Shown here one piece after another: positions 1-64,000 of a DNA stretch of 64,000 bases. Source of the DNA: Croceibacterium salegens. GTDB taxonomy: Bacteria > Pseudomonadota > Alphaproteobacteria > Sphingomonadales > Sphingomonadaceae. The notes below the pieces were generated by a model. That model saw nothing but the letters and a program-made list of their open reading frames with translations, was not told the DNA's origin and did no database searches. The position numbers and the translations under genes were made by a program. The stretch lies in the NCBI RefSeq assembly GCF_009827435.1, contig NZ_WTYM01000046.1:1-64000 (forward strand), in the 5' to 3' direction. Position 1 is the first letter of the stretch, and each line of letters begins with the position of its first letter.

Positions 1-615
1 GCGGGATCGACATCTGCCACGAGACGGTGCGGCTGTGGTGGAACCGGTTCGGCCCGCTGTTTGCTGCCGATATCCGGCGGCAGCGGGTGAACCGGATGCG
101 CGGCTTTCGTCAGTGGCGCTGGCACCTCGACGAGATGTACGTGAAGCTGAACGGAGAGATGGTCTACCTCTGGCGGGCGGTGGACCACGAGGGCGAGGTG
201 CTGGAGAGCTATGTTACTCGAAAACGCGATAAATCCGCGGCTCTGGCGTTCATGAAGAAGACGCTGAAGCGGCACGGCAAGCCCGAGGCAATCGTCACCG
301 ACGGGCTGCGCTCCTATCCGGCTGCCATGCGGGAACTGGACAATATCGACCGCCGCGAGATGGGCCGCTGGCTCAACAATCGGGCCGAGAATTCACACTT
401 GCCTTTCCGACGACGAGAGCGGGCATTGCTGCGATTTCGGCAGATGAAGTCACTGCAGAAATTCGCCTCCGTCCATTCCTCCTTCCACAATCACTTCAAT
501 TCGGAACGCCACCTCGTCGATCGTCAGACCTACAAGCTTCGCCGCTCGGCCGCATTGGCCGAGTGGCAGTCGCTCGTGAGCTGAAGCCTCGTGTTTCCTG
601 CACAACCTGCGTCAA
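1..615 (+). mobile_element. IS6-family insertion sequence, right part only
   Basis: The transposase stop is at 582-584 and clearly non-IS coding similarity begins near 640, so the right end of the element should lie between about 585 and 640. I could not identify a terminal inverted repeat with confidence because the left end is outside the window. The exact boundary at 615 is approximate. Confidence 0.6.
3..584 (+). CDS. IS6-family transposase, 5' end outside window
   Basis: DDE transposase of the IS6/IS26 type, which moves by replicative cointegrate formation. The open frame is coding from the first bases (GIDICHETVRLWWNRFG), so the N-terminal helix-turn-helix lies upstream of the window; the GTG at 27 is not the true start. 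The catalytic triad is visible: Asp in WHLDEMYVKLNG, Asp in IVTDGLRSY and Glu in NNRAENSHLPFRRRERAL, the last being a family hallmark. The C-terminus (ending AEWQSLVS) looks full length. The family and missing 5' end are certain; whether the element is still active cannot be told. Confidence 0.93.
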   Translation, partial: GIDICHETVRLWWNRFGPLFAADIRRQRVNRMRGFRQWRWHLDEMYVKLNGEMVYLWRAVDHEGEVLESYVTRKRDKSAALAFMKKTLKRHGKPEAIVTDGLRSYPAAMRELDNIDRREMGRWLNNRAENSHLPFRRRERALLRFRQMKSLQKFASVHSSFHNHFNSERHLVDRQTYKLRRSAALAEWQSLVS

Positions 616-639
616 TTGGAGACTTGTAGCGATTGGACT

Positions 640-978
640 GACAGCACCCTCGAGGGCGAAGAGGTGCCGTACTATCACCGCGGCGAACTCGTCGCCACGC
701 ACCGCAAGCGCAACCCGCAGCTGATCGTGGCGCTGCTCAACATGCGCAATCGCATGGGCGCGCCGATGCTCGGCCGCTACGGCGCGGCGGCCGAGTTCTG
801 GACCGAGGATTGGGACCGGATGCTGCAGCGGGTCGAGACGGGCTCGGTCGGCTGGGAAGACGAACAGCGCACGCTGGTGGTGGACTAGCGGGCCAGGCTC
901 GAACCGCCCGGCGGCGAGACGCAGGCCGACCGGATCGTCGCCCGCAACCTGCCCGACGATCGGCCCAGGCGCCGCTGA
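640..978 (+). pseudogene. Remnant of a hypothetical protein gene cut by the IS
   Basis: The frame reads as a real protein C-terminal part (EEVPYYHRGELVATHRKRN, then LIVALLNMRNRMGAP, YGAAAEFW) but has no plausible start: its only upstream initiation codon (TTG 616) sits against the IS. The frame stops at TAG 886-888, yet the same frame continues with coding-like sequence (RARLEPPGGETQADRIVARN) to TGA 976-978, suggesting a nonsense mutation after 5' truncation. The RKRNP...LL..R...GAP...RYGAAAE pattern recalls small helix-turn-helix, terminase-small-subunit-like proteins of sphingomonads, an uncertain recollection. No function assigned. Confidence 0.6.
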
Positions 979-1057
979 TTTTTTCCGGCCGCGCCATGTG
1001 AGACCCTGCAAGTCAAAGCATAACCCGATGGAAATACGACATTTTTTCCAACTTCGA

Positions 1058-1088
1058 CAGGGTCACAGGTGAGAACTTCGAGACCCTG
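1058..1088. repeat. 31-bp palindromic repeat, copy A
   Basis: A 31-bp unit with inverted ends CAGGGTC and GACCCTG. It matches a second copy at 56480-56510 in 28 of 31 positions over the full length. Here it overlaps the 3' end of the minus-strand methyltransferase gene and supplies its stop codon and last few codons. An 11-bp sequence, GAGACCCTGCA, at its right edge (1080-1090) is repeated exactly 80 bp upstream at 1000-1010. Confidence 0.7.
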
Positions 1089-2220
1089 CATAGCCCGCCA
1101 CGCGCCGGATCACGTAGGTCTCGTCGTCGAACCATAGCGCGCCGTGTTCGCGAAGCACGTCGCGGGTTGCGTCGAGGTAGGCCGAACCGGTCATCGCCTC
1201 GGCCAGCCTGTCGTCCTCGATCTGCGCGACATAGGTCGCGGCGTTCCACGCGGCGAGCAGGGTCGAGGTGCCGATGAGGGTGTCGTTGCTGTCGATCTCG
1301 TCGGGCAGCGTGTGCATGGAATAGCGCAGGCGCGATTCCTCGTCGGGCAGCGGCTCGAAGGCGAACCGGGCGGCCTCGTCGCCGAGCGCCGCCTCGGTCG
1401 CGGCGAGGAGTTCGTGGCGCGAGGTGGTGAACGGGTCGGCTTCGGGCCAGACCTCGCGCACGATCTCCAGTCCCGGGTCGCCGCCGGCGGAGTGGACCCC
1501 AAGCATTCGCCCGCCCGGCCCGAGCGCGCGGGCCAGCGGGGCGAGCACCCGTCCGGCCTTGAACTTGACGTCGGCGGCAAGGCGGAACGGCTGGCTCGCG
1601 AGCACCAGGTCGAAGTCGGCGCGCGGGCTTCCGGGACGCGGGATCACCGCGTCGAGGATGTAGCGGCAGTCGTGGCGGTAGAGCACGATCACGGTCGGCG
1701 TTTCGGGCAGCAGCACGCCCGTCTTCTCGCTGACCCGCGTCCTCCAGTTGACGGCAAGAAACGGCTGCAGGTCGTTGATCTGCTGTTCGAATTCGGCGGC
1801 GGTCGATCCGGTGAGCGCAACCTCCTTCCACACCACCGGCGGCTGCGCACCGTCCTTGCGGTGCACCAGCCATGGGGCATCGGCGTAAGGCAGGTTGGTC
1901 AGCGCGAGGACCGTTTCGGGATGCTCGAAGAAGCGGTCGGGCATCTTGTCGAGCGTCAGCCGGATGTCCTCGAGGCTGATTTCCTTGGCCGCAATGTAGA
2001 ACGGCAGGCGGTCGAACTTGCGATGCATCGAACGCAGCACGCGCGCCAGCACGGTTCCGTCGCCGACCCCGGCATCGAAGAACCGCAAGGCCGGCGGGCG
2101 CGGGACCAGCTTGTCGAGTTCCTTTGCCAGGCGCTGCGCCACCTCCCACTTCTCCGAGCAGGTGTTGACGAACATCAGGTACTTCTGGCGGTTGTCGTAG
2201 AAGCGGAAATTGGATTTCAC
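1063..2220 (-). CDS. Class I SAM-dependent methyltransferase, putative
   Basis: 385 aa. The N-terminal half carries a Rossmann motif I (FFDAGVGDG, about residues 48-55) preceded by an NTCSEKWEVAQRLAKEL helix, as in class I SAM methyltransferases; an acidic/aliphatic motif and LTNLPYAD resembling an NPPY-type motif follow. The C-terminal half (GPGGRMLGVHSAGGD) looks like the end of the methyltransferase fold. The GTG start at 2220 is chosen because a strong GGGGGGAG ribosome site lies 9 bases upstream. The last residues (about GSRSSHL) and the stop are encoded inside the palindromic repeat, so the native C-terminus may have been replaced. Substrate unknown. Confidence 0.7.
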   Translation of the reverse strand: MKSNFRFYDNRQKYLMFVNTCSEKWEVAQRLAKELDKLVPRPPALRFFDAGVGDGTVLARVLRSMHRKFDRLPFYIAAKEISLEDIRLTLDKMPDRFFEHPETVLALTNLPYADAPWLVHRKDGAQPPVVWKEVALTGSTAAEFEQQINDLQPFLAVNWRTRVSEKTGVLLPETPTVIVLYRHDCRYILDAVIPRPGSPRADFDLVLASQPFRLAADVKFKAGRVLAPLARALGPGGRMLGVHSAGGDPGLEIVREVWPEADPFTTSRHELLAATEAALGDEAARFAFEPLPDEESRLRYSMHTLPDEIDSNDTLIGTSTLLAAWNAATYVAQIEDDRLAEAMTGSAYLDATRDVLREHGALWFDDETYVIRRVAGYAGSRSSHL

Positions 2221-2465
2221 TCAGGCTTCTCCCCCCGGAATGCCCCGTCTTTCATGGCGCGGGACCGCAATCGGCCGGAAGGCGCATACTTCCAGTCCAC
2301 GGGGCCCTTCGTCCAGCAGGAACTGTCCGCGACTTGCTGCCCCGGAATGGCCCGTGTCCGCGACAGGCAGCGGCAATCTCAGGCATTACCCCGATATCGC
2401 GGCCCTTCCCCCCGCCTAGAATCGGCGCGTTTCAGGACGATTGAGGCGACGAAAGGATCAGGGAA

Positions 2466-3443
2466 ATGCACACCTACCTCAAGGGCTTGGCGGGCTGCGT
2501 GTTGGCGGTTGCGGCCTCGCCCGCGCTGGCGTCGGAAGGCGGCACCAGCTTCTACCTGCTCGGATCGGGCGGGCCCGGGGCGGCGGTGGCGCCTCCGGTC
2601 GAAGGGATCTTCATCGACAACACCGTCTATATTTACGACGGCAGCGCCAAGGTCTCGAAGGAATTCGTCGTCGGCGGCCAGATCGTCGCCGGACTCGATG
2701 CCACGGTCGTAGCCGACTTCCCGACCGTGCTTTTCGTTCCATCGACCGACTTCGCGGGCGGGGTGTTGCAGCTCGGAGCCACCTTTCCCGTCGGCCATCC
2801 CAATATCGACGCCTCGGTGGTGCTCACCGGCCCGGGAGGCGGGGTGCGTCAGTTTGACGCGTTCGACAACGCCACGGTGATCGGCGATCCGGTGGCGACG
2901 GTCCAGGTCAGCTGGCCCCTTGCCGACAACCTTTTCATTCAGCCGACCGTGCAAGTGAACATCCCGGTGGGCAATTACCGCGAGGACCAACTCGCCAACC
3001 TCGCCTTCAACCGCTGGATTTACGACGGATCGGTCGCGATGTCGCTCCACGACATGGAATCCGGTTGGGACGTGAGCGGCAAGGTCGGCGTCACCTTCAA
3101 CGGCACAAACGACTACACCCAATACAAATCCGGCGACGAATTCCACGCCGAAGCCGCGATCGAGAAGGCCTTCTCGCCCAGCTTCTCGCTCGGCGTGCAG
3201 GGCTACTATTTCGACCAGTTGAGCGGCGACAGCGGCCCCGGGGCCAGGCTCGGGCCGTTCAAGGGCAAGACGGTCGCGGGAGGCCTGACGGCGGCCTTCA
3301 ACTTCCTGTCGGGCAAGACGCCGGTCACCGCGCGGTTCAGGGCGTTCAAGGAATTCGACGTGCGCAACCGGCTGAAGGGCAGCGCGTTCTTCTTCTCGCT
3401 GACCTTCCCGATCAAGATGAACCTGCCCCCCGAAGCGGGCTGA
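2466..3443 (+). CDS. MetA-pathway (phenol degradation) outer-membrane protein family
   Basis: 325 aa with a cleavable signal peptide (MHTYLKGLAGCVLAVAASPALA). The mature part is built from alternating beta strands, with motifs like VQVSWPLADNLFIQPTVQV, GWDVSGKVGVTFN and SLGVQGYYFDQLSGD typical of the Phenol_MetA_deg (SphA-like) family, a presumed outer-membrane beta barrel linked to uptake of hydrophobic compounds. A ribosome site (AAAGGATCAGGGA) precedes the ATG. No catabolic genes adjoin it, so the substrate is not evident. Confidence 0.75.
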   Translation: MHTYLKGLAGCVLAVAASPALASEGGTSFYLLGSGGPGAAVAPPVEGIFIDNTVYIYDGSAKVSKEFVVGGQIVAGLDATVVADFPTVLFVPSTDFAGGVLQLGATFPVGHPNIDASVVLTGPGGGVRQFDAFDNATVIGDPVATVQVSWPLADNLFIQPTVQVNIPVGNYREDQLANLAFNRWIYDGSVAMSLHDMESGWDVSGKVGVTFNGTNDYTQYKSGDEFHAEAAIEKAFSPSFSLGVQGYYFDQLSGDSGPGARLGPFKGKTVAGGLTAAFNFLSGKTPVTARFRAFKEFDVRNRLKGSAFFFSLTFPIKMNLPPEAG

Positions 3444-3450
3444 TCGGGCC

Positions 3451-3783
3451 CTAGCGCGAGCGCATGTCCCGGCTCTCGTCGGGGATTCGCACCTCCAGCC
3501 CCTCGAGCTCCTCGCCGAGGACGATCTGGCACGACAGGCGGCTGGTGCGGGTGACGTGGGCGGCGAGGTCGAGCATGTCCTCCTCCTCCTCGCTCGCTTC
3601 CGGCAACCGGTCGAACCAATCGGGCGCGACGATCACGTGGCAGGTCGAGCAGGCCATCTGCCCCTCGCAAGTTCCCTCGAGCGGCATGCCGGCCGCCTGC
3701 CCGCATTCGAGCAGGCTCAGGCCCGCTTCGCCTTCCGCTTCGACCGGAGAGCCGTCGCGGTCGATGAAGCGAACCTTGACCAT
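3451..3783 (-). CDS. 2Fe-2S ferredoxin (adrenodoxin type)
   Basis: 110 aa electron carrier. Cluster ligands are visible as C39-X5-C45-X2-C48 in CEGQMACSTCHV and C85 in SRLSCQIVL, the adrenodoxin/ISC-ferredoxin spacing rather than the plant type. The acidic EASEEEEDMLDLA stretch is the usual partner-docking region. Its ATG overlaps the stop of the upstream cysteine desulfurase (ATGA at 3785-3782), so it is translationally coupled, fitting a role in supplying electrons for Fe-S cluster assembly; a P450 partner is the alternative. Confidence 0.88.
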   Translation of the reverse strand: MVKVRFIDRDGSPVEAEGEAGLSLLECGQAAGMPLEGTCEGQMACSTCHVIVAPDWFDRLPEASEEEEDMLDLAAHVTRTSRLSCQIVLGEELEGLEVRIPDESRDMRSR

Positions 3784-4868
3784 CAGCCCTGCGGGTCCGC
3801 CGCTTCGAGGATTATGCCGATGCCCTGCTCCAGTTCGTCCATCGTCGTGTAGCGGCCGAAGCCGATGCGGATCGAGGCTCGCGACTGCTCGACCGAGAGG
3901 CCGATCGCGCCAAGCACGCGGCTCGGCTTCTTCGCCTCGCTGGCGCAGGCCGACCCGGCCGAGAAGCACACTTCGCGAGCATCGGACATCAGGCGAGCCA
4001 CGTCGAGCCCATCGCGCCGGATGTTGAGGTTGCCCTTGTAGCGGTGCGTGGCGCTGCCGTTGAGCGTCCACCCGGCGAGCATCTCGCGCGCCCGATCCCA
4101 CAGCGCATCGATGTGCGCCTCGTCCTCGTCCATGGTGTCGAGCGAGAGCTTTACCGCGGCGCCCAGTCCGGCGCAGAGCGCGGGGCTGAGCGTGCCCGAG
4201 CGGATGCCCGCTTCCTGCCCGCCGCCGGTGATGACCGGGTCCAGCTCGATGCCGTCGCGGATCCACAGCGCGCCGACGCCCTTGGGGCCGTAAAGCTTGT
4301 GGCCGGTGACGGCGATCAGGTCGGCCTCGGCGATGGCCATCTTTCCCGCCGACTGGACCGCGTCGCAGACGACAAGTGCGCCAACAGCGCGGGCCCGTTC
4401 GGCGAGGTCGGAAACCGGCTGGATCGTGCCGATCTCGTTGTTGACCTGCATGACCGCCAGCACCCCGAGGTCCTCGGGCAGCGCGACCTGCGGATCGACC
4501 AGCCCGTCGGCGTCAACGGCCAATACCGCAGCCTGCGGATCGAGCGCTTTCGCGGTGTTCAGGACAGCGGAATGCTCGATTGCACTGATCGCGATGCGCT
4601 TGTCCCCGCGCGCCCGGTCGCTGCCGCGCAGGGCAATGTTGAGCGCCTCGGTGGCGCTGCCGGTGAAGACGACGGTGCCGCCTTCGGGAAACAATGCGGC
4701 GACCTGCTCGCGGGCGATATCGACCGCGGCTTCGGCCTGGCGTCCGATGCGGTGCGAGGAATGGGGATTGCCGTAGCCGGTGGTCTCCGGACCTCCGAGC
4801 CACGGCAGCATGGCTTCGAGCGCTTCGGGCGCGAGCGGAGTTGTGGCCTGGTTATCGAGATAGATCAT
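3783..4868 (-). CDS. Cysteine desulfurase (NifS/IscS family), copy 2 of tandem
   Basis: 361 aa class V PLP enzyme that takes sulfur from cysteine for Fe-S cluster or thiolation pathways. It begins MIYLDNQATTPL; the PLP lysine is in VTGHKLYGPKGVG and the catalytic cysteine in the loop FSAGSACASEAKKPSRVL. The ATG at 4868 is chosen because the family starts with (M)IYLDNxATTP; a frame extension upstream has no family similarity. It lies 22 bp downstream of a second desulfurase gene and overlaps the ferredoxin gene, so all three are probably one transcript. Confidence 0.93.
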   Translation of the reverse strand: MIYLDNQATTPLAPEALEAMLPWLGGPETTGYGNPHSSHRIGRQAEAAVDIAREQVAALFPEGGTVVFTGSATEALNIALRGSDRARGDKRIAISAIEHSAVLNTAKALDPQAAVLAVDADGLVDPQVALPEDLGVLAVMQVNNEIGTIQPVSDLAERARAVGALVVCDAVQSAGKMAIAEADLIAVTGHKLYGPKGVGALWIRDGIELDPVITGGGQEAGIRSGTLSPALCAGLGAAVKLSLDTMDEDEAHIDALWDRAREMLAGWTLNGSATHRYKGNLNIRRDGLDVARLMSDAREVCFSAGSACASEAKKPSRVLGAIGLSVEQSRASIRIGFGRYTTMDELEQGIGIILEAADPQG

Positions 4869-4890
4869 GCGAACCCGTGAATCGTATTTT

Positions 4891-5970
4891 TCATGCGGCC
4901 CCTTCGGCGGCCTCGCGCGCCATCGCAAGCCAAGTCTCGCAGAACCTCTCGACTTCTGCACGGCTCGTCGACCAGCCGAAGCTGACCCGGATCGTCCGGC
5001 CGGCAAGATCGTCGCCGAGGCCAAGAGCCTTGAGCACATGGCTGGTCTTCATTGTGCCGGAAGAACAGGCGCTGCCCTGCGAAACGTCGATCCCGGCCAT
5101 GTCGAAACGCATGACCTGCGCGGTGCCGGTCATGTTGGGCATGGCGAGCGCGCGAATGTAGGGCGTCGGGTCCGACAGCCGGTCAGAAAGCCAGTCGCCG
5201 CCAATCGCCCGAACCTCGGCGGCAAAGGCATCGAGTGGTTCGAGCACACCGGGATCGATGTAGGGATCGTTGCAGGCCTCGAGCGCCGCCGCCATGCCAA
5301 GGATGTCGGGCAGGTTCTCGGTGCCCCGGCGATAGCCGCGCTCCTGCCCGCCCGTCGCGAAGAGCAACCCGTATTCGCGCACCAACAGCGCGCCCACGCC
5401 GATCGGCCCGCCGAACTTGTGCGCCGAAACGATCGCCATGTCGGCCTCTCTCGGGAGCGCAAACTTGCCCGCACCTTGCGCACAATCGACCAGCAGCATG
5501 GCGTTCTTGCCTGCCAGTCCGGCCGATACCGCGGCAAGGTCCTGCCGGTTGCCGGTTTCGGAATTGACCTGCTGGACTGCGACGAGCGTCGGCTGGTCAT
5601 CGAGCGCTACCGGCAGCAGCCTGGTATCGACCGCGCCATCGGACCGCACGGGCAAGTCGAAATCGAGCGTGCCCTCGCCGCGCCGCACCGCATCGTGCTC
5701 GACGGTGCTGGCGCAAAGCCGCTCCACCTGCGAGCAGCCGAGACCGATCAGAGCCGCCCCGGTGGCTCCACCGGTGAAGATGACTTCGCCCTCCCAGCCG
5801 AGCGTCGCTTTGACCCGTTCGCGGGCGTCCTCGAGCGCGGCGCGGGCCTTGCGCCCCTCGGCGTGCGGGCTGCTTGGATTGGCCCAGATGTCGAAACCGC
5901 GCAGCATTGCTTCGCGCGCTTCAGGGCGCAGGGGCGTGGTCGCGGCGTGGTCGAGGTAGATGCGGGTCAT
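4891..5970 (-). CDS. Cysteine desulfurase (NifS/IscS family), copy 1 of tandem
   Basis: 359 aa, paralogous to the next gene but clearly diverged. It starts MTRIYLDHAATTPLRPEA; the PLP lysine is in VSAHKFGGPIGVG and the catalytic Cys in SQGSACSSGTMKTSHVL. Both copies keep all visible catalytic residues, so neither is obviously dead. It is the first gene of the three-gene unit and is divergent from the alpha/beta hydrolase at 6066. One copy may serve Fe-S assembly and the other another sulfur acceptor; the sequence does not decide. Confidence 0.92.
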   Translation of the reverse strand: MTRIYLDHAATTPLRPEAREAMLRGFDIWANPSSPHAEGRKARAALEDARERVKATLGWEGEVIFTGGATGAALIGLGCSQVERLCASTVEHDAVRRGEGTLDFDLPVRSDGAVDTRLLPVALDDQPTLVAVQQVNSETGNRQDLAAVSAGLAGKNAMLLVDCAQGAGKFALPREADMAIVSAHKFGGPIGVGALLVREYGLLFATGGQERGYRRGTENLPDILGMAAALEACNDPYIDPGVLEPLDAFAAEVRAIGGDWLSDRLSDPTPYIRALAMPNMTGTAQVMRFDMAGIDVSQGSACSSGTMKTSHVLKALGLGDDLAGRTIRVSFGWSTSRAEVERFCETWLAMAREAAEGAA

Positions 5971-6065
5971 GTTGGAATTGCGATTTCAGGCGTAAACCCT
6001 ATATAGCCCCCCACTTCCGGCGCGCCACCCGCGCCGCGTCAAACACAAATACAAGAGCTCGCACC

Positions 6066-6722
6066 ATGCCGTCCGTCATCTTTCCCGGCCCTGAAGGCCG
6101 TCTCGAAGGCCGTTTTTCTCCCCCGCCGCGCCCGCGCGCGCCGGTGGCAATGATCCTGCATCCGCATTCGCAGGGCGGCGGAACGATGAACGACCGCATC
6201 GTGCAGCGGCTCTACAAGACTTTCGTCGATCGCGGCTTCGCCACGCTGCGCTTCAACTTCCGCGGCGTCGGCCGTAGCCAGGGCAGCTTCGATAACGGCA
6301 TCGGCGAATTGAGCGACGCCGCCGCGGCGCTCGACTGGGTGCAGTCGATCCACCAGGAAGCGCAGACCACATGGGTCGCCGGCGTCAGCTTCGGCGCGCT
6401 GATCGGCATGCAGTTGCTGATGCGCCGCCCGGAAATCCGCGGCTTCATCTCGATCGCCCCGCCGGCCAACATGTACGACTTCAGCTTCCTCGCCCCCTGC
6501 CCCGCTTCGGGCATCTTCGTCCAGGGCGTGGCCGACACCGTGGTGCAGCCGAGCGCTGTGCAGAAGCTGGTCGACAAGCTGCGCACGCAGAAGCACATCA
6601 CGATCCACCACGACGAGATTCCGCGCGCCAATCACTTCTTCGAGAATGAGCAGGAAGAACTGATGCGGTCGGTCGACAACTACCTCGACTTCCGTCTCGA
6701 TCCGGATTGCCCGATCCGCTGA
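6066..6722 (+). CDS. Alpha/beta hydrolase, KANL/dienelactone-hydrolase-like
   Basis: 218 aa. It starts MPSVIFPGPEGRLEG and has the strand-turn patterns HPHSQGGGTMNDRIV and RFNFRGVGRSQGSFDNGIGE, and a nucleophile elbow GVSFGALIG (Ser in G-x-S-x-G). ANHFFENEQEEL supplies the catalytic His region and GVADTVVQPS the acid. This family of small cytosolic hydrolases often adjoins cysteine desulfurase genes in alphaproteobacteria and lacks a known substrate. The ATG at 6066 is preferred over upstream in-frame codons, which read through the divergent promoter region. Confidence 0.85.
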   Translation: MPSVIFPGPEGRLEGRFSPPPRPRAPVAMILHPHSQGGGTMNDRIVQRLYKTFVDRGFATLRFNFRGVGRSQGSFDNGIGELSDAAAALDWVQSIHQEAQTTWVAGVSFGALIGMQLLMRRPEIRGFISIAPPANMYDFSFLAPCPASGIFVQGVADTVVQPSAVQKLVDKLRTQKHITIHHDEIPRANHFFENEQEELMRSVDNYLDFRLDPDCPIR

Positions 6723-6812
6723 CGCGGGTCGGCGCAACCTCTCAAATCCCCGCCTGATGGCCGCCCGAACGGGCGGAAGGGAACCCTCTTGCCTTCTTGC
6801 GCATTGAATGAG

Positions 6813-6829
6813 ATGTTACATTATCACAT
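6813..6829 (+). promoter_or_regulatory. Zur-like operator upstream of tonB-type gene
   Basis: ATGTTACATTATCACAT is an imperfect palindrome, very close to the alphaproteobacterial zinc-uptake-regulator consensus with arms ATGTTA/TAACAT around an AT-rich centre. It lies 43 bp upstream of the energy-transducer gene at 6872, where a promoter would be. The match is by eye; zinc control is inferred. Confidence 0.5.
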
Positions 6830-6871
6830 TGAGTCGAGAGACTCGGCTCATGGGAGAAAGGAGAGGTTCCC

Positions 6872-7531
6872 ATGTCCTATCTCAACCAAGCGCAGGACCC
6901 GCGGCGGCGGGCTACCGCAATAGGCATTGCTATCGCCGTCAACGGACTCATCGGATACGTGCTGGCATCGGGGTTGGTGGTCGATGCCTTCACCAAGATT
7001 ACCCAGCCCACTGAGGCGACGTTCATCGAAGACAAAAAGCCGCCGCCTCCGCCGCCCGACGATCCGCAACCCGAAACGGCATCCAAGCCCGAAAAGCTGG
7101 TTGCGCCCGCGCCGCCGCTCGACCTGACCGGCACGATAAGGGTCGACGTTAAGGAATTCGACCCGATCGCAATCCCCCCGCCGACGCTGGTCAAGGTGCC
7201 GGAGGTCCAGCCCCCGGTCGGCCCGCGCTTCACTCCGAAACGCGCCGCACCGCGCAACGACCCGGCGCGCTGGGTGCTGAACGAGGATTATCCCTCGCGC
7301 CCGATCCGCGAAGAGGCGGAAGGTGTCGCCGGCTTCCGCCTGGTGATCGGCAGCGACGGCAAGGTCGATGCCTGCGAGATCACCTCGAGCAGCGGCAACG
7401 CCGAACTCGATGCGGCAACCTGCAAGTATGTGACCCGACGCGCTCGCTTCGATGCGGCGACAGACGGCAACGGCGACAAGGTCGTCGGAAGCTATTCCAG
7501 CACGGTGCGCTGGATCTTGCCCCGCCGATAA
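6872..7531 (+). CDS. TonB family energy-transducing protein
   Basis: 219 aa. A short cytoplasmic N-terminus, one membrane segment (about residues 16-40, IGIAIAVNGLIGYVLASGLV), a Pro-rich periplasmic linker (KKPPPPPPDDPQPE) and a C-terminal TonB domain (GVAGFRLVIGSDGKVDACEI, SGNAELDAATCKYVTRRARF). It couples inner-membrane proton motive force to outer-membrane TonB-dependent receptors. No exbB/exbD genes adjoin, so it would borrow them from elsewhere. AAAGGAGAGG precedes the ATG. The Zur-like site upstream suggests a role in metal uptake. Confidence 0.88.
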   Translation: MSYLNQAQDPRRRATAIGIAIAVNGLIGYVLASGLVVDAFTKITQPTEATFIEDKKPPPPPPDDPQPETASKPEKLVAPAPPLDLTGTIRVDVKEFDPIAIPPPTLVKVPEVQPPVGPRFTPKRAAPRNDPARWVLNEDYPSRPIREEAEGVAGFRLVIGSDGKVDACEITSSSGNAELDAATCKYVTRRARFDAATDGNGDKVVGSYSSTVRWILPRR

Positions 7532-7550
7532 GGCCTCCCCCGGTTTGAGC

Positions 7551-7757
7551 CTATTCCGGGGACACTTCGGCGCGGTCCATCGGGGCCGCGCCGTTTTTGT
7601 CGGGCACCGTCCACAGGGCCACGTTGGCCAGCATGATCACCGCGAGCAGCGCCATCAGCCAGACTTGCTTGACCGCCCCCTCGCGCCGCCACTGGAACCA
7701 GGCTCCACCCAGAAGGGCGAAAGCGGCAAGCACAACGACCGAAAAGATCACATCCAT
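7551..7757 (-). CDS. Small two-helix membrane protein, hypothetical
   Basis: 68 aa beginning MDVIFSVVVLAAFALLGGAW. Two hydrophobic segments (about 3-19 and 30-50) with a basic loop (FQWRREGAVKQ) and a polar tail (VPDKNGAAPMDRAE). Convergent with the TonB-type gene. No family recognised and no strong ribosome site, so the gene call is moderate. Confidence 0.5.
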   Translation of the reverse strand: MDVIFSVVVLAAFALLGGAWFQWRREGAVKQVWLMALLAVIMLANVALWTVPDKNGAAPMDRAEVSPE

Positions 7758-7842
7758 GTCGCATCGATAGGGCATTGCGGATTCGGGTGGAACCCCGGCC
7801 GCCGCCGGCTGTTCGTTCCATGCCCCCAGCAGGAGAGCCCCC

Positions 7843-8205
7843 ATGAGCATTTTCGGAAAGATCAAGAACGCCATCTTCGGCCACAAGGAGGAGGCGAAGC
7901 CGGCCACGACTTCGGCCATCCCGATGAACAAGCCGGCGCAGCTGCAACCGATCACCGAGGTCGACGTCGAGAAGAAGCTCGATTCCATGCCGGGCGCCGA
8001 CAAGCTCAACTGGCGGACCTCGATCGTCGACCTGATGAAGCTGATTGACGTCGATGCGAGTTACGAATCGCGCAAGGAACTGGCGGTGGAGATGGGCCGG
8101 AACGATTACTCCGGCAGCGTCGAGGACAACATCTGGCTGCACCGCCGCGTAATGCAGGACCTGGCCAAGAACGGTGGCAAGGTACCGGCCGAATACGTCG
8201 ACTAA
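7843..8205 (+). CDS. DUF3597 domain protein
   Basis: 120 aa. MSIFGKIKNAIFG at the start and the block VDVEKKLDSMPGADKLNWRTSIVDLMKLIDVDASYESRKELA followed by a shorter GRNDYSGSVEDNIWLHRRVMQDLAKNGG motif match DUF3597, small cytosolic proteins of unknown function with a LysM-like name in some annotations. AGGAGAG precedes the ATG. A stable perfect hairpin follows at 8224-8264. Confidence 0.85.
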   Translation: MSIFGKIKNAIFGHKEEAKPATTSAIPMNKPAQLQPITEVDVEKKLDSMPGADKLNWRTSIVDLMKLIDVDASYESRKELAVEMGRNDYSGSVEDNIWLHRRVMQDLAKNGGKVPAEYVD

Positions 8206-8223
8206 GCCGGGGTAATCCTCGCG

Positions 8224-8264
8224 CTTGGCAACCTTCCCGCGCTATGCGCGGGAAGGTTGCCAAG
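8224..8264. repeat. Perfect 41-bp palindrome (19-bp stem, TAT loop)
   Basis: The arms (left beginning CTTGGCAACC, right ending GGTTGCCAAG) pair without mismatch over 19 bp around a three-base loop. It lies 18 bp after the DUF3597 stop and may act as a transcription-blocking hairpin, but there is no T-run. It also contains the first ATG (8244) of the deacetylase remnant, starting in the loop. Confidence 0.75.
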
Positions 8265-9235
8265 GTCTACGTTACGGTAGACCCCGAGTACGAATTCGGG
8301 TTCGCCGCGCGCCACGGGACCGATGTGCCCGCGCGCTAGAAGAACTTTGCGCGCTCGATCCAGTGCCGCACGCCGGCGGGCGACGCAGGCATCTTCTACC
8401 AGATGGACGTGTTCGAGCGGTACGGATTGCGCGCGGTGTTCTTCGTCGATCCCATGCCGGCACTGGTCTGGGGTACCGGGGCGGTGGCGCAGGTGGTCGA
8501 ACCGATCCTGGTGCGCGGGCATGACGTGCAACTGCAAATGCACACCGAATGGCTCGCGCTCGCGGGAAGCGCCAATCCGCTCGGCGGCAAGACCGGACGC
8601 AACCTCAAGGACTTCACGCGCAGCGAGCAGGAAGTCCTGCTCGACTATGCCCGCGAAGCGCTGATAGCGGCCGGCACCCCGCGCCCCGTGGCATTTCGCA
8701 CCGGCAATTACGGTGCCAACGACGACACACTGCGCGCCCTCACGCGGCTCGGCTTCGCTAATAGCTCGAACCACACACCGGGCATCGCCGGGTCGGACTG
8801 CGATATCGGCGTTGGCCCCGAAGACCGCCGCCCGATCCGCCGCCTTGGCGTCACCGAGATCCCCGTCGGCTGTATCCAGGTGCCCAGCGGGCTGCGCCAC
8901 GCGCAACTGACCGCGCTGTCGTACAGCGAACTGACCGGCGCGGTGAGCCACGCCCGCCAGCATGGCATCGACAGTTCACCATCGTCTCGCACAGCTTCGA
9001 GCTGATGTGCCGCGGACGCCGCCGCATCAACCGCATCGTGCGCCGCCGCTTCGAGCAGTTCTGCGCCGCGCTGGCGGACATGCCGGGCGTCGAGACGGCA
9101 ACCTATGCCGGGAATCGCGTCGTGGCCCGCAAGGCCGCACAGCAACCCCGGCAGGTCTTGCCGTCGAACCCGGTCAGGAGCGGAGCGCGCGTCGTCGAGC
9201 AGGCTGTCGCCAACGCGCTCTACGGCTCGGGCTGA
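8244..9235 (+). pseudogene. Polysaccharide deacetylase family protein, broken
   Basis: Family sequence is spread over two frames. Frame one reads KVAKVYVTVDPEYEFGFAARHG, meets TAG at 8337-8339, then continues in frame with KNFARSIQCRTPAGDAGIFY, GLRAVFFVDPMPALVW, VRGHDVQLQMHTEW and PVAFRTGNYGANDDT, the NodB-type deacetylase signature blocks. Near 8969 a loss of one C shifts the frame; the C-terminal part continues as RQFTIVSHSFELMCRGRR to TGA 9233-9235. One nonsense codon plus one frameshift make a functional product unlikely. It would have been a carbohydrate esterase family 4-like enzyme. Confidence 0.82.
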
Positions 9236-10831
9236 TCAGCTCTCCGGCGCGACGCAGGTGAAGCTGCTGGCCAGCGACGTGTCGCCCTCCCCATCGTACT
9301 TCGCGTAGAGAGGATAGGCACAGAGCGGTCGCGACAGCGGATCGCGCGGCGGCGATGGCGGCGCACCGGGGAAGCCGGCGACAACGGTCGGCCTGGTCGC
9401 CTCGATCCGGTTCGGAGCAGCGCCGGTGGTCGCCCAGTCGTCGATCGTGCCGAGCGTGTCGAACTGGCTCGCGCCCTCGCCGCCCGAGCAGTGATCCATG
9501 CCCGGCACGATGAAGTAGCGCAGCTGGTCCTGCGCCTGCTGCAGCGGGATGTTGCGATAGAGCATGCTGTAGAACAGCAGCGAGTTCTTGGCCGGGATGA
9601 GCCCGTCGTTCCAGCCGTGGCTGAGCAGCAGCTTGCCCCCCCGCGCGAAGAAGGCATCGAGACCGTCGGGCGGCACGTCGAGGATGTCGCGGCCGTAGGT
9701 TATCCCGGCCTGGCGGTCGCGGGCATAGTCGAAGGTCTTCCAGTCCCAGCCCTTGTTGTCGCCGAACACGAGCATCGAATAGTAGGTCAGCGCGACCGGG
9801 AAGGGTGCCGGGCCCTGCGTCAGCGCGGCAAGCTGCATCTCGCTGCCGTAGGTGAAGCCGCCGAGCACGACGTTGCCGTTGGCGTCGCGGATGCCGTCAT
9901 AGATCGCCCGCATGGTGTCGACCTGCACCGGCGTCAGGCAGCTGTCGCTGTCCGCGCCGGTGCATTGCAGGGTTGCCGGTTCGAAGGTGCAGGCGGTCGG
10001 GCGGGAAATGATGCCGTCCTCGAGCCCGTCGAGCTTGTCGCACTGTTTGAGGACCGCCGAGTGGACCGTCGCCAGCTTGGCCGGGCTGAGCTTCGCGCCG
10101 GGCATGCGGTTGGGCTGGTACCCGACCCACATCGACTGGGTCATCAGTTCGGTCATCGGGTTGGCCGGGGCCATCGCGGAAATGGCGTCGAAGTCGGCCG
10201 GGAAGCGATAGGCTTCCATCAGCCCCTGGCGCCCGCCGGTCGAGCAGGAATCCCAGTACGACAGTTTTGGGCCCGAGCCATAGAGGGCGTTCACCGCCGC
10301 CTTGCCGGTGACGACCGCCTCATGCACCGCGCGGTAGCCGAAATCGACGAGCTTTTCGGGATGACCGACCGCCCAGTCGGCGGAAATGCCGCTGCCGGTG
10401 TGGCCGGTGTCGGTCGCAGCGACGGCATAGCCGCGGCCGAGCGGACCGCCCATCTGGAAGTAGCTGATCGATCCGGCCCAGACGCCGTTGCCGATGGTGA
10501 CGAACTTGCCGTTCCAGCCGCTTGCGGGCAGCCAGACCTCGACCTTGATGTCGCTGTCCGGCGTCGGCGTCATCGTCGCCTGAACGCGGCAGAACGCGGG
10601 CAGGTTGGCGAAACCCGAGGCCTGCACTCCGGGGGCCGGCCCGCCCGCGGCCTGGGGAAGGGAAAACTTGCCCGCCTCGACCAGCGTGGCGGAGGTGACC
10701 TTGCCGTCGGTCAGCTTGAGGCTGGCTAGGTCGTCGCAGTCGGCCGCCGCGGCGGGCGCCGCCAATGCCATGGCCAGCGCCGCCGACGCCACTCCCCCTG
10801 CCCGCAACGCGAGCCTGCCGAACTTGCCCAT
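9236..10831 (-). CDS. Tannase/feruloyl esterase family hydrolase
   Basis: 531 aa, exported: signal peptide MGKFGRLALRAGGVASAALA...APAAAADCDD. The tannase-fold motifs are visible: WNGKFVTIGNGVWAG, VAATDTGHTG, the nucleophile in DSCSTGGRQGLMEAY (C-S-x-G-G), the acid in SHGWNDGLIPAKNS and the His in FIVPGMDHCSGGEGA. Paired cysteines (CDD...FCRV, CSTGG...DHCSG) fit the conserved disulfide near the triad. It would cleave aromatic esters in the periplasm or outside. The stop abuts the deacetylase remnant's stop (TGATCA). Confidence 0.88.
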   Translation of the reverse strand: MGKFGRLALRAGGVASAALAMALAAPAAAADCDDLASLKLTDGKVTSATLVEAGKFSLPQAAGGPAPGVQASGFANLPAFCRVQATMTPTPDSDIKVEVWLPASGWNGKFVTIGNGVWAGSISYFQMGGPLGRGYAVAATDTGHTGSGISADWAVGHPEKLVDFGYRAVHEAVVTGKAAVNALYGSGPKLSYWDSCSTGGRQGLMEAYRFPADFDAISAMAPANPMTELMTQSMWVGYQPNRMPGAKLSPAKLATVHSAVLKQCDKLDGLEDGIISRPTACTFEPATLQCTGADSDSCLTPVQVDTMRAIYDGIRDANGNVVLGGFTYGSEMQLAALTQGPAPFPVALTYYSMLVFGDNKGWDWKTFDYARDRQAGITYGRDILDVPPDGLDAFFARGGKLLLSHGWNDGLIPAKNSLLFYSMLYRNIPLQQAQDQLRYFIVPGMDHCSGGEGASQFDTLGTIDDWATTGAAPNRIEATRPTVVAGFPGAPPSPPRDPLSRPLCAYPLYAKYDGEGDTSLASSFTCVAPES

Positions 10832-10865
10832 TTCCCTGTTCCCCTCGTTGCTTGTTTTCGTTTGC

Positions 10866-11177
10866 TCAGGACTTGCCGAACAGCCTTTCGGCAATGTCGT
10901 CGAACGGATTGCCGTCATGGTCGGCGTCGAGCATCTGCGCGAACTCGGCCAGCGAGCCTTCGCCGCCGATGTGCCCGACGATCTGGTTGAGCACGCCCGC
11001 ATCGAGTCCGGTCTTGGCCGCAGCCGCCGTCACGGTATCCTCGGGCTTATGGTGCGCCTCGACCAGCGCGGCGATGGCCTTTTCGGCTTCGCGCGGATTG
11101 ATGCCGATCTTGTCGGCCATGTTCTTCAAGGTGGGATGATCGTGGGCGAAGCCCAGAACCTGGTCGAAAAGACTCAT
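10866..11177 (-). CDS. DUF937/YidB-like small protein
   Basis: 103 aa. MSLFDQVLGFAHDHP at the start, helical middle, and a C-terminal DADHDGNPFDDIAERLFG calcium-loop-like segment as in DUF937/YidB proteins. AGGAGA lies 9 bases upstream of the ATG at 11177. Function unknown; the Asp-rich loop might bind Ca2+, an inference only. Confidence 0.65.
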   Translation of the reverse strand: MSLFDQVLGFAHDHPTLKNMADKIGINPREAEKAIAALVEAHHKPEDTVTAAAAKTGLDAGVLNQIVGHIGGEGSLAEFAQMLDADHDGNPFDDIAERLFGKS

Positions 11178-11235
11178 CGCGCATTCTCCTGAACTTCCCG
11201 TCCTGGCGAACATATTGAACCGAATGCGGGCAAAG

Positions 11236-11265
11236 AAAAACCCCTCCCGCCGGGGCGGAAGGGGT
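11236..11265 (-). terminator. Rho-independent terminator of pckA
   Basis: On the minus strand an ACCCCTTCCGCC/CGGGAGGGGT hairpin is followed by TTTTTCTTTG, 32 bp after the pckA stop. The plus strand also has a partial T-tract (TCTTTCTT), so it may work in both directions. Confidence 0.75.
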
Positions 11266-11296
11266 CTTTCTTGTAAGATTTTGTCGCCGCGAGGGC

Positions 11297-12964
<1,668 letters not shown>

Positions 12965-12978
12965 AGTGGCGAAGATAT

Positions 12979-12998
12979 GTTGCGTCAATTTGTGCAAC
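12979..12998. promoter_or_regulatory. Inverted repeat in pckA-chvI divergent promoter
   Basis: GTTGC and GCAAC are separated by 10 bases (GTCAATTTGT), inside the 154-bp region between the divergent pckA and chvI starts. It could be an operator for either gene; I cannot name the regulator. Confidence 0.3.
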
Positions 12999-13118
12999 CA
13001 TACTCTGTATTGGCAGTCAAAATTGTGAACGTTCGCATATCGAAAGAGTACCGATTTGAGGCACGATTGTTGTGTCTCGCAGCGCAAGCAGTTAGGCCGT
13101 TGCCCACAAGGATTAGCG

Positions 13119-13883
13119 ATGACCCAGACTGGTGATGCTGCATATGAGGACGTCGCCCGGGCGGCCGAGCCGCGCCGCACGATCGCGCTGGTCGACGACG
13201 ACCGCAATATCCTCACCACCCTGTCGATCGCCCTGCAGGCCGAAGGCTACGCCACGCGGGTCTATTCGGATGGCGAGGCGGCGCTCAAGGCGCTGTCCGA
13301 GAACCGCCCCGACCTTGCCGTGTTCGACATCAAGATGCCGCGCATGGACGGGATGGAATTGCTGCGGCGCCTGCGCGAGACGAGCGACCTGCCGGTGATC
13401 TTCCTGACCAGCAAGGACGAGGAGCAGGACGAGGCAGCCGGGCTCGCGCTCGGCGCCGACGACTACATCACCAAGCCGTTCAGCCAACGCCTGCTGCTGG
13501 CGCGCATCCGCGCCATCCTGCGGCGCGCCGCGCCGCTCGTCGCCGGTGCGCCGGGAGAGCCGGGCATCGCTCCCGACGGGCCGGTGATCGAGCGCGGCCG
13601 GCTCGAAATGGACCCGGCGCGCCACCGTGTGCGGTGGGACGGCCAGCCGGTTTCGCTCACGGTGACCGAGTTCCTGATCCTCGAGGCGCTCGCCTCGCGC
13701 CCGGGCGTCATCAAGAGCCGCAACCAGCTGATGGATGCCGCCTACCCCGACGACGTGTTCGTAGACGACCGCACGGTCGACAGCCACATCAAGCGCCTGC
13801 GCCGTAAGTTCCGCGCCGCCGATCCCGAGTTCTCGGCAATCGAGACGCTTTACGGTGCGGGCTACAGCTACTCCGATGGCTGA
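13119..13883 (+). CDS. chvI: Response regulator ChvI, OmpR type
   Basis: 254 aa. Receiver domain with the acidic pocket LVDDD, phospho-acceptor Asp70 in LAVFDIKMP, Thr/Ser in FLTSKD and Lys in DYITKPF; C-terminal winged helix ([44 protein letters not shown]). Start at 13119 ([12 protein letters not shown]) behind an AAGGATT site. ChvI is the output of the alphaproteobacterial ChvG-ChvI envelope/acid-stress system; the following sensor kinase is 6 bp downstream. Context with hprK and pckA supports the assignment. Confidence 0.92.
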
Positions 13884-13889
13884 CCTGCC

Positions 13890-15458
13890 ATGACCGACGA
13901 AGGGTGGAACGCGCGGCACGAGGTCAAGGCGCGCGACCCGCTGAGCAGCTCCCGGCTGGTCTCGCTGACCTGGCGTATTCTGGCAGTGAATATCGTCCCG
14001 CTACTGATGTTCGGGCTCGGCGTGTTCTACCTCGACTCCTACCGTAAGGTGCTGCTCGACGAACGCTACAAGCTCGCCCGGATCGAAGCGCAGATCACCG
14101 CCGAAGCACTCGCCGGGGCGAGCCGCGAGCGGCAGGAAGCGGTGCTCAAGCAGATCGGCAAGGAACAGAAGCTGCGCCTGCGGATGTTCGATGCCGAGGG
14201 GCACCTTTGGGCCGACAGCTTCCAGCTCGACAAACCGGCCTTCCAGTTCGACAAGGTCGGTGACGAGAACGCCTCGGAAAACTTCGCCCGCTGGCTCGAC
14301 CGCGCGGTCGACACCATCGTCGGCGCCGACCCGATTCCCGACTACATCGAGCCCGAGGACACCGATGCCGACGCCTGGCCCGAGCTGGCCCGCGCGCGCA
14401 AGGAAGGCCTGACCCAGATCCAGCTGCGCGATGCGCCCGACGGCACACCGGTGATCAACGCCGCCGCGCCGGTCGGCCTGGTCGGCGCGACCTTGCTGAC
14501 GACGCGCAACGCGGTCGACATCACCGAGAAGGTGCGTGCGGCGCGGACCACGCTGGGCTCGGCCATCGGCCTCGCCTTGCTCGCCTCGATCATGCTCTCG
14601 CTCTACATGTCGCGCACCATCGTCCTGCCGCTGCGCACGCTCGCCCGCGCCGCGATCCGCGTGCGCCAGGGCCGCGAGCGCCACGTCGAAGTGCCGCGTC
14701 TCCCCGAACGGCGCGACGAGATCGGGCTGCTGGCCCGCGCGGTCGCTGAAATGACCGACGGGCTGCGCCACCGCATCGACGCGGTCGAGGCCTTCGCCGC
14801 CGACGTCGCCCATGAGATCAAGAACCCCCTTGCGAGCCTGCGCAGCGCGATCGACTCGCTGCCCAAGGTCGAGGACAAGGCCCTGCGCGCGCAGCTGACC
14901 GAGGTAGCGGCGCACGATGTCCGGCGCATCGACCGGCTGGTAAGCGAGATTTCCGAAGCGAGCCGCATCGATGCCGAACTGAGCCGCGCGGTCTTCGAAC
15001 CGATCGACATGGCGCGGCTGGTCGGCAACGTCATCACCCGGCGCGAAGCGCGCGGCGAGAACGACGGCGTCAGGGTTTCGCTCGAATACGAAGGCGGGTC
15101 GACCCTTGTCATGGGCGTGCCGATCCGGCTCGAGCGAGTGATCGAGAACCTGCTCGACAACGCCGTGTCGTTTTCCCCGCCGAACGGCGAAATCGTTGCG
15201 ACGATCGGCAACCGTGCCGGCCGGGTCGACGTTTCGATCTGTGACGAGGGGCCCGGCGTGCCCGAGGAATCGCGCGAGAAGATCTTCGCCCGCTTCCACT
15301 CGTTGCGGCCCGAGGCGGAGGACTTCGGCGATCACAGCGGCCTCGGCCTCGCCATCGGCCGGGCCATCGCCGAAGCTCTCGATGGTACACTGACGGTCAG
15401 CTCGCGGGCCGACGAGGCAGCGGGCGCCTGTTTCGTACTGTCACTGCCGGCGGCGTGA
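13890..15458 (+). CDS. chvG: Sensor histidine kinase ChvG
   Basis: 522 aa membrane kinase. First membrane helix about 27-48 (ILAVNIVPLLMFGLGVFYL), a periplasmic sensor domain of about 190 aa, second helix about 230-250 (LGSAIGLALLASIMLSLYMS), HAMP, then dimerisation box AFAADVAHEIKNPLASLRSA with the phospho-His, and ATP-binding N (ENLLDNAVSFSP), G1 (ICDEGPGVPEE), F and G2 (GLGLAIGRAI) boxes. The stop overlaps the hprK start (GTGA), so kinase sensing and PTS kinase are made from one mRNA. Confidence 0.92.
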   Translation: MTDEGWNARHEVKARDPLSSSRLVSLTWRILAVNIVPLLMFGLGVFYLDSYRKVLLDERYKLARIEAQITAEALAGASRERQEAVLKQIGKEQKLRLRMFDAEGHLWADSFQLDKPAFQFDKVGDENASENFARWLDRAVDTIVGADPIPDYIEPEDTDADAWPELARARKEGLTQIQLRDAPDGTPVINAAAPVGLVGATLLTTRNAVDITEKVRAARTTLGSAIGLALLASIMLSLYMSRTIVLPLRTLARAAIRVRQGRERHVEVPRLPERRDEIGLLARAVAEMTDGLRHRIDAVEAFAADVAHEIKNPLASLRSAIDSLPKVEDKALRAQLTEVAAHDVRRIDRLVSEISEASRIDAELSRAVFEPIDMARLVGNVITRREARGENDGVRVSLEYEGGSTLVMGVPIRLERVIENLLDNAVSFSPPNGEIVATIGNRAGRVDVSICDEGPGVPEESREKIFARFHSLRPEAEDFGDHSGLGLAIGRAIAEALDGTLTVSSRADEAAGACFVLSLPAA

Positions 15459-15874
15459 GCGACTTGCTCGCCAATATTACCTGCGTCGCCATTGATGGCC
15501 GCGCGGTGCTCATCTCTGGGCCACCCGGCAGTGGCAAATCGAGTCTGGCGCTGGCGCTGATTGACCGCGGTGCCGTGCTGGTGGGCGACGACGGAGCTCT
15601 TTTCGAAAATCGCGAGGGCCGCTGCTGGGCTTGTCCACCTCCAAACATCGCCGGCAAGCTGGAAATCCGCAACGTTGGACTGGTCGACCTGCCTGTCGCG
15701 GAAGCCCCCCTCGCCCTTGCCGTGCGGCTCGATCCGGCAGCGCCGCGCTTCGTCGAAACGGCAACACCTGCGCACTTCGCGGGACACGCCGTGCCGGAGA
15801 TCGCGCTCTTCCCCGACACACCGGCCCTGCCGCTGAGGGTCGAATGGGCGCTGCGGCAACATGGCGCGCGATAA
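15455..15874 (+). CDS. hprK: HPr kinase, short alphaproteobacterial form
   Basis: 139 aa, only the C-terminal catalytic domain of HprK/P; the N-terminal domain found in Firmicutes (about 310 aa proteins) is absent, as is normal in alphaproteobacteria. Walker A is GPPGSGKS (residues 22-29) and GAVLVGDDG follows. It would phosphorylate HPr (NPr) made from 17329. GTG start at 15455 overlaps the chvG stop. Confidence 0.88.
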   Translation: MSDLLANITCVAIDGRAVLISGPPGSGKSSLALALIDRGAVLVGDDGALFENREGRCWACPPPNIAGKLEIRNVGLVDLPVAEAPLALAVRLDPAAPRFVETATPAHFAGHAVPEIALFPDTPALPLRVEWALRQHGAR

Positions 15875-15916
15875 GTGGCTTCACATGGGCGGAGCGAAGG
15901 CGCAGAATTAAGGGCG

Positions 15917-16843
15917 ATGGCCGACACTGCGCCGAGCGAGGACAGACAACGAATCCTGCTAGTTACCGGCATGCTCGGTGCCGGCAAGACCACGGTCCTG
16001 CGCGAGCTCGAGAATCTCGGGTGGGAGGCTCTCGACAACTTCCCGATCCGCCTGTTGCGCCGCCTCATCGGCAAGGAGGGTGAGCGACATGAACAGGAAG
16101 CTCCGCCGCTTGCGATCGGTTTCGACGGGCGCACCCGCGGCTTCAAGCCCGACGAAATTATCGCGCGGGTGAAGCAACTCAGCGCCCGGCCCGATCTCGT
16201 CATCTCGACGCTGTTCCTCGACTGTACGACCGTCGAGCTCGAGCGGCGTTTCGACGAGACGCGCCGCCGGCACCACATGGCGCAGGATTCCCCTCTGACG
16301 GAGGGCATTGCAGCTGAGCGCGAACTGCTCGCCCCACTGCGCCACTGGGCCGATGTCCTGATCGATACGACCCGGTATTCGACCAACGAGCTCAAGCAGG
16401 TCGTCCGCGATCGGTTTGGGGCCGAATCGCCCGGATCGCTGACCGTCACGGTGGCCAGCTTCGGGTTCGCCCGCGGCGTGCCTCCGGCCGCCGACCTGGT
16501 GTTCGACATGCGCTTCCTCGACAACCCGCACTGGGTTCCCGAACTGCGCGAGCAGACCGGGCTCGATCCTGCCGTCGGCCAACACATCGAGCGCGACCCG
16601 TCCTTTGCCCCGGCGTTCGAACGGATCGCCGACCTCGTGACCTTCCTGCTGCCGCGCTACGATGCGCAGGGTAAGACCTACGTCACTGTAGCGATCGGCT
16701 GTACCGGAGGGAGACACCGTTCGGTCTACACCGCCGAGAAGCTCGCAGGGGTCTTGCGCGGGGCGGGATTCACGCCCACCGTCCTGCATCGCAATCTCGG
16801 GTCGCGCGCAGCCGAGATGATAGAAGGGGTGCAACAATCGTGA
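15917..16843 (+). CDS. rapZ: RapZ-family nucleotide-binding protein
   Basis: 308 aa. Walker A GMLGAGKT (18-25), the LDNFPIRLL block, an FLDC...LERRFDETRRRHH segment, and the C-terminal signature VTVAIGCTGGRHRSVYTAEKL, all typical of RapZ/YvcJ. In enterobacteria RapZ is an RNA-binding adaptor sensing glucosamine-6-phosphate; in alphaproteobacteria its role in the hprK-PTS cluster is less clear. ATG at 15917 is preferred because AAGGG lies just upstream; an in-frame GTG at 15875 would add 14 residues. Confidence 0.9.
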   Translation: MADTAPSEDRQRILLVTGMLGAGKTTVLRELENLGWEALDNFPIRLLRRLIGKEGERHEQEAPPLAIGFDGRTRGFKPDEIIARVKQLSARPDLVISTLFLDCTTVELERRFDETRRRHHMAQDSPLTEGIAAERELLAPLRHWADVLIDTTRYSTNELKQVVRDRFGAESPGSLTVTVASFGFARGVPPAADLVFDMRFLDNPHWVPELREQTGLDPAVGQHIERDPSFAPAFERIADLVTFLLPRYDAQGKTYVTVAIGCTGGRHRSVYTAEKLAGVLRGAGFTPTVLHRNLGSRAAEMIEGVQQS

Positions 16844-16919
16844 AAACCGGACTATGCCCCCGCCCTTGCCGCGCGACTCGCGCGGTTCGGGTTCAAGAGA
16901 TAAAGAGTTATCCAGTCGC

Positions 16920-17324
16920 ATGATCGGCATGATTTTGGTCACCCACGGCCGACTGGCTGAGGAATTCGTCCACGCAATGGAGCATGTCGTCGGTGAACAA
17001 CGCGACGTCGCAACCATTTGCATCGGCCCCAACGATGACATGGAAGCGCGCCGCCGCGAGATCGCCAATGCGATCAAGCGCGTCGACAGCGGTTCGGGCG
17101 CGGTCATCCTCACCGACCTGTTCGGCGGCACCCCGTCGAACCTCGCCATCTCGCTGCTCGAGGCCGGAAAGACCGAAGTCATCGCCGGTATCAACCTGCC
17201 GATGCTGATCCGCCTTGCCGGCGCCCGCAAGGACCTCGACCTGGCGGCCGCCGTGGCCGCCGCGCGCGAAGCCGGGCGCAACTACATCACCGTCGCCTCG
17301 GAATTCCTCGGCCAGGACGCCTGA
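16920..17324 (+). CDS. manX: PTS EIIA component, mannose family
   Basis: 134 aa. Starts MIGMILVTHGRLAEEF; His9 in VTHG is the phosphorylation site. LTDLFGGTPSNLA and INLPMLIRL are family motifs. No EIIB/EIIC sugar-permease genes adjoin, so it is a regulatory phospho-acceptor from HPr, as in the alphaproteobacterial nitrogen-type PTS. The ATG at 16920 is chosen by homology; an extended frame upstream overlaps a non-conserved region. Confidence 0.9.
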   Translation: MIGMILVTHGRLAEEFVHAMEHVVGEQRDVATICIGPNDDMEARRREIANAIKRVDSGSGAVILTDLFGGTPSNLAISLLEAGKTEVIAGINLPMLIRLAGARKDLDLAAAVAAAREAGRNYITVASEFLGQDA

Positions 17325-17328
17325 TCGC

Positions 17329-17604
17329 ATGGCGGACGCGCGCCAGTCGGTGGAAATCGTCAACAAGCGCGGCCTGCACGCGCGCGCCAGCGCCAAGTTC
17401 GTTGCCGCGGTCGCGATGATGGACGGCTGCACGGTCACCGTCGTCAAGGACGGCAACAGCGCGCTTGGTAGCTCGATCCTCGGCCTGATGATGCTCGGCG
17501 CGGCCAAGGGCGATACCATTGAGATTTCCGTCGAAGGCGCCGAAGCCGAAGCTCGCCTGGGCGAACTGGTGTCCATGATCTCCAACAAGTTCGGCGAAGA
17601 GTAG
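17329..17604 (+). CDS. ptsH: HPr-like phosphocarrier protein (NPr)
   Basis: 91 aa. Active-site His17 in NKRGLHARASAKF; the regulatory-serine region reads SALGSSILGLMMLGAAKG, so an HprK target serine is present. Starts 4 bp after the manX stop and ends the chvI-chvG-hprK-rapZ-manX-ptsH unit. The EI partner (ptsP) is not in the window. Confidence 0.92.
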   Translation: MADARQSVEIVNKRGLHARASAKFVAAVAMMDGCTVTVVKDGNSALGSSILGLMMLGAAKGDTIEISVEGAEAEARLGELVSMISNKFGEE

Positions 17605-17618
17605 GCTGCGTCTTTCCC

Positions 17619-17683
17619 CGTTCGTGTCGAGCGAAGTCGAGACACGGCACGCGGGAGCATCTCGACTTCGCTCGGCACGAACG
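17619..17683. repeat. Intergenic inverted repeat (REP-like)
   Basis: Two 24-base arms (17619-17642 and 17660-17683) pair with one mismatch around a 17-base loop. They contain the GTCGAGCGAAGTCGAGA motif seen in short palindromes of many sphingomonads. Located between ptsH and the RNA methyltransferase; it may stabilise or end the upstream transcript. Confidence 0.6.
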
Positions 17684-17697
17684 GCTAGGGGTGAAGC

Positions 17698-18501
17698 GTG
17701 ACCCGCAGGACGATCACCGGCTTTTCCAACCCCACCGTCAAGGCCCTGCGTGCCCTGCGCGACAAGAAGCACCGCAAGCGCGAGGGGCTGTTCCTGGCCG
17801 AAGGGCTGCGCCTGCTCACCGATGCCCGCGAATGCCGCCGCCTGCCGCAGTCGCTGGTCATGGCCGAGGGTCGCGACCCGCACCCGCTGCTCGCCGCGCT
17901 CGAAGCGGAGGTCGAGGCGGCCGGCGGCGAGATCATCGAGACTTCGCCGGACATCCTTTCCAAGATCACCGGTAAGGACAATCCGCAGGCCGTCCTGGGG
18001 GTGTTCGCAGAGTGGAACACCGCGATTGAAGCGCTTGATCGACACGGTTCCCCGATCTGGCTGGTCGCCCAGGCGCTGCGCGATCCGGGCAATCTCGGCA
18101 CGATGCTGCGTACCGGCGATGCCGTCGGCGCGGGCGGGCTGATCCTGATCGACGACTGCGCCGATCCCTTCTCGGCCGAGGCGGTACGCGCCAGCATGGG
18201 CGCGGTGTTCACCCAGGCCATCGCAAAGGCGACGTGGGAGGAGTTCCTGCCGTGGCTACGTGCCGGCGACGGCCAACTGGTCGCTGCGTCGCTACGGGAG
18301 GCCGTGCCCTATTGCGGCGCGCCCTATGCCGCGCCCTGCTTCATCCTCGTCGGCAATGAGTCGCGCGGCCTTCCCGAAGATTACGAGGCGGCCTGCGACC
18401 TGCGCGTGACGATGCCGATGAGGGGCCGCGCCGACAGCCTCAATGCGGCCGTAGCGGCAGCGGTCCTCGCCTACGAAGTGCTCGCTGAACTGGAGGGCTG
18501 A
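17698..18501 (+). CDS. TrmH/SpoU-family RNA 2'-O-methyltransferase
   Basis: 267 aa. N-terminal substrate-binding part (KKHRKREGLFLAEGLRLL), then the SPOUT knot motifs: LVAQALRDPGNLGTMLRTGDAVG, PCFILVGNESRGLPED and ITMP-like VTMPMRGRADSLNAAVAAAV. These enzymes methylate the ribose of tRNA or rRNA; which nucleotide is not evident. GTG start at 17698 behind TAGGGGTGAAGC. Its stop abuts the lipoprotein stop as TGATCA. Confidence 0.88.
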   Translation: MTRRTITGFSNPTVKALRALRDKKHRKREGLFLAEGLRLLTDARECRRLPQSLVMAEGRDPHPLLAALEAEVEAAGGEIIETSPDILSKITGKDNPQAVLGVFAEWNTAIEALDRHGSPIWLVAQALRDPGNLGTMLRTGDAVGAGGLILIDDCADPFSAEAVRASMGAVFTQAIAKATWEEFLPWLRAGDGQLVAASLREAVPYCGAPYAAPCFILVGNESRGLPEDYEAACDLRVTMPMRGRADSLNAAVAAAVLAYEVLAELEG

Positions 18502-19209
18502 TCAGTCCCCGGCGACAAGGCTGACGATGCGCCAGCTGCCGTTCCGCGAAGCAGCGCTGAGGCGATAGTCGACAAGGCTGCGCAGCTTGTCGGTGAGGAT
18601 AAAGCCGCTCTTGCCGTCGCGGGAAGTGACCTGCTGATAGCGGTCGTCGGGCCGCAGCGCGTCGATCGTCACGACGTCCCAAGAGATTTCCTCCAGCACC
18701 GCGCTATCGGCTTGGGGAGACTCGCGTAGCGGAACCTTTTCGCCCGTCACCAGCATCCCGCTGTAGGGGTCCACCCCGTCGATCGGCTGGTCGAAATACC
18801 ACGGAATGGTCAGACCGCCCTGTGCATTGGCCGAGCAGCCGAGCGTAAGAAGTTCGTCAAGCTCGTCCCACAGGTTCCATTCCTTGCCGGTCAGGCGCTT
18901 GCGCAGTTCTTCGCGGCCTGTACCGCCGCCAAAATCGAGCTTCACGTCTTCCGCCGCGAGCGCGGCCAGTCCATCGGCGTCGCGCGCTTGTACGGCGACG
19001 GCAAGATCCTGGCGAAAGGTGTCGGCACCCTTGAGATCGCTACAGGTATCGCGAGGCGCATAGCGGCCCTCGGCCAGCTTTTCGTCAACCGGCTGCTCGG
19101 CCCCGACCAGCTGCCCCGCGCTCTCCACGAGGTTGTCCGCCGGCGCATCCTCGCGCTGGCAGCCAGCCAATAGCAGGACCAACGGCAGGGCCGCGACTAG
19201 AGCCTTCAT
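18502..19209 (-). CDS. Exported lipoprotein with SH3-like C-terminal domain
   Basis: 235 aa. Lipoprotein signal peptide with lipobox LLAGC (Cys17). The middle is a helical region with LTLGCSANAQGGLTIPWY; the end (MLVTGEKVPLRESPQADSAVLEEISWDVVTI...KSGFILTDKLRSL) has the pattern of a bacterial SH3 domain. Function unknown. The ATG overlaps the rmuC stop (ATGA at 19206-19209), so it is co-translated with rmuC. Confidence 0.72.
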   Translation of the reverse strand: MKALVAALPLVLLLAGCQREDAPADNLVESAGQLVGAEQPVDEKLAEGRYAPRDTCSDLKGADTFRQDLAVAVQARDADGLAALAAEDVKLDFGGGTGREELRKRLTGKEWNLWDELDELLTLGCSANAQGGLTIPWYFDQPIDGVDPYSGMLVTGEKVPLRESPQADSAVLEEISWDVVTIDALRPDDRYQQVTSRDGKSGFILTDKLRSLVDYRLSAASRNGSWRIVSLVAGD

Positions 19210-20555
19210 GCGCCTTCGTTTGCCTCTTCCCTTGTCCCGTCGCCGCCCGGGAGGGGCAGCGCCGAGGTCTCCATGTCGCCCGATGTATAGCGTGGAGCGC
19301 TTTCGACAAGGGGAACTTCCTCGATCTCGCGCTTGCCGACTTCGATGCCCTTCTCGGCCAGTCGCTTGCCGGAAGAGAGGACGTTGCGCTCGAAGCTGCC
19401 GACGAACTTGTTGTAGTTGTTGACCGCGGTTTCCAATCCGCCCCCGACGCGCTTGAGATGTTCAGCGGCAACGGCGAGGCGCTCGTAGAGTTCCGCACCC
19501 ATGCGGCCGATCTCCTGCGCCTCGCGGGCGAGCGAGTCCTGCCGCCAGACCTGCGCCACGGTGCGGGCAATCGCGACGAGGTTGGTCGGGGTCGCCAGCA
19601 GCACGCGCTTTTCGAAAGCGAAGTCCCACAATTCGGGATCGGCCTCGAGCGCGGCGGCGACGAAATGCTCGCCGGGCACGAACATTACCACGTAGTCGGG
19701 CGCTTCCTCGAACTGGCTCTGGTAGCTCTTCGCGCCAAGCTGCTGGACGTGGTTGCGCATCGACTTGGCGTGCAGGTCGAGCTGGCGCTTGCGCTCCTCG
19801 TCGTTGTCCGCCTCGAACGCCGCCTGGTAGGCGTTGAGCGAGACCTTGGAATCGATCACCAGCTTCTTCTGGCCGGGCACGTTGACGATCGCGTCGGGCC
19901 GCAACCGGCCGTCCTCGGTGTCCATCGAGTGCTCGAGGTGGAAATCGGTGTGCTCGGCCAGCCCGCACTGTTCGAGCAGGTTCTGCAGCGCCCGTTCGCC
20001 CCAGCGGCCACGCGCCTTGGGGGCGTTGGTGAGCGAGTTGCCGAGCCGCTGCGCCTCGCGCCGGACCTGCTCCTGACCTTCGCGCATCGAGGCGATGAGG
20101 CCGGTCAGTTCGCCAAAGGCGGAGACACGCTTCTGTTCAAGCCCGGTCACGTGATCTTCGTAGGACTTGAGCCGCTCGTGCACCGGTTGGAGCAGCGCCT
20201 TGACCGCTTCCTTGCTGGCCGTTTCGGCATGGCCGAAGCGCTCGCTTGCGGCCTTGAGGAATTGCTCCTGCGCCTTCGACAGCACCTCGCCGCCGGTCGC
20301 CTTGAATTGCGCCAGCAGGTCCTCGCGCGCGTCTTTCAGCGCGGCGATCTGCTTGTCGAAGTTCTCGGCATTGGCCTTGAGCGTCGCGATCTCGATCTGC
20401 GCTGCGCCCAGCTCCGCCGCTGCGGCCTTGAACTCTTCCTCGCGCTTGGCGAGGTCGGCCTTGAGCCCGGCAGCCGGGCGGTTGCCGAGGAACCAGCCCG
20501 CGCCAAGTCCGATGACCAATGCAACAACAATGAAGGCGGCGACGGTTGTGTCCAT
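19206..20555 (-). CDS. rmuC: DNA recombination protein RmuC
   Basis: 449 aa. N-terminal membrane anchor (VAAFIVVALVIGLGAGWFLGN), a long coiled coil (about 30-170) and the nuclease-like RmuC domain with GRWGERALQNLLEQCGL, RPDAIVNVPGQKKLVIDSKVSLNAY and VVMFVPGEHFVAAAL. RmuC limits inversions at short repeats. Start at 20555 is chosen so the membrane helix is at the N-terminus. Confidence 0.9.
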   Translation of the reverse strand: MDTTVAAFIVVALVIGLGAGWFLGNRPAAGLKADLAKREEEFKAAAAELGAAQIEIATLKANAENFDKQIAALKDAREDLLAQFKATGGEVLSKAQEQFLKAASERFGHAETASKEAVKALLQPVHERLKSYEDHVTGLEQKRVSAFGELTGLIASMREGQEQVRREAQRLGNSLTNAPKARGRWGERALQNLLEQCGLAEHTDFHLEHSMDTEDGRLRPDAIVNVPGQKKLVIDSKVSLNAYQAAFEADNDEERKRQLDLHAKSMRNHVQQLGAKSYQSQFEEAPDYVVMFVPGEHFVAAALEADPELWDFAFEKRVLLATPTNLVAIARTVAQVWRQDSLAREAQEIGRMGAELYERLAVAAEHLKRVGGGLETAVNNYNKFVGSFERNVLSSGKRLAEKGIEVGKREIEEVPLVESAPRYTSGDMETSALPLPGGDGTREEANEGA

Positions 20556-20702
20556 GTTTTTGACCCGGAGAGTATGGGAACAGAGAGCGAACTTAGGGCC
20601 CGGCCTTAAGCGACACAAGCCTGTGGGTCACGCTATGCCCAACCCCGCTGCCTTCCACCGGCCAGAAATCCCCTTGAGATTCGCTCCTCCGATTGTATGG
20701 GT

Positions 20703-20741
20703 CACTTACAATTTCGGATTTGCGAATTTTTCGCGTAAGTG
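20703..20741. promoter_or_regulatory. Inverted repeat upstream of fhs
   Basis: CACTTAC (20703-20709) and GTAAGTG (20735-20741) pair perfectly; inside them AATTTCG and CGAATTT pair in 6 of 7 positions. The structure ends 41 bp before the fhs start, in the leader or promoter. It could be an operator or a leader hairpin; I recognise no known riboswitch class. Confidence 0.35.
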
Positions 20742-20781
20742 AACGAAAACGAATCAGACGCCGGAAGAGGATTACCCGCCG

Positions 20782-22443
20782 ATGCCCACCGATATCGAAA
20801 TCGCCCGCCAGGCGACCCTGAAGCCGATTACCGAGGTTGCCGCCGCTTCCGGCGTCCCCGACGAGGCGCTCATTCCCTACGGTAAGTACAAGGCGAAGAT
20901 CGATCGTGACGCGCTGCCCCCGGCGGCGGCTCCGGGCAAGCTGATCCTCGTCACCGCGATCAACCCGACCCCGGCCGGCGAAGGCAAGACGACCACTTCG
21001 GTCGGCCTGTCCGACGCGCTCCACCGCATCGGCAAGAAGACCCTGCTGTGCCTGCGCGAGCCGAGCCTCGGCCCGTGCTTCGGCGTCAAGGGCGGCGGCG
21101 CCGGCGGCGGCAAGTCGCAGGTCATGCCGATGGACGAGATCAACCTCCACTTCACCGGCGACTTCCACGCGATCACCAGCGCGCACAACCTGCTCAGCGC
21201 GATGATCGACAACCACATCTACTGGGGCAATGCCCTGGAGATCGACCTGCGCCGCGTCACCTGGCGCCGCGTGCTCGACATGAACGACCGTGCGCTGCGC
21301 CAGATCGTCGGCCCGCTCGGCGGCGTCTCCAACGGCTTCCCGCGCGAAACCGGCTTCGACATCACCGTCGCCTCGGAAATCATGGCGATCCTGTGTCTCG
21401 CCTCCGACCTCAAGGACCTGCAGAAGCGCCTCGGCGACATCATCATCGGCTATCGCCGCGACAAGACCCCGGCGTTCTGTCGCGACGTCAAGGCCGACGG
21501 TTCGATGACCGTCCTGCTCAAGGACGCGATCATGCCGAACCTGGTGCAGACGCTGGAGAACAATCCGGCGTTCTTGCACGGCGGCCCGTTCGCCAACATC
21601 GCCCACGGCTGCAATTCGGTGATCGCCACCAAGACGGCGCTGGCCATGGCCGACTACGTCGTCACCGAAGCCGGCTTCGGCGCCGATCTCGGGGCCGAGA
21701 AGTTCATGGACGTGAAGTGCCGCATCGCCGGCCTCAAGCCCGACGCCATCGTCCTCGTCGCCACCGTGCGCGCGCTCAAGATGAACGGCGGCGTGGCCAA
21801 GAAGGACCTCACCGAACCGAACGTCGATGCGGTCCGCAAGGGCGCGGTCAACCTCGAACGCCACATCGAGAACCTCAACAAATTCGGCATCAACCCGACT
21901 GTGGCCATCAACCACTTCTACCTCGACACCGACGAGGAAATCGCGGTGATTCAGGAGATGGCGAGCAAGTTCGGCACCGACGCCGTGATCTGCAAGCACT
22001 GGGCCGATGGCGGCGCGGGTGCCGAGGAACTGGCGAAGATCGTCGCCGCCAAGGCCGACAAGGGCGCCGACTTCAAGCCGCTCTACCCCGATGAGATGCC
22101 GCTGGCAGACAAGATCGAAACGGTCGCCAGGGAAATCTACCGCGCCGAGAGCGTGACGATGTCCCCGGCGGTGAAGAGCCAGCTCAAGCAGTGGGAAGAA
22201 ATGGGCTACGGCAACTTCCCGGTCTGCATGGCCAAGACGCAGTACTCGTTCTCGACCGACCCGACCGCGCTCGGCGCCCCGACCGGATTCGACGTGACCA
22301 TCCGCGAAGTTCGACTGAGCGCTGGTGCCGGTTTCGTGGTCGCCATCGCCGGCGACATCATGACGATGCCGGGCCTGCCCAAGGTCCCGAGCGCCGAGGC
22401 GATCTACCTCGACGAGAACGGACAGATCGAAGGTCTGTTCTGA
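20782..22443 (+). CDS. fhs: Formate-tetrahydrofolate ligase
   Basis: 553 aa. ATP-dependent formation of 10-formyl-THF from formate. P-loop [35 protein letters not shown], and [13 protein letters not shown] near the end are family signatures, and the length is normal. It feeds one-carbon units to purine and formyl-Met-tRNA synthesis (fmt lies at 53923). GGAAGAGGA precedes the ATG. A GC-rich hairpin follows at 22449. Confidence 0.95.
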
Positions 22444-22448
22444 CCTGT

Positions 22449-22470
22449 GGCGGCCGCTCCGGCGGCCGCC
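22449..22470 (+). terminator. GC-rich hairpin after fhs
   Basis: GGCGGCCG and CGGCCGCC form an 8-bp perfect stem 6 bp after the fhs stop. There is no T-run, so intrinsic termination is uncertain. Confidence 0.4.
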
Positions 22471-22534
22471 CGTTCAAATCGGTTCGAAATCGTTGTATGA
22501 CGCCGAACATTCCTTTCGGAAGGGAGTGCTCGTC

Positions 22535-23026
22535 ATGCGCATGCTCACCATAACCGCGAACTGCATCGCGCTGGCTGCAATAGTGGCCGGCGGCAGCGCT
22601 CAGGCCGGCGACCGTGTCAGGCCCGACGCCAGGACGAGCTGGGGCAAGGCCGGGGTCTCGCTCGAACAGTACTGGATCGATTCGAGCACGTGCGGTCACG
22701 AGGCGGCAGCTACCGACTTGTCGGACTCCAAGCCGGCAAAAGCCCTGATCTACGCTTCCCGCATACTCGACAATACCAACGATGCCGTGGCGATCGGCTC
22801 TGTTCAGCAGCTCGTTTCGCCGGAAATCCAGTGGAACCGCGCTGCGACGCTCCTGAAGGACGCGCTCGAAATGTGCCTCGCCGATCGCGGCTACCGGCAA
22901 TTCAGGCTAACCAGGGAACAGGCCCGGCATCTGAACATGTTCGACAAGGGCAGCATCGAGAGGCGCAAGTACCTGCACAGCCTGGCGAGCGATCCAATGG
23001 TGCTCGAGGACCAGGCTTACGGCTGA
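22535..23026 (+). CDS. Exported hypothetical protein
   Basis: 163 aa with a signal peptide (MRMLTITANCIALAAIVAGGSAQAGD). The mature part has two cysteines (STCGHEA, EMCLADRGYRQFRLT), a pattern like small periplasmic proteins in which the C-terminal CLADRGY motif is recurrent. The ATG at 22535 follows GGAAGGGAG and puts the hydrophobic core at the N-terminus. No function assigned. Confidence 0.6.
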   Translation: MRMLTITANCIALAAIVAGGSAQAGDRVRPDARTSWGKAGVSLEQYWIDSSTCGHEAAATDLSDSKPAKALIYASRILDNTNDAVAIGSVQQLVSPEIQWNRAATLLKDALEMCLADRGYRQFRLTREQARHLNMFDKGSIERRKYLHSLASDPMVLEDQAYG

Positions 23027-23112
23027 TTGGCCGTTTCTTAACCATCTTCGCCTAGTGCCGGTAAGCCGTCCATCATTCGGGGGCGAGCGGAGCTGGATGA
23101 GCGAAACGGCCT

Positions 23113-23580
23113 GTGTCTGTAGAAAACTTCGACCACTCGTGTGACCGCCTGTCGGCCATCGTCGACAAGGCGCTTTACGATCGCCTCGCATGGGAGCGGA
23201 ACGTCGGGCCCAAGCTCGAACGACTGGTCGGGCTGCTCAAGGGCGCATTTGCAGCTCGCGAGGAATTCGAACTGAGCGAAGAAGGCGCGACCCGCGACAT
23301 CAAGCGCTACGTCATCAAGGTTCACGGCAACCGCGTGCTCGCCGTTTCGGTCACGATCCACAACGGCCAGGCCGTGATGGCTGGAGGAGAGATCGAGCGC
23401 AGCCGCTTCGCCGTTGCCCACGTCGAGCCGATAACCGCCGATCCCGATGCCATTGACGAAGAATGGATGGCCCGTGCCCTCCAGTCGATCTTCGCTCGGG
23501 TAAACCCGCGCAACACAGGTGGCGAAGAAGCAGCCGATAACCAAGCCTACAACCAACACCCGCAGGCGGCTTCCGAATAG
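23113..23580 (+). CDS. Hypothetical cytosolic protein
   Basis: 155 aa from a GTG start (SVENFDHSCDRLSAIVDKALYDRLAW). No membrane segment or signal peptide. A beta-rich middle (KRYVIKVHGNRVLAVSVTIHNGQAVMAGGEIERSRF), then a polar tail (NTGGEEAADNQAYNQHPQ). I do not recognise a family. The start codon is uncertain because no good ribosome site is seen. Confidence 0.5.
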   Translation: MSVENFDHSCDRLSAIVDKALYDRLAWERNVGPKLERLVGLLKGAFAAREEFELSEEGATRDIKRYVIKVHGNRVLAVSVTIHNGQAVMAGGEIERSRFAVAHVEPITADPDAIDEEWMARALQSIFARVNPRNTGGEEAADNQAYNQHPQAASE

Positions 23581-23585
23581 CCGCC

Positions 23586-24464
23586 TCAGCGCACGGCGCG
23601 GAACATTCCTTCCTGTGCCACGCTGGCGACAAGGGTGCCATCCCCGGTGAAGATCTGGCCGTGGTTGAGGCCCCTCGCCCCACCTGTCCAGGGGCTTTCC
23701 ATCGCGTAGAGCAACCACTGGTCGACGCGCGCGTCGGCATGAAACCATAGCGCGTGGTCGAGGCTCGCGCCGCGCACGTCGCCGCGGGCGAAAGAAATCG
23801 GGTGCGGCAGGAGGCTCGTCGCCATCAGCCGCATGTCCGACCAGTAGGCGAGGATCGCCCGGTGCAGCAGCGGATCGTCGGGCAGCGGCGAACGCACGCG
23901 GAACCATACGTATTGCCGGGGCTCGCCCGGCTCGCGGTCGAGCAGGTCGCCCGGATTTATCGAACGAACCTCGATGGGCCGCGGGCGGAGCATGATCGGT
24001 GGCGCGTTGGGGGCGATCTCGTCCCAATGCCTCGCAAGCAGCACGTGTTCGGATTCGAGTTCGTCGGGCCCGGCCACGTCGGGCATCATCGCCGACTGGT
24101 GCTCGTAGCCGTCCTCGTGCTTGTGGAACGAGGCCGAGCAGGCGAACACCGGCTTGCCCTGCTGTGTGGCGGTCAGGCGGCGGTTGGAGAAGCTGCCGCC
24201 GTCGAACACGCGGGTGACTTCGAACTCGATTGGATAATCCTCGCTCGCCCCGCGCAGGAAGTAGGCGTGCAGCGAATGCGCCGGGCGATCCGCGTCGACC
24301 GTCTCCAGAGCCGCGACCAGAGCCTGCGCGACGACCTGTCCGCCGAACACGCGGCCTATGCCCTCGACGCGGCGCGGACCTTCGAAGCGGTCGTTGCCGA
24401 GCGGCTTGAGCGTCAGCAGTTCGAGAAGCTGGGCGACAAAGACTTCGGGCGTGGGATCGGCCAT
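23586..24464 (-). CDS. tesB: Acyl-CoA thioesterase II
   Basis: 292 aa double hot-dog enzyme that hydrolyses acyl-CoA to free acid and CoA. Motifs: GRVFGGQVVAQALVAA, HSLHAYFLRGA, a first-half SFHKHEDGYEHQ and second-half catalytic-type LDHALWFHADARVDQWLLYAMESPW and GRGLNHGQIF-like ARGLNHGQIFTGDG. Length is as expected. Confidence 0.93.
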   Translation of the reverse strand: MADPTPEVFVAQLLELLTLKPLGNDRFEGPRRVEGIGRVFGGQVVAQALVAALETVDADRPAHSLHAYFLRGASEDYPIEFEVTRVFDGGSFSNRRLTATQQGKPVFACSASFHKHEDGYEHQSAMMPDVAGPDELESEHVLLARHWDEIAPNAPPIMLRPRPIEVRSINPGDLLDREPGEPRQYVWFRVRSPLPDDPLLHRAILAYWSDMRLMATSLLPHPISFARGDVRGASLDHALWFHADARVDQWLLYAMESPWTGGARGLNHGQIFTGDGTLVASVAQEGMFRAVR

Positions 24465-24507
24465 GGGCCGGCAATGAAGCCGGGGTTCATCGCCTGCAAC
24501 TGATTTT

Positions 24508-24604
24508 CGTCATTGCGAGCGACGCGAAGCAATCCAGAGCTGCACAGTGCCGCACTGGATTGCCGCGCAACCCCGGAACAAGTCCGGGGCTATTCGCAAT
24601 GACG
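24508..24604. repeat. Dispersed inverted-ended repeat, copy 1
   Basis: 97 bp bounded by CGTCATTGCGA and TCGCAATGACG. Inside are a second inverted pair (GCAATCCAG/CTGGATTGC) and a CCCCGG/CCGGGG hairpin. Copies at 32178-32262 and 53812-53910 share this plan. Found between two co-directional genes. Confidence 0.75.
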
Positions 24605-24618
24605 AAGATTGTCTGGCT

Positions 24619-25500
24619 TCAGTCCTTCGCGCCGAGGCGGCGCAGCGCGCGCCAGGCACAGGCCTTGACGATATTGCTCTGCGGCCAGCGGCCCGGGCGG
24701 CGCGGGTTGAGTCCGCGGGCGCGCAGCCACTTGTTCATCGCTCGGGCGTCGGCCTCGGCATAGCTCCATGTCGAACGCCAGGTGATCGACAGCGAGATCG
24801 ACACGCCCGGCCCGTTCCTGACGAAGTGCGGGGCCATGACCGGCACGAAGATGGCGGCGCCCGGATTGAGCGTGAACTGCCTGCCACCGGCGAGCATGTC
24901 ATCATCCCACCTCAGCTCGCGCGCACCGCCGGTGTGATAGCCTTCATGGACATGGTCGGGGGCGAACCGCGCGTCACCCGCCGGGAACACGGTCATCTCC
25001 TTGGAACCGACCAGCTGCAGCAGGATGTTGTGCTCGGGGTCGAAGTGGTACGGCGTGACCGCGTCGGGGCTGGAGACGAATATGAAGCCCTGCATCTTGA
25101 GCATCTCGCCGGTCCGGGCGGTAATCTCTTCCTCGATCTCGCCAAGCAGCCCGTTGAGGAGCGCGGCATAGGCCGGGTCCTGCTCGATGTTCTTCAACAC
25201 ACACCAGCTCCCGCTAGTGGCGATGCGGCGGATCGTCTCGCCGATGGTCAGGCCGTTCGAGCCGGGCTTTCCGTCGACACCGATAGGCAGGTCGCCCTTG
25301 TTGTATTCGACCGACGCCTCGGGGAGCGCCTCGCCCAGCGCGGCGAGCGCATCAAGCGCCAGCAACGGGTGCTCGCGCAAGTCGTGGTGCAGCAGGTGCG
25401 GCACTTCGGGATAGTTTGCGGCGAAGGTGGCACGACTGGCGGCCGGAAAGGAATTGAGCGCCAGCGGATCGCCGGTCAGGTTGGTGTCGATAGCAGTCAT
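24619..25500 (-). CDS. Jumonji/cupin-like dioxygenase-fold protein
   Basis: 293 aa. The metal-binding pattern of the JmjC-type cupin fold is visible: PYHFDPEHNILLQLVGSKE (His-x-Asp) and VPVMAPHFVRNGPG (distal His). Such proteins are often protein or peptidyl hydroxylases, and are sometimes annotated as transcription factors in sphingomonads. Its ATG overlaps the stop of the GNAT/FemAB-like gene upstream (ATGA), implying a functional pair. Substrate unknown. Confidence 0.75.
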   Translation of the reverse strand: MTAIDTNLTGDPLALNSFPAASRATFAANYPEVPHLLHHDLREHPLLALDALAALGEALPEASVEYNKGDLPIGVDGKPGSNGLTIGETIRRIATSGSWCVLKNIEQDPAYAALLNGLLGEIEEEITARTGEMLKMQGFIFVSSPDAVTPYHFDPEHNILLQLVGSKEMTVFPAGDARFAPDHVHEGYHTGGARELRWDDDMLAGGRQFTLNPGAAIFVPVMAPHFVRNGPGVSISLSITWRSTWSYAEADARAMNKWLRARGLNPRRPGRWPQSNIVKACAWRALRRLGAKD

Positions 25501-26660
25501 TCCAGCTCTCCTGCCGGCCGCCCGGTTTCGCGGCGCGCGATAGCGCCGAACAGGGCGCGCCGCTTGGCACCGCCAATAGCCACGTTGACGCGGCCTATCG
25601 CCCGCCGCTCGGTCCACAAGTGGTCGATCATGGGGTGATCCGCGGCGGCACAACTGTCGGTCCATTCGATACCGGGCCGCTCAAGCATGGCGAGGTTCTC
25701 GCGCTGGAGCAGCACGCCGGGCGAGTAGCGGCTGTAAGCCTCGTCGAACGTGGTCTTGTAGGAATAGGCGCCCGGCGGGGTCAGGAAGCTCGCCAGCATG
25801 GCCACCGGCTTGCCGTCGATCCGCAGGCCGAGGCGTTCGAGCTTGCCGCGCGCCGCCGCGCCACTGAGCGCCTCGCGGAACAGCGCTTCCGTGCGCGGTG
25901 CGCTGGCCAGTGCGGACCCCTCCGCGCCCTTCCACCCGGCCCTTTCGAGCGCGAGGAATTCGTCGATCCAGCTTTCGAGCCCCTCGCTGTCGGTGCGGCG
26001 GCGGACCTCGAAGCGGCCCTCCTCTTCCAACCGCCGGCGCTGGCGGCGCAATTCCTTGCGCTTCTTGCCGCCCAGCGCGGCCTCGAAATAGTCCTCCGGG
26101 CTCAGGTCGGAGGCGAGCATGGCCCGCTCCTCGCGCTTGACCACCGATGCGGCGCGCACGCCGTCGCGGCAGACCTGCGTCAGTGCGTCCCACAGCGGCC
26201 CATGCAGCGGCAGGTGCGAGAGGTGCAGGAAAAGCGCCGGACCGCTGTTCTGGTCCGCCCAGGCCAGCAGCTCGCGCCAGAACGCAGCCTCGAACCCGCG
26301 CGCAACAAGCGGCGCGCCGAGAAAGCAGTTGCTGTGGATCCACGTCGACCACTGCGGAAACGGATATCGATAGTAGGCCAGGTCGCGCCGCAGCGGCATC
26401 AACCCGGCGAGCTGGCCGTCGGCCTCGAGGCACAGCAGCTTGACGCGCCCGCGTTCGTCGAACCCGCGCAGCGAGGGCAGCAGGTACCAGCTCTCGAAGA
26501 ACGGATTGGGTTCGGCTGCCCACTCGGCGAGCGCGTCCCACTGTCCTTGCTGCCCCGGATCGGCAAATTCGCTCCAGTCGCGCGCGGCCATGCGCATGGC
26601 GACAGGGCGCATCTCTGGCGGATGCGGGATGTCATCGGCGCTTGCAGGCCGTGTTGCCAT
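25497..26660 (-). CDS. FemAB/CelD-like GNAT-fold acyltransferase
   Basis: 387 aa. The C-terminal half has the CelD/BcsL-type acetyltransferase pattern: KKRKELRRQRRRLEEEGRF, FLALERAGWKGAEGSAL, ARGKLERLGLRIDGKPVAML and GAYSYKTTFDEAYSRYSPGVLLQ. Such proteins transfer acyl or aminoacyl groups onto polysaccharide or envelope substrates. It is the first gene of a two-gene operon with the jumonji-like protein. Confidence 0.78.
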   Translation of the reverse strand: MATRPASADDIPHPPEMRPVAMRMAARDWSEFADPGQQGQWDALAEWAAEPNPFFESWYLLPSLRGFDERGRVKLLCLEADGQLAGLMPLRRDLAYYRYPFPQWSTWIHSNCFLGAPLVARGFEAAFWRELLAWADQNSGPALFLHLSHLPLHGPLWDALTQVCRDGVRAASVVKREERAMLASDLSPEDYFEAALGGKKRKELRRQRRRLEEEGRFEVRRRTDSEGLESWIDEFLALERAGWKGAEGSALASAPRTEALFREALSGAAARGKLERLGLRIDGKPVAMLASFLTPPGAYSYKTTFDEAYSRYSPGVLLQRENLAMLERPGIEWTDSCAAADHPMIDHLWTERRAIGRVNVAIGGAKRRALFGAIARRETGRPAGELE

Positions 26661-26760
26661 GCTTCGGCGTTAACCTTCATGTCGGCGGCTGGGGGTGCCG
26701 TCGCCCCTGCGATACCCCGCCATGACCAAGGAAAGATTAACGTTTGGGACTGGACCCAAA

Positions 26761-26799
26761 GAAGAACCCCGCCCGGATCACTCCGGACGGGGCTCTTCT
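26761..26799 (-). terminator. Terminator downstream of hppA
   Basis: A 17-base imperfect stem (15 pairs) with GC core CCCCG...CGGGG, 50 bp past the hppA stop, followed on the minus strand by TTTGGG. The arms end in GAAGA/TCTTC, giving a T-rich exit. Confidence 0.6.
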
Positions 26800-26849
26800 T
26801 GTTGTCCTACCGCTTCGCTACTTGAGGACGAAGCGTAACCTGCTTTGCG

Positions 26850-28949
26850 TCAGCCGGCCGCGAGGGCGGCCAGCAGCAGCAGTGCGACGATGTTGGTGAT
26901 CTTGATCATCGGGTTGACGGCTGGACCGGCGGTATCCTTGTAGGGATCGCCGACCGTATCGCCGGTCACCGCGGCCTTGTGGGCTTCGGAGCCCTTGCCG
27001 CCGTGGTTGCCGTCTTCGATGTACTTCTTGGCGTTGTCCCACGCACCGCCGCCGGCGGTCATGGACAGCGCGACGAACAAGCCGCCGACGATCACTCCGA
27101 GCAGCAGCGCGCCGAGTGCGGCGAAGCCGTTCTCCTGGCCCGCGATCGCGGTGATCACGAAGTACACCACGATCGGGGCCAGCACCGGCAGCATCGAGGG
27201 GATGATCATCTCCTTGATGGCGGCCTTGGTGACGAGGTCGACGGTCTTGGCGTAGTTCGGTTTGCTTGTTCCGGCCATGATGCCCGGGTCATTGGCGAAC
27301 TGGTCGCGCACGTCGATGACAACGTCACCGGCCGCGCGGCCGACGGCGGTCATGCCCATCGAACCGAACAGGTACGGGAGCAGTGCACCGAGCAGCAGGC
27401 CGACGATGACGTAGGGGTTCTCAAGGCTGAAGTTGACGTTCAGCGTCGGGAAGAACTCCCTGAGGTCGGTGGTGTAGGCGGCGAAAAGCACCAGCGCGGC
27501 GAGGCCGGCCGATCCGATCGCGTAGCCCTTGGTCACCGCCTTCGTGGTGTTGCCGACCGCGTCGAGCAGATCGGTCTTCTCACGAACGCTGTCATCGAGA
27601 CCGGCCATTTCGGCGATGCCGCCGGCGTTGTCCGTCACCGGGCCGTAGGCATCGAGCGCCACTACCATGCCGGCCAGCGCCAGCATCGCAGTCGCCGCGT
27701 AGGCAATGCCGATCAGGCCCGCCAACTGGTAGGCGATCATGATGCCGGCAACGATCACCAGCGTCGGCAGGGCTGTCGATTCAAGCGAAATCGCGAGGCC
27801 CTGGATGACGTTGGTGCCGTGGCCGGTCTCGCTCGCCTTGGCGATCGAGCGGACCGGGCGGAAGCCAGTGCCGGTGTAGTATTCGGTGATCCAGATGATC
27901 AGGCCGGTGATGACCAGGCCGAGCAGCGAACACCAGAACAGGTCCATTCCGGTGAAGGCCGTGACCTCGCCGCCGCCGATTACGGCGTTCATGTCGCCGA
28001 GCGCGTAGGTCATGACGAACCAGATAAGCGGGATCGAGAGGACCGCGGTGAGCAGGAAGCCCTTGTACATCGCGCCCATCACGTTGGTACCGCCGCCGAG
28101 GCGGACCGCGTAGGTGCCGATGATAGAGGTTACGATGCACGCGCCGCCGATCAGCAGCGGCAGGCTCATCATCGGCATCAGCAGGTCACCGAGGCCCTTC
28201 AACAGCAGCGCGGTGAGCACCATGGTCGCACCAACAGTGACGACGTAGGTTTCAAACAGGTCGGCGGCCATGCCGGCGCAGTCGCCGACGTTGTCGCCCA
28301 CGTTGTCGGCGATGACCGCCGGGTTGCGGGGGTCGTCTTCCGGTATGCCCGCCTCGACCTTGCCGACGAGGTCGGCGCCAACGTCGGCCGCCTTGGTGAA
28401 GATACCGCCACCGAGACGCGCGAAGATCGAGATCAGCGAGGCACCGAAGGCCAGCGCGGTCAGAGCTTCGATCACGACGCGGTCGTTGGCGGCAAAGCCC
28501 ATCGAATGCGTCAGGATGTAGAAGAACACCGCGATGGCGAGCAGCGCGAGGCCGGCCACGAGCATGCCGGTGATGGCCCCGGCGCGGAACGCCATGGTCA
28601 GGCCCTGCTGTAGGCCCTGCGAAGCCGCTTGAGCCGTTCGCACGTTGGAACGTACCGAGATGTTCATGCCGATGAACCCGGCGACGCCCGAAAGCACTGC
28701 GCCGAGCACGAAGCCGGAAGCGCTGATCGGGCCGAGGAAAATCGCGACTAGAACCGCGACGACCACGCCGACGATGCCGATCGTCGTGTACTGACGCTTG
28801 AGGTAGGCCTGAGCGCCTTCCTGGATCGCCGCGGCGATTTCCTGCATCTTTTCGGAACCGGCGCTCGAACCGAGCACCTGCCGGCTGGTAAAGAAGCCGT
28901 AGACGACTGCCAGCAGGCCAAGAACAATAGCAATGACTATGAGGTCCAT
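26850..28949 (-). CDS. hppA: Proton-translocating pyrophosphatase
   Basis: 699 aa, about 15-16 membrane helices. Hydrolyses PPi to pump H+ (or Na+). Signatures: [47 protein letters not shown], and [19 protein letters not shown]. Near the end [16 protein letters not shown] and [21 protein letters not shown] complete the active site. ATG at 28949 is chosen because the first helix ([19 protein letters not shown]) follows directly. The residue usually marking K+-independence was not examined. Confidence 0.95.
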
Positions 28950-29197
28950 GTGGTGACCTTCCCCCTCTAATTCTCCCAAAGGCCGCCCAAACACCGCGCG
29001 GGCGCGGGACGATGGGGTTGGCTATAGGCCGCCCGTGCGCGGCGCAAGTCCCAATCTGGAGATTTCCCTGCCCAGTCCGGGACACCTCCCGGAGCCACCC
29101 GGCGCAAGTGTCCCGACGGCAACAACCGGCGTGCCGAAATCTGACAGAAATTCAGACGATATTGCGGGATTCGATAGTTTATTTTACGTAAACACCC

Positions 29198-29395
29198 ATG
29201 GGTGCGTTGGTTATCCGGAAACTGCTCTTGTGGATGCCGTTCCTGTTCGGGATCGGCTTCATCGCGCCATTGACGGCGCAGACCATGGACTACTGGAATA
29301 TTAGCGCGCCGTTCGGCCTGTCTTCGCTCGTATTCGGATTGATCCTTGGCGGGGCCTGGGGGCTCTACGCCAACATCAAGGGCCGCTGGGTCTGA
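29198..29395 (+). CDS. Small two-helix membrane protein coupled to desaturase
   Basis: 65 aa. Two hydrophobic segments (LLLWMPFLFGIGFIAPLTAQ and LSSLVFGLILGGAWGLYANI) and a basic end (KGRWV). Its TGA overlaps the ATG of the desaturase gene (TGATG at 29393-29397), so translation is likely coupled. There is no clear ribosome site; a TTTACGTAAA palindrome lies just upstream at 29183-29192. Possibly an accessory subunit; that is inference. Confidence 0.6.
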   Translation: MGALVIRKLLLWMPFLFGIGFIAPLTAQTMDYWNISAPFGLSSLVFGLILGGAWGLYANIKGRWV

Positions 29396-30408
29396 TGGAT
29401 CGTCCGATCGACGATCTCACCCGCGAGGAGACGCACGATGACCTGCCGCTGGGCGGCGAAGCGGGGCTGATCGAAGGCGGTGTCGAAAGCGGTGCTGCCG
29501 ACCGTTCGGCCTTCGAATGGCGCAAGGCGCCCGAACTTGACCGGCACGTCCGCATCCGCCTGCGCAAGGACGAGCGGGAAATCGCCGCGCGCTGGATGGC
29601 CGATCCGAAGCAGATGCGCATCTACACCGTGGTGACGCTGGGCTGCTTCGCCTTTTGGGTCGCGCTGTTCCCGCTGTGCATGATGGACATCGTGCCGCTG
29701 TGGTTCGGCTTCGCCTTCAGCACCTTCATAGCCGCGGTCGGCTACGTGCCGAGCCACGAGGCTATGCACCACAACATCGGTCGCCTCGGCACGAAGTACC
29801 ACTTCTGGAACGAGGCGGTCGGCCAGGTGGCGACGCTGATCCTGATCTTCCCGTTCTCGATGGCGCGGCTGATGCACATGCATCACCACTACCATTGCAA
29901 CCACCCGGAGAACGACCCCGACTACACCGACGGGGCGGACAACTGGTGGAAGGCGTGGATCAAGACCTGGCTCAACCGCCAGCCCGGCGCCGACGGATCG
30001 ATCCACCACTACAAGCGCTGCCTCGAACGCATCGGCACGCCCGAGGCGCACATCGCCCTGCGCGACACGATGCTGCTGCAGCTCGGTTCGATGTTCTTCA
30101 TGTTCGCGCTGTGCTGGTCAGGCTATGCCTTCGAAGCCGCATTCCTGTTCTGGCTGCCGCGGCACCTCGGCCTCAGCTACATCCGCTACTGGCTGAGCTG
30201 GGCTCCGCACCATCCTCGCGACGGGCTCGACCGCTACACCAACACCCGCGTGTTCAGGACCTGGGTCGGGCACTGGATGTCGCTCGGCATGCAGTACCAC
30301 ATCGTCCACCACCTCTATCCGGGCATCCCCAACCACGCGACAAAGTACGCGTATTACGAGATGAAACCGATCCTCGAGGCGCGCGGGGTCGACTGCACCC
30401 CGCTCTAG
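29395..30408 (+). CDS. Membrane fatty-acid desaturase/carotenoid oxygenase family protein
   Basis: 337 aa di-iron membrane enzyme. His boxes: HEAMHH (about 122-127), HMHHHYHCNHPENDPDY (about 160-176) and QYHIVHHLYPGIPNH near the end. Several hydrophobic helices (YTVVTLGCFAFWVALFPL, LGSMFFMFALCWSGYAF). The HxxHH..DPD arrangement is shared by fatty-acid desaturases and by carotenoid ketolases/hydroxylases; no crt genes adjoin, so the substrate is left open. The stop shares the sequence CTAG with the convergent thiL stop. Confidence 0.78.
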   Translation: MDRPIDDLTREETHDDLPLGGEAGLIEGGVESGAADRSAFEWRKAPELDRHVRIRLRKDEREIAARWMADPKQMRIYTVVTLGCFAFWVALFPLCMMDIVPLWFGFAFSTFIAAVGYVPSHEAMHHNIGRLGTKYHFWNEAVGQVATLILIFPFSMARLMHMHHHYHCNHPENDPDYTDGADNWWKAWIKTWLNRQPGADGSIHHYKRCLERIGTPEAHIALRDTMLLQLGSMFFMFALCWSGYAFEAAFLFWLPRHLGLSYIRYWLSWAPHHPRDGLDRYTNTRVFRTWVGHWMSLGMQYHIVHHLYPGIPNHATKYAYYEMKPILEARGVDCTPL

Positions 30409-31277
30409 GTACCGTGCATCCAGCCGAGCTCGCCTTCGGGCTCGTTTCCGTCGAGCAGTAGACCAGTCGATCCGGCTTCCAAGACCTTGCCGATGCGTGT
30501 CGCCTTGACCGGCGGTTTGACGCCTTCCGGCAGGGTGAACAGAAGCTCGTAATCGTCGCCCCAGCGCAATGCGTAGTGCAGCCGCCCGATGTGCGTTGCG
30601 AGCGGGATCGCCTTGCTGTCGAGCGAAAGCGTGACGCCGCTCGCCTCGGCAATGCGGGAGGAGTCGAGCAGAAGGCCGTCCGAGACATCCATCATCGCGG
30701 TTACCAGCGGGGCCAGCGCCTCGCCCTCGGCCAGACGTGCCATGGGCCGGCGATAGGCGGTGCTGTCGGCCCCGGTCTTGTCGCGAAGGGCCTCGAAGCC
30801 GAGCATCGCCGCGCCGATCTCGCCAGTAACCCAGATCGCGTCCCCCGCCCGCGCCCCGGAGCGCGACGGCACGGGGCGATGCGTTGCTCGCCCGACCGCC
30901 GTCAGGCCCCAGGCGCGGCGCCCCTCTCCCGCGACGGTATCTCCGCCGAGCAGCGGGACGCCGTAGTGGTTGAGGACGTCATGGAGGCCGGCCAGGAACC
31001 GGTCGTCACGATCGCCGAGCATGTGGCCGAGCAGGACGCCGAGCGGACGCGCGCCCTTCGCGGCGAGGTCCGAAAGGTTCACGGCGACAAGTTTCCAGGC
31101 GATGTCCGCCGGATCGGCTCCGTCGAACACATGAACACCCTCAACCAGCATGTCATGGGTCAGAACAAGCGCTTCATTGCCAAGTTCGATGACCGCGCAA
31201 TCGTCGGCAAGGCCGCGCGCGGCGGGATCGTAGACGAGATGCCGAAGGGCAGCGACGAAGGCGGCTTCCCCTTTCAT
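30405..31277 (-). CDS. thiL: Thiamine-monophosphate kinase
   Basis: 290 aa, last step of thiamine diphosphate synthesis. AIR-synthase-like fold motifs: GLADDCAVIELG, LTHDMLVEGVHV, AVNLSDLAAKGARPLGVLLG, LLGGDTV, MDVSDGLLLDSSRIAEASG and WGDDYELLFTLP. In alphaproteobacteria it normally follows nusB; here a divergent nuclease gene intervenes. Confidence 0.94.
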   Translation of the reverse strand: MKGEAAFVAALRHLVYDPAARGLADDCAVIELGNEALVLTHDMLVEGVHVFDGADPADIAWKLVAVNLSDLAAKGARPLGVLLGHMLGDRDDRFLAGLHDVLNHYGVPLLGGDTVAGEGRRAWGLTAVGRATHRPVPSRSGARAGDAIWVTGEIGAAMLGFEALRDKTGADSTAYRRPMARLAEGEALAPLVTAMMDVSDGLLLDSSRIAEASGVTLSLDSKAIPLATHIGRLHYALRWGDDYELLFTLPEGVKPPVKATRIGKVLEAGSTGLLLDGNEPEGELGWMHGT

Positions 31278-31334
31278 CGCCGGGTCATTCCGCCTAGCGA
31301 AAAGGTCAAGTCAGCTGCTTCGGGATTCGCCTGC

Positions 31335-32174
31335 ATGAAACGCTTCGCAACCCTTCTTGCCGTGTCCGGCCTTGCCCTCGGCGCGGCGCCCGGCGCTGCC
31401 TGGGGGCCGACCGGCCATCGCATCGTCGCACAGATAGCGCAGGACAACGTCAGCGGCCAGACGCGGGCGCGGATCGAGCAGATTCTTGGCCATGAGCAAT
31501 TGCCCGAAGGCGCGACCTGGCCCGACGAGCAACGATCGAGCCCGGACGTGTTCCTGAACAAGACGACATATCCCTGGCACTTCGTCACCCTGGCGCAACC
31601 GAACGAGGCGGCAGAAGACCTCGTCCACCCGCCCGAGGGCGATGCCGTCACCGCGATCGAACGATTTACCCGGACGCTGAGGGATCCCGCGGCGTCGCAA
31701 GGGGACAAGGCCGTTGCCCTGCGCTTCCTCGTCCACATCATCGGTGATCTCCACCAGCCGCTGCACGTCGGCAAGGACGGCGACCGCGGTGGCAACGACG
31801 TCAAGGTCCTGTGGCTGGACTTCCCCGTCCAGAAGAACTTGCACTGGGTGTGGGACGAAGGGATGATCGAGAAGCAGGGCCTCAGCTTCACCGAATACGC
31901 CGACCGCCTTGAAGCGCGCATGACGCCGCAGCAGGCCATCGACTGGTGGACCATCGACCCAAATGCGTGGATGGACGAGAGCATCTCCATCCGCAACCGG
32001 CTCTATCCCGAGCCGAGCGACAAGTACGGTGACGGAACCGTCGAAAACCCGTTCAAGCTCGAATACCACTACATCTACGACTGGAACCCGACGATGGAGC
32101 AGCGCCTGCAGCAGGCCGGAATCCGCACCGCGGCCTATCTCGACTGGGTGTTCGCCGGACCGTCAACCAATTGA
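31335..32174 (+). CDS. S1/P1 nuclease family protein, exported
   Basis: 279 aa. Signal peptide MKRFATLLAVSGLALGAAPGAA, then mature WGPTGHRIVAQIAQ: the N-terminal Trp and the His ligate zinc in this family. Further ligands in HFVTL, LRFLVHIIGDLHQPLHVG (HxxxD..H) and NLHWVWDEGMI. It would degrade RNA and single-stranded DNA in the periplasm or medium for phosphate or nucleotide scavenging. It sits between thiL and nusB on the opposite strand. Confidence 0.9.
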   Translation: MKRFATLLAVSGLALGAAPGAAWGPTGHRIVAQIAQDNVSGQTRARIEQILGHEQLPEGATWPDEQRSSPDVFLNKTTYPWHFVTLAQPNEAAEDLVHPPEGDAVTAIERFTRTLRDPAASQGDKAVALRFLVHIIGDLHQPLHVGKDGDRGGNDVKVLWLDFPVQKNLHWVWDEGMIEKQGLSFTEYADRLEARMTPQQAIDWWTIDPNAWMDESISIRNRLYPEPSDKYGDGTVENPFKLEYHYIYDWNPTMEQRLQQAGIRTAAYLDWVFAGPSTN

Positions 32175-32177
32175 TTT

Positions 32178-32262
32178 CGTCATTGCGAGGGACCGCAGGT
32201 CCCGCGGCAATCCAGTGCGGCTGTGTGCAGCCCCGGATTGCTTCGCTATGCTCGCAATGAGG
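32178..32262. repeat. Dispersed inverted-ended repeat, copy 2
   Basis: About 85 bp from CGTCATTGCGAG to CTCGCAATGAGG, containing GGCAATCCAG and CGGATTGC. Shorter than the other two copies and lacking their CCCCGGAACAAG hairpin. Lies between the 3' ends of the nuclease and nusB genes. Confidence 0.7.
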
Positions 32263-32269
32263 ATCGAAG

Positions 32270-32716
32270 TCAGGTCCGAACGGCCTTCGCCACCTTGTCG
32301 AGCACCCCGTTGACGAACTTTGCCTCGCGCTCGTCGAAGAAGGCGTGGGCCACATCGACATATTCGCTGATCGCCGTGCCGACCGGCACGTCGGCGCGCG
32401 CCATCAGTTCGTAGGACCCGGCGCGCAGGATCTGCAGGAGGGTGCGGTCGAGGCGGGCGAGGCTCCAGCCCTCGGCCAGCCGCGCTTCGAGAAGCGCGTC
32501 GATCTCGTCGCCGCGGGCCAGCGTGCCGCTGACGAGATCGTCGAAGAAATCGACGTCGGCATCGGCATACTGGTCCTCGTCGATTTCGCGGCCGAGGCGG
32601 TGCTGGTGAAATTCGTTGAGCAGCTTCGCCAGCGCTGTGCCTTCCATGCACTGCTGGTAAAGCGCCTGTACTGCGGCCAGCCGGGCGGCGGAGCGGGATT
32701 GGGCGCGACCGCTCAT
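32270..32716 (-). CDS. nusB: Transcription antitermination factor NusB
   Basis: 148 aa, all-helical. SRSAARLAAVQALYQQCMEG at the start, LDRTLLQILRAGSYELMARADVPVGTAISEYVDVAHAF and EREAKFVNGVLDKVAKAVR at the end match the family. Acts with NusE at boxA of rRNA leaders. ATG overlaps the hisD stop (ATGA). Confidence 0.94.
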   Translation of the reverse strand: MSGRAQSRSAARLAAVQALYQQCMEGTALAKLLNEFHQHRLGREIDEDQYADADVDFFDDLVSGTLARGDEIDALLEARLAEGWSLARLDRTLLQILRAGSYELMARADVPVGTAISEYVDVAHAFFDEREAKFVNGVLDKVAKAVRT

Positions 32717-34005
32717 GACAGGCGCAACCGGACAGAATTGGCGTGCGCAGGAAGCCCCTCGGCCTCGGCAAGGGCAATGGCAGCGGGTCCGATCGCCGCC
32801 AGCCCGGCCTCGCCCATCTCGATGAAGCTGGTGCGCTTCATGAAATCGAGCACCGACAGGCCACTGGCGAAGCGGGCGCGGCGCCCGGTCGGCAGGACAT
32901 GGTTGGGGCCAGCGACGTAATCGCCAACCGCCTCGGGCGTGTGCCGTCCGAAAAACACGCTACCGGCGTGGCGGAGCTGGCCGAACATCGCCTCGGGTTC
33001 GTCGATCGCCAGTTCGACGTGCTCGGCGGCCAGCCGATTGGCCAGCGCCGGAGCCTCTGCAAGGTCGGGTACGACGATCATGACGCCGTGTTCGTCCCAG
33101 CTCGAGCGGGCGACGCGCTTGGTCGAGAGCATCGAACACTGCACGTCGATCCGGTCCTCGACCTGCTCGGCGAACTCGGCATCGTCGGTGATCAGGATCG
33201 ACTGGCTCGACGGGTCGTGTTCGGCCTGGCTCAGCAGGTCGGCGGCAATCCAGTCGGGATCGTTCCTGCCATCGGCGATGACGAGGATCTCGCTCGGCCC
33301 GGCGACCATGTCGATCCCGACCATGCCGTAAAGCTGGCGCTTGGCCTCCGCGACAAAGGCATTGCCCGGGCCGGTGACGACGTCCACCGGCGCGATGCGA
33401 TCGGTGCCGTATGCCAGCGCGCCAACCGCCTGGGCGCCGCCGACGCGCCAGATTTCCTCGATTCCCACGAGGTGCGCGGCGGCGAGGACGAGCGGGTTTA
33501 TTTCACCCTTCGGTGTCGGCGTCGCAATGACCAGCCGTCCCACCCCGGCAACCTTGGCGGGTATGGCATTCATCAGCAGCGAAGAAGGGTAGGCCGCGCG
33601 CCCGCCGGGGACGTAGAGCCCGGCTGCGTCCACAGGCCGCCACTTCGCGCCGAGCCGCACCCCGGCATCGTCGGTGTAGTCGCGATCGCCGGGAAGCTGG
33701 ACTTCGTGGTAGGAGCGGATCCGCGCGGCGGCGAGTTCGAGCGCGTCGCGCAGCTTGCCGTCGAGCGCCTTGAACGCCGCTTCGCAATCCTCGGGCGCGA
33801 TGCGCCAGGTCGCCTGGTCGTCGGTCAGGAAATAGTTGTCGTAACGCGCCGACAGCTCGCGAAGCGCCTCGTCGCCGCGGCTGCGGACCTTTTCGAGGAT
33901 GTCGGTGACGGTGCGGGCAACGTTCTCGCCGCTCTCGCGACGATCCTCGACCAGCCTTTCGAACTTCTTCGCGAAATCGGCGTCGGTGCTGTCGAGACGG
34001 AGCAT
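32713..34005 (-). CDS. hisD: Histidinol dehydrogenase
   Basis: 430 aa, zinc enzyme converting histidinol to histidine. Motifs: VPGGRAAYPSSLLMNAIPAKVAGV, VGGAQAVGALAYGTDRIAPVDVVTGPGNAFVAEAKR, GPSEILVIAD and SQAEHDPSSQSILIT (catalytic-region His/Gln), and GPNHVLPTGRRARFASGLSVLDFMKR. One-base overlap with hisG, so hisG-hisD-nusB form an operon. Confidence 0.96.
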   Translation of the reverse strand: MLRLDSTDADFAKKFERLVEDRRESGENVARTVTDILEKVRSRGDEALRELSARYDNYFLTDDQATWRIAPEDCEAAFKALDGKLRDALELAAARIRSYHEVQLPGDRDYTDDAGVRLGAKWRPVDAAGLYVPGGRAAYPSSLLMNAIPAKVAGVGRLVIATPTPKGEINPLVLAAAHLVGIEEIWRVGGAQAVGALAYGTDRIAPVDVVTGPGNAFVAEAKRQLYGMVGIDMVAGPSEILVIADGRNDPDWIAADLLSQAEHDPSSQSILITDDAEFAEQVEDRIDVQCSMLSTKRVARSSWDEHGVMIVVPDLAEAPALANRLAAEHVELAIDEPEAMFGQLRHAGSVFFGRHTPEAVGDYVAGPNHVLPTGRRARFASGLSVLDFMKRTSFIEMGEAGLAAIGPAAIALAEAEGLPAHANSVRLRLS

Positions 34006-34661
34006 CAGGCGGCCTTCACCGATACCTTGTCACGGAACTTCTCGACCAGTGCCGCGACGCGCGGGTCGGTCTTGAGCGCGGCGCGGTTGACGATGAGCCG
34101 GGCCGAAATGTCCATGATCGTCTCCACCTCAACCAGGCCATTGTCCTTGAGCGTGCGGCCGCTCGAGACGAGATCGACGATCTGGCCGGCAAGCCCCAGT
34201 CCCGGCGCAAGCTCCATCGCACCGTTCAGCTTGATGCACTCTGCCTGCACGCCCTTGCTTTCGAACCAGCGCTTGGTCAGGTGCGGGTACTTGGTGGCAA
34301 CGCGGATGTGGCTGGCGTTGCCCGGATTGTATCGCGCCGCGTCCTTCGGTTCGGCGAGCGCCAGCCGGCAATGGCCGATGTCGAGATCGACGGGGGCGTA
34401 AAGCTCCGAAAACTCGAACTCCTCGATCACGTCCGACCCGACGATCCCGGCCTGCGCCGCACCGAAGGCGACGAAAGTGGCCACGTCGAAAGCACGCACC
34501 CGGATGAGCCGCGCCGCCCCGTCCTCGCAAGCGAACGAGAGCGCGCGGTTGCCCTTGTCGTGAAACGCGCTTTCCGGCACGAGGCCGGCGCGCGCCATCA
34601 CGGGCAGCGCCTCGTCGAGTATGCGCCCCTTGGGCACGGCGAAGGTCAGCGGTTCGGCCAT
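34005..34661 (-). CDS. hisG: ATP phosphoribosyltransferase, short form
   Basis: 218 aa, first step of histidine synthesis. [33 protein letters not shown] and [19 protein letters not shown] are diagnostic. The length shows the short HisG form, which lacks the C-terminal regulatory domain and needs the partner HisZ; hisZ is not in the window. ATG at 34661 set by homology. Confidence 0.95.
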
Positions 34662-34703
34662 CGAGGGCGCAGATAGAGAGCAGCACAGGAAAGGGCAACG
34701 CCA

Positions 34704-35768
34704 ATGGCTGACAAGCCGGTTATGGAAATTGCCGACGTACGCGAGGCAATCGACTGGCAGGCGACCCACAGCGAAAAGGCCGGCGCGCCATGCACCGGCC
34801 GGGTTATCCGCGCCGAACTGGCGATCCTCGACACCGATACCGCTACCGGGCGACGCATGGCCAACTGGCACGGCCTGTCCGTGGCCGACGCCATGCCGCT
34901 GCGCATTGCCGGCGGCCTGCACTGGCTTTTCCTCACCGGCGAGGACCGGCGGCTCGAGCCCGTTTACGCCGGGCTGCTGACCGACCAGGGGACAATCGAC
35001 GCCATCGTCGCGGACATGGCGGTGAAGTACGACGCCCGGCTGATGCCGTGGCTCGACGGCCCGCCACAGACCAACGAGGCCGGCCGGTCCGCCAGCGTAA
35101 TGGCAGGTTTGCTGTGGCTGTCGGGAGAGCTCGGGCCCAAGTTCGAGCTCAACGAGATCGGCGCCAGTGCGGGCGTCAACACGATGATGGGGCGCTATCG
35201 TTACGACCTCGGCGGGACCACGGCGGGGCCGAGCCTGTCACGGATGAAGATTGCCCCGGAATGGCGCGGCGCGCCGCCGCCGCAGAACCCGGTCGAGATA
35301 ACCGCCGTGCGAGGTTGCGACCTGACTCCGATCGACCTGACCGATCCCGACCGGGCGCTGCGGCTCAAGGCCTACGTCTGGGCCGATGCGACCGAGCGCA
35401 TGGCACGGCTCGATACCGCCATCGCCATGGCCCGGCAGGCCGCGCCGGACCTTGTGAAACAGGACGCGGTCGAGTTCGTGCGCGAGATGCTCGCACGCCC
35501 GCAGGAAGAGGGCGTCACCCGCGTGCTGTTCCACACGGTGATGTGGCAATACCTGCCCGATGCCTCGAAGGAGGCGATCAGCGAGATGATGGAGGCCGCA
35601 GGCACGGCAGGCGAGCCGACCCGGCCGCTGGCGTGGATATCGCTCGAAACAAACCGCGCGACCTTCGCCCACGAACTGCACGTCCGGTACTGGCCGGGTG
35701 GAGAGCAGGCGGTGCAGCTGACCACGGCCCATCCGCACGGCGCATGGGTCGAATGGCTTGGCGGCTAA
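34704..35768 (+). CDS. DUF2332 family protein
   Basis: 354 aa. Matches the DUF2332 pattern: [60 protein letters not shown], and [12 protein letters not shown] with [22 protein letters not shown] near the end. Function unknown; possibly methyltransferase-like by fold, unproven. Divergent from the his operon with a 42-bp gap. Confidence 0.85.
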
Positions 35769-35774
35769 GCCGAA

Positions 35775-35930
35775 CTAGTTCATCCAGAAAGGCTTCCAGG
35801 GACGCTTGCTGTTGCGCGAGCCGCGCGCAAGCCGGCGTTCGTAACGGTGATAGCGGATCGTCAGGATGGACACGCCGATCACCGCGAAGATCAGGATCGC
35901 GGTGAGCACGGAAGCAATTTCATATCGCAT
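35775..35930 (-). CDS. Small single-helix membrane protein, hypothetical
   Basis: 51 aa from ATG 35930 (MRYEIASVLTAILIFAVIGVSILTI), one membrane helix and a strongly basic cytosolic tail (RYHRYERRLARGSRNSKRPWK). Upstream in-frame codons could add 10 residues. No family recognised. Confidence 0.45.
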   Translation of the reverse strand: MRYEIASVLTAILIFAVIGVSILTIRYHRYERRLARGSRNSKRPWKPFWMN

Positions 35931-36019
35931 CGTGGGCCTGCTCTCGAGTTTCGATTTCAATCGTTACCCGGTCGATTACCACGATTTGCTGCGCTGCAAT
36001 AAGTGAATTTCGGATAAGC

Positions 36020-36904
36020 CTAGCATCGTTGGAGAAAGTCCTCCATCGCGGAATTGACGGCTTCAGGCGCTTCCCACGGCACGAAATGGCCGGATTGCGC
36101 AACCTCGATCACCGTCAAATCCGAGGCCCATTCACCCAATCCGGCGATATTGCAGGTCGGCAGGGCCTCGTCTTCCATGGCCCATACGACCAACGTCGGA
36201 ATGGCGATTTTCGGCAACGGCAAGGTCCGGAAATCGGCAGACAGTTCGTATGTCGCGTCGAGCGGCGGCACCACGACCTGGCTCGCGCGGTACCAGTTGA
36301 GCATGGCGAAGGCGCGTGCTGGATCGGCCCATTCGGCCATCAGCGCGGCGCGCTCATCGTCGGGCATCGGCGAAGGCCGTTCCCAGTCGAGCGCCTTCAG
36401 CAGCACCGGGGCAAGGCCGTATTGCCGCACCAGATCGTCGTTCCCGGGATCGCGAAACACGCGCATGTACTGGCTCGCCTTGCGCTGCACCGGATCGAGC
36501 CAGAGCAGCTTCTGGAAAACCGCCGCGTGCGGCGCATTGGCGATCACCGCGCGCTCGACTCGGGTGCCCTGCCCCATCGCCGCGATCAGCCACGCAATCG
36601 CCCCGCCCCAGTCGTGACCGACGATCGTGAACTTGCCGATGTCCAGCGCATCGGCGAGCTGGAAGACGTCGCCGACCAGCTTTTCGGTCGTGTAATCGCT
36701 CACATCCTGCGGCAGGTCCGAAGCGCCGAAGCCGCGCTGGTCGGGCGCGATGCAGCGGAAACGGTCGGAGAAATGCGCGACCTGGTGGCGCCAGGTGCGG
36801 TGGTTCTCGGGAAAGCCATGCAGGAAGACCAGCGCCGGCGCATCGCGCGGTCCGGTATCCTCGACCGCGAGCGCGATACCCGAAGCGAGTTCGACGCGTT
36901 CCAT
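36020..36904 (-). CDS. Alpha/beta hydrolase, epoxide-hydrolase-like
   Basis: 294 aa. FLHGFPENHRTWRHQ (oxyanion HGxP), PDQRGFGASDLP, nucleophile Asp in VGHDWGGAIAW and C-terminal VEVAQSGHFVPWEAPE (His). Asp nucleophile with the HGFPE motif points to epoxide hydrolase or haloalkane dehalogenase relatives. Its ATG overlaps the pirin stop, making it the last gene of the BolA operon. Confidence 0.85.
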   Translation of the reverse strand: MERVELASGIALAVEDTGPRDAPALVFLHGFPENHRTWRHQVAHFSDRFRCIAPDQRGFGASDLPQDVSDYTTEKLVGDVFQLADALDIGKFTIVGHDWGGAIAWLIAAMGQGTRVERAVIANAPHAAVFQKLLWLDPVQRKASQYMRVFRDPGNDDLVRQYGLAPVLLKALDWERPSPMPDDERAALMAEWADPARAFAMLNWYRASQVVVPPLDATYELSADFRTLPLPKIAIPTLVVWAMEDEALPTCNIAGLGEWASDLTVIEVAQSGHFVPWEAPEAVNSAMEDFLQRC

Positions 36905-37788
36905 CACGGGTTGCTGATCGTCAGCGGCTTTTCCGGAAGCGGGATGAATTCGACCTCGTCACCCGGCACCTTGCCGAAGCGGCCCTCCTTCCAGTCGGCC
37001 TTTGCCTGCTCGATCCGCTCGCGGCTGGAGGCGACGAAGTTCCACCACACGTGGCGCCGCTCGGGAAAGGCCTCGCCGCCGAGCAGCATGGCGCGACCGC
37101 CCGAAGCGGAGCGCAGCGTCATCGAGTCGCCCGGCTTGAGCACATAGAGCGTGTAAAGCTCCAGCGGCATGCCATCGAGGCTGCCCTCGCCGCCGACCAG
37201 CATGACCGCGCGCTCGTCCGCCTCGGCGTCGATCGGGATCGCTCCACCCGGCGCAAGCACGATCTCGGCGTAGATCGTCTCAGCGTAAGTAGTTGTCTGC
37301 GCGGCTTCGCCCCACAGGCTGCCCATGATCACCCGCGCCTCGGCCCCGCCGTCGGACACCAACGGCAGGTTGCTGACCGCTTCGAACGCCGGATCGATCT
37401 CCTCCTTGCCGTCGGGCAGCGCGAGCCAGGTCTGCATGCCGTAGAGCTTCGGTCCGGCCGCACGCTCGCTCGCCGGGCTGCGCTCGGAATGGACGATGCC
37501 CTTGCCCGCGGTCATTAGGTTCACCGTGCCCGGGTGGATTGTCGAATAGGTGCCGAGGCTGTCGCGGTGATCGATCGCGCCCTCAAACAGCCAGGTCACC
37601 GTGGCGAGGCAGATGTGCGGGTGCGGCCGCACGTCCATCCCCTCGCCGAGCGCCAGCTGCGCCGGGCCGAACTGGTCGACGAACACGAACGGCCCGACCA
37701 TCCGCGCCTCGATGCTCGGCACGGCGCGGCGCACGGTGAAGCTGCCGAGATCGTGGCTGACGGGGGTGACCGACTTGATGATGCTCAT
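36904..37788 (-). CDS. Pirin family protein
   Basis: 294 aa bicupin. Metal-site motif RPHPHICLATVTWLFEGAIDHRDSLG with the later TAGKGIVHSERSP; the second cupin holds GERAVMLVGG-type sequence and FPERRHVWWNFVASSRERIEQAKADW. Pirins are redox-linked or quercetinase-like; the role is unknown. Starts with ATGA overlap to the upstream membrane-protein gene. Confidence 0.9.
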   Translation of the reverse strand: MSIIKSVTPVSHDLGSFTVRRAVPSIEARMVGPFVFVDQFGPAQLALGEGMDVRPHPHICLATVTWLFEGAIDHRDSLGTYSTIHPGTVNLMTAGKGIVHSERSPASERAAGPKLYGMQTWLALPDGKEEIDPAFEAVSNLPLVSDGGAEARVIMGSLWGEAAQTTTYAETIYAEIVLAPGGAIPIDAEADERAVMLVGGEGSLDGMPLELYTLYVLKPGDSMTLRSASGGRAMLLGGEAFPERRHVWWNFVASSRERIEQAKADWKEGRFGKVPGDEVEFIPLPEKPLTISNP

Positions 37789-38342
37789 GCAACGACTTCC
37801 CTGCGCGATTGCTTGCCCCGCAGAATCCAAACTGTCAGCGCGGAGAAAGCCAGTGCCATGGCGATTGCCAGCGCCCTTTCCCAAAGCGGTGGAGCGTAGT
37901 CGGCAATTGATGTGGCGAACGTGTTTGCACCTGTCTCGGGTGCGTACTCCTCGGTCCAGTTATTCCAATAGGCAATGCGGTAGGAGTGGCCATCATTCGG
38001 CAGGGCGCTGTCATCACCCACGATGAATTCTTCACCAGTCGGCACGATTGAAAGAGCGATGTGATCAGTCCCGCCATCCTTAGCCAACCGCTGAAAGCCG
38101 ACATATTGGAAATCCTGCTTTGCCCCCCAGTCCTGCAGTTCAGCAGCGCTCGCCAGTCGCCCAAACTCTTTCCGGTAACGCTCTGTGAAATCGCCCATCT
38201 TGATCATGTCTGCATGCATGGCCTTCTGATCGGCCAAACTTTGACGCACGTTCTCGGTGTCGGTCGGTAGAAACCCAATCAAAAGGAACAATCCGGCAAT
38301 CAGCGCGAACAGGAAAGCAGCAAGGCCGCGGAGCACAATCAT
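37785..38342 (-). CDS. Membrane protein with periplasmic domain, hypothetical
   Basis: 185 aa. N-terminal helix (MIVLRGLAAFLFALIAGLFLLIGFLP), a domain of about 110 aa, and a C-terminal helix (WERALAIAMALAFSALTVWIL) followed by basic residues. No family recognised. Overlaps both neighbours by 4 bases, so it is a true member of the operon. Confidence 0.65.
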   Translation of the reverse strand: MIVLRGLAAFLFALIAGLFLLIGFLPTDTENVRQSLADQKAMHADMIKMGDFTERYRKEFGRLASAAELQDWGAKQDFQYVGFQRLAKDGGTDHIALSIVPTGEEFIVGDDSALPNDGHSYRIAYWNNWTEEYAPETGANTFATSIADYAPPLWERALAIAMALAFSALTVWILRGKQSRREVVA

Positions 38343-39046
38343 TGCTCGTCGAGCTCCTCGTAGTGCCTGAAGATGCCGTCCTCGTTGAATTCCATCCGCC
38401 GCTCGCTGGCAAGGTAGTCCGCCACGCCGTCGATCTCGGGCAAGGCGGCTTGCAGGCCCTCGAGGTTGGCCCAGGTGCCCTGCATCTTCTTCATGTAGTT
38501 GGGGAACATGTAGTCGAGCCCCTCCATGACCTGGAACAGGCTGGTGTCGACGTGGGTCCACTGCTGGCCGAGCGAGTACGGTCCGCCGTGAACCGCCATG
38601 GCATTATCGAAATGAATCAGGAACTTGGGAATGCGATTGGCGCGGAATTCCTGCGCACGCTCGAAGGCGGCGTCCATCTGGTCGGCGTAGTAGAGGCTGC
38701 TGGCGATCGGGTGGTGGACCGAGTGCACCTCCGAAATTAAATCGCTGATGTCGAGCTGGAGCTGGATCAGCTGCAGGTCGGTCTCGAGTTCGCCCGAGCC
38801 GAGCCCGTACTTGTCGCTGAGATAGGCGAGGATGTGCGCAGTTTGGCCGATGCAAAGATCACCGTCGACGATGTACGGCGGCGCGAACGGGCGGATGCCG
38901 TCAAGCGCGTGCATGTGCTCGACCAGCGCGTCGGCATCCTGCTCGCGCGCCATGTCCTCATACTCGATCTCGGCGCCTTCCATGAACAGGCGGACGAACT
39001 CGCCGCGGCCGGGGATGTCGGGCCAGTACCAGAGTTCGATGCTCAC
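38339..39046 (-). CDS. Glutathione S-transferase family protein (A)
   Basis: 235 aa. Thioredoxin-fold half ELWYWPDIPGRGEFVRLFMEGAEIEYED with the catalytic Tyr/Ser region near residue 6-12, PYIVDGDLCIGQTAHILAYLSDKYG (cis-Pro and glutathione-binding), then an all-helical half with HFDNAMAVHGGPYSLGQQWTHVD. GTG start overlaps the bolA stop (GTGA). Alpha- or sigma-like GST; substrate unknown. Confidence 0.85.
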   Translation of the reverse strand: MSIELWYWPDIPGRGEFVRLFMEGAEIEYEDMAREQDADALVEHMHALDGIRPFAPPYIVDGDLCIGQTAHILAYLSDKYGLGSGELETDLQLIQLQLDISDLISEVHSVHHPIASSLYYADQMDAAFERAQEFRANRIPKFLIHFDNAMAVHGGPYSLGQQWTHVDTSLFQVMEGLDYMFPNYMKKMQGTWANLEGLQAALPEIDGVADYLASERRMEFNEDGIFRHYEELDEQ

Positions 39047-39321
39047 GAGGCGTCCCCGGGCGCAATTGCGCGGATGGCGAGCGCGTGAACACGCTGTCCC
39101 GGTATGTCGCCAAGCGCTTCATTGACCATGCGCTGGCGGTCGAGCCGCGTCTTGCCGGCAAAGGCTGCGCTCTCGATCACCACGGTGAAGTGCGATTCGC
39201 CGCTGCCGTCGTCTCCGGCGTGGCCATGGTGCCTGGCGCTGTCGTTGATCACCGCCAAGTCGCTCGGCGCGAAGGCCTCGCGCAGCCGATTTTCGATTTC
39301 TTGTGCGAGCGGTCCGGCCAA
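39043..39321 (-). CDS. bolA: BolA family protein
   Basis: 92 aa. The BolA/KH-like fold pattern with DSARHHGHAGDDGSGESHFTVVIESAAFAGKTRLDRQRMVNEALG, containing the invariant His involved in Fe-S binding with monothiol glutaredoxin. First gene of a five-gene operon (bolA, GST, membrane protein, pirin, hydrolase). Confidence 0.93.
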   Translation of the reverse strand: MAGPLAQEIENRLREAFAPSDLAVINDSARHHGHAGDDGSGESHFTVVIESAAFAGKTRLDRQRMVNEALGDIPGQRVHALAIRAIAPGDAS

Positions 39322-39363
39322 CGGGGGTTCCTTTCTGGGGCGAGTCTCCCCATCCTATAGCGG

Positions 39364-39960
39364 ATGCGCAACCAAAGGTTCCACGGGCGGTTCGAGGAAA
39401 GTGGCCAGGGGTGCGAGGCACCGGGTTGCGGCGAACCAGGAGAGTTCCGTGCACCGGGCTCGCGCGGCGCGAGCTTCGACGGACCGGGCGACTGGCGCTG
39501 GTTCTGCCTCGACCACGTGCGCGAGTTCAACGCCGGGTACGACTGGTTCGAAGGCATGAGCGCCGACGAGATCTACGCCGCGCAATCTCCTGCCGCCGGA
39601 TGGCGCACCGAGACAAAGGCGTTCCGAGCCGATGCCGGCGTCGACGGCGTGCCGCGCTGGGCCGACTTCGACGACCCGCTCGACGCGATCGGCGCCCGGG
39701 CCGGCGACATCAAGGCGCGAGCACGGGAGCGGGCCAGGGGCCGCGCCGAGTTCTCCCGCTTTACGCCGCAGGAACGCGAGGCGCTGGGGGTGATGGGCCT
39801 CGACCCGCAAGCGGACCGCACCAAGCTGCGCCGCCGGTACTCCGACCTGGTGCGGCAATACCATCCCGACCGCAATGGCGGCGACCGGACCCACGAGGGG
39901 CGGTTGCAACGTGTTGTCGAGGCCTACCAGTTGCTACGCCGGTCGGCGGCGTTCGCCTAG
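39364..39960 (+). CDS. J-domain protein
   Basis: 198 aa. A C-terminal J domain (ALGVMGLDPQADRTKLRRRYSDLVRQYHPDRNGGD) with the HPD triad that stimulates DnaK. The N-terminal half is unlike DnaJ: Cys pairs in GCEAPGCGEPGEFRAPGS and WFCLDHVREFNAGYDWF suggest a zinc-binding knuckle. In related alphaproteobacteria this gene lies between bolA and cobS. Stop shares CTAG with the convergent GFA remnant. Confidence 0.88.
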   Translation: MRNQRFHGRFEESGQGCEAPGCGEPGEFRAPGSRGASFDGPGDWRWFCLDHVREFNAGYDWFEGMSADEIYAAQSPAAGWRTETKAFRADAGVDGVPRWADFDDPLDAIGARAGDIKARARERARGRAEFSRFTPQEREALGVMGLDPQADRTKLRRRYSDLVRQYHPDRNGGDRTHEGRLQRVVEAYQLLRRSAAFA

Positions 39961-40432
39961 CCGCGCAGCGCGCGCCAACGGGCAGCGCCCTCCGCTCCGA
40001 ACAAGTCATCGAGATCGTCGCGGCTGTAGAATATCTCGTAGGCGGCGGCGTGCTTGGGCAGGTCGAACCACGGCTGCTTGCTGCGCGTGAAGATGTGGAC
40101 CCGCGGCGGACAGGCGTCGGGGTCTTCGAGCGTGCCGACGCGGACGAACGCCGCCTTCTCGCCCATCCCGCCGTAATGGCTCCACAGTGCGACCTTGCAG
40201 GCCAGGCAGCGGACAATCTTCTGCCCTTTGCCGCTGTTCGAAGGCGTATCGATCGTTTCCGGCGCGCCCGCCGTTACCCCGACGTGAGAGGTTTCGACGA
40301 GCCCGTTGAGCACGAAGGCGCTGCCTGTCTCGCGCTGGCAATCGCGGCAATGGCAGCAGTGCACGGCGAAGGGACGCTGCCCAGGATGTAACGGACACTG
40401 CCGCAGGCACACTGGCCCGCGAGCTCAGCCAT
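39957..40432 (-). pseudogene. GFA-family protein, apparent one-base frameshift
   Basis: The start MAELAGQCACGSVRYILGSVP (CxCG zinc motif) is in one frame from ATG 40432; the rest AVHCCHCRDCQRETGSAFVLNG (CCHCxxC motif) to VGTLEDPD is in another. The join falls in a GGG run at 40371-40373; one extra G there would restore a continuous S-(hydroxymethyl)glutathione-GFA-type protein of about 158 aa. A sequencing error is possible. The start overlaps the end of the GST gene upstream by 8 bp. Confidence 0.7.
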
Positions 40433-41057
40433 TGCCCTGCATCCTCGCGATCTCGCCCATGTCGATCGCCTTGGCTTCCTTGTAGGCCGGACGCTGTTGG
40501 ACCCGACCGGCGTAGGCAAGGAAGCTGTCGCGCTCCGGGAAGGACTTGAACTGCAACCCCCAGTCGACATGGCTGCCGACATAGACGTCGGCCATCGTGA
40601 ACCGGTCGCCGCAGACGTAGTCGTGGGTCGAGAGCCAGCCGTCGAGCGCGTCCATCGTCCGTTCGTAGTTGCCGAAGCCGGCGGACATTTCCCGCTCGGG
40701 CGTCATCTCCCACCCGAACATCTTCGACGTCGCCGCCTGTTCGAGCGGACCGGCGGCAAAGAAGAACCAGCGGAAATAGTCGGCCGCCTCGTGCTCGCTG
40801 GGAGTGAGCTCTGCCCGCGGGTGGGTCAGCGCGAGGTAGTGGCACACCGCCGCCGACTCGCTCACGACGTGATCGTGGCTGCCGTGGTGATGGATGATCG
40901 TGGGCAGCTTGCCCATCGGGTTGGCGTCGAGCAGGGCCTGCGGCTTATTGCCCCATTCGACCAGTACGGGCTCGTAATCAGCCCCAACCTCATGCAGCGC
41001 CCAGCGCGCGATCTGCGCCCGGCTCATCGGATTATAGAAGAACGTGAAGGCGGCCAT
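40425..41057 (-). CDS. Glutathione S-transferase family protein (B)
   Basis: 210 aa. FTFFYNPMSRAQIARWALHEVGADYEPVLVEW in the thioredoxin half, GKLPTIIHHHGSHDHVVSESAAVCHYLAL with the ESAA glutathione-binding motif, then GDRFTMADVYVGSHVDWGL (the N-capping box of helix 6). Catalytic residue most likely Ser in NPMSRA. Confidence 0.9.
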   Translation of the reverse strand: MAAFTFFYNPMSRAQIARWALHEVGADYEPVLVEWGNKPQALLDANPMGKLPTIIHHHGSHDHVVSESAAVCHYLALTHPRAELTPSEHEAADYFRWFFFAAGPLEQAATSKMFGWEMTPEREMSAGFGNYERTMDALDGWLSTHDYVCGDRFTMADVYVGSHVDWGLQFKSFPERDSFLAYAGRVQQRPAYKEAKAIDMGEIARMQGNG

Positions 41058-41152
41058 CGGTGATTCTCCCGCGACTCAGGGCTGGAACATTACGGGAACG
41101 TTCCAGCCGGGTCAATCGCGGAAGGGCACGCTTGTGCCCCGAGGGACGTGGA

Positions 41153-41380
41153 TCAGCCGATCATCCGGTTCATCATGTCGAGTGCGCGCTTGATGCTCAG
41201 ATAGGGCACCGCGCACTTGGCGTGATAGATGCCGTTGAGCTTCGTGAGCTTCTCGTCACCGGTCTGGAAATCGATGTGCTCGGTCGAATGATGCGGCTCG
41301 ATCAGTCGTTGGCAGCTCACGCAGACGTCGGAATACGGCTCTCCGCGTCCCCCATCGTTCGACTTGATATCTATAAACAT
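41153..41380 (-). CDS. Small Cys/His protein, paralog 1
   Basis: 75 aa starting MFIDIKSND. CxxC in DVCVSCQRLIEP and HxxxC in GIYHAKCAVP are arranged like a treble-clef zinc site; IDF and a basic KRALDMMNRM tail follow. A good AGGGGGG site lies upstream of the ATG. Paralogous over its length with the next gene. No known family recognised. Confidence 0.65.
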   Translation of the reverse strand: MFIDIKSNDGGRGEPYSDVCVSCQRLIEPHHSTEHIDFQTGDEKLTKLNGIYHAKCAVPYLSIKRALDMMNRMIG

Positions 41381-41412
41381 TTGGCGACCCCCCTAAGGTC
41401 CATTTCGTTATT

Positions 41413-41646
41413 CTATGCTCCCGGTCGGCGCATGCGCAGCATCTCGTACGATCGCTTCACCCGCATCACCGGTTCGGCGCAGGTCTCGTGATAGGTCCCG
41501 CCCAGCTTCTTCAGTGCCGGATTTGGAGAGGAGAAATCGATCGTCCGCGAGCGCTGCCCGACCAGGATTTCCTGCTTGCAGCTACGGCAGAATGGCCAGT
41601 TCGGCTCGCCGCCCGGTGCACCCGGAACGGATGTGTCTATGAACAT
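41413..41646 (-). CDS. Small Cys/His protein, paralog 2
   Basis: 77 aa starting MFIDTSVPG. Shares with paralog 1: GGEP, CxxC (PFCRSCKQEI), an invariant IDF, GxYHxxC (GGTYHETCAEP) and KRxxxM. GAAGGG lies 8 bases upstream of the ATG at 41646; an in-frame TTG at 41652 is less likely. The pair must come from duplication. Possibly zinc-binding; inference. Confidence 0.65.
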   Translation of the reverse strand: MFIDTSVPGAPGGEPNWPFCRSCKQEILVGQRSRTIDFSSPNPALKKLGGTYHETCAEPVMRVKRSYEMLRMRRPGA

Positions 41647-41795
41647 ATGCAACCCTTCGCTTGGCCCGGGTTCACCCGGGTCTCCGCTAAGTTGAGTAAG
41701 CCAAAGTGCATTTATGTAAGATTAGCGACAAGGGCGCGCGCCCGATTATCCCACGTCGAGAACGGAGCGCAGTCTGACCCGGAACGGCTGCCCCG

Positions 41796-42470
41796 TCAGT
41801 CGCGGACCGGCATGCCGGGCGGGAAATAGGGCCGGTAGGGCCGGGCATCTTCGACGCAGCGGACGACCGGCGGCAGGGCGAGCAGCTCGGCGCGCAGTGC
41901 CGTGATGCGGGGGCAGTCCTCGGGTATCCGCTCGCACCAGTCGGCGTAGAACAACGCCGGCGCGGCAGAGCAGGTGACCAGCGACACGTGGGGCGGCAGG
42001 GTGTGGTTGCCCAGCCAGCCTTCGAGCCAGGCATAGGCCCGGCGCAACCCCGCCTTGCCCGCGTGAACCTCGGCCATGTCGGGCTCGCCGACCACCGGCG
42101 TGTTACCGACCTCGGTGTTCGAAAGGTAGGCTCCGACAATGCGCTGGAAGTTCGACTGGAAATAGTTGTCGAACACCCGGTCGATCATCCGCGCCTCGGC
42201 GGCAATTGCCGGATCGGCCGGGATCAGCGGCGCCGGGCCGGGATGATGGACGGCGAGATATTCTATGATCGCCGTCGCCTCGATGACCACCGTGTCGCCG
42301 TCGGCCAGGATCGGAAACTTGCCTGCCGGGTGCTCGGCATGAACGAAGGCATTGACCTCGTCGCTGCCCGCGGGTCCGATCTCGCGAAACTCGAACTCGG
42401 TCCCGTTGGCGTAAAGCGGGATCAGCGCCTTCCAGGTGTAGGACGAGAACAGGTGCCCGTAGAGTTCCAC
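41796..42470 (-). CDS. Glutathione S-transferase family protein (C)
   Basis: 224 aa. VELYGHLFSSYTWKALIPLYANGTEFEFRE (SSYTWKAL contains the likely catalytic Ser), GKFPILADGDTVVIEATAIIEYLAVHHPG, then the helical half (AYAWLEGWLGNHTLPP). The GTG at 42470 is preferred since it begins the fold directly; a TTG 13 codons upstream would overlap the previous gene. Confidence 0.85.
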   Translation of the reverse strand: MELYGHLFSSYTWKALIPLYANGTEFEFREIGPAGSDEVNAFVHAEHPAGKFPILADGDTVVIEATAIIEYLAVHHPGPAPLIPADPAIAAEARMIDRVFDNYFQSNFQRIVGAYLSNTEVGNTPVVGEPDMAEVHAGKAGLRRAYAWLEGWLGNHTLPPHVSLVTCSAAPALFYADWCERIPEDCPRITALRAELLALPPVVRCVEDARPYRPYFPPGMPVRD

Positions 42471-42477
42471 GCCGCGC

Positions 42478-42957
42478 TCAGCCTGCCAGCGCTGCTTCGA
42501 TTTTGGCAACGTCGATCTTGCGCATGGTCATCATGGCCTCGAAAGCTCGCTTGGCGGCGGCTTTGTCGGAGCTGGCGACTGCTTCGGTGAGCACGCGTGG
42601 GGTTATCTGCCAGGAAATGCCCCACCTGTCCTTGCACCACCCGCACGCGGATTCCTGCCCGCCATTGCCGACAATCGCATTCCAGTAACGGTCGGTTTCC
42701 TCCTGATCCTCGGTGTGGATCATAATCGAGAATGCCTCGTCGGGCTTGAAGTGTTCGCCACCGTTGAGGCCCACGCAGGGCAGTCCGCAAACGGTGAACT
42801 CCACTGTCAACGCGTCGCCTTCCTTGCCCGAGGGAAAATCGCCAGGAGCTCGATGGACCGCATGCACCGCGCTGTCGGGAAAGGTTTCGGCATAGAACTT
42901 CGCCGCATCTTCCGCGCCGCTCTGGTACCAGATGCAGTTGGTTGCCTTGTGGGCCAT
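42478..42957 (-). CDS. VOC family protein, PhnB/3-demethylubiquinone-MT-like
   Basis: 159 aa. MAHKATNCIWYQSGAEDAAKFYAETFPDS is the start; CGLPCVGLNGGEHFKPDEAFSIMIHTEDQEETDRYWN and CGWCKDRWGISWQITPRVLTEA are the PhnB-type (DUF-like) vicinal-oxygen-chelate pattern. No enzymatic activity is established for this group. Two bases downstream of the VOC gene at 42960. Confidence 0.88.
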   Translation of the reverse strand: MAHKATNCIWYQSGAEDAAKFYAETFPDSAVHAVHRAPGDFPSGKEGDALTVEFTVCGLPCVGLNGGEHFKPDEAFSIMIHTEDQEETDRYWNAIVGNGGQESACGWCKDRWGISWQITPRVLTEAVASSDKAAAKRAFEAMMTMRKIDVAKIEAALAG

Positions 42958-42959
42958 CG

Positions 42960-43751
42960 TCACTCCCCTTTCTTGCCGACGAATCCCACCCGCGCGCCGG
43001 CGGGATCGGTGGCAATGATGATCACGTCGTCGCCGGGCACTTCGTGGAGTCCGTTCAGCACCTTGCCGCCCGTGGCCTCGACCGCGGCTTGTGCCGCGCC
43101 GATGTCCAGCACTCGCAGGTAGAACTGCCACATCGTGGGCGCGCCTTCCGGCTTCATCGAACCGATCGCGCCGATCCCGGTGCCTTCGCATTCGAGGAAG
43201 TGGTAGGTGTTATCGCCCGGCATCGGCATCTCGCCGCTGATCGTCCAACCGAGCAGGCCGGTGTAGAACGCCTCCTGCCCCGGCGCATCGTCGGTATTGA
43301 GCTCGTTCCAAGCGACGTGGCCGACGCGCATCTGGTCGAACACATCGCTCTTCGCATCCGGATCGCCCTCGGGCGGAATCGGAAGCATCATGTAGAACGG
43401 CGCGCCCTGCGGGTCGGAGACCATGGCCATGCGCCCCACCGGCAGGTCGGTTGCCGGCATGTGCATCGCCCCGCCCGCCGCCTTCAGCGCCTCGATCGAG
43501 GCATCGACGTCGGCAACGTGGAAATAGGGAACCCAGGCGGGCTTCGTGCCGTGCGCGGCCATCTCTTCGCTCAACGTCAGTACGCCGCCTAGCGCGCCGC
43601 CGTCCGGGCGGATCATCATGCGGTATTCGGACCCGTTCGCCGAGCGGCCTCCGCCATCCGGAATCGTCCAGCCGCCGACGGCCTTGTAGAAACTCGCCAC
43701 CGCGGCCGGGTCGGGAGTCATGAGTTCGTACCAGATGGGCATGCCGGTCAT
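42960..43751 (-). CDS. VOC family protein, two-domain glyoxalase type
   Basis: 263 aa with two VOC modules: PIWYELMTPDPAAVASFYKAVGGW and VGHVAWNELNTDDAPGQEAFYTGLLGW. His/Glu/Gln metal-ligand candidates occur in both. CFP30-like antigens and ring-cleavage-like proteins have this shape. Upstream of and nearly fused to the 42478 gene. Confidence 0.87.
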   Translation of the reverse strand: MTGMPIWYELMTPDPAAVASFYKAVGGWTIPDGGGRSANGSEYRMMIRPDGGALGGVLTLSEEMAAHGTKPAWVPYFHVADVDASIEALKAAGGAMHMPATDLPVGRMAMVSDPQGAPFYMMLPIPPEGDPDAKSDVFDQMRVGHVAWNELNTDDAPGQEAFYTGLLGWTISGEMPMPGDNTYHFLECEGTGIGAIGSMKPEGAPTMWQFYLRVLDIGAAQAAVEATGGKVLNGLHEVPGDDVIIIATDPAGARVGFVGKKGE

Positions 43752-43754
43752 GGT

Positions 43755-44111
43755 TCAGTCCTTTCGCAAGGCGACGATGGGTTCAAAGGTCCCGACGATC
43801 ATTCGTTTGCCGTCGAACGGGAAGCTGGTCATCGACTTGAACCGCTCATCCTCGTGGACCGCCTCGTGCGCCGCATCGGCGGTCGCCTTGTCGGGCCACA
43901 GGATCCAGCTGAAGACGATCTTCTCGCCTTCCTCGGCGGCGACCGCTCTGCGGAAGTCGGTCAGGGTGCCGTCGGGCACGTCCAGTTCCCAGCCTTCGAA
44001 CACCTCGATCGCGCCGTGTTCGATCATCAGCTGGTCGTACCACTGCGCGAGTTCGAGGTACTCCTGCTTCTTCCCTTCGGGGACGGGGATCACGTAACCG
44101 TCAATCTGCAT
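43755..44111 (-). CDS. DUF1428 protein, paralog 1
   Basis: 118 aa. MQIDGYVIPVPEGKKQEYLELA, WELDVPDGTLTDFRRAV, KIVFSWILWPDKATADAAHEAV and FDGKRMIVGTFEPIV match DUF1428 (ABM-fold, function unknown). About half its residues match the adjacent 44142 gene, so they are tandem paralogs. Confidence 0.9.
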   Translation of the reverse strand: MQIDGYVIPVPEGKKQEYLELAQWYDQLMIEHGAIEVFEGWELDVPDGTLTDFRRAVAAEEGEKIVFSWILWPDKATADAAHEAVHEDERFKSMTSFPFDGKRMIVGTFEPIVALRKD

Positions 44112-44141
44112 GGTCTCTCTCCTTCGGCGCCTGACCGCGGC

Positions 44142-44501
44142 TCAGTCGGCCTTGCGGACCACAAGCGGTTCGAACCCGCCGACGATCATGCGCTTGCCGT
44201 CGAACGGCATTTCGCCGCTGAACTGTTTCATGCGCTCGTCAGCCATCATCTTTTCGTGGCTCGCATCGGCGGCGGCCTTGTCGCGCCAGATGACCCACGA
44301 GAAGACAACCTTTTCGCCGTCCTTGAGGTCGACCGCGCGGCGAAAGTCGGTCTGCTTGCCGTCCTTGACGTCGTCTTCCCAAGCCTCGACGTGCTCGATC
44401 GCGCCGTAGTCCTTGGCGATTTCCCAGAATTTGCCGGCAACGTCGCTGTATTCGTCCTGCTTGTCAGCGGGCACGGGAACGACAAATCCATTGATGTACA
44501 T
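44142..44501 (-). CDS. DUF1428 protein, paralog 2
   Basis: 119 aa. MYINGFVVPVPADKQDEYSDVA, DVKDGKQTDFRRAVDLKDGEKVVFSWVIWRDKAAADASHEKM and FDGKRMIVGGFEPLVVRKAD. Same DUF1428 core as its neighbour. AGGAGAA precedes the ATG. Confidence 0.9.
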   Translation of the reverse strand: MYINGFVVPVPADKQDEYSDVAGKFWEIAKDYGAIEHVEAWEDDVKDGKQTDFRRAVDLKDGEKVVFSWVIWRDKAAADASHEKMMADERMKQFSGEMPFDGKRMIVGGFEPLVVRKAD

Positions 44502-44515
44502 CGGGCTTCTCCTCG

Positions 44516-45187
44516 TCAGGCCGCAGCGGCCGGCGGCGCTCCGGTGAAATCGTCGAGTTGGGCCTTGAGTGCCCGCTGGTAGGCCGGGCGCGCGGTGCCG
44601 CGTGCATGATACGCCTTGAGCGACGGAAATTCGCCGAGGAAATCGGTGTCGCGCAGACCGTTGAGCACGGTCACCATCATGATGTCCGCGATCGAGAATT
44701 CGCCCGCCAGCCAGTCCTTGTTACCGAGCGCGTCGGAGACCCGCTTCAGTTTCTGGCGGACCAGAGGGACGACGGCTTCCTTGGCGCCTTCGGTCCAGTC
44801 CTTGCCGGCGTTGAAGACATGATAGGCGAAGTAGCGCTGGAACGAGGGTTCGACGCTGTTGAGCCCGGCGAAGACCCAGGCGATCGCCTGCCAGCGCGCC
44901 TGCTCGTCTTTCGGCAACAACGCGCCGTGCTTTTCGGCGAGGTAGAGCAGGATGGCCCCCGTCTCGAACAGCTCGAGCTCGCCGTCGCGGAGTGCCGGGA
45001 CCTGTTCGAACGGCTGCCAGTCGACGTAGCCCTCGGGCCGCGGCTGTCCGGCGCCGAACTTCTCGATCGCATAGGGCGCGCCGATTTCCTCGAACGCCCA
45101 GCGCACGCGCAGGTCGCGCACCAGACCCTTGGCGAAGTCGGGCACCCAGTCGAAGGCAGTGACGACGGGAGCGGGTTGGGTGGACAT
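44516..45187 (-). CDS. Glutathione S-transferase family protein (D)
   Basis: 223 aa. DLRVRWAFEEIGAPYAIEKFGAG, QPFEQVPALRDGELELFETGAILLYLAEKHG (ETGAI glutathione motif) and LAGEFSIADIMMVTVLNGLRD (helix-6 N-cap). 14 bp upstream of the DUF1428 gene, 4 bp after the DoxX gene; same operon. Confidence 0.9.
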   Translation of the reverse strand: MSTQPAPVVTAFDWVPDFAKGLVRDLRVRWAFEEIGAPYAIEKFGAGQPRPEGYVDWQPFEQVPALRDGELELFETGAILLYLAEKHGALLPKDEQARWQAIAWVFAGLNSVEPSFQRYFAYHVFNAGKDWTEGAKEAVVPLVRQKLKRVSDALGNKDWLAGEFSIADIMMVTVLNGLRDTDFLGEFPSLKAYHARGTARPAYQRALKAQLDDFTGAPPAAAA

Positions 45188-45191
45188 CGGG

Positions 45192-45602
45192 TTACTCCTT
45201 CACGAGGGGGAACAGGTGGCGCAGCGCGGGAGAGCGGAACCAGAGGCCGCCCCACAGCATCACGCCGAGATAGAGTCCGAACAGTATGTGGCTGAACATC
45301 GGGCTGCCGACGCGGACATGCGTGGCGATCGCGCCGCCGAGGTAACCGGTCAGCAGGACCGCGCCGAGCATCGCGGTGCGCGGCCAGGCGTAAAGCGCGG
45401 TCAGCGCCAGCAGCAGCACGCCCATGCCCCGCCAGAACCCGGCATCGGTGGTCCAGCCGAGCTGGGCGGAGGTTTCCGCGACCGCGGGCAGCGCGGCGAT
45501 CTTCATGGTGGCGTCCATCAACAGGAAAGCGATGACGAGACCGGACAGCACCCGGCCGGAAATCGGCCACCAGTTCGGCGGGCTTGAGGCGGTGCTTGCC
45601 AT
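45192..45602 (-). CDS. DoxX family membrane protein
   Basis: 136 aa, four membrane helices (LSGLVIAFLLMDATMKI; GMGVLLLALTALYAW; AMLGAVLLTGYLGGAIATH; ILFGLYLGVMLWGGLWF). The MDATMKI and GYLGGAIATHVRVG motifs fit DoxX-like proteins, which are linked to redox/thiol balance. Confidence 0.85.
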   Translation of the reverse strand: MASTASSPPNWWPISGRVLSGLVIAFLLMDATMKIAALPAVAETSAQLGWTTDAGFWRGMGVLLLALTALYAWPRTAMLGAVLLTGYLGGAIATHVRVGSPMFSHILFGLYLGVMLWGGLWFRSPALRHLFPLVKE

Positions 45603-45631
45603 GACGCTCTCCCCTTCGTCTCGTGGCCCGA

Positions 45632-46069
45632 TCAGGCCGGCTGGTGTTCCGGCGGAGCCATCTCGCCTGAGGCCATCTTCGGGTCCATCCACATCGGCTC
45701 CCAGATATGACCGTCGGGATCCTCGAAACTGCGCCCGTACATGAAACCATAGTCCTGCGGCGGATTCGGGTCGGCAAGGCCGCCGGCCCCGGCCGCCGCC
45801 TCGGTAATCGCGTCGACCGCCGCGCGGCTGTCGATGCCGATGCACAGCATGACCTGCGCGCTGGCCTTGGCGTCGACGATCGCCTTGCTGGTGAAGCTCT
45901 TCCACTTCGGATGCGTCAGCAGCATGACGACGATGGTGTCGGACCACTGCATCGCCGCCGCCGTCTCGTCGGTAAAGCGAGGTTCGTTCACGAAGCCGAG
46001 CGCCTCGTAGAACGCCATCGACTTCGCCAGGTCGGCGACGGGCAGGTTGACGAAGATCATCTTGGACAT
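45632..46069 (-). CDS. VOC family glyoxalase/bleomycin-resistance protein
   Basis: 145 aa single VOC module. IFVNLPVADLAKSMAFYEALGF at the start and DYGFMYGRSFEDPDGHIWEPMWMDP (metal-ligand Glu) at the end. First gene of the leftward detox operon, divergent from the HxlR regulator at 46150. Confidence 0.9.
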   Translation of the reverse strand: MSKMIFVNLPVADLAKSMAFYEALGFVNEPRFTDETAAAMQWSDTIVVMLLTHPKWKSFTSKAIVDAKASAQVMLCIGIDSRAAVDAITEAAAGAGGLADPNPPQDYGFMYGRSFEDPDGHIWEPMWMDPKMASGEMAPPEHQPA

Positions 46070-46131
46070 CGGATTTCTCCCCGATTTCGCGAGCCGCCGT
46101 GCGACTCGGCACTTGCTATTGGTGAACCTCT

Positions 46132-46150
46132 TAGTTACTTAATGCAACTA
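46132..46150 (+). promoter_or_regulatory. Palindrome at HxlR start, candidate operator
   Basis: TAGTT...AACTA with a GTTACTTAATGCAAC core sits immediately upstream of, and reaches into, the HxlR start codon, in the 80-bp divergent region with the VOC operon. HxlR-type proteins typically bind such sites at their own promoters; binding here is inferred. Confidence 0.5.
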
Positions 46151-46839
46151 TGGAATTACCACAGGAAACCAGCATTCACGGAAAGTGGTATCGTGACGCC
46201 TGTGGCGCCTCGCTGGCGCTGGAGGTACTCGGTGAACGCTGGTCGCTGCTGATCGTTCGCGAACTGATGCTTGGTCCAATGCGTTTCTCGGCCATTCGTG
46301 CCGAACTGCCCGGCCTGAGCGCAAAGATCCTGACCGAGCGCCTCGCGGGGCTGGAAGCCGCCGGGGTCCTGCGCCGGACCACCCTTCCCCCGCCCGCCAG
46401 CGTGCAGGTTTACGAACTGACCCAGTGGGGTCTGGAGGCCGCGCCGGTGCTGCGCACGCTGGTCCAGTGGGCCATGCGGTCGAAACTGCACGACCCTTCA
46501 CTGCCCATGACGGCAACGTCCTTCGTTCAGAGCCTGCAGTTTTCCCTGCTGCCGGAGGCGGCCAAGGCACTCGAAGGCCGGACTGTCTCGCTCGACATCG
46601 GAGCGCACAGCTTTCTCGCCCGCATCGAAGGGGGCGAGCTGCTGGTCGAGCGCAGGGAAAAGCCGTCGGCCGACCTCCACCTCAGCGCGGAAGGGGCCAA
46701 TGCCTTTCTCGCGCTGTTCTACGGCCGGATGCCGTTTACCGACTGGCTAGCAGACAACCCGGCGCGGGCGATCGAGGGCGAAGCCGCGCTTGCCCGCGCC
46801 TTCGTTACCGCCTTCGCCTGGTCCAAAAAGATCGCCTAG
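46150..46839 (+). CDS. HxlR family transcriptional regulator with SCP2-like C-terminus
   Basis: 229 aa. Winged helix in residues 15-115: CGASLALEVLGERWSLLIVRELMLGPMRFSAIRAELPGLSAKILTERL, with the N-terminal Cys (CGASL) that in HxlR proteins senses electrophiles or quinones. The extra C-terminal 100 aa (SLDIGAHSFLARIEGGELLVERREKPSADLHLSAEGANAFLALFYGRMP) looks like an SCP2 sterol-carrier-type domain. Divergent to the VOC/GST operon, so probably its regulator. Confidence 0.85.
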   Translation: MELPQETSIHGKWYRDACGASLALEVLGERWSLLIVRELMLGPMRFSAIRAELPGLSAKILTERLAGLEAAGVLRRTTLPPPASVQVYELTQWGLEAAPVLRTLVQWAMRSKLHDPSLPMTATSFVQSLQFSLLPEAAKALEGRTVSLDIGAHSFLARIEGGELLVERREKPSADLHLSAEGANAFLALFYGRMPFTDWLADNPARAIEGEAALARAFVTAFAWSKKIA

Positions 46840-47477
46840 CCGTTCATTGCGGCAAACATCGCCGCTTCCTTTTCCGCAATCGCCTGCCACGCGGCGCGGG
46901 CGCTGACCCGGTCGTACCACGCGCAGAGCTTGCCGTGCGCCGCGCGATCGATCGACCAGCCGGCATAGGTCAGCGTCTTGATCGAGCTGGCAAGCGCAAT
47001 GTCGCCGAGCGAGAACTCGCCGTCGAGCCAGCCATCGTTGCCGAGCTGGCCTTCGAGGTAATTGAGCGACTTGAGCGCGGCTTCCTCGCCCGCCTTGGCC
47101 GCTTCCTCGTCTCCCGGCTGGCCGAATATCTTCGGGCGCAGGAAGCGATGCACGACGATCGGCGCCGCCGCCGGGATCAGCACGGTGTCGACCACCTCGT
47201 CGAACCACACCGCCCGGCCCCGCGCCTCGGGCGCTGCAGGGATGAGGGGGACGTCGGGATACTTCGCGTCGAGATAGACCGCGATGGCGGTCGAATCCGC
47301 CAGCGCGTAGTCGCCGTCGGCGAAGCCGGGTATCTTGCTGAACGGACTGACCTTGAGGAATTCTTCGGTCGGGGCACCCGGATTACTCGGCTCCCACTCG
47401 AATTCGAGACCCTTTTCGGCGAGCGCGACCGCAACCTTGCGGACGAACGGCGACAGCGGAAATCCATAGAGCTTCAT
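46836..47477 (-). CDS. Glutathione S-transferase family protein (E)
   Basis: 213 aa. [66 protein letters not shown] and [20 protein letters not shown]. Catalytic residue likely Ser in PLSPFV. Stop overlaps the HxlR stop as CTAG. Confidence 0.9.
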
Positions 47478-47554
47478 GGGGGTCCTCTTTCCTCTCGAAT
47501 GGGCCGAGTTGCTTGTTGCAGCCCCCGCCGCGCCCGTCTAGGCGTTCCAGCGCG

Positions 47555-48538
47555 ATGAACGAGATGACCAGCACCACAGGCGAAGGCGGAACGCTGATGG
47601 CCGCTCCCGACACCGAAGTCGATGTCCGCAAGACTTTCGGCATCGATATCGACTGGACCGTCCCGGCCTTCTCCAAGGCCGACGAGCGCGTGCCCGACCT
47701 CGACGAGAGCTACGTGTTCGATCCGGACACCACCCTCGCCATCCTCGCCGGCTTTGCGCACAACCGCCGCGTGATGATCCAGGGCTATCACGGCACCGGC
47801 AAGTCGACCCACATCGAACAGGTCGCCGCCCGCCTCAACTGGCCGTGCATCCGCATCAACCTCGACGCGCACATTAGCCGCATCGACCTGATCGGGCGCG
47901 ACGCCATCGTGCTGCGCGACGGCCTGCAGGTGACCGAATTCCGCGAAGGCCTGCTGCCCTGGGCGCTGCAGCACCCGGTGGCGCTGGTGTTCGACGAATA
48001 CGACGCCGGCCGCCCGGACGTGATGTTCGTCATCCAGCGCGTGCTCGAACAGGCGGGCAAGCTGACCCTGCTCGACCAGAACCGCGTCATCCGCCCGAAC
48101 CCGTGGTTCCGCCTCTTCGCGACCTCGAACACGGTCGGTCTCGGCGACACCAGCGGGCTCTATCATGGCACGCAGGCGATCAACCAGGGGCAGATGGACC
48201 GCTGGTCCATCGTCACCGCGCTCAATTACCTGCCCGCCCCGGTCGAGCTGGAAATCGTCAAGGCCAAGTCGGCCCTCGACCCCAAGCTGCTCGCCGACAT
48301 GATCCGCGTCGCGGACCTGTCGCGGCAGGGCTTCATCGGCGGCGACATCTCCACCGTGATGAGCCCGCGCACGGTCATCACCTGGGCGCAGAACACCGAG
48401 ATCTTCAAGGACCCGGGCTTCGCCTTCCGCCTCACCTTCCTCAACAAGTGCGACGAGGCGGAGCGGATGCTGGTCGCCGAGTACTACCAGCGCGTGTTCG
48501 GTGTGGAACTGCCCGAAAGCGTCGTCGCGAAAGCTTGA
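47555..48538 (+). CDS. cobS: Aerobic cobaltochelatase, CobS subunit
   Basis: 327 aa AAA+ ATPase, the ATP-using subunit of CobNST that inserts Co into hydrogenobyrinate diamide (vitamin B12 pathway). Walker [10 protein letters not shown], Walker [10 protein letters not shown], arginine-finger region [17 protein letters not shown]. Start at 47555 (MNEMTS) is uncertain since ATGs at 47564 and 47597 are in frame. cobT, which usually follows, is absent: an oppositely oriented MDR gene ends 13 bp away. Confidence 0.9.
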
Positions 48539-48551
48539 GCCATCGCCGGGC

Positions 48552-49664
48552 TCAAGCCCAAGGCGTCACCAGGTACTTTTCGCCGGTCTTCATCGCCGCG
48601 TAGTCCAGGACCGCATCCTTTTCGAGCATCTGCTCGAAATTGACCTCGCGCTTGTAGTGGCTGGCGAACGTGGTCGTCAGGCCGTCGAGAACGCGCTGGC
48701 GCATGCGCACCATGGTCTCCATGCCCGCCTGCTGCAGGAACGAGGTCAGCAGCCAGCCCGATAGCGTCCAGCCGAAGCCATAGGCGGGTGAGAGGATCGT
48801 CTCGCCGCGGTCGAGGCGGCCGTAGATGTACATCTTCTTGGGCTGGTTCGAGCCATAGCGGCTGTAATCGGTCATCCGCGAGCCGGCGACCTGCTCCATC
48901 GCCGTGAAGATCGAATCGACCATTCGTCCGCCGCCGATCGGATCGAAGCCAAAGAAGGCGTCAGTCTCCGCAATCGCCGCGCGCAGCTGCGCCATGAAGT
49001 CGGGGTCCGAGGAATTGACGACGTGCTTCGCACCAAGGTCGCGCAGCAGGTCCGCCTGTTCCGCCTTGCGGACGATGTTGACCAGCGCGATCCCGTCCTC
49101 CTCGCAGATGCGCAGCAGCATCTGGCCGAGGTTGGACGCGGCCGCCGAATGGACGATCGCCTTCTGCCCTTCCATCTTCGCGTTTTCGACGAAGCCCAGC
49201 GAGGTCATCGGATTGACGAACGCCGAAGCCCCGTCGCGCGCAGAGATATCGCCGAGCGGCAGGCACATCATCGCGTCGGCAATGGCGTATTGCGAGAAGG
49301 CATTGCCCGGCACACAGGAGACGCGCTGGCCTACCAGCGCCTGTGCTGCCGGCGCTTCACCGGCCGCAATCACCGTTCCCGCGCCTTCGTTGCCCACCGG
49401 CAAGCGCTGGCCGTGGCGGCCCACGGCGGCCTTCGCGAACGGCTCGGGCATCTTCGCCACGACTATGCCCGGCGTATAGCTGGCGGTGGCCAGGTCAGCC
49501 GGCCCAAACAGCAAGGCGAGATCCGACGGATTGATCGGCGCCGCTTCCATTCTTACCAGCACCTGGCTGCCGACCGGATCGGAGAATTCGACCTCTCCCA
49601 CTTCGACGGTCAGCGTGCCGTCGGAAGCGAGAGTCGTGAAGATCTGCTTGCCTGTCGTTGTCAT
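48552..49664 (-). CDS. Zinc-independent MDR oxidoreductase (quinone oxidoreductase type)
   Basis: 370 aa. MDR N-terminal fold (VRMEAAPINPSDLALLFGP), VGNEGAGTVIAAGEAP, a Rossmann fold with AIVHSAAASNLGQMLLRICEE and the zinc-ligand cysteines absent. The GxxGxxG motif is replaced (SAAASNLGQ), as in the synaptic-vesicle/trans-2-enoyl-CoA-like MDR branch. ATG 49664 (MTTTGKQIF) is chosen; upstream codons lack similarity. Confidence 0.83.
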   Translation of the reverse strand: MTTTGKQIFTTLASDGTLTVEVGEVEFSDPVGSQVLVRMEAAPINPSDLALLFGPADLATASYTPGIVVAKMPEPFAKAAVGRHGQRLPVGNEGAGTVIAAGEAPAAQALVGQRVSCVPGNAFSQYAIADAMMCLPLGDISARDGASAFVNPMTSLGFVENAKMEGQKAIVHSAAASNLGQMLLRICEEDGIALVNIVRKAEQADLLRDLGAKHVVNSSDPDFMAQLRAAIAETDAFFGFDPIGGGRMVDSIFTAMEQVAGSRMTDYSRYGSNQPKKMYIYGRLDRGETILSPAYGFGWTLSGWLLTSFLQQAGMETMVRMRQRVLDGLTTTFASHYKREVNFEQMLEKDAVLDYAAMKTGEKYLVTPWA

Positions 49665-49767
49665 GCCGGGGCTCCTCTCAGGGATACTCCATAGCACGTG
49701 TGACGACGCGGAATGCATTCGGGCGACCAAAGTTGGCGGCGGGAGCTCGGTTTGGAAGCGCGTCCGG

Positions 49768-50688
49768 CTAGCGCGCCTCCGCCTGCGGCTGGCTCAGCAT
49801 CTGGAGGCTCAGGTGCGCCGGGATCGCGCTGCGTTCCTCGCCACCCTCGTTGACCGTCGAGCGGCGCATGTCGCGCTTGTAGCGGCGGTAGTCGTATTCG
49901 GTGCCGCGGTGGAGCGTGCAGCGGTTGTCCCAGATGACTATATCGCCAGCCTGCCACTTGTGCGCGTAGACGAACTTGCGCTGGGTGGCGAAGGCGAGAA
50001 GTTCCTCGATCAGTGCCGTGCTCTCCGCCTCGTCCATGCCGAGGATGCGCGCGGCGTGGGCACCGACGAACAGCGTCGGGCGGCCCGAGGCGCTTGTCCG
50101 CACCAGCGGATGCACGGCGCGCATGTAAGGCGCGAGCGGGCTGTCGCTCGGCACCGTGGCCCCGGCCTTGCGGCGCGAATGGAAGTAGTCGTGCTCGACC
50201 TCGAGCCCGGCGATGCGCGCCTTCGAAGCGTCGGACAGCGCGTCGTAGACCTTGCGCCCATCGATCAGTTCGGTCGCGCCGCCTTCGGGCGTGACGATCA
50301 CCCCGCGCAGGATCGACCATTTGCTCGGCAAGTCATTGAAGCTGGAGTCGGCATGAAACAGCTCGTTGCCCTTGGCGATCTTCGCCCGCGGTCCGTCGGG
50401 ATCGGCGATCTCGCCGTCGGGGCCGAGGTTGGAGACGTCGTAGAGCCCGAAGGCGACCCGGGCCATGTGCGCATTGGGCCTCGCGCTGGGCAGCTCGAGC
50501 GGACCGAAAGCGCGCGAAAAGGCAAGGTGCTGCTCGTCGTCGAGATGGCCCTTCCCGCGGATCACCAGCACGGCATGCTCGCGCATCAGGTCCTCGATCA
50601 GCGTCACCAGCGCGGTGTCGAGCTGGGCACAATCGACATCGGTCAGCATAGCGCCGCACGGTTCGAGCAATTCGACTTGGGGATTCAT
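49768..50688 (-). CDS. TauD/TfdA family 2-oxoglutarate dioxygenase
   Basis: 306 aa from ATG 50688. Fe(II) ligands in LFHADSSFNDLP (HxD) and CTLHRGTEYDYRRY (distal His), and the 2-oxoglutarate-binding Arg in KRDMRRSTV. Members oxidise taurine, alkylsulfates, 2,4-D and similar. No sulfonate transporter adjoins; the substrate is open. ATG 50703 (MGSGS) is an alternative start. Confidence 0.87.
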   Translation of the reverse strand: MNPQVELLEPCGAMLTDVDCAQLDTALVTLIEDLMREHAVLVIRGKGHLDDEQHLAFSRAFGPLELPSARPNAHMARVAFGLYDVSNLGPDGEIADPDGPRAKIAKGNELFHADSSFNDLPSKWSILRGVIVTPEGGATELIDGRKVYDALSDASKARIAGLEVEHDYFHSRRKAGATVPSDSPLAPYMRAVHPLVRTSASGRPTLFVGAHAARILGMDEAESTALIEELLAFATQRKFVYAHKWQAGDIVIWDNRCTLHRGTEYDYRRYKRDMRRSTVNEGGEERSAIPAHLSLQMLSQPQAEAR

Positions 50689-50856
50689 GGAGCCTGATCC
50701 CATGGCTGGCTTAATTAGAATGCTAAGTATAGCGATTTTTGCCTAACGGCCAGACTGCCGGCGCACAAGGTCAAACTGGCGGCGGCACCGGCGGTTCAAT
50801 GTTTCGATTCATCGCCCTCTCGCAAAGGCTGTGTTGTTCGTTTAACACAGCGCGCG

Positions 50857-53055
50857 ATGGGCATGTTCCGCATCTTCAGGCGCAAGGATTCCCCCGAACA
50901 TCAGCCGGCGAACGGCCACGGCGGGTATTTCCCGTTGCAGGACGCGCCCGGCCGCGCGTGGGACGACGACGATGACGATGGCGACCTGCTCTACCGCTCG
51001 GGCAAGCCGCGCAGCGCCACCCCGGCGTGGGCCGACTGGGATAGCCGCCTCGCCCAGCTCGACCGTTCGGTCGCGGTCGAGGAACGCAAACGGCAGCCGT
51101 GGTGGACCCGCGAATACTGGCAAGGCCGGCGCAAGCGCTGGTGGGCGGCGCGCATCGTCGCCGCGATCATCGCGCTGTTCATCGTGCTCGTCGCCTGGCT
51201 GGCGATCACCGCACCCTTGTCCAAGTCGCTGCAGCCGATCGCCCCGCCGCAGGTCACGTTGCTGGCCAGCGATGGCACCCCGATCGCTCGCAACGGCGCG
51301 GTGGTGGAGGCGCCGGTAGACGTCTCGAAGCTGCCGCCGCACGTGGTCGAGGCCTTCCTCGCCACCGAGGACCGGCGGTTCTACAGCCACTGGGGTGTCG
51401 ATCCGCGCGGCATCGCCCGCGCTGCCTTCACCGGCACCGGCGGCGGCAGCACGATCACCCAGCAGCTCGCGAAGTTCACCTTCCTCACGCCCGAGCGCAG
51501 CCTGACCCGCAAGGCGCGCGAGGCGCTGATCGCCTTCTGGCTCGAAGCCTGGCTGACCAAGGACGAAATCCTCGAGCGCTATCTCTCGAACGCCTATTTC
51601 GGCGACAACATGTACGGGCTGCGCGCGGCCAGCCTGCACTACTTCTACCGCCAGCCGGAGAACCTGAAGCCGAACCAGGCCGCGATGCTGGCCGGGTTGC
51701 TGCAGGCCCCTTCCGCCTATGCCCCGACCGAACACTACGACCGTGCCGAGCGGCGCATGCAGCTCGTGGTCAAGTCGATGGTCGCCGCCGGCTACATCAC
51801 CGAAGCCGAGGCGAAGGCGATGAAGCCGCCGCGGCTCGACGTGCGCAACCTCGACGGCGACCTGCCCACGGGCACCTATTTCGCCGACTGGGCCCTGCCC
51901 GAGGCACGCACGCTGAGCGACGTTGGCTATTCCCGCCAGACGCTGACCACGACGCTCGATTCCCGCCTGCAGGAAGCGGCGCGCCAAGCCATAAGTCGCG
52001 CCCGGCTCGGCAACGCGCAGGTCGCGCTCGTCGCCATGCATCCGAACGGCGAGGTCGTGGCGATGATCGGCGGCAAGGATTACGCCCAGTCCGCCTTCAA
52101 CCGCGCCACCCAGGCGCAGCGTCAGCCGGGTTCGACCTTCAAGCTGTTCGTCTATCTCGCCGCGCTCGACGCCGGGATGCATCCCGACGACACCATCGAC
52201 GGTTCGGAAATTACCGAGGGGGCCTATCGCCCGAAGAATGCCGAAGGGAAGTACCAGCCGACGATAACGCTGGCCGACGCCTTCGCCCATTCGAGCAACG
52301 TCGCAGCGGTGCGGCTGCAGCAGCAGATCGGCAGCAAGGCGGTGATCGCCATGGCCCGCCAGCTCGGCGTCACCTCGGACCTCGCCGACGGCGACCCGAG
52401 CCTCGCGCTCGGCACCTCGACGATGAACCTGCTAGAGCTGACCGCGGCCTACGCCGGGGTGGCGGGCAATTCCTTCCCGGTGAAGCCGACAGCCTTCCCG
52501 GTCAAGGACCCGGGATTCTTCGGCAGACTATTCGACGGCAAGGACAGCTTCTCGTCCAGGACGGAGTCCGACATGAACGACTTGCTGCGCAAGGCGGTCA
52601 ACGAAGGCACCGGGCGCGCGGCGAAATTGTCGATCCCGAACTACGGCAAGACCGGGACCACGCAGGACCACCGCGACGCGTTGTTCGTCGGCTATGCCGG
52701 GGACCTGGTGGTCGGCGTGTGGGTCGGCAACGACGACGACACGGCAATGCCCGGTGTTTACGGCGGCACGACGCCAGCGCGGATCTGGCGCGATTTCATG
52801 ACCCAGGCGATTGGCAAGAAGGTCGCGCCGAGGCCCACTTCGCGGCCCAACCCGCAGGGCCCGGTCAAGCCGCTCGACGTTGCCGACGTCGGCGACATTC
52901 CGCTCGGCGACAGCGGCGCGACGCTCAACATCGACGGCGAAGGAGCAACCATCAACGGCCAGATCGACGGCGAGCCGGTCGGGATAAGGATCGACGGCAA
53001 CGGCGTGCAGATCCAGCCGGCGCCATCGGCCACGCCGCAGGCCGCGCCGCCTTAA
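50857..53055 (+). CDS. Penicillin-binding protein 1A family, bifunctional
   Basis: 732 aa peptidoglycan synthase. An acidic cytosolic N-terminus (WDDDDDDGD), membrane helix about 98-119, glycosyltransferase domain with Glu171 in [15 protein letters not shown] and [10 protein letters not shown], and a transpeptidase domain with QPGSTFK (nucleophile Ser), SSN and KTGTTQ. A Gly/Pro-rich C-terminal tail is unlike the domain. Convergent with truA: the two stops share TTAA. Confidence 0.92.
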
Positions 53056-53798
53056 TCCTCCGGATAGACTGCGCGAACGAAGTAGAGGCCTTCCGGCGGC
53101 GCGTTCAGCCCAAGCGCGGTGCGGTCCTTCGCCGCCAGCGCGTCGGCTACCTGCGCTTCGGTCCACTGCCCCTGCCCGACGAGCGCCAGCGTGCCGACCA
53201 TCGAGCGGACCTGGCGGTGCAGGAAGCTGCGCGCCTCGGCCTCGATCACGACATGATCGGCGACGCGCCGCACGTCGAGCCGGTCGAGCGTCTTGACCGG
53301 ATCCTTTGCCTGGCAATGCGCCGAGCGGAAGGTGGTGAAATCGTGCCGCCCGACCAGCGCCTGCGCCGCGCGGTGCATCGCCTCGGCATCGAGCTCGCGG
53401 GCGATGTGCCAGGCGTGCCCACGCTCGAGCGTCAGCGGCGCGCGGCGGTTGGCGATGCGGTATTCGTAGGCCCGGCCGATGCAGGAAAACCGCGCGTGCC
53501 AGTCGTCGGGCACGACCTTGCAGGCGAGCACCGCGATCGGGTCGGGCCGCAACAGCGCGTTGAGCGCCTCCATCAGCCGAAACGGCTCGATGACCTTGGC
53601 GATGTCGAGATGGCAACGCATCGCCAGCGCATGGACCCCGCTGTCGGTCCGCCCGGCGCTGTGCAGCGTCACCGTCTCGCCGGTGACGGCCTTCGCCGCC
53701 GCCTCGACCGCCTGCTGCACGCTCGGCCCGTGGTCCTGGCGCTGCAGGCCCATGAACGGTCCGCCGTCGAATTCGAGAGTCAGCGCGAAGCGGGTCAT
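53052..53798 (-). CDS. truA: tRNA pseudouridine synthase A
   Basis: 248 aa, isomerises U38-40 of tRNA anticodon arms. [18 protein letters not shown], catalytic Asp in [15 protein letters not shown], and [19 protein letters not shown]. Length is normal. Probably co-transcribed with fmt upstream. Confidence 0.95.
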
Positions 53799-53811
53799 GG
53801 CCGCAAGCCTT

Positions 53812-53910
53812 CGTCATTGCGAGCGTAGCGACGCAATCCAGGGCGGATGCGCGCGCCGCTCTGGATTGCCGCGTCGCCCCGGAACAAGCCCGGGGCTCCT
53901 AGCAATGACG
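53812..53910. repeat. Dispersed inverted-ended repeat, copy 3
   Basis: 99 bp from CGTCATTGCGAG to AGCAATGACG between truA and fmt; contains GCAATCCAG/CTGGATTGC and CCCCGGAACAAGCCCGGGG, nearly identical in plan to copy 1 at 24508. Confidence 0.75.
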
Positions 53911-53922
53911 AGGTCTTGGTCT

Positions 53923-54849
53923 TCATTTGAGAACCGTCCCCATCGGCACGCTGCGCCCGCGCAGGAAGGCGGCGGCGTCCATCGGCGGCTTGCCGGCGGG
54001 TTGAACCACTTGCGGGCGCAAGGCGGCGTTGCCGCAGGCCACCGTAAGTTGCTCGTCGAGCACGGTTCCGGTCGCGCCGTTGGCGCCGATGACGTGGGCG
54101 CGCAGGACCTTTACGCGCTCGCCGCCTGCCCCGGCCCCCGATCCGGGGTCAAGCTCGAACCACGAGCCGGGAAAGGGCGCAAAGGCGCGCACTTCGCGTT
54201 CGAGCAGCTCGGCCGGCTTGCGCCAGTCGATGCGGGCTTCGACCTTGTCGATCTTCGCAGCGTAGGTCGCCCCGGCGGGCTGCGGTTCGGCCTTGAGTTC
54301 GCCGAGGTGCCCGACGGTCTCGACCAGCAGGTTCGCGCCGATTTCGGAAAGTTCGTCGTGCAGTTCGCCCGCGGTCTTGTCCTCGATCGGCACCCGCGCC
54401 GTCGCCAGCATCGGGCCGGTATCGAGCCCCTGCTCCATCTGCATGATGGTTATCCCGGTGACGTGGTCCCCGGCGAGGATGGCACGCTGGATCGGCGCCG
54501 CCCCGCGCCAGCGCGGCAGCAGGCTGGCATGGGCGTTGAGGCAGCCGTGCACCGGCCCTTCGAGGATCGGCTTGGGCAGGATCAGACCATAGGCCACGAC
54601 CACGCCCAGTTCCGCCTCGAGCGCGAGGAAATCCGCCTCGGCCTCGAGGTCGCGCAGGGTGACCGGAGGCCGCACCGGAATGCCCATCGCTTCGGCTGCG
54701 AGGTGGACCGGCGACTTGCGCTCCTGCTTGCCCCGCCCCGCCGGGCGCGGCGGCTGGGTATAGGCGGCGACAATCTCGTGCCCCGCCTCGTGCAGCGCAC
54801 GCAGCGTCGGCACGGAGAAGTCCGGCGTTCCCATGAAGACTATGCGCAT
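53923..54849 (-). CDS. fmt: Methionyl-tRNA formyltransferase
   Basis: 308 aa. [19 protein letters not shown], the active-site loop [27 protein letters not shown] (Asn, His, and Asp downstream), [18 protein letters not shown], and a C-terminal OB domain. ATG at 54849 by homology. Supplies formyl-Met initiator; its product is the substrate of def nearby. Confidence 0.96.
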
Positions 54850-54861
54850 CGAAACCACACC

Positions 54862-54930
54862 CGCTCGTCCTGAGCTTGTCGAAGGACGCCGGAAGGGCGC
54901 AAACGGGCTTCGACAAGCTCAGCCCGAGCG
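54862..54930. repeat. Intergenic inverted repeat between fmt and recR
   Basis: Two 23-base arms, left 54862-54884 and right 54908-54930, pair in 21 positions. Each contains GAGCTTGTCGAAG, a common sphingomonad palindrome motif. Occupies most of the divergent fmt-recR gap. Confidence 0.65.
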
Positions 54931-54945
54931 GATAGGGGGCTGGTC

Positions 54946-55542
54946 ATGGCATCGCAAGAGATCGAGACACTTAGCGCAGCTCTCGCCCGCCTGCCCGGCC
55001 TCGGTCCGCGCAGCGCGCGGCGGGCGGTGCTGTGGCTGGTCAAGCGCCGCGAGACCTCGCTGGTGCAGCTGGTCGAGGCGCTCGCCGCGGTGCAGGACAC
55101 GCTGGTCGAGTGCGAGACCTGCGGCAACGTCGACACCCGCAACCCCTGCGGCATCTGCGCCGACCACCGCCGCGACCAGCGCCAGCTCTGCGTGGTCGAG
55201 GACGTCGCCGATCTCTGGGCGCTCGACCGCGCCAAGCTGTTCACCGGCCTTTACCACGTGCTCGGCGGGCGTCTTTCGGCGCTCGAAGGCGTACGGCCCG
55301 AGGACCTGAGCATCGGCGCGCTGATCGAACGCGTCGCGGCGGGCGGGATCGACGAGGTCGTGCTCGCCATGAACGCCACGCTCGAAGGCCAGACCACCGC
55401 GCACTACATCGCCGAGCGGCTCGGCGATTACCCGGTGCGCATCACCCAGCTCGCCCACGGCCTGCCCGTCGGCGGCGAGCTCGACTACCTCGACGAAGGC
55501 ACGCTGGCGCAAGCGCTGCGGGCGCGGCGGCCGGTGGGCTAA
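54946..55542 (+). CDS. recR: Recombination mediator RecR
   Basis: 198 aa. Helix-hairpin-helix [15 protein letters not shown]4 zinc finger [16 protein letters not shown], Toprim ([14 protein letters not shown]...) and Walker-like [21 protein letters not shown]. Part of the RecFOR pathway. Divergent from fmt. Confidence 0.95.
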
Positions 55543-55604
55543 GCCCACCCCGCAGCGACTAGCCTCGCCACGGAACAAGTCCGGAGCTCGGGCAAGTCTC
55601 GCTC

Positions 55605-55626
55605 CCCCTCCCGCAAGCGGGAGGGG
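55605..55626 (+). terminator. GC-rich hairpin between recR and def
   Basis: A perfect 10-bp stem CCCCTCCCGC/GCGGGAGGGG with an AA loop, 62 bp past the recR stop. No T-run; it also resembles a common interspersed palindrome of this group. Confidence 0.4.
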
Positions 55627-55683
55627 TTCGGGGTGGGCCCGCCACGGATTGAATCATTCGTCGGTCGGAACTATCTTCCCGCC

Positions 55684-56253
55684 ATGGCCATCCTTGAAAT
55701 CCTCGAAGTGCCGGATCCCCGGCTCAAGACCGTATCGACCCCCGTCACCAGGTTCGACGAGGGGCTCAAGACGCTCGTCTCCGACATGTTCGAAACGATG
55801 TACGCCGCGCATGGCATCGGCCTTGCCGCGATCCAGGTCGGCGAACCGATCCGCCTGCTGGTTATCGACCTGCAGGAAGAGGACATGGATGCCGAACCCG
55901 AGGAATGCCACGACCACGGCGGCGAGAAGCACTTCCACCGCCCGGTCAAGAACGACCCGCGGGTCTTCGTGAACCCGGAGATCCTCGATCCGTCCGACGA
56001 CCTCAAGACCTACCAGGAAGGCTGCCTCTCGGTCCCCGAGATCTACGCCGACGTCGACCGCCCGGCGCGCTGCCGGGTGCGCTGGCAGGACCTCGACGGG
56101 AAGACCCACGAGGAGGACATGGAAGGAATGATGGCGGTCTGCATCCAGCACGAGATGGACCACCTTGAAGGTATCCTGTTCATCGACCACCTCAGCCGCC
56201 TCAAGCGGCAGATGGCGCTCAAGAAGCTCGAAAAGATCCGCAAGGCGGCCTGA
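55684..56253 (+). CDS. def: Peptide deformylase
   Basis: 189 aa. Motif 1 GIGLAAIQVG, motif 2 QEGCLSVPEI (metal Cys) and motif 3 HEMDHLEGILFIDH (HExxH). Removes formyl from nascent chains made from fmt-charged initiator. Start at ATG 55684 (MAILEILEVPDPRLK). Confidence 0.96.
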   Translation: MAILEILEVPDPRLKTVSTPVTRFDEGLKTLVSDMFETMYAAHGIGLAAIQVGEPIRLLVIDLQEEDMDAEPEECHDHGGEKHFHRPVKNDPRVFVNPEILDPSDDLKTYQEGCLSVPEIYADVDRPARCRVRWQDLDGKTHEEDMEGMMAVCIQHEMDHLEGILFIDHLSRLKRQMALKKLEKIRKAA

Positions 56254-56551
56254 GCCGCCTCGGCCCGGGCCGAAAAAAGAACTTTCCTACAGCCCTTCGT
56301 TCGCTGCATGCTCGCGGCGATGCCGTTTCGTGCCTGCCCCCTTTTGTCCGCCTCGCGCAAAGTCGCTCGAGCGGGTGAAGGCCACACGATTTTTTTCGAA
56401 ACGCCGTGGGTGTGACCCAGCGAATTGCAGCCATTTCTCCTGTAACGTACTGAAAACAAGGTAATGTTGGATTCCGGCACAGGGTCACAGGTGAGAACCT
56501 TGTGACCCTGCCGCCGGCCTCGGGGAAAGCGTCCGGCGGGTTAGGACCGGC
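56254..56551. other. Gene-free stretch between def and anti-sigma gene
   Basis: 298 bp at the convergent 3' ends of def and the anti-sigma gene. It contains a CGGCCCGGGCCG palindrome at about 56269-56280 followed by six A, and copy B of the 31-bp repeat. No open frame with coding character was seen. Confidence 0.6.
56480..56510. repeat. 31-bp palindromic repeat, copy B
   Basis: Ends CAGGGTCAC and GTGACCCTG form a perfect 9-bp stem. Matches copy A at 1058-1088 in 28 of 31 bases, same orientation. It lies 41 bp downstream of the minus-strand anti-sigma stop. Confidence 0.7.
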
Positions 56552-57241
56552 CTAGCGCCAGCCCTTCGCCTTAGCCTCCTCCTCACCCGCCGCGTCGAGC
56601 GCCGGGCCGGCGGCCATTTCCTGCGCCTTGGCCAGCAGGTCGGCGTTCCCGGACCCGGCCATCTGGTACTCGGTGCCGTTCCATGAATGGCCCTCGCCTT
56701 CGTATTCCAGCTTCCAGCCGGTCTCGTCGCGGCAGGCGATGCCGCTTTGCGCCACGCCGCTGAAGGCGCGGCAATAATCACCGTCCCTGTCGCGGAAGCT
56801 GACCAACACTTTCACCGGCTCCACGACTCCTTGCGTCGCCACCAGCTGCCCGTCGAGCGCCGCGGCGACCTCATCTCCGGCATAGTGCCCGGACCCGCCG
56901 CGGGGCAGGAACACCGCCAAGGCCAGTGATGCGGCCAGCGCCGGGCCGGCGATCCAGCCCCAGCGCGGAATGCCCCGCTTTGCCTCGCGGCCCTGCCGCG
57001 CGGTCGCGAGGTCGGCCACCTTCGCCTCACCGCCGCCGAGCGTCTGCACGAGGTGGTCGGGAACGGCCTGGTCGAGGACCGGGGCAAAATGCGCGCCGAG
57101 CATGGCCTTGAGTTCGGTGTGACGCCGCACCTCTTCCGCCAGCGCCTCGTCCTGCGCCACTTCGGCGGCGACCTGCGAGCGGCGCGGCTCGGCCAGTTCG
57201 CCGTCGGCGAAGGCGGCCAGTTCTTCGGGGCTCACGCTCAT
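56552..57241 (-). CDS. Anti-sigma factor, membrane-bound
   Basis: 229 aa from ATG 57241. N-terminal cytosolic zinc-free anti-sigma-like domain (SVSPEELAAFADGELAEPRRSQVAAEVA), one membrane helix (about 122-140, WIAGPALAASLALAVFL) and a periplasmic sensor (VLVSFRDRDGDYCRAFSGVAQSGIACRDETGW with two cysteines). Its ATG overlaps the stop of the ECF sigma gene (ATGA), the usual partner layout. Confidence 0.85.
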   Translation of the reverse strand: MSVSPEELAAFADGELAEPRRSQVAAEVAQDEALAEEVRRHTELKAMLGAHFAPVLDQAVPDHLVQTLGGGEAKVADLATARQGREAKRGIPRWGWIAGPALAASLALAVFLPRGGSGHYAGDEVAAALDGQLVATQGVVEPVKVLVSFRDRDGDYCRAFSGVAQSGIACRDETGWKLEYEGEGHSWNGTEYQMAGSGNADLLAKAQEMAAGPALDAAGEEEAKAKGWR

Positions 57242-57783
57242 GGCGTCTCTCCAAGCCTGGCGAGCAGGGCGTCGCGCCCGCGCACCAGCCGCGAATTGAG
57301 GGTCCCGACCGGGCAATCGACGATCTCGGCGGCCTCCTTGTAGGCGTAGCCTTCGACCATCACCAGCAGCACCGCCTCGCGCTGTTCGTCGGGCAGGGTG
57401 CGCAATGCGCGGTCGATATCGCTCAGCGCGACGGCGGCTTCCTGCGCTCCGTCGCCGCCGACCGACATGCCGGCTTCCTCAGCCACGAAAGTCTCGCCGC
57501 GGCGGCTGCAGGCGCGAGTCTCGTCGATCCAGATATTTCGCATCATCTTCATCATCCAGCTATCGAGGCGGGTGCCCGGCTGCCACTGGTGGCGCTTCGT
57601 CAGGGCGCGCTCGATGGTGGCCTGGCACAGGTCGTCACCGTCCGCCGGATGGCGCGCAAGGCTCATCGCGAAGCGCCGCAAGCGCGGCAGCAACGCCATG
57701 ACACCCTGCTCGAATCCGTCGTCAGCTATTGTCGCCTCGTTCGTTGCATGGATTAAACGGCTGAGTTCGCGCGTTTCATCCAC
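57238..57783 (-). CDS. ECF RNA polymerase sigma factor
   Basis: 181 aa if the GTG at 57783 is the start; an ATG at 57699 with a better ribosome site (GCAGGG) gives 153 aa. Region 2 is visible in RFAMSLARHPADGDDLCQATIERALTKRHQWQPGTRLDSWMMKMMRNIWIDETRA and region 4 in LRTLPDEQREAVLLVMVEGYAYKEAAEIVDCPVGTLNSRLVRGRDAL. Divergent from the S8 protease gene at 57814. Confidence 0.9.
   Translation of the reverse strand: MDETRELSRLIHATNEATIADDGFEQGVMALLPRLRRFAMSLARHPADGDDLCQATIERALTKRHQWQPGTRLDSWMMKMMRNIWIDETRACSRRGETFVAEEAGMSVGGDGAQEAAVALSDIDRALRTLPDEQREAVLLVMVEGYAYKEAAEIVDCPVGTLNSRLVRGRDALLARLGETP
57750..57776 (+). promoter_or_regulatory. ECF-type promoter candidate, protease gene
   Basis: GGATTAAACGGC, 10 bases, then CGTTT, ending 37 bp before the protease start at 57814. 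The same two blocks with the same 10-base gap occur at 59057-59083 before the next gene. It may be a target of the adjacent ECF sigma. Confidence 0.45.
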
Positions 57784-57813
57784 GCTTAAGGAAAAATCAC
57801 AAGAGAAGAACCG

Positions 57814-59034
57814 TTGCGCCTGTTTCGCCCAGCCCTGATCGCCCTCGCGGTACTGCTGCCGGTAATCCCCGCGGCGGCCCAGCTTGCGGTGCCCGGCGTG
57901 TCGCTGCCGCAGGTGTCGCTGCCCGGCGAGGTGGTCGGGCGCACGCTGGAGAACACGACCGAGACGGTCCGCGAGACCGCCGAGCGTTTGCTCGACCTGC
58001 GGCAGGCACGCATCGACCGCCTGCTGCAGCGCGAGCGCGAGACGGTCGAGGCCGATGCGAGCGGCGCACCGGCGCGGCGCGGCGAACTGCTGCTGCTCGA
58101 TCCCGTCAAGGCGACGCTCGACGCAGTGGCGAATGCCGGGTTCGGCGTCGTCGGCCACGAACGGCTCGGCTCGCTTGGGCTCGAAGTGGCCAGGGTGCAG
58201 CTGCCAAAGGGTGTGAAACTGGCTGCCGCCCAGGAGCTTCTGGCCAAGGCCGCACCGGGCGCCCAGATCGCACCCGACAATATCTATTTCGAATCCGGCG
58301 CTGCGCTCGCCGCCTCGGCCGGCGCCAGCACGCGCATCGCTACGATCGCCACCACCGTCGGCATGATCGACGGTGCGCCGGGCAAGGGCGTTGCGGTCGC
58401 CGCACAGCGCGGGTTCGCCAAGGGCGCGCCCTATGCCAGCGACCACGGCAGCGCCGTCGCCTCGCTGCTCGGCGGGGCCGGTGTGCGCCGCGTGCTGGCG
58501 GCGGACGTCTATGGCAAGGATCCGGCCGGCGGCAACGCGCTGGCCATCGCCCGCGCGCTCGACTGGCTCGCGGGCAGCGGCGCTAAGGTGGCGACGATCA
58601 GCCTCGTCGGGCCAAACAACGCGGTCCTCGCCAAGGCAATTGCCGGGGCGAGCCGTTCGGGCATGGTGGTGGTCGCCGCCGTCGGCAACGACGGGCCCGC
58701 CGCACCGCCGTCCTACCCGGCCTCCTATCCCGGCGTCGTCGCGGTCACCGCAGTCGATGGCCATGGCCGCCCCCTGATCGAGGCCGGCAATGCCCTGCAT
58801 CTCGACTATGCCGCTCCCGGGGCCGACATCCGCGCCGCCAACCGCAACGGCAAGGCGAAGTCCGTGCGCGGGACCTCCTTCGCCACGCCGCTGGTCGCTG
58901 CACGGCTGGCGGCGGCGCTCGACGCGGGCGGCAGCTGGCGCACGACGCTCGACCGCGAGGCCGAAGACCTCGGCCCGCGCGGGGCGGACAAGCAGTTCGG
59001 TCGCGGCCTGCTGTGCCGCGGCTGCGGCCGGTGA
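57814..59034 (+). CDS. S8 (subtilisin) family serine protease, exported
   Basis: 406 aa from TTG 57814. Signal peptide MRLFRPALIALAVLLPVIPAAA. A coiled N-terminal pro-region (TTETVRETAERLLDLRQARIDRLLQRERETVEAD) precedes the catalytic domain: Asp in VGMIDGAPG, His in SDHGSAVASLLGG, Asn in VAAVGNDG and Ser in VRGTSFATPLVAARLAAALD. The C-terminus ends in two cysteines. AGAAGA precedes the start. Divergent from the ECF sigma/anti-sigma genes. Confidence 0.9.
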   Translation: MRLFRPALIALAVLLPVIPAAAQLAVPGVSLPQVSLPGEVVGRTLENTTETVRETAERLLDLRQARIDRLLQRERETVEADASGAPARRGELLLLDPVKATLDAVANAGFGVVGHERLGSLGLEVARVQLPKGVKLAAAQELLAKAAPGAQIAPDNIYFESGAALAASAGASTRIATIATTVGMIDGAPGKGVAVAAQRGFAKGAPYASDHGSAVASLLGGAGVRRVLAADVYGKDPAGGNALAIARALDWLAGSGAKVATISLVGPNNAVLAKAIAGASRSGMVVVAAVGNDGPAAPPSYPASYPGVVAVTAVDGHGRPLIEAGNALHLDYAAPGADIRAANRNGKAKSVRGTSFATPLVAARLAAALDAGGSWRTTLDREAEDLGPRGADKQFGRGLLCRGCGR

Positions 59035-59056
59035 TGCGAAAAATTTCGCGCAACGT

Positions 59057-59083
59057 GAATTAAACGGCGAACGGCATCCGTTT
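59057..59083 (+). promoter_or_regulatory. ECF-type promoter candidate, low-complexity gene
   Basis: GAATTAAACGGC, 10 bases, CGTTT, ending 52 bp before the ATG at 59135. Matches the site at 57750 in 11 of 12 bases of the first block and all five of the second. Confidence 0.45.
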
Positions 59084-59134
59084 TCCTTGTGAGCCGGCGC
59101 GAAAGCCCCGGCGAAAAGACAAGGAGAACAAGCC

Positions 59135-59983
59135 ATGAAGTCCCTTCTGATTGCCGGCGCCGCCATGGCGCTGATCTCGATCCCGGCGCAGGCCCAGTTG
59201 CTGGGTGGCAGTGCCGGAGGTATCCTCGGCGGGTCGGGCGCGGGCCAGGTCGGCCTGCCCTCGTTGCCGAGTGTCCCCGACCTTCCCAACCCCACCGCCG
59301 ACCTGCCTTCTACTCGCGGCACGGTCGACGGCTCCGCCCACGGTCACGGTTCGGCCAAGGCCGACCGCAAGAGCGGCAAGGTCGATGCCAACGGTGGCGG
59401 CGGCGCGAACGGTGGCGGCACGCTGACCGACCCGCTCCTCGATGGCTCGGGCAACGGCTCGGCCTCGGGCAACGGCTCGGCTTCGGCCCAGCTGGTCGGC
59501 ACCGATGCGGTGCGCTCGACGGTCGATTCGGCCCGCTCAACGGCCGGTGGGACCGTCCAGCAGGCGCGCGGCACTGCCGGTGGCGCGGTCGGTACCGCCC
59601 GTTCGGCTGCCGCTAGCGCCGCAGGCCTCGCCGGTTCCGCCTCGGGCAGTGCCCAGGGTGCGGCGAGCGGCGCCGCTTCGGCCGCCTACAACTCGCTCGC
59701 CGTCGCCGGCAGCGCCGCCGCCAACGGCTCGGGCGCCTTCGCGGTCGACAAGGGCATGTCCGTCCTTTCGCCCGACGGCGACAAGATCGGCAAGGACGAG
59801 CAGGTGATCGCGGATTCGCGTGGCCGCGTGCAGGAACTGCTGGTCAAGGTCGACGGAGAACGGGCCATGATCCCGGCGACCAACTTCACCGGAAGCGGCA
59901 ACGCCGTGATCTCGGCGATGGGCGAAGGCTCGATAAAGAGCCTCGCCGGCCAACAGGAAGGAACGGGCGAAAACGGCGGCTAA
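59135..59983 (+). CDS. Exported Gly/Ala/Ser-rich protein with PRC-barrel-like end
   Basis: 282 aa. Signal peptide MKSLLIAGAAMALISIPAQA, then a long low-complexity region (SGNGSASGNGSASAQL; GGTVQQARGTAGGAVGTARS; SAAGLAGSASGSAQGAASGA) rich in Gly, Ala and Ser, and a C-terminal domain GMSVLSPDGDKIGKDEQVIADSRGRVQELLVKVDGERAMIPATNF like a PRC barrel. Envelope or extracellular matrix-type protein; no cysteines. ACAAGGAGAA precedes the ATG. Shares its upstream promoter-like motif with the protease gene. Confidence 0.75.
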   Translation: MKSLLIAGAAMALISIPAQAQLLGGSAGGILGGSGAGQVGLPSLPSVPDLPNPTADLPSTRGTVDGSAHGHGSAKADRKSGKVDANGGGGANGGGTLTDPLLDGSGNGSASGNGSASAQLVGTDAVRSTVDSARSTAGGTVQQARGTAGGAVGTARSAAASAAGLAGSASGSAQGAASGAASAAYNSLAVAGSAAANGSGAFAVDKGMSVLSPDGDKIGKDEQVIADSRGRVQELLVKVDGERAMIPATNFTGSGNAVISAMGEGSIKSLAGQQEGTGENGG

Positions 59984-60010
59984 CCCCAAACAACCGCAAG
60001 CCCGTTTCGG

Positions 60011-60051
60011 GGCGCCCGGCAGGAGATTCCTCCCCTGCCGGGCGCCTTCTT
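60011..60051 (+). terminator. Rho-independent terminator after low-complexity gene
   Basis: A perfect 13-bp stem GGCGCCCGGCAGG/CCTGCCGGGCGCC with a 10-base loop, then TTCTT. Sits 27 bp after the stop at 59983. Confidence 0.75.
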
Positions 60052-60092
60052 GCGTGCGGGGATCAGTTGGCCATGAACAGCGGAGTCGGCGG

Positions 60093-60881
60093 CTAGGTGA
60101 GCATGTCGCGCGTCACCCCGCCGAGGAGGGTTTCGAGCATCCGGGCGTGGCCATAGGCGCCCATGACCACCAGCCCGGCATTGCGTGCCCGTGCCGCCTC
60201 GCGCAACTGTCCGGCCACTTCCTTGCGTGACGTCCATGGAAAGCGGACGATCTCGCAATCGATGCCATGTCGCGCCAGGTATTCGGCTCCCTGTACTGGC
60301 GGGAGGTCGACGGTTTCCCCGTCGGTTTCGCCGTCTCCCACGGTGGCAAGCGTCACGCGCTCGGACTTCACCAGCAGCGGGACCGCGGCGCGCAGTGCGC
60401 GCGAGGATTCGACGGTGCCGTTCCAGCAGACAAGCGCAGGCGCGCCACATTGCAGCCCGGGGCAACCCTGCGGAACGGCAAGGACCGGCACCCGGGCGTG
60501 GATGGCCAGGCCGCCGGCAAGCCATGACGGGGCAGCCTCGTTTTCGGGATTGCCGGAGCCGACGACCGCGACATCGCTGAGCGCGGCGTATTCCTGCAGG
60601 ACACTATCGCCTAGCCCGATCCGATCGTCCCATTCCCAGCGAACGTCTTCCAATTCGAGCCTGACTTCGGTCCTGGCGCGAAAGGCCTCGGCCCTTTCGC
60701 GCATCACGTGCGCCATCTCGGTCGAGAGCATGCCCTCGAAGTCTCCGGGCATCGCGAAATCGAGCGAGACGGCCTGAATGCAGGTGACATGGCCGTCGAA
60801 TGCCCGCGCGAGGTCAAGCGCGACCTGCAGCCGGGCTTCGAAAGCCTGATCGTCGTGAGCGTGGAGAAGGATCGAACGCAT
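60093..60881 (-). CDS. Universal stress protein (UspA) family, tandem domain
   Basis: 262 aa. N-terminal Usp domain begins SILLHAHDDQAFEARLQVALDLA; a second, better conserved one holds PALVCWNGTVESSRALRAAVPLL and ends with the ATP-type motif NAGLVVMGAYGHARMLETLLGGVTRDML (G-x2-G-x9-G-[ST]). GGGAGG lies upstream of ATG 60881. Role in general stress. Confidence 0.88.
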   Translation of the reverse strand: MRSILLHAHDDQAFEARLQVALDLARAFDGHVTCIQAVSLDFAMPGDFEGMLSTEMAHVMRERAEAFRARTEVRLELEDVRWEWDDRIGLGDSVLQEYAALSDVAVVGSGNPENEAAPSWLAGGLAIHARVPVLAVPQGCPGLQCGAPALVCWNGTVESSRALRAAVPLLVKSERVTLATVGDGETDGETVDLPPVQGAEYLARHGIDCEIVRFPWTSRKEVAGQLREAARARNAGLVVMGAYGHARMLETLLGGVTRDMLT

Positions 60882-60958
60882 ATGCGCCTCCCAAGATAGC
60901 TGGAAGGCTATCCGCCCTAGTGAGGCAGAATGCATTGATGGCGGTCAAACGGGCGGAG

Positions 60959-62902
60959 TCACCCGCCCGGATGGTAGAAGTCGTATATCGCCTGCGCCAC
61001 GCCCTGGCTGACGCCGGGCGCGCGCTGGAGGTCTTCGAGCGAGGCGGCGCGGACCTTGCCCGCGGTGCCGAAGTGCAGCAGCAGCGCGCGCTTGCGGGCC
61101 GGGCCGATGCCGGGGATTTCGTCGAGCGGGCTGGCGGTGATCGCCCGGCTGCGCTTGGCGCGGTGCGCGCCGATGGCGAAGCGGTGGACCTCGTCGCGCA
61201 GGCGCTGGAGGTAGAACAGCACCGGCGAATTCGTCGGCAGCATCTTCTCGCGGCCATCGGGGAAGTGGAACACCTCGCGCCCCTCGCGGCCGTGGTGCGG
61301 GCCTTTGGCGATGGCGATCAGCGGCACGTCCTCGATGCCGAGTTCCTCCAGCTTGTCGCGCACGCTCGACATCTGGCCCTTGCCGCCGTCGATCAGCACC
61401 AGGTCCGGCCATAGCCCGCCGTCGCGCTCGGGGTCCTCCTCGAGCGCGCGGCTGAAGCGGCGGTGCATGACCTCGCGCATCATCGCGAAGTCGTCGTCGG
61501 TCTGGGCGCTCTTGATGTTGAACTTGCGGTACTGGCCCTTCTGGAAACCCTCGGGTCCGGCAACGACCATCGCGCCCAAAGCCTTGGTGCCCTGGATGTG
61601 GCTGTTGTCGTAAATCTCGATCCGCGCGGGCACATCGGGCAGTTCGAGGAATTCGGACATCTCGCGCATGACTTTCGCCTGCGTTCCGGACTCTGCAAGG
61701 CGCCGATCAAGCGCTTCATTCGCATTGCGCGCGGCCTGCTCCATCAGCTTCCGGCGCTCGCCGCGCTGGGGGACGCTGATCTCGACCTTGCGCCCGGCGA
61801 TGGCCCCGAACGCCTCTTCGAGCAGGGCGCGATCCGGCAGTTCGCGGTCGACCAGGATCGTGCGCGGCGGCGGCACTTCCTCGTAGAACTGGGCAAGCAC
61901 TCGGGCGAGCACCTCGTCCTCGCTCACGTCCTGGATGTGGCTCGGGAAGAAGGCGCGGTGGCCCCAGTTCTGTCCGCCACGGATGAAGAAGGCCTGGATG
62001 CCGATGTGCCCGCCCTTGGCCGCGAGCGCGAAGACGTCGGCATCGCCGACGCTGCTGGCATTGATCGCCTGGCTGCCCTGGATGAAGGTCGCCGCGCGCA
62101 GACGGTCGCGCAGCATTGCCGCGCGCTCGAAGTCGAGCGTCTCGGCCGCTTCAGCCATTTGTGCCTCGATCTTGGCCTGAACCGCGCCCGACTTCCCGGT
62201 CAGGAAATCGCGCGTTTCCTCGACCAGTTCGGCGTAGCCTTCCTTGTCGATCCGTCCGACGCAGGGCGCCGAGCAGCGCTTGATCTCGTAGAGTAGGCAG
62301 GGTCGGTCGCGCCGGCTGAAAAAACTGTCGGTACAGGATCTTAGGAGGAACAGCTTCTGCAGTGCGTTAATTGTCGTGTTGACCGAGCCGGCGCTTGCGA
62401 AGGGGCCATAGTAGTCGCCCTTGGCCTTGCGCGCACCGCGGTGCTTCATGATCCGCGGGAAATCGTGCTCGGCGCGCAGCAGGATGAAAGGGAAACTCTT
62501 ATCATCGCGCAATAACACGTTGTAAGGGGGACGAAATCGTTTTATCAGCTGCGCTTCGAGCAGCAGCGCCTCGGCCTCGGAATTGGTCGTGACGATTTCC
62601 ATCGACCGGGTCTGTGCGACCATGCGTTGCAACCGTCCCGAAAGGTTCGCCACCTGGGTGTAGTTCGCCACCCGGTTCTTCAGCGCCCGCGCCTTGCCGA
62701 CGTAGAGCACGTCGCCGCGGGCATCGAGCATGCGGTAGACGCCCGGCATCGGCTTGAGCGTCTTGACCGTCTCGCGGATCGCCTTCGTCCCGGCCTCGAT
62801 GTCGGGCTTGCTCGAACCCTGCACGACGTAGGTCGCGCGCTCCTCGTTGAAGCGTTCGGCGCCGCGCGGATCGTGGGGAGTGCCTGCCGGAGTGCGGGAC
62901 AT
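60959..62902 (-). CDS. uvrC: UvrABC excinuclease subunit C
   Basis: 647 aa. GIY-YIG nuclease at the start (PGVYRMLDARGDVLYVGKARALKNRVANY), UVR motif near 210-245 (AQIEAQMAEAAETLDFERAAMLRDRLRA), RNase H-like second nuclease domain (IEIYDNSHIQGTKALGAMVV), and a C-terminal helix-hairpin-helix pair (SPLDEIPGIGPARKRALLLHFG). Makes both incisions in nucleotide excision repair. Confidence 0.96.
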   Translation of the reverse strand: MSRTPAGTPHDPRGAERFNEERATYVVQGSSKPDIEAGTKAIRETVKTLKPMPGVYRMLDARGDVLYVGKARALKNRVANYTQVANLSGRLQRMVAQTRSMEIVTTNSEAEALLLEAQLIKRFRPPYNVLLRDDKSFPFILLRAEHDFPRIMKHRGARKAKGDYYGPFASAGSVNTTINALQKLFLLRSCTDSFFSRRDRPCLLYEIKRCSAPCVGRIDKEGYAELVEETRDFLTGKSGAVQAKIEAQMAEAAETLDFERAAMLRDRLRAATFIQGSQAINASSVGDADVFALAAKGGHIGIQAFFIRGGQNWGHRAFFPSHIQDVSEDEVLARVLAQFYEEVPPPRTILVDRELPDRALLEEAFGAIAGRKVEISVPQRGERRKLMEQAARNANEALDRRLAESGTQAKVMREMSEFLELPDVPARIEIYDNSHIQGTKALGAMVVAGPEGFQKGQYRKFNIKSAQTDDDFAMMREVMHRRFSRALEEDPERDGGLWPDLVLIDGGKGQMSSVRDKLEELGIEDVPLIAIAKGPHHGREGREVFHFPDGREKMLPTNSPVLFYLQRLRDEVHRFAIGAHRAKRSRAITASPLDEIPGIGPARKRALLLHFGTAGKVRAASLEDLQRAPGVSQGVAQAIYDFYHPGG

Positions 62903-62976
62903 GAGCAGCAGATAGGCCGGACCTCGCCATTTCTCAATCGCTTGCCAAGTCCGGCGGAGCGGGGCAACTTCGGCTC

Positions 62977-64000
62977 ATGCAGGGGGAAAAGGCGGCACCG
63001 CCGCGCACGGTCGGCTTCTGGGGAAGCTCGTTATTGCAGATCAACGGGATGATCGGGTCGGGCATATTCGCCCTGCCGGCGCTGCTCGTTGCCGCCGTCG
63101 GCAGCTTTGCGCCGTGGCTGATGGTCCTGGGCGGGATCGTGTTCCTCCCGCTGACGCTGGTCTTCGCCTGGCTCTCGTCGCGGTTCGACGAAACCGGAGG
63201 GCCGGTCCTCTACGGCAAGGCCGCCTTCGGTAGTTTCGTCGGCTTCCAGGCCGGGTGGGGACGCTATGCCTCGGGCAACATCGCGCTTGCTGCCAACACC
63301 CACGTCATGATCGCCTACTTCGCGGTGATCTTCCCCGCACTCCAAGTGCCGTCCATCGCGACCGCCGCAGTGGTTGCCGTGCTCCTTGCCCTGACGTTCA
63401 TAAATCTCCTCGGGATGCGCAATTCGATCGGCACGCTCGGCGTGTTGACGTTGCTCAAGCTGATCCCACTTGCCATTGTCGCGCTGGCGGCGTTGTTCGG
63501 CGGATTCTCTCAGCAACCTGTCCTGCTGCCTCAGTTCGGAAAGGTGGAATCGGTCGTCCTCCTGTTGTTCTATGCCTTTATCGGATTCGAAGGTGTGACC
63601 GTGCCGGCCGGCGAAGTGCGCGACCCGAAGCGCGACATCCCGAGGGTGCTGGTTACCATGCTCGCAGGGGTGACCGTGATATACGCGCTGGTCATCTGGG
63701 CCTACCTCACGATCGCCCCCGCGGAGAGCGCGAGCGACAACGCACTCGCCAGCGCGGCGGACACCGCGCTCGGCCGATGGGGAGCGCTGCTGGTCGTCCT
63801 CGGTGCTGGGTTTTCCATCGCAGCCAACAATTTTTCCAGCCTCGTGGTCGTCCCACGCATGGCCTACGGAATGGCGCAGCAGGGCATGCTCCCGCGCTGG
63901 TTCGAACGCATCAGCCCTCGCTACCTGACGCCGGCCAACTCGATCCTTTGCTACGGAATTATCGCAGCGCTGTTTGCAATCTGGGGCGGCTTTGCCGTGC
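62977..64000 (+). CDS. APC-family amino-acid permease, 3' end outside window
   Basis: At least 341 aa from ATG 62977 (AGGGGGAAAAGG lies after it, no strong site before). FWGSSLLQINGMIGSGIFALPALL is the typical APC first helix; later helices include YAFIGFEGVTVPAGEVRDPKRDIPRVLVTML, a hallmark of the APA branch. At least nine membrane helices are visible before the window ends at AAFLALFAIWGGFAV-like sequence. Substrate unknown. Confidence 0.88.
   Translation, partial: MQGEKAAPPRTVGFWGSSLLQINGMIGSGIFALPALLVAAVGSFAPWLMVLGGIVFLPLTLVFAWLSSRFDETGGPVLYGKAAFGSFVGFQAGWGRYASGNIALAANTHVMIAYFAVIFPALQVPSIATAAVVAVLLALTFINLLGMRNSIGTLGVLTLLKLIPLAIVALAALFGGFSQQPVLLPQFGKVESVVLLLFYAFIGFEGVTVPAGEVRDPKRDIPRVLVTMLAGVTVIYALVIWAYLTIAPAESASDNALASAADTALGRWGALLVVLGAGFSIAANNFSSLVVVPRMAYGMAQQGMLPRWFERISPRYLTPANSILCYGIIAALFAIWGGFAV

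Follow-up and report, generated by a model that had tools for sequence, protein, structure and literature searches.

Two small genes for cysteine- and histidine-containing proteins lie in tandem within the window, i.e., the stretch of 64,000 nucleotides of Croceibacterium salegens contig NZ_WTYM01000046.1 analyzed here, amid a cluster of detoxification genes. Do they belong to a protein family, which fold might their products adopt, and do they serve the genes around them? A sequence-only reading had proposed a new family with a treble-clef zinc fold, perhaps regulatory for the detox operon. We favor, with a probability of roughly 0.55, the explanation that the pair encodes zinc-finger microproteins, predicted to bind one zinc each, that act as stand-alone accessory adaptors or modulators and not as dedicated regulators of adjacent genes. 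Zinc binding and fold are predictions, and the adaptor role is one that we infer. The features referred to below are the following.

41153..41380, minus strand: gene of small protein 1 (75 aa), a putative one-zinc treble-clef microprotein; open reading frame, 37% identity to protein 2, profile E 3.5e-35
41312..41323, minus strand: CxSC putative zinc knuckle of protein 1 (C20, C23), invariant in 14 of 14 members
41213..41224, minus strand: HxxC of protein 1 (H53, C56), invariant, located where the predicted C-terminal helix (modeled as residues 54-74) begins
41413..41646, minus strand: gene of small protein 2 (77 aa), paralogue of protein 1; open reading frame, profile E 1.5e-31
41578..41589, minus strand: CxSC putative zinc knuckle of protein 2 (C20, C23), invariant
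41479..41490, minus strand: HxxC of protein 2 (H53, C56), invariant
41647..41795, minus strand: intergenic region 5' of the protein 2 gene, presumed to contain the promoter of the pair

Both open reading frames were recovered at these positions, separated by a spacer of 32 nt, and their products align over 70 residues (BLASTP, E 4e-17). MFID, GEP, CxSC, IDF, GxYHxxCAxP and KRxxxM are common to the two proteins, and the tandem pair with common motifs, as read from the letters, is thus confirmed. The ribosome sites, TTAGGGGGG and GCGAAGGG, had been called clear; they are acceptable but not canonical in the window pair, and an AAGGAG site is present in the genes of several homologues. A TTG at 41652, two codons upstream of the start of the protein 2 gene, is an alternative start that would yield 79 aa. 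The gap between this gene and the upstream GST gene measures 149 nt, and no match to a sigma-70 consensus was found in 41647..41795. With values of 0.56 and 0.62, the GC content of the small genes is below that of the window (0.66), and codon-position GC follows the usual order in both. In the gene tree, both window proteins are poorly placed on long branches, so that the tree does not separate a local duplication from two acquisitions.

The family is composed of at least 14 proteins in 13 species, including the tandem pair. The first independent homologue (E 5e-8) emerged when 296 genomes of the order were searched with a single sequence, and profile searches extended the set to at least 12 further species of the host's bacterial family, with one copy per species. 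ChpT/CheA synteny and lineage counts point to Sphingomonadaceae as that family. Family profiles that had both window proteins among their members match each of the two at E about 1e-29 or better. Judged by sequence similarity, which is far above chance, the family is real. Carriers amount to at least 8 of the 397 genomes sampled from the host's family, the window genome counted; in four genera, profile searches found at least 4 of 14, 3 of 6, 2 of 5, and 3 of 250 genomes to be carriers. In a class-wide sample of 385 genomes, the window genome is the sole carrier among the matches listed, and no homologue from the other four members of its genus appears among the matches listed. Searches of plasmids, phages and IMG/VR gave no match, the curated models of Pfam, NCBIfam, PHROGs and PADLOC gave no meaningful one, and no description of the family was found in the literature. 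This family of 74-77-aa microproteins is rare, unnamed, and restricted to one bacterial lineage.

Several candidates were discarded during curation. Weak matches in the order and family samples (L008-L015 and L104-L106, E 1e-4 to 0.01) were taken to be spurious: L008, L104 and L106 lie in antisense or unrelated long frames, and the remaining ones were dismissed by score. The weak matches in the host's own genome (L003, L004) were likewise considered spurious. A hit in Polynucleobacter (L017) is a chance peptide within a transglutaminase-like protein and not a homologue.

All 14 members share M1, D4, C20, S22, C23, I27, F38 and, further on, a G, Y, H, C, A and P, and in all of them the putative ligands follow the pattern C-x2-C-x28-30-H-x2-C, with a spacing of 28, 29 or 30. 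Within clades, dN/dS ranges roughly from 0.07 to 0.5; dN is well under dS in all clades, and substitutions are concentrated at third codon positions. The family is under purifying selection. With 14 members in 13 species, this selection and no curated model, the proposal of a new small-protein family is supported.

Two AlphaFold2 models, built from different query members, agree on a disordered N-terminus, a knuckle at C20/C23, strands at 33-36 and about 50-54, and a long helix from about 54 to 72-74, at whose start H53 and C56 are located. Mean pLDDT is 76-79, with block means of 80-94 across residues 21-70, and pTM reaches only 0.57-0.58, with 10-14 sequences. The predicted order of knuckle, strand, strand and helix is that of a treble clef. 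Structural searches gave no significant match (best E of 0.34 in Foldseek, best Z of 3.6 in VIA); the weak ones comprise LIM, RING, PHD, FYVE and PARP fingers as well as small ribosomal proteins, many of them treble clefs. Taken together, the order of structural elements, the conservation of the ligands and these weak neighbors support the earlier notion of a treble-clef zinc fold as a prediction, more precisely that of a minimal one-zinc treble clef.

That so small a protein has just one Cys3His site, and that its distribution is patchy and accessory, could also point to storage, delivery or redox buffering of zinc or another metal instead of an interaction module. Each chain offers one site only, however, no metal-transport genes were recognized among the neighbors, and the residues D4, S22, I27, F38, G, Y, A and P are conserved without being ligands. 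Such strong conservation outside the ligands argues for a maintained fold and surface rather than for metal storage, which we regard as distinctly unlikely.

The genomic context is what had suggested a regulator of the detox operon. Both small genes are codirectional and lie between two GST genes, and the surrounding cluster contains GFA, 3-dmu-9_3-mt (glyoxalase-like), glyoxalase, DUF1428 and further GST genes, along with a divergent HxlR regulator gene. A local regulator or cofactor of this cluster, e.g., a thiol or electrophile sensor modulating the neighboring enzymes, would fit this arrangement. In four congeners, however, the orthologous GST pair occurs without the two small genes; their slot is taken by an AHSA1-like gene or is simply left as a gap. 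(The AHSA1/SRPBCC-type gene between the GST orthologues was located at about 1000-1446, plus strand, in L080, and by eye in L081.) Homologues are moreover found in other contexts. In three species, one lies between ChpT and CheA; in one genus, it adjoins genes for a dehydrogenase E1 and for a PAS/histidine kinase (three of the four loci were read fully); in three species, it is convergent with a chemotaxis receptor gene; and further neighbors are tgt and a sulfatase gene. Finally, the downstream GST gene has its own conserved upstream element, GTTC-N7-GTTC. The GST clusters without the pair, the chemotaxis, dehydrogenase, tRNA-modification and sulfatase surroundings, and this separate element together make a local detox regulator highly improbable. 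From the unrelated neighborhoods and the GST clusters devoid of the pair, we conclude that the genes are accessory and independent of any single pathway.

Signaling genes occur near homologues in three genera, which is suggestive as a raw count. A chemotaxis role deduced from the position between ChpT and CheA was set aside: the gene is present in at least 3 of 250 sampled genomes of the genus, and the ChpT-CheA interval, mostly 27-150 nt, generally lacks it.

No LexA, CtrA or EcfG-like box was found upstream of any member. Some elements at these loci deserve mention in their own right. A perfect GTTC-N7-GTTC, the form of the alphaproteobacterial LexA/SOS box, is located at 41085-41099 (minus strand), upstream of the GST gene 40425-41057 (minus strand); it lies 42 nt 5' of the start codon and overlaps a 12-nt inverted repeat. 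Of 25 orthologous GST loci, the window counted, 9 have it at -37 to -42, and in several of the others the intergenic space is short. Across the whole window, the motif is not more frequent than by chance. The element suggests candidate SOS-type control of this GST gene, and a regulator other than LexA is possible. Just upstream of CheA in L034, L047 and L048, the stretch from the small gene to cheA contains a conserved element TAACGCCCTTTTAACC, which in reverse complement is similar to a CtrA site (TTAA-N7-TTAG); 5' of the small gene, a palindrome resembling AACCCCTAGGGGTT is conserved. In four species of one genus (L027, L032, L045, L046), a conserved GTTAAGC...ACTCA precedes the small gene by about 80-100 nt and is possibly the promoter or an operator. 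A conserved 87-aa protein (MDFDEQLRRYFGT...) is encoded convergently with the small gene (L027:8085-8348, minus strand, and orthologues) and has no Pfam match at 1e-5.

Among known fingers, the PARP type (PARP1 Zn1/Zn2, DNA ligase III) is the closest in ligand geometry. The family resembles it in the C-x2-C-x28-30-H-x2-C spacing, the Ile four residues past the second Cys, the Tyr ahead of the His ligand, and the predicted treble-clef-like order. It differs in lacking the conserved YAK segment, the Trp preceding Tyr-His and the hydrophobic residue following the last Cys, in being mostly acidic or neutral, and in consisting of stand-alone bacterial microproteins. The profile comparison used PARP/ligase III sequences, of which PARP1 Zn1 was confirmed against its PDB copy. 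Against this three-sequence profile, hhalign gave a probability of 72 and a score of 30.3, whereas 100 column shuffles that kept the ligands and the preceding Tyr scored up to 29.5. Thus, nearly all of the PARP signal comes from the ligand motif, and we take the resemblance as shared ligand geometry, not as membership; homology beyond the ligands is borderline. Pfam zf-PARP (PF00645) matched none of 10 members with an E limit of 5 and neither window protein with a limit of 10; in these searches, the HMMER filters discard most matches above about 0.1.

These comparisons bear on whether the proteins are nucleic-acid-binding fingers akin to those of PARP and ligase III, recognizing DNA ends, nicks or RNA as small accessory factors of transcription or repair. 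The identical spacing, the hhalign result, PARP-1 Zn2 among the weak fold matches and the basic protein 2 (pI 9.6, net charge +5) speak for it; the shuffle scores, the absent zf-PARP match and the charge of most members speak against it. Net charge ranges from -6 to +5 and is neutral or negative in 12 of 14 members, which argues against generic nucleic-acid binding, although protein 2, which is basic, might bind nucleic acids. We consider this function unlikely. Very unlikely, in our estimate, is a broader variant in which free-standing PARP-spaced fingers constitute an independent single-domain module that senses DNA breaks or partners beside signaling or stress genes that vary by species.

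Since most members are neutral or acidic, we prefer protein binding. As stand-alone accessory microproteins, both proteins would fold around one zinc held by C20 and C23 of the knuckle and by H53 and C56, the latter two contributed by the first turn of the C-terminal helix. This would give a minimal treble clef with ligands spaced as in PARP fingers, ahead of which a short disordered tail (MFxD...GEP) would extend. The finger would be structural and would display the long helix, together with the conserved tail at the N-terminus, to a partner protein, and by way of this display each protein may act as an adaptor or modulator. If zinc binding is true, the family would add a minimal finger from bacteria whose ligands are spaced as in the PARP fingers of eukaryotes. 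With one putative zinc, fewer than 80 residues and natural tandem paralogues, it is experimentally easy. The adjoining detox genes, from which a function had been guessed, are no guide to the role of the small proteins.

The N-terminal half of LIM domains offers a second comparison. It has a CxxC...HxxC treble clef, as predicted here, and LIM chains are among the weak fold matches. LIM domains, however, bind two zincs, with C-x2-C-x16-23-H-x2-C followed by a second finger, whereas the family has one site only and a spacing of 28-30. The hhalign probability against LIM sequences is 2.75, and the profile comparison thus favors PARP-type over LIM fingers (72 versus 2.75).

With respect to organization, the nearest parallel is found in the one-domain zinc-finger µ-proteins of Haloferax, which likewise stand alone and are each predicted to have a single zinc finger. 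They are shorter than the proteins described here (<70 aa versus 74-77 aa), originate from an archaeon and have paired C(P)xCG motifs as their defining trait (PMC10716476, PMC11241148). Their deletion can lead to phenotypes in biofilm formation, swarming/motility and stress (PMC6562870). Stand-alone zinc-finger microproteins can therefore matter to their hosts.
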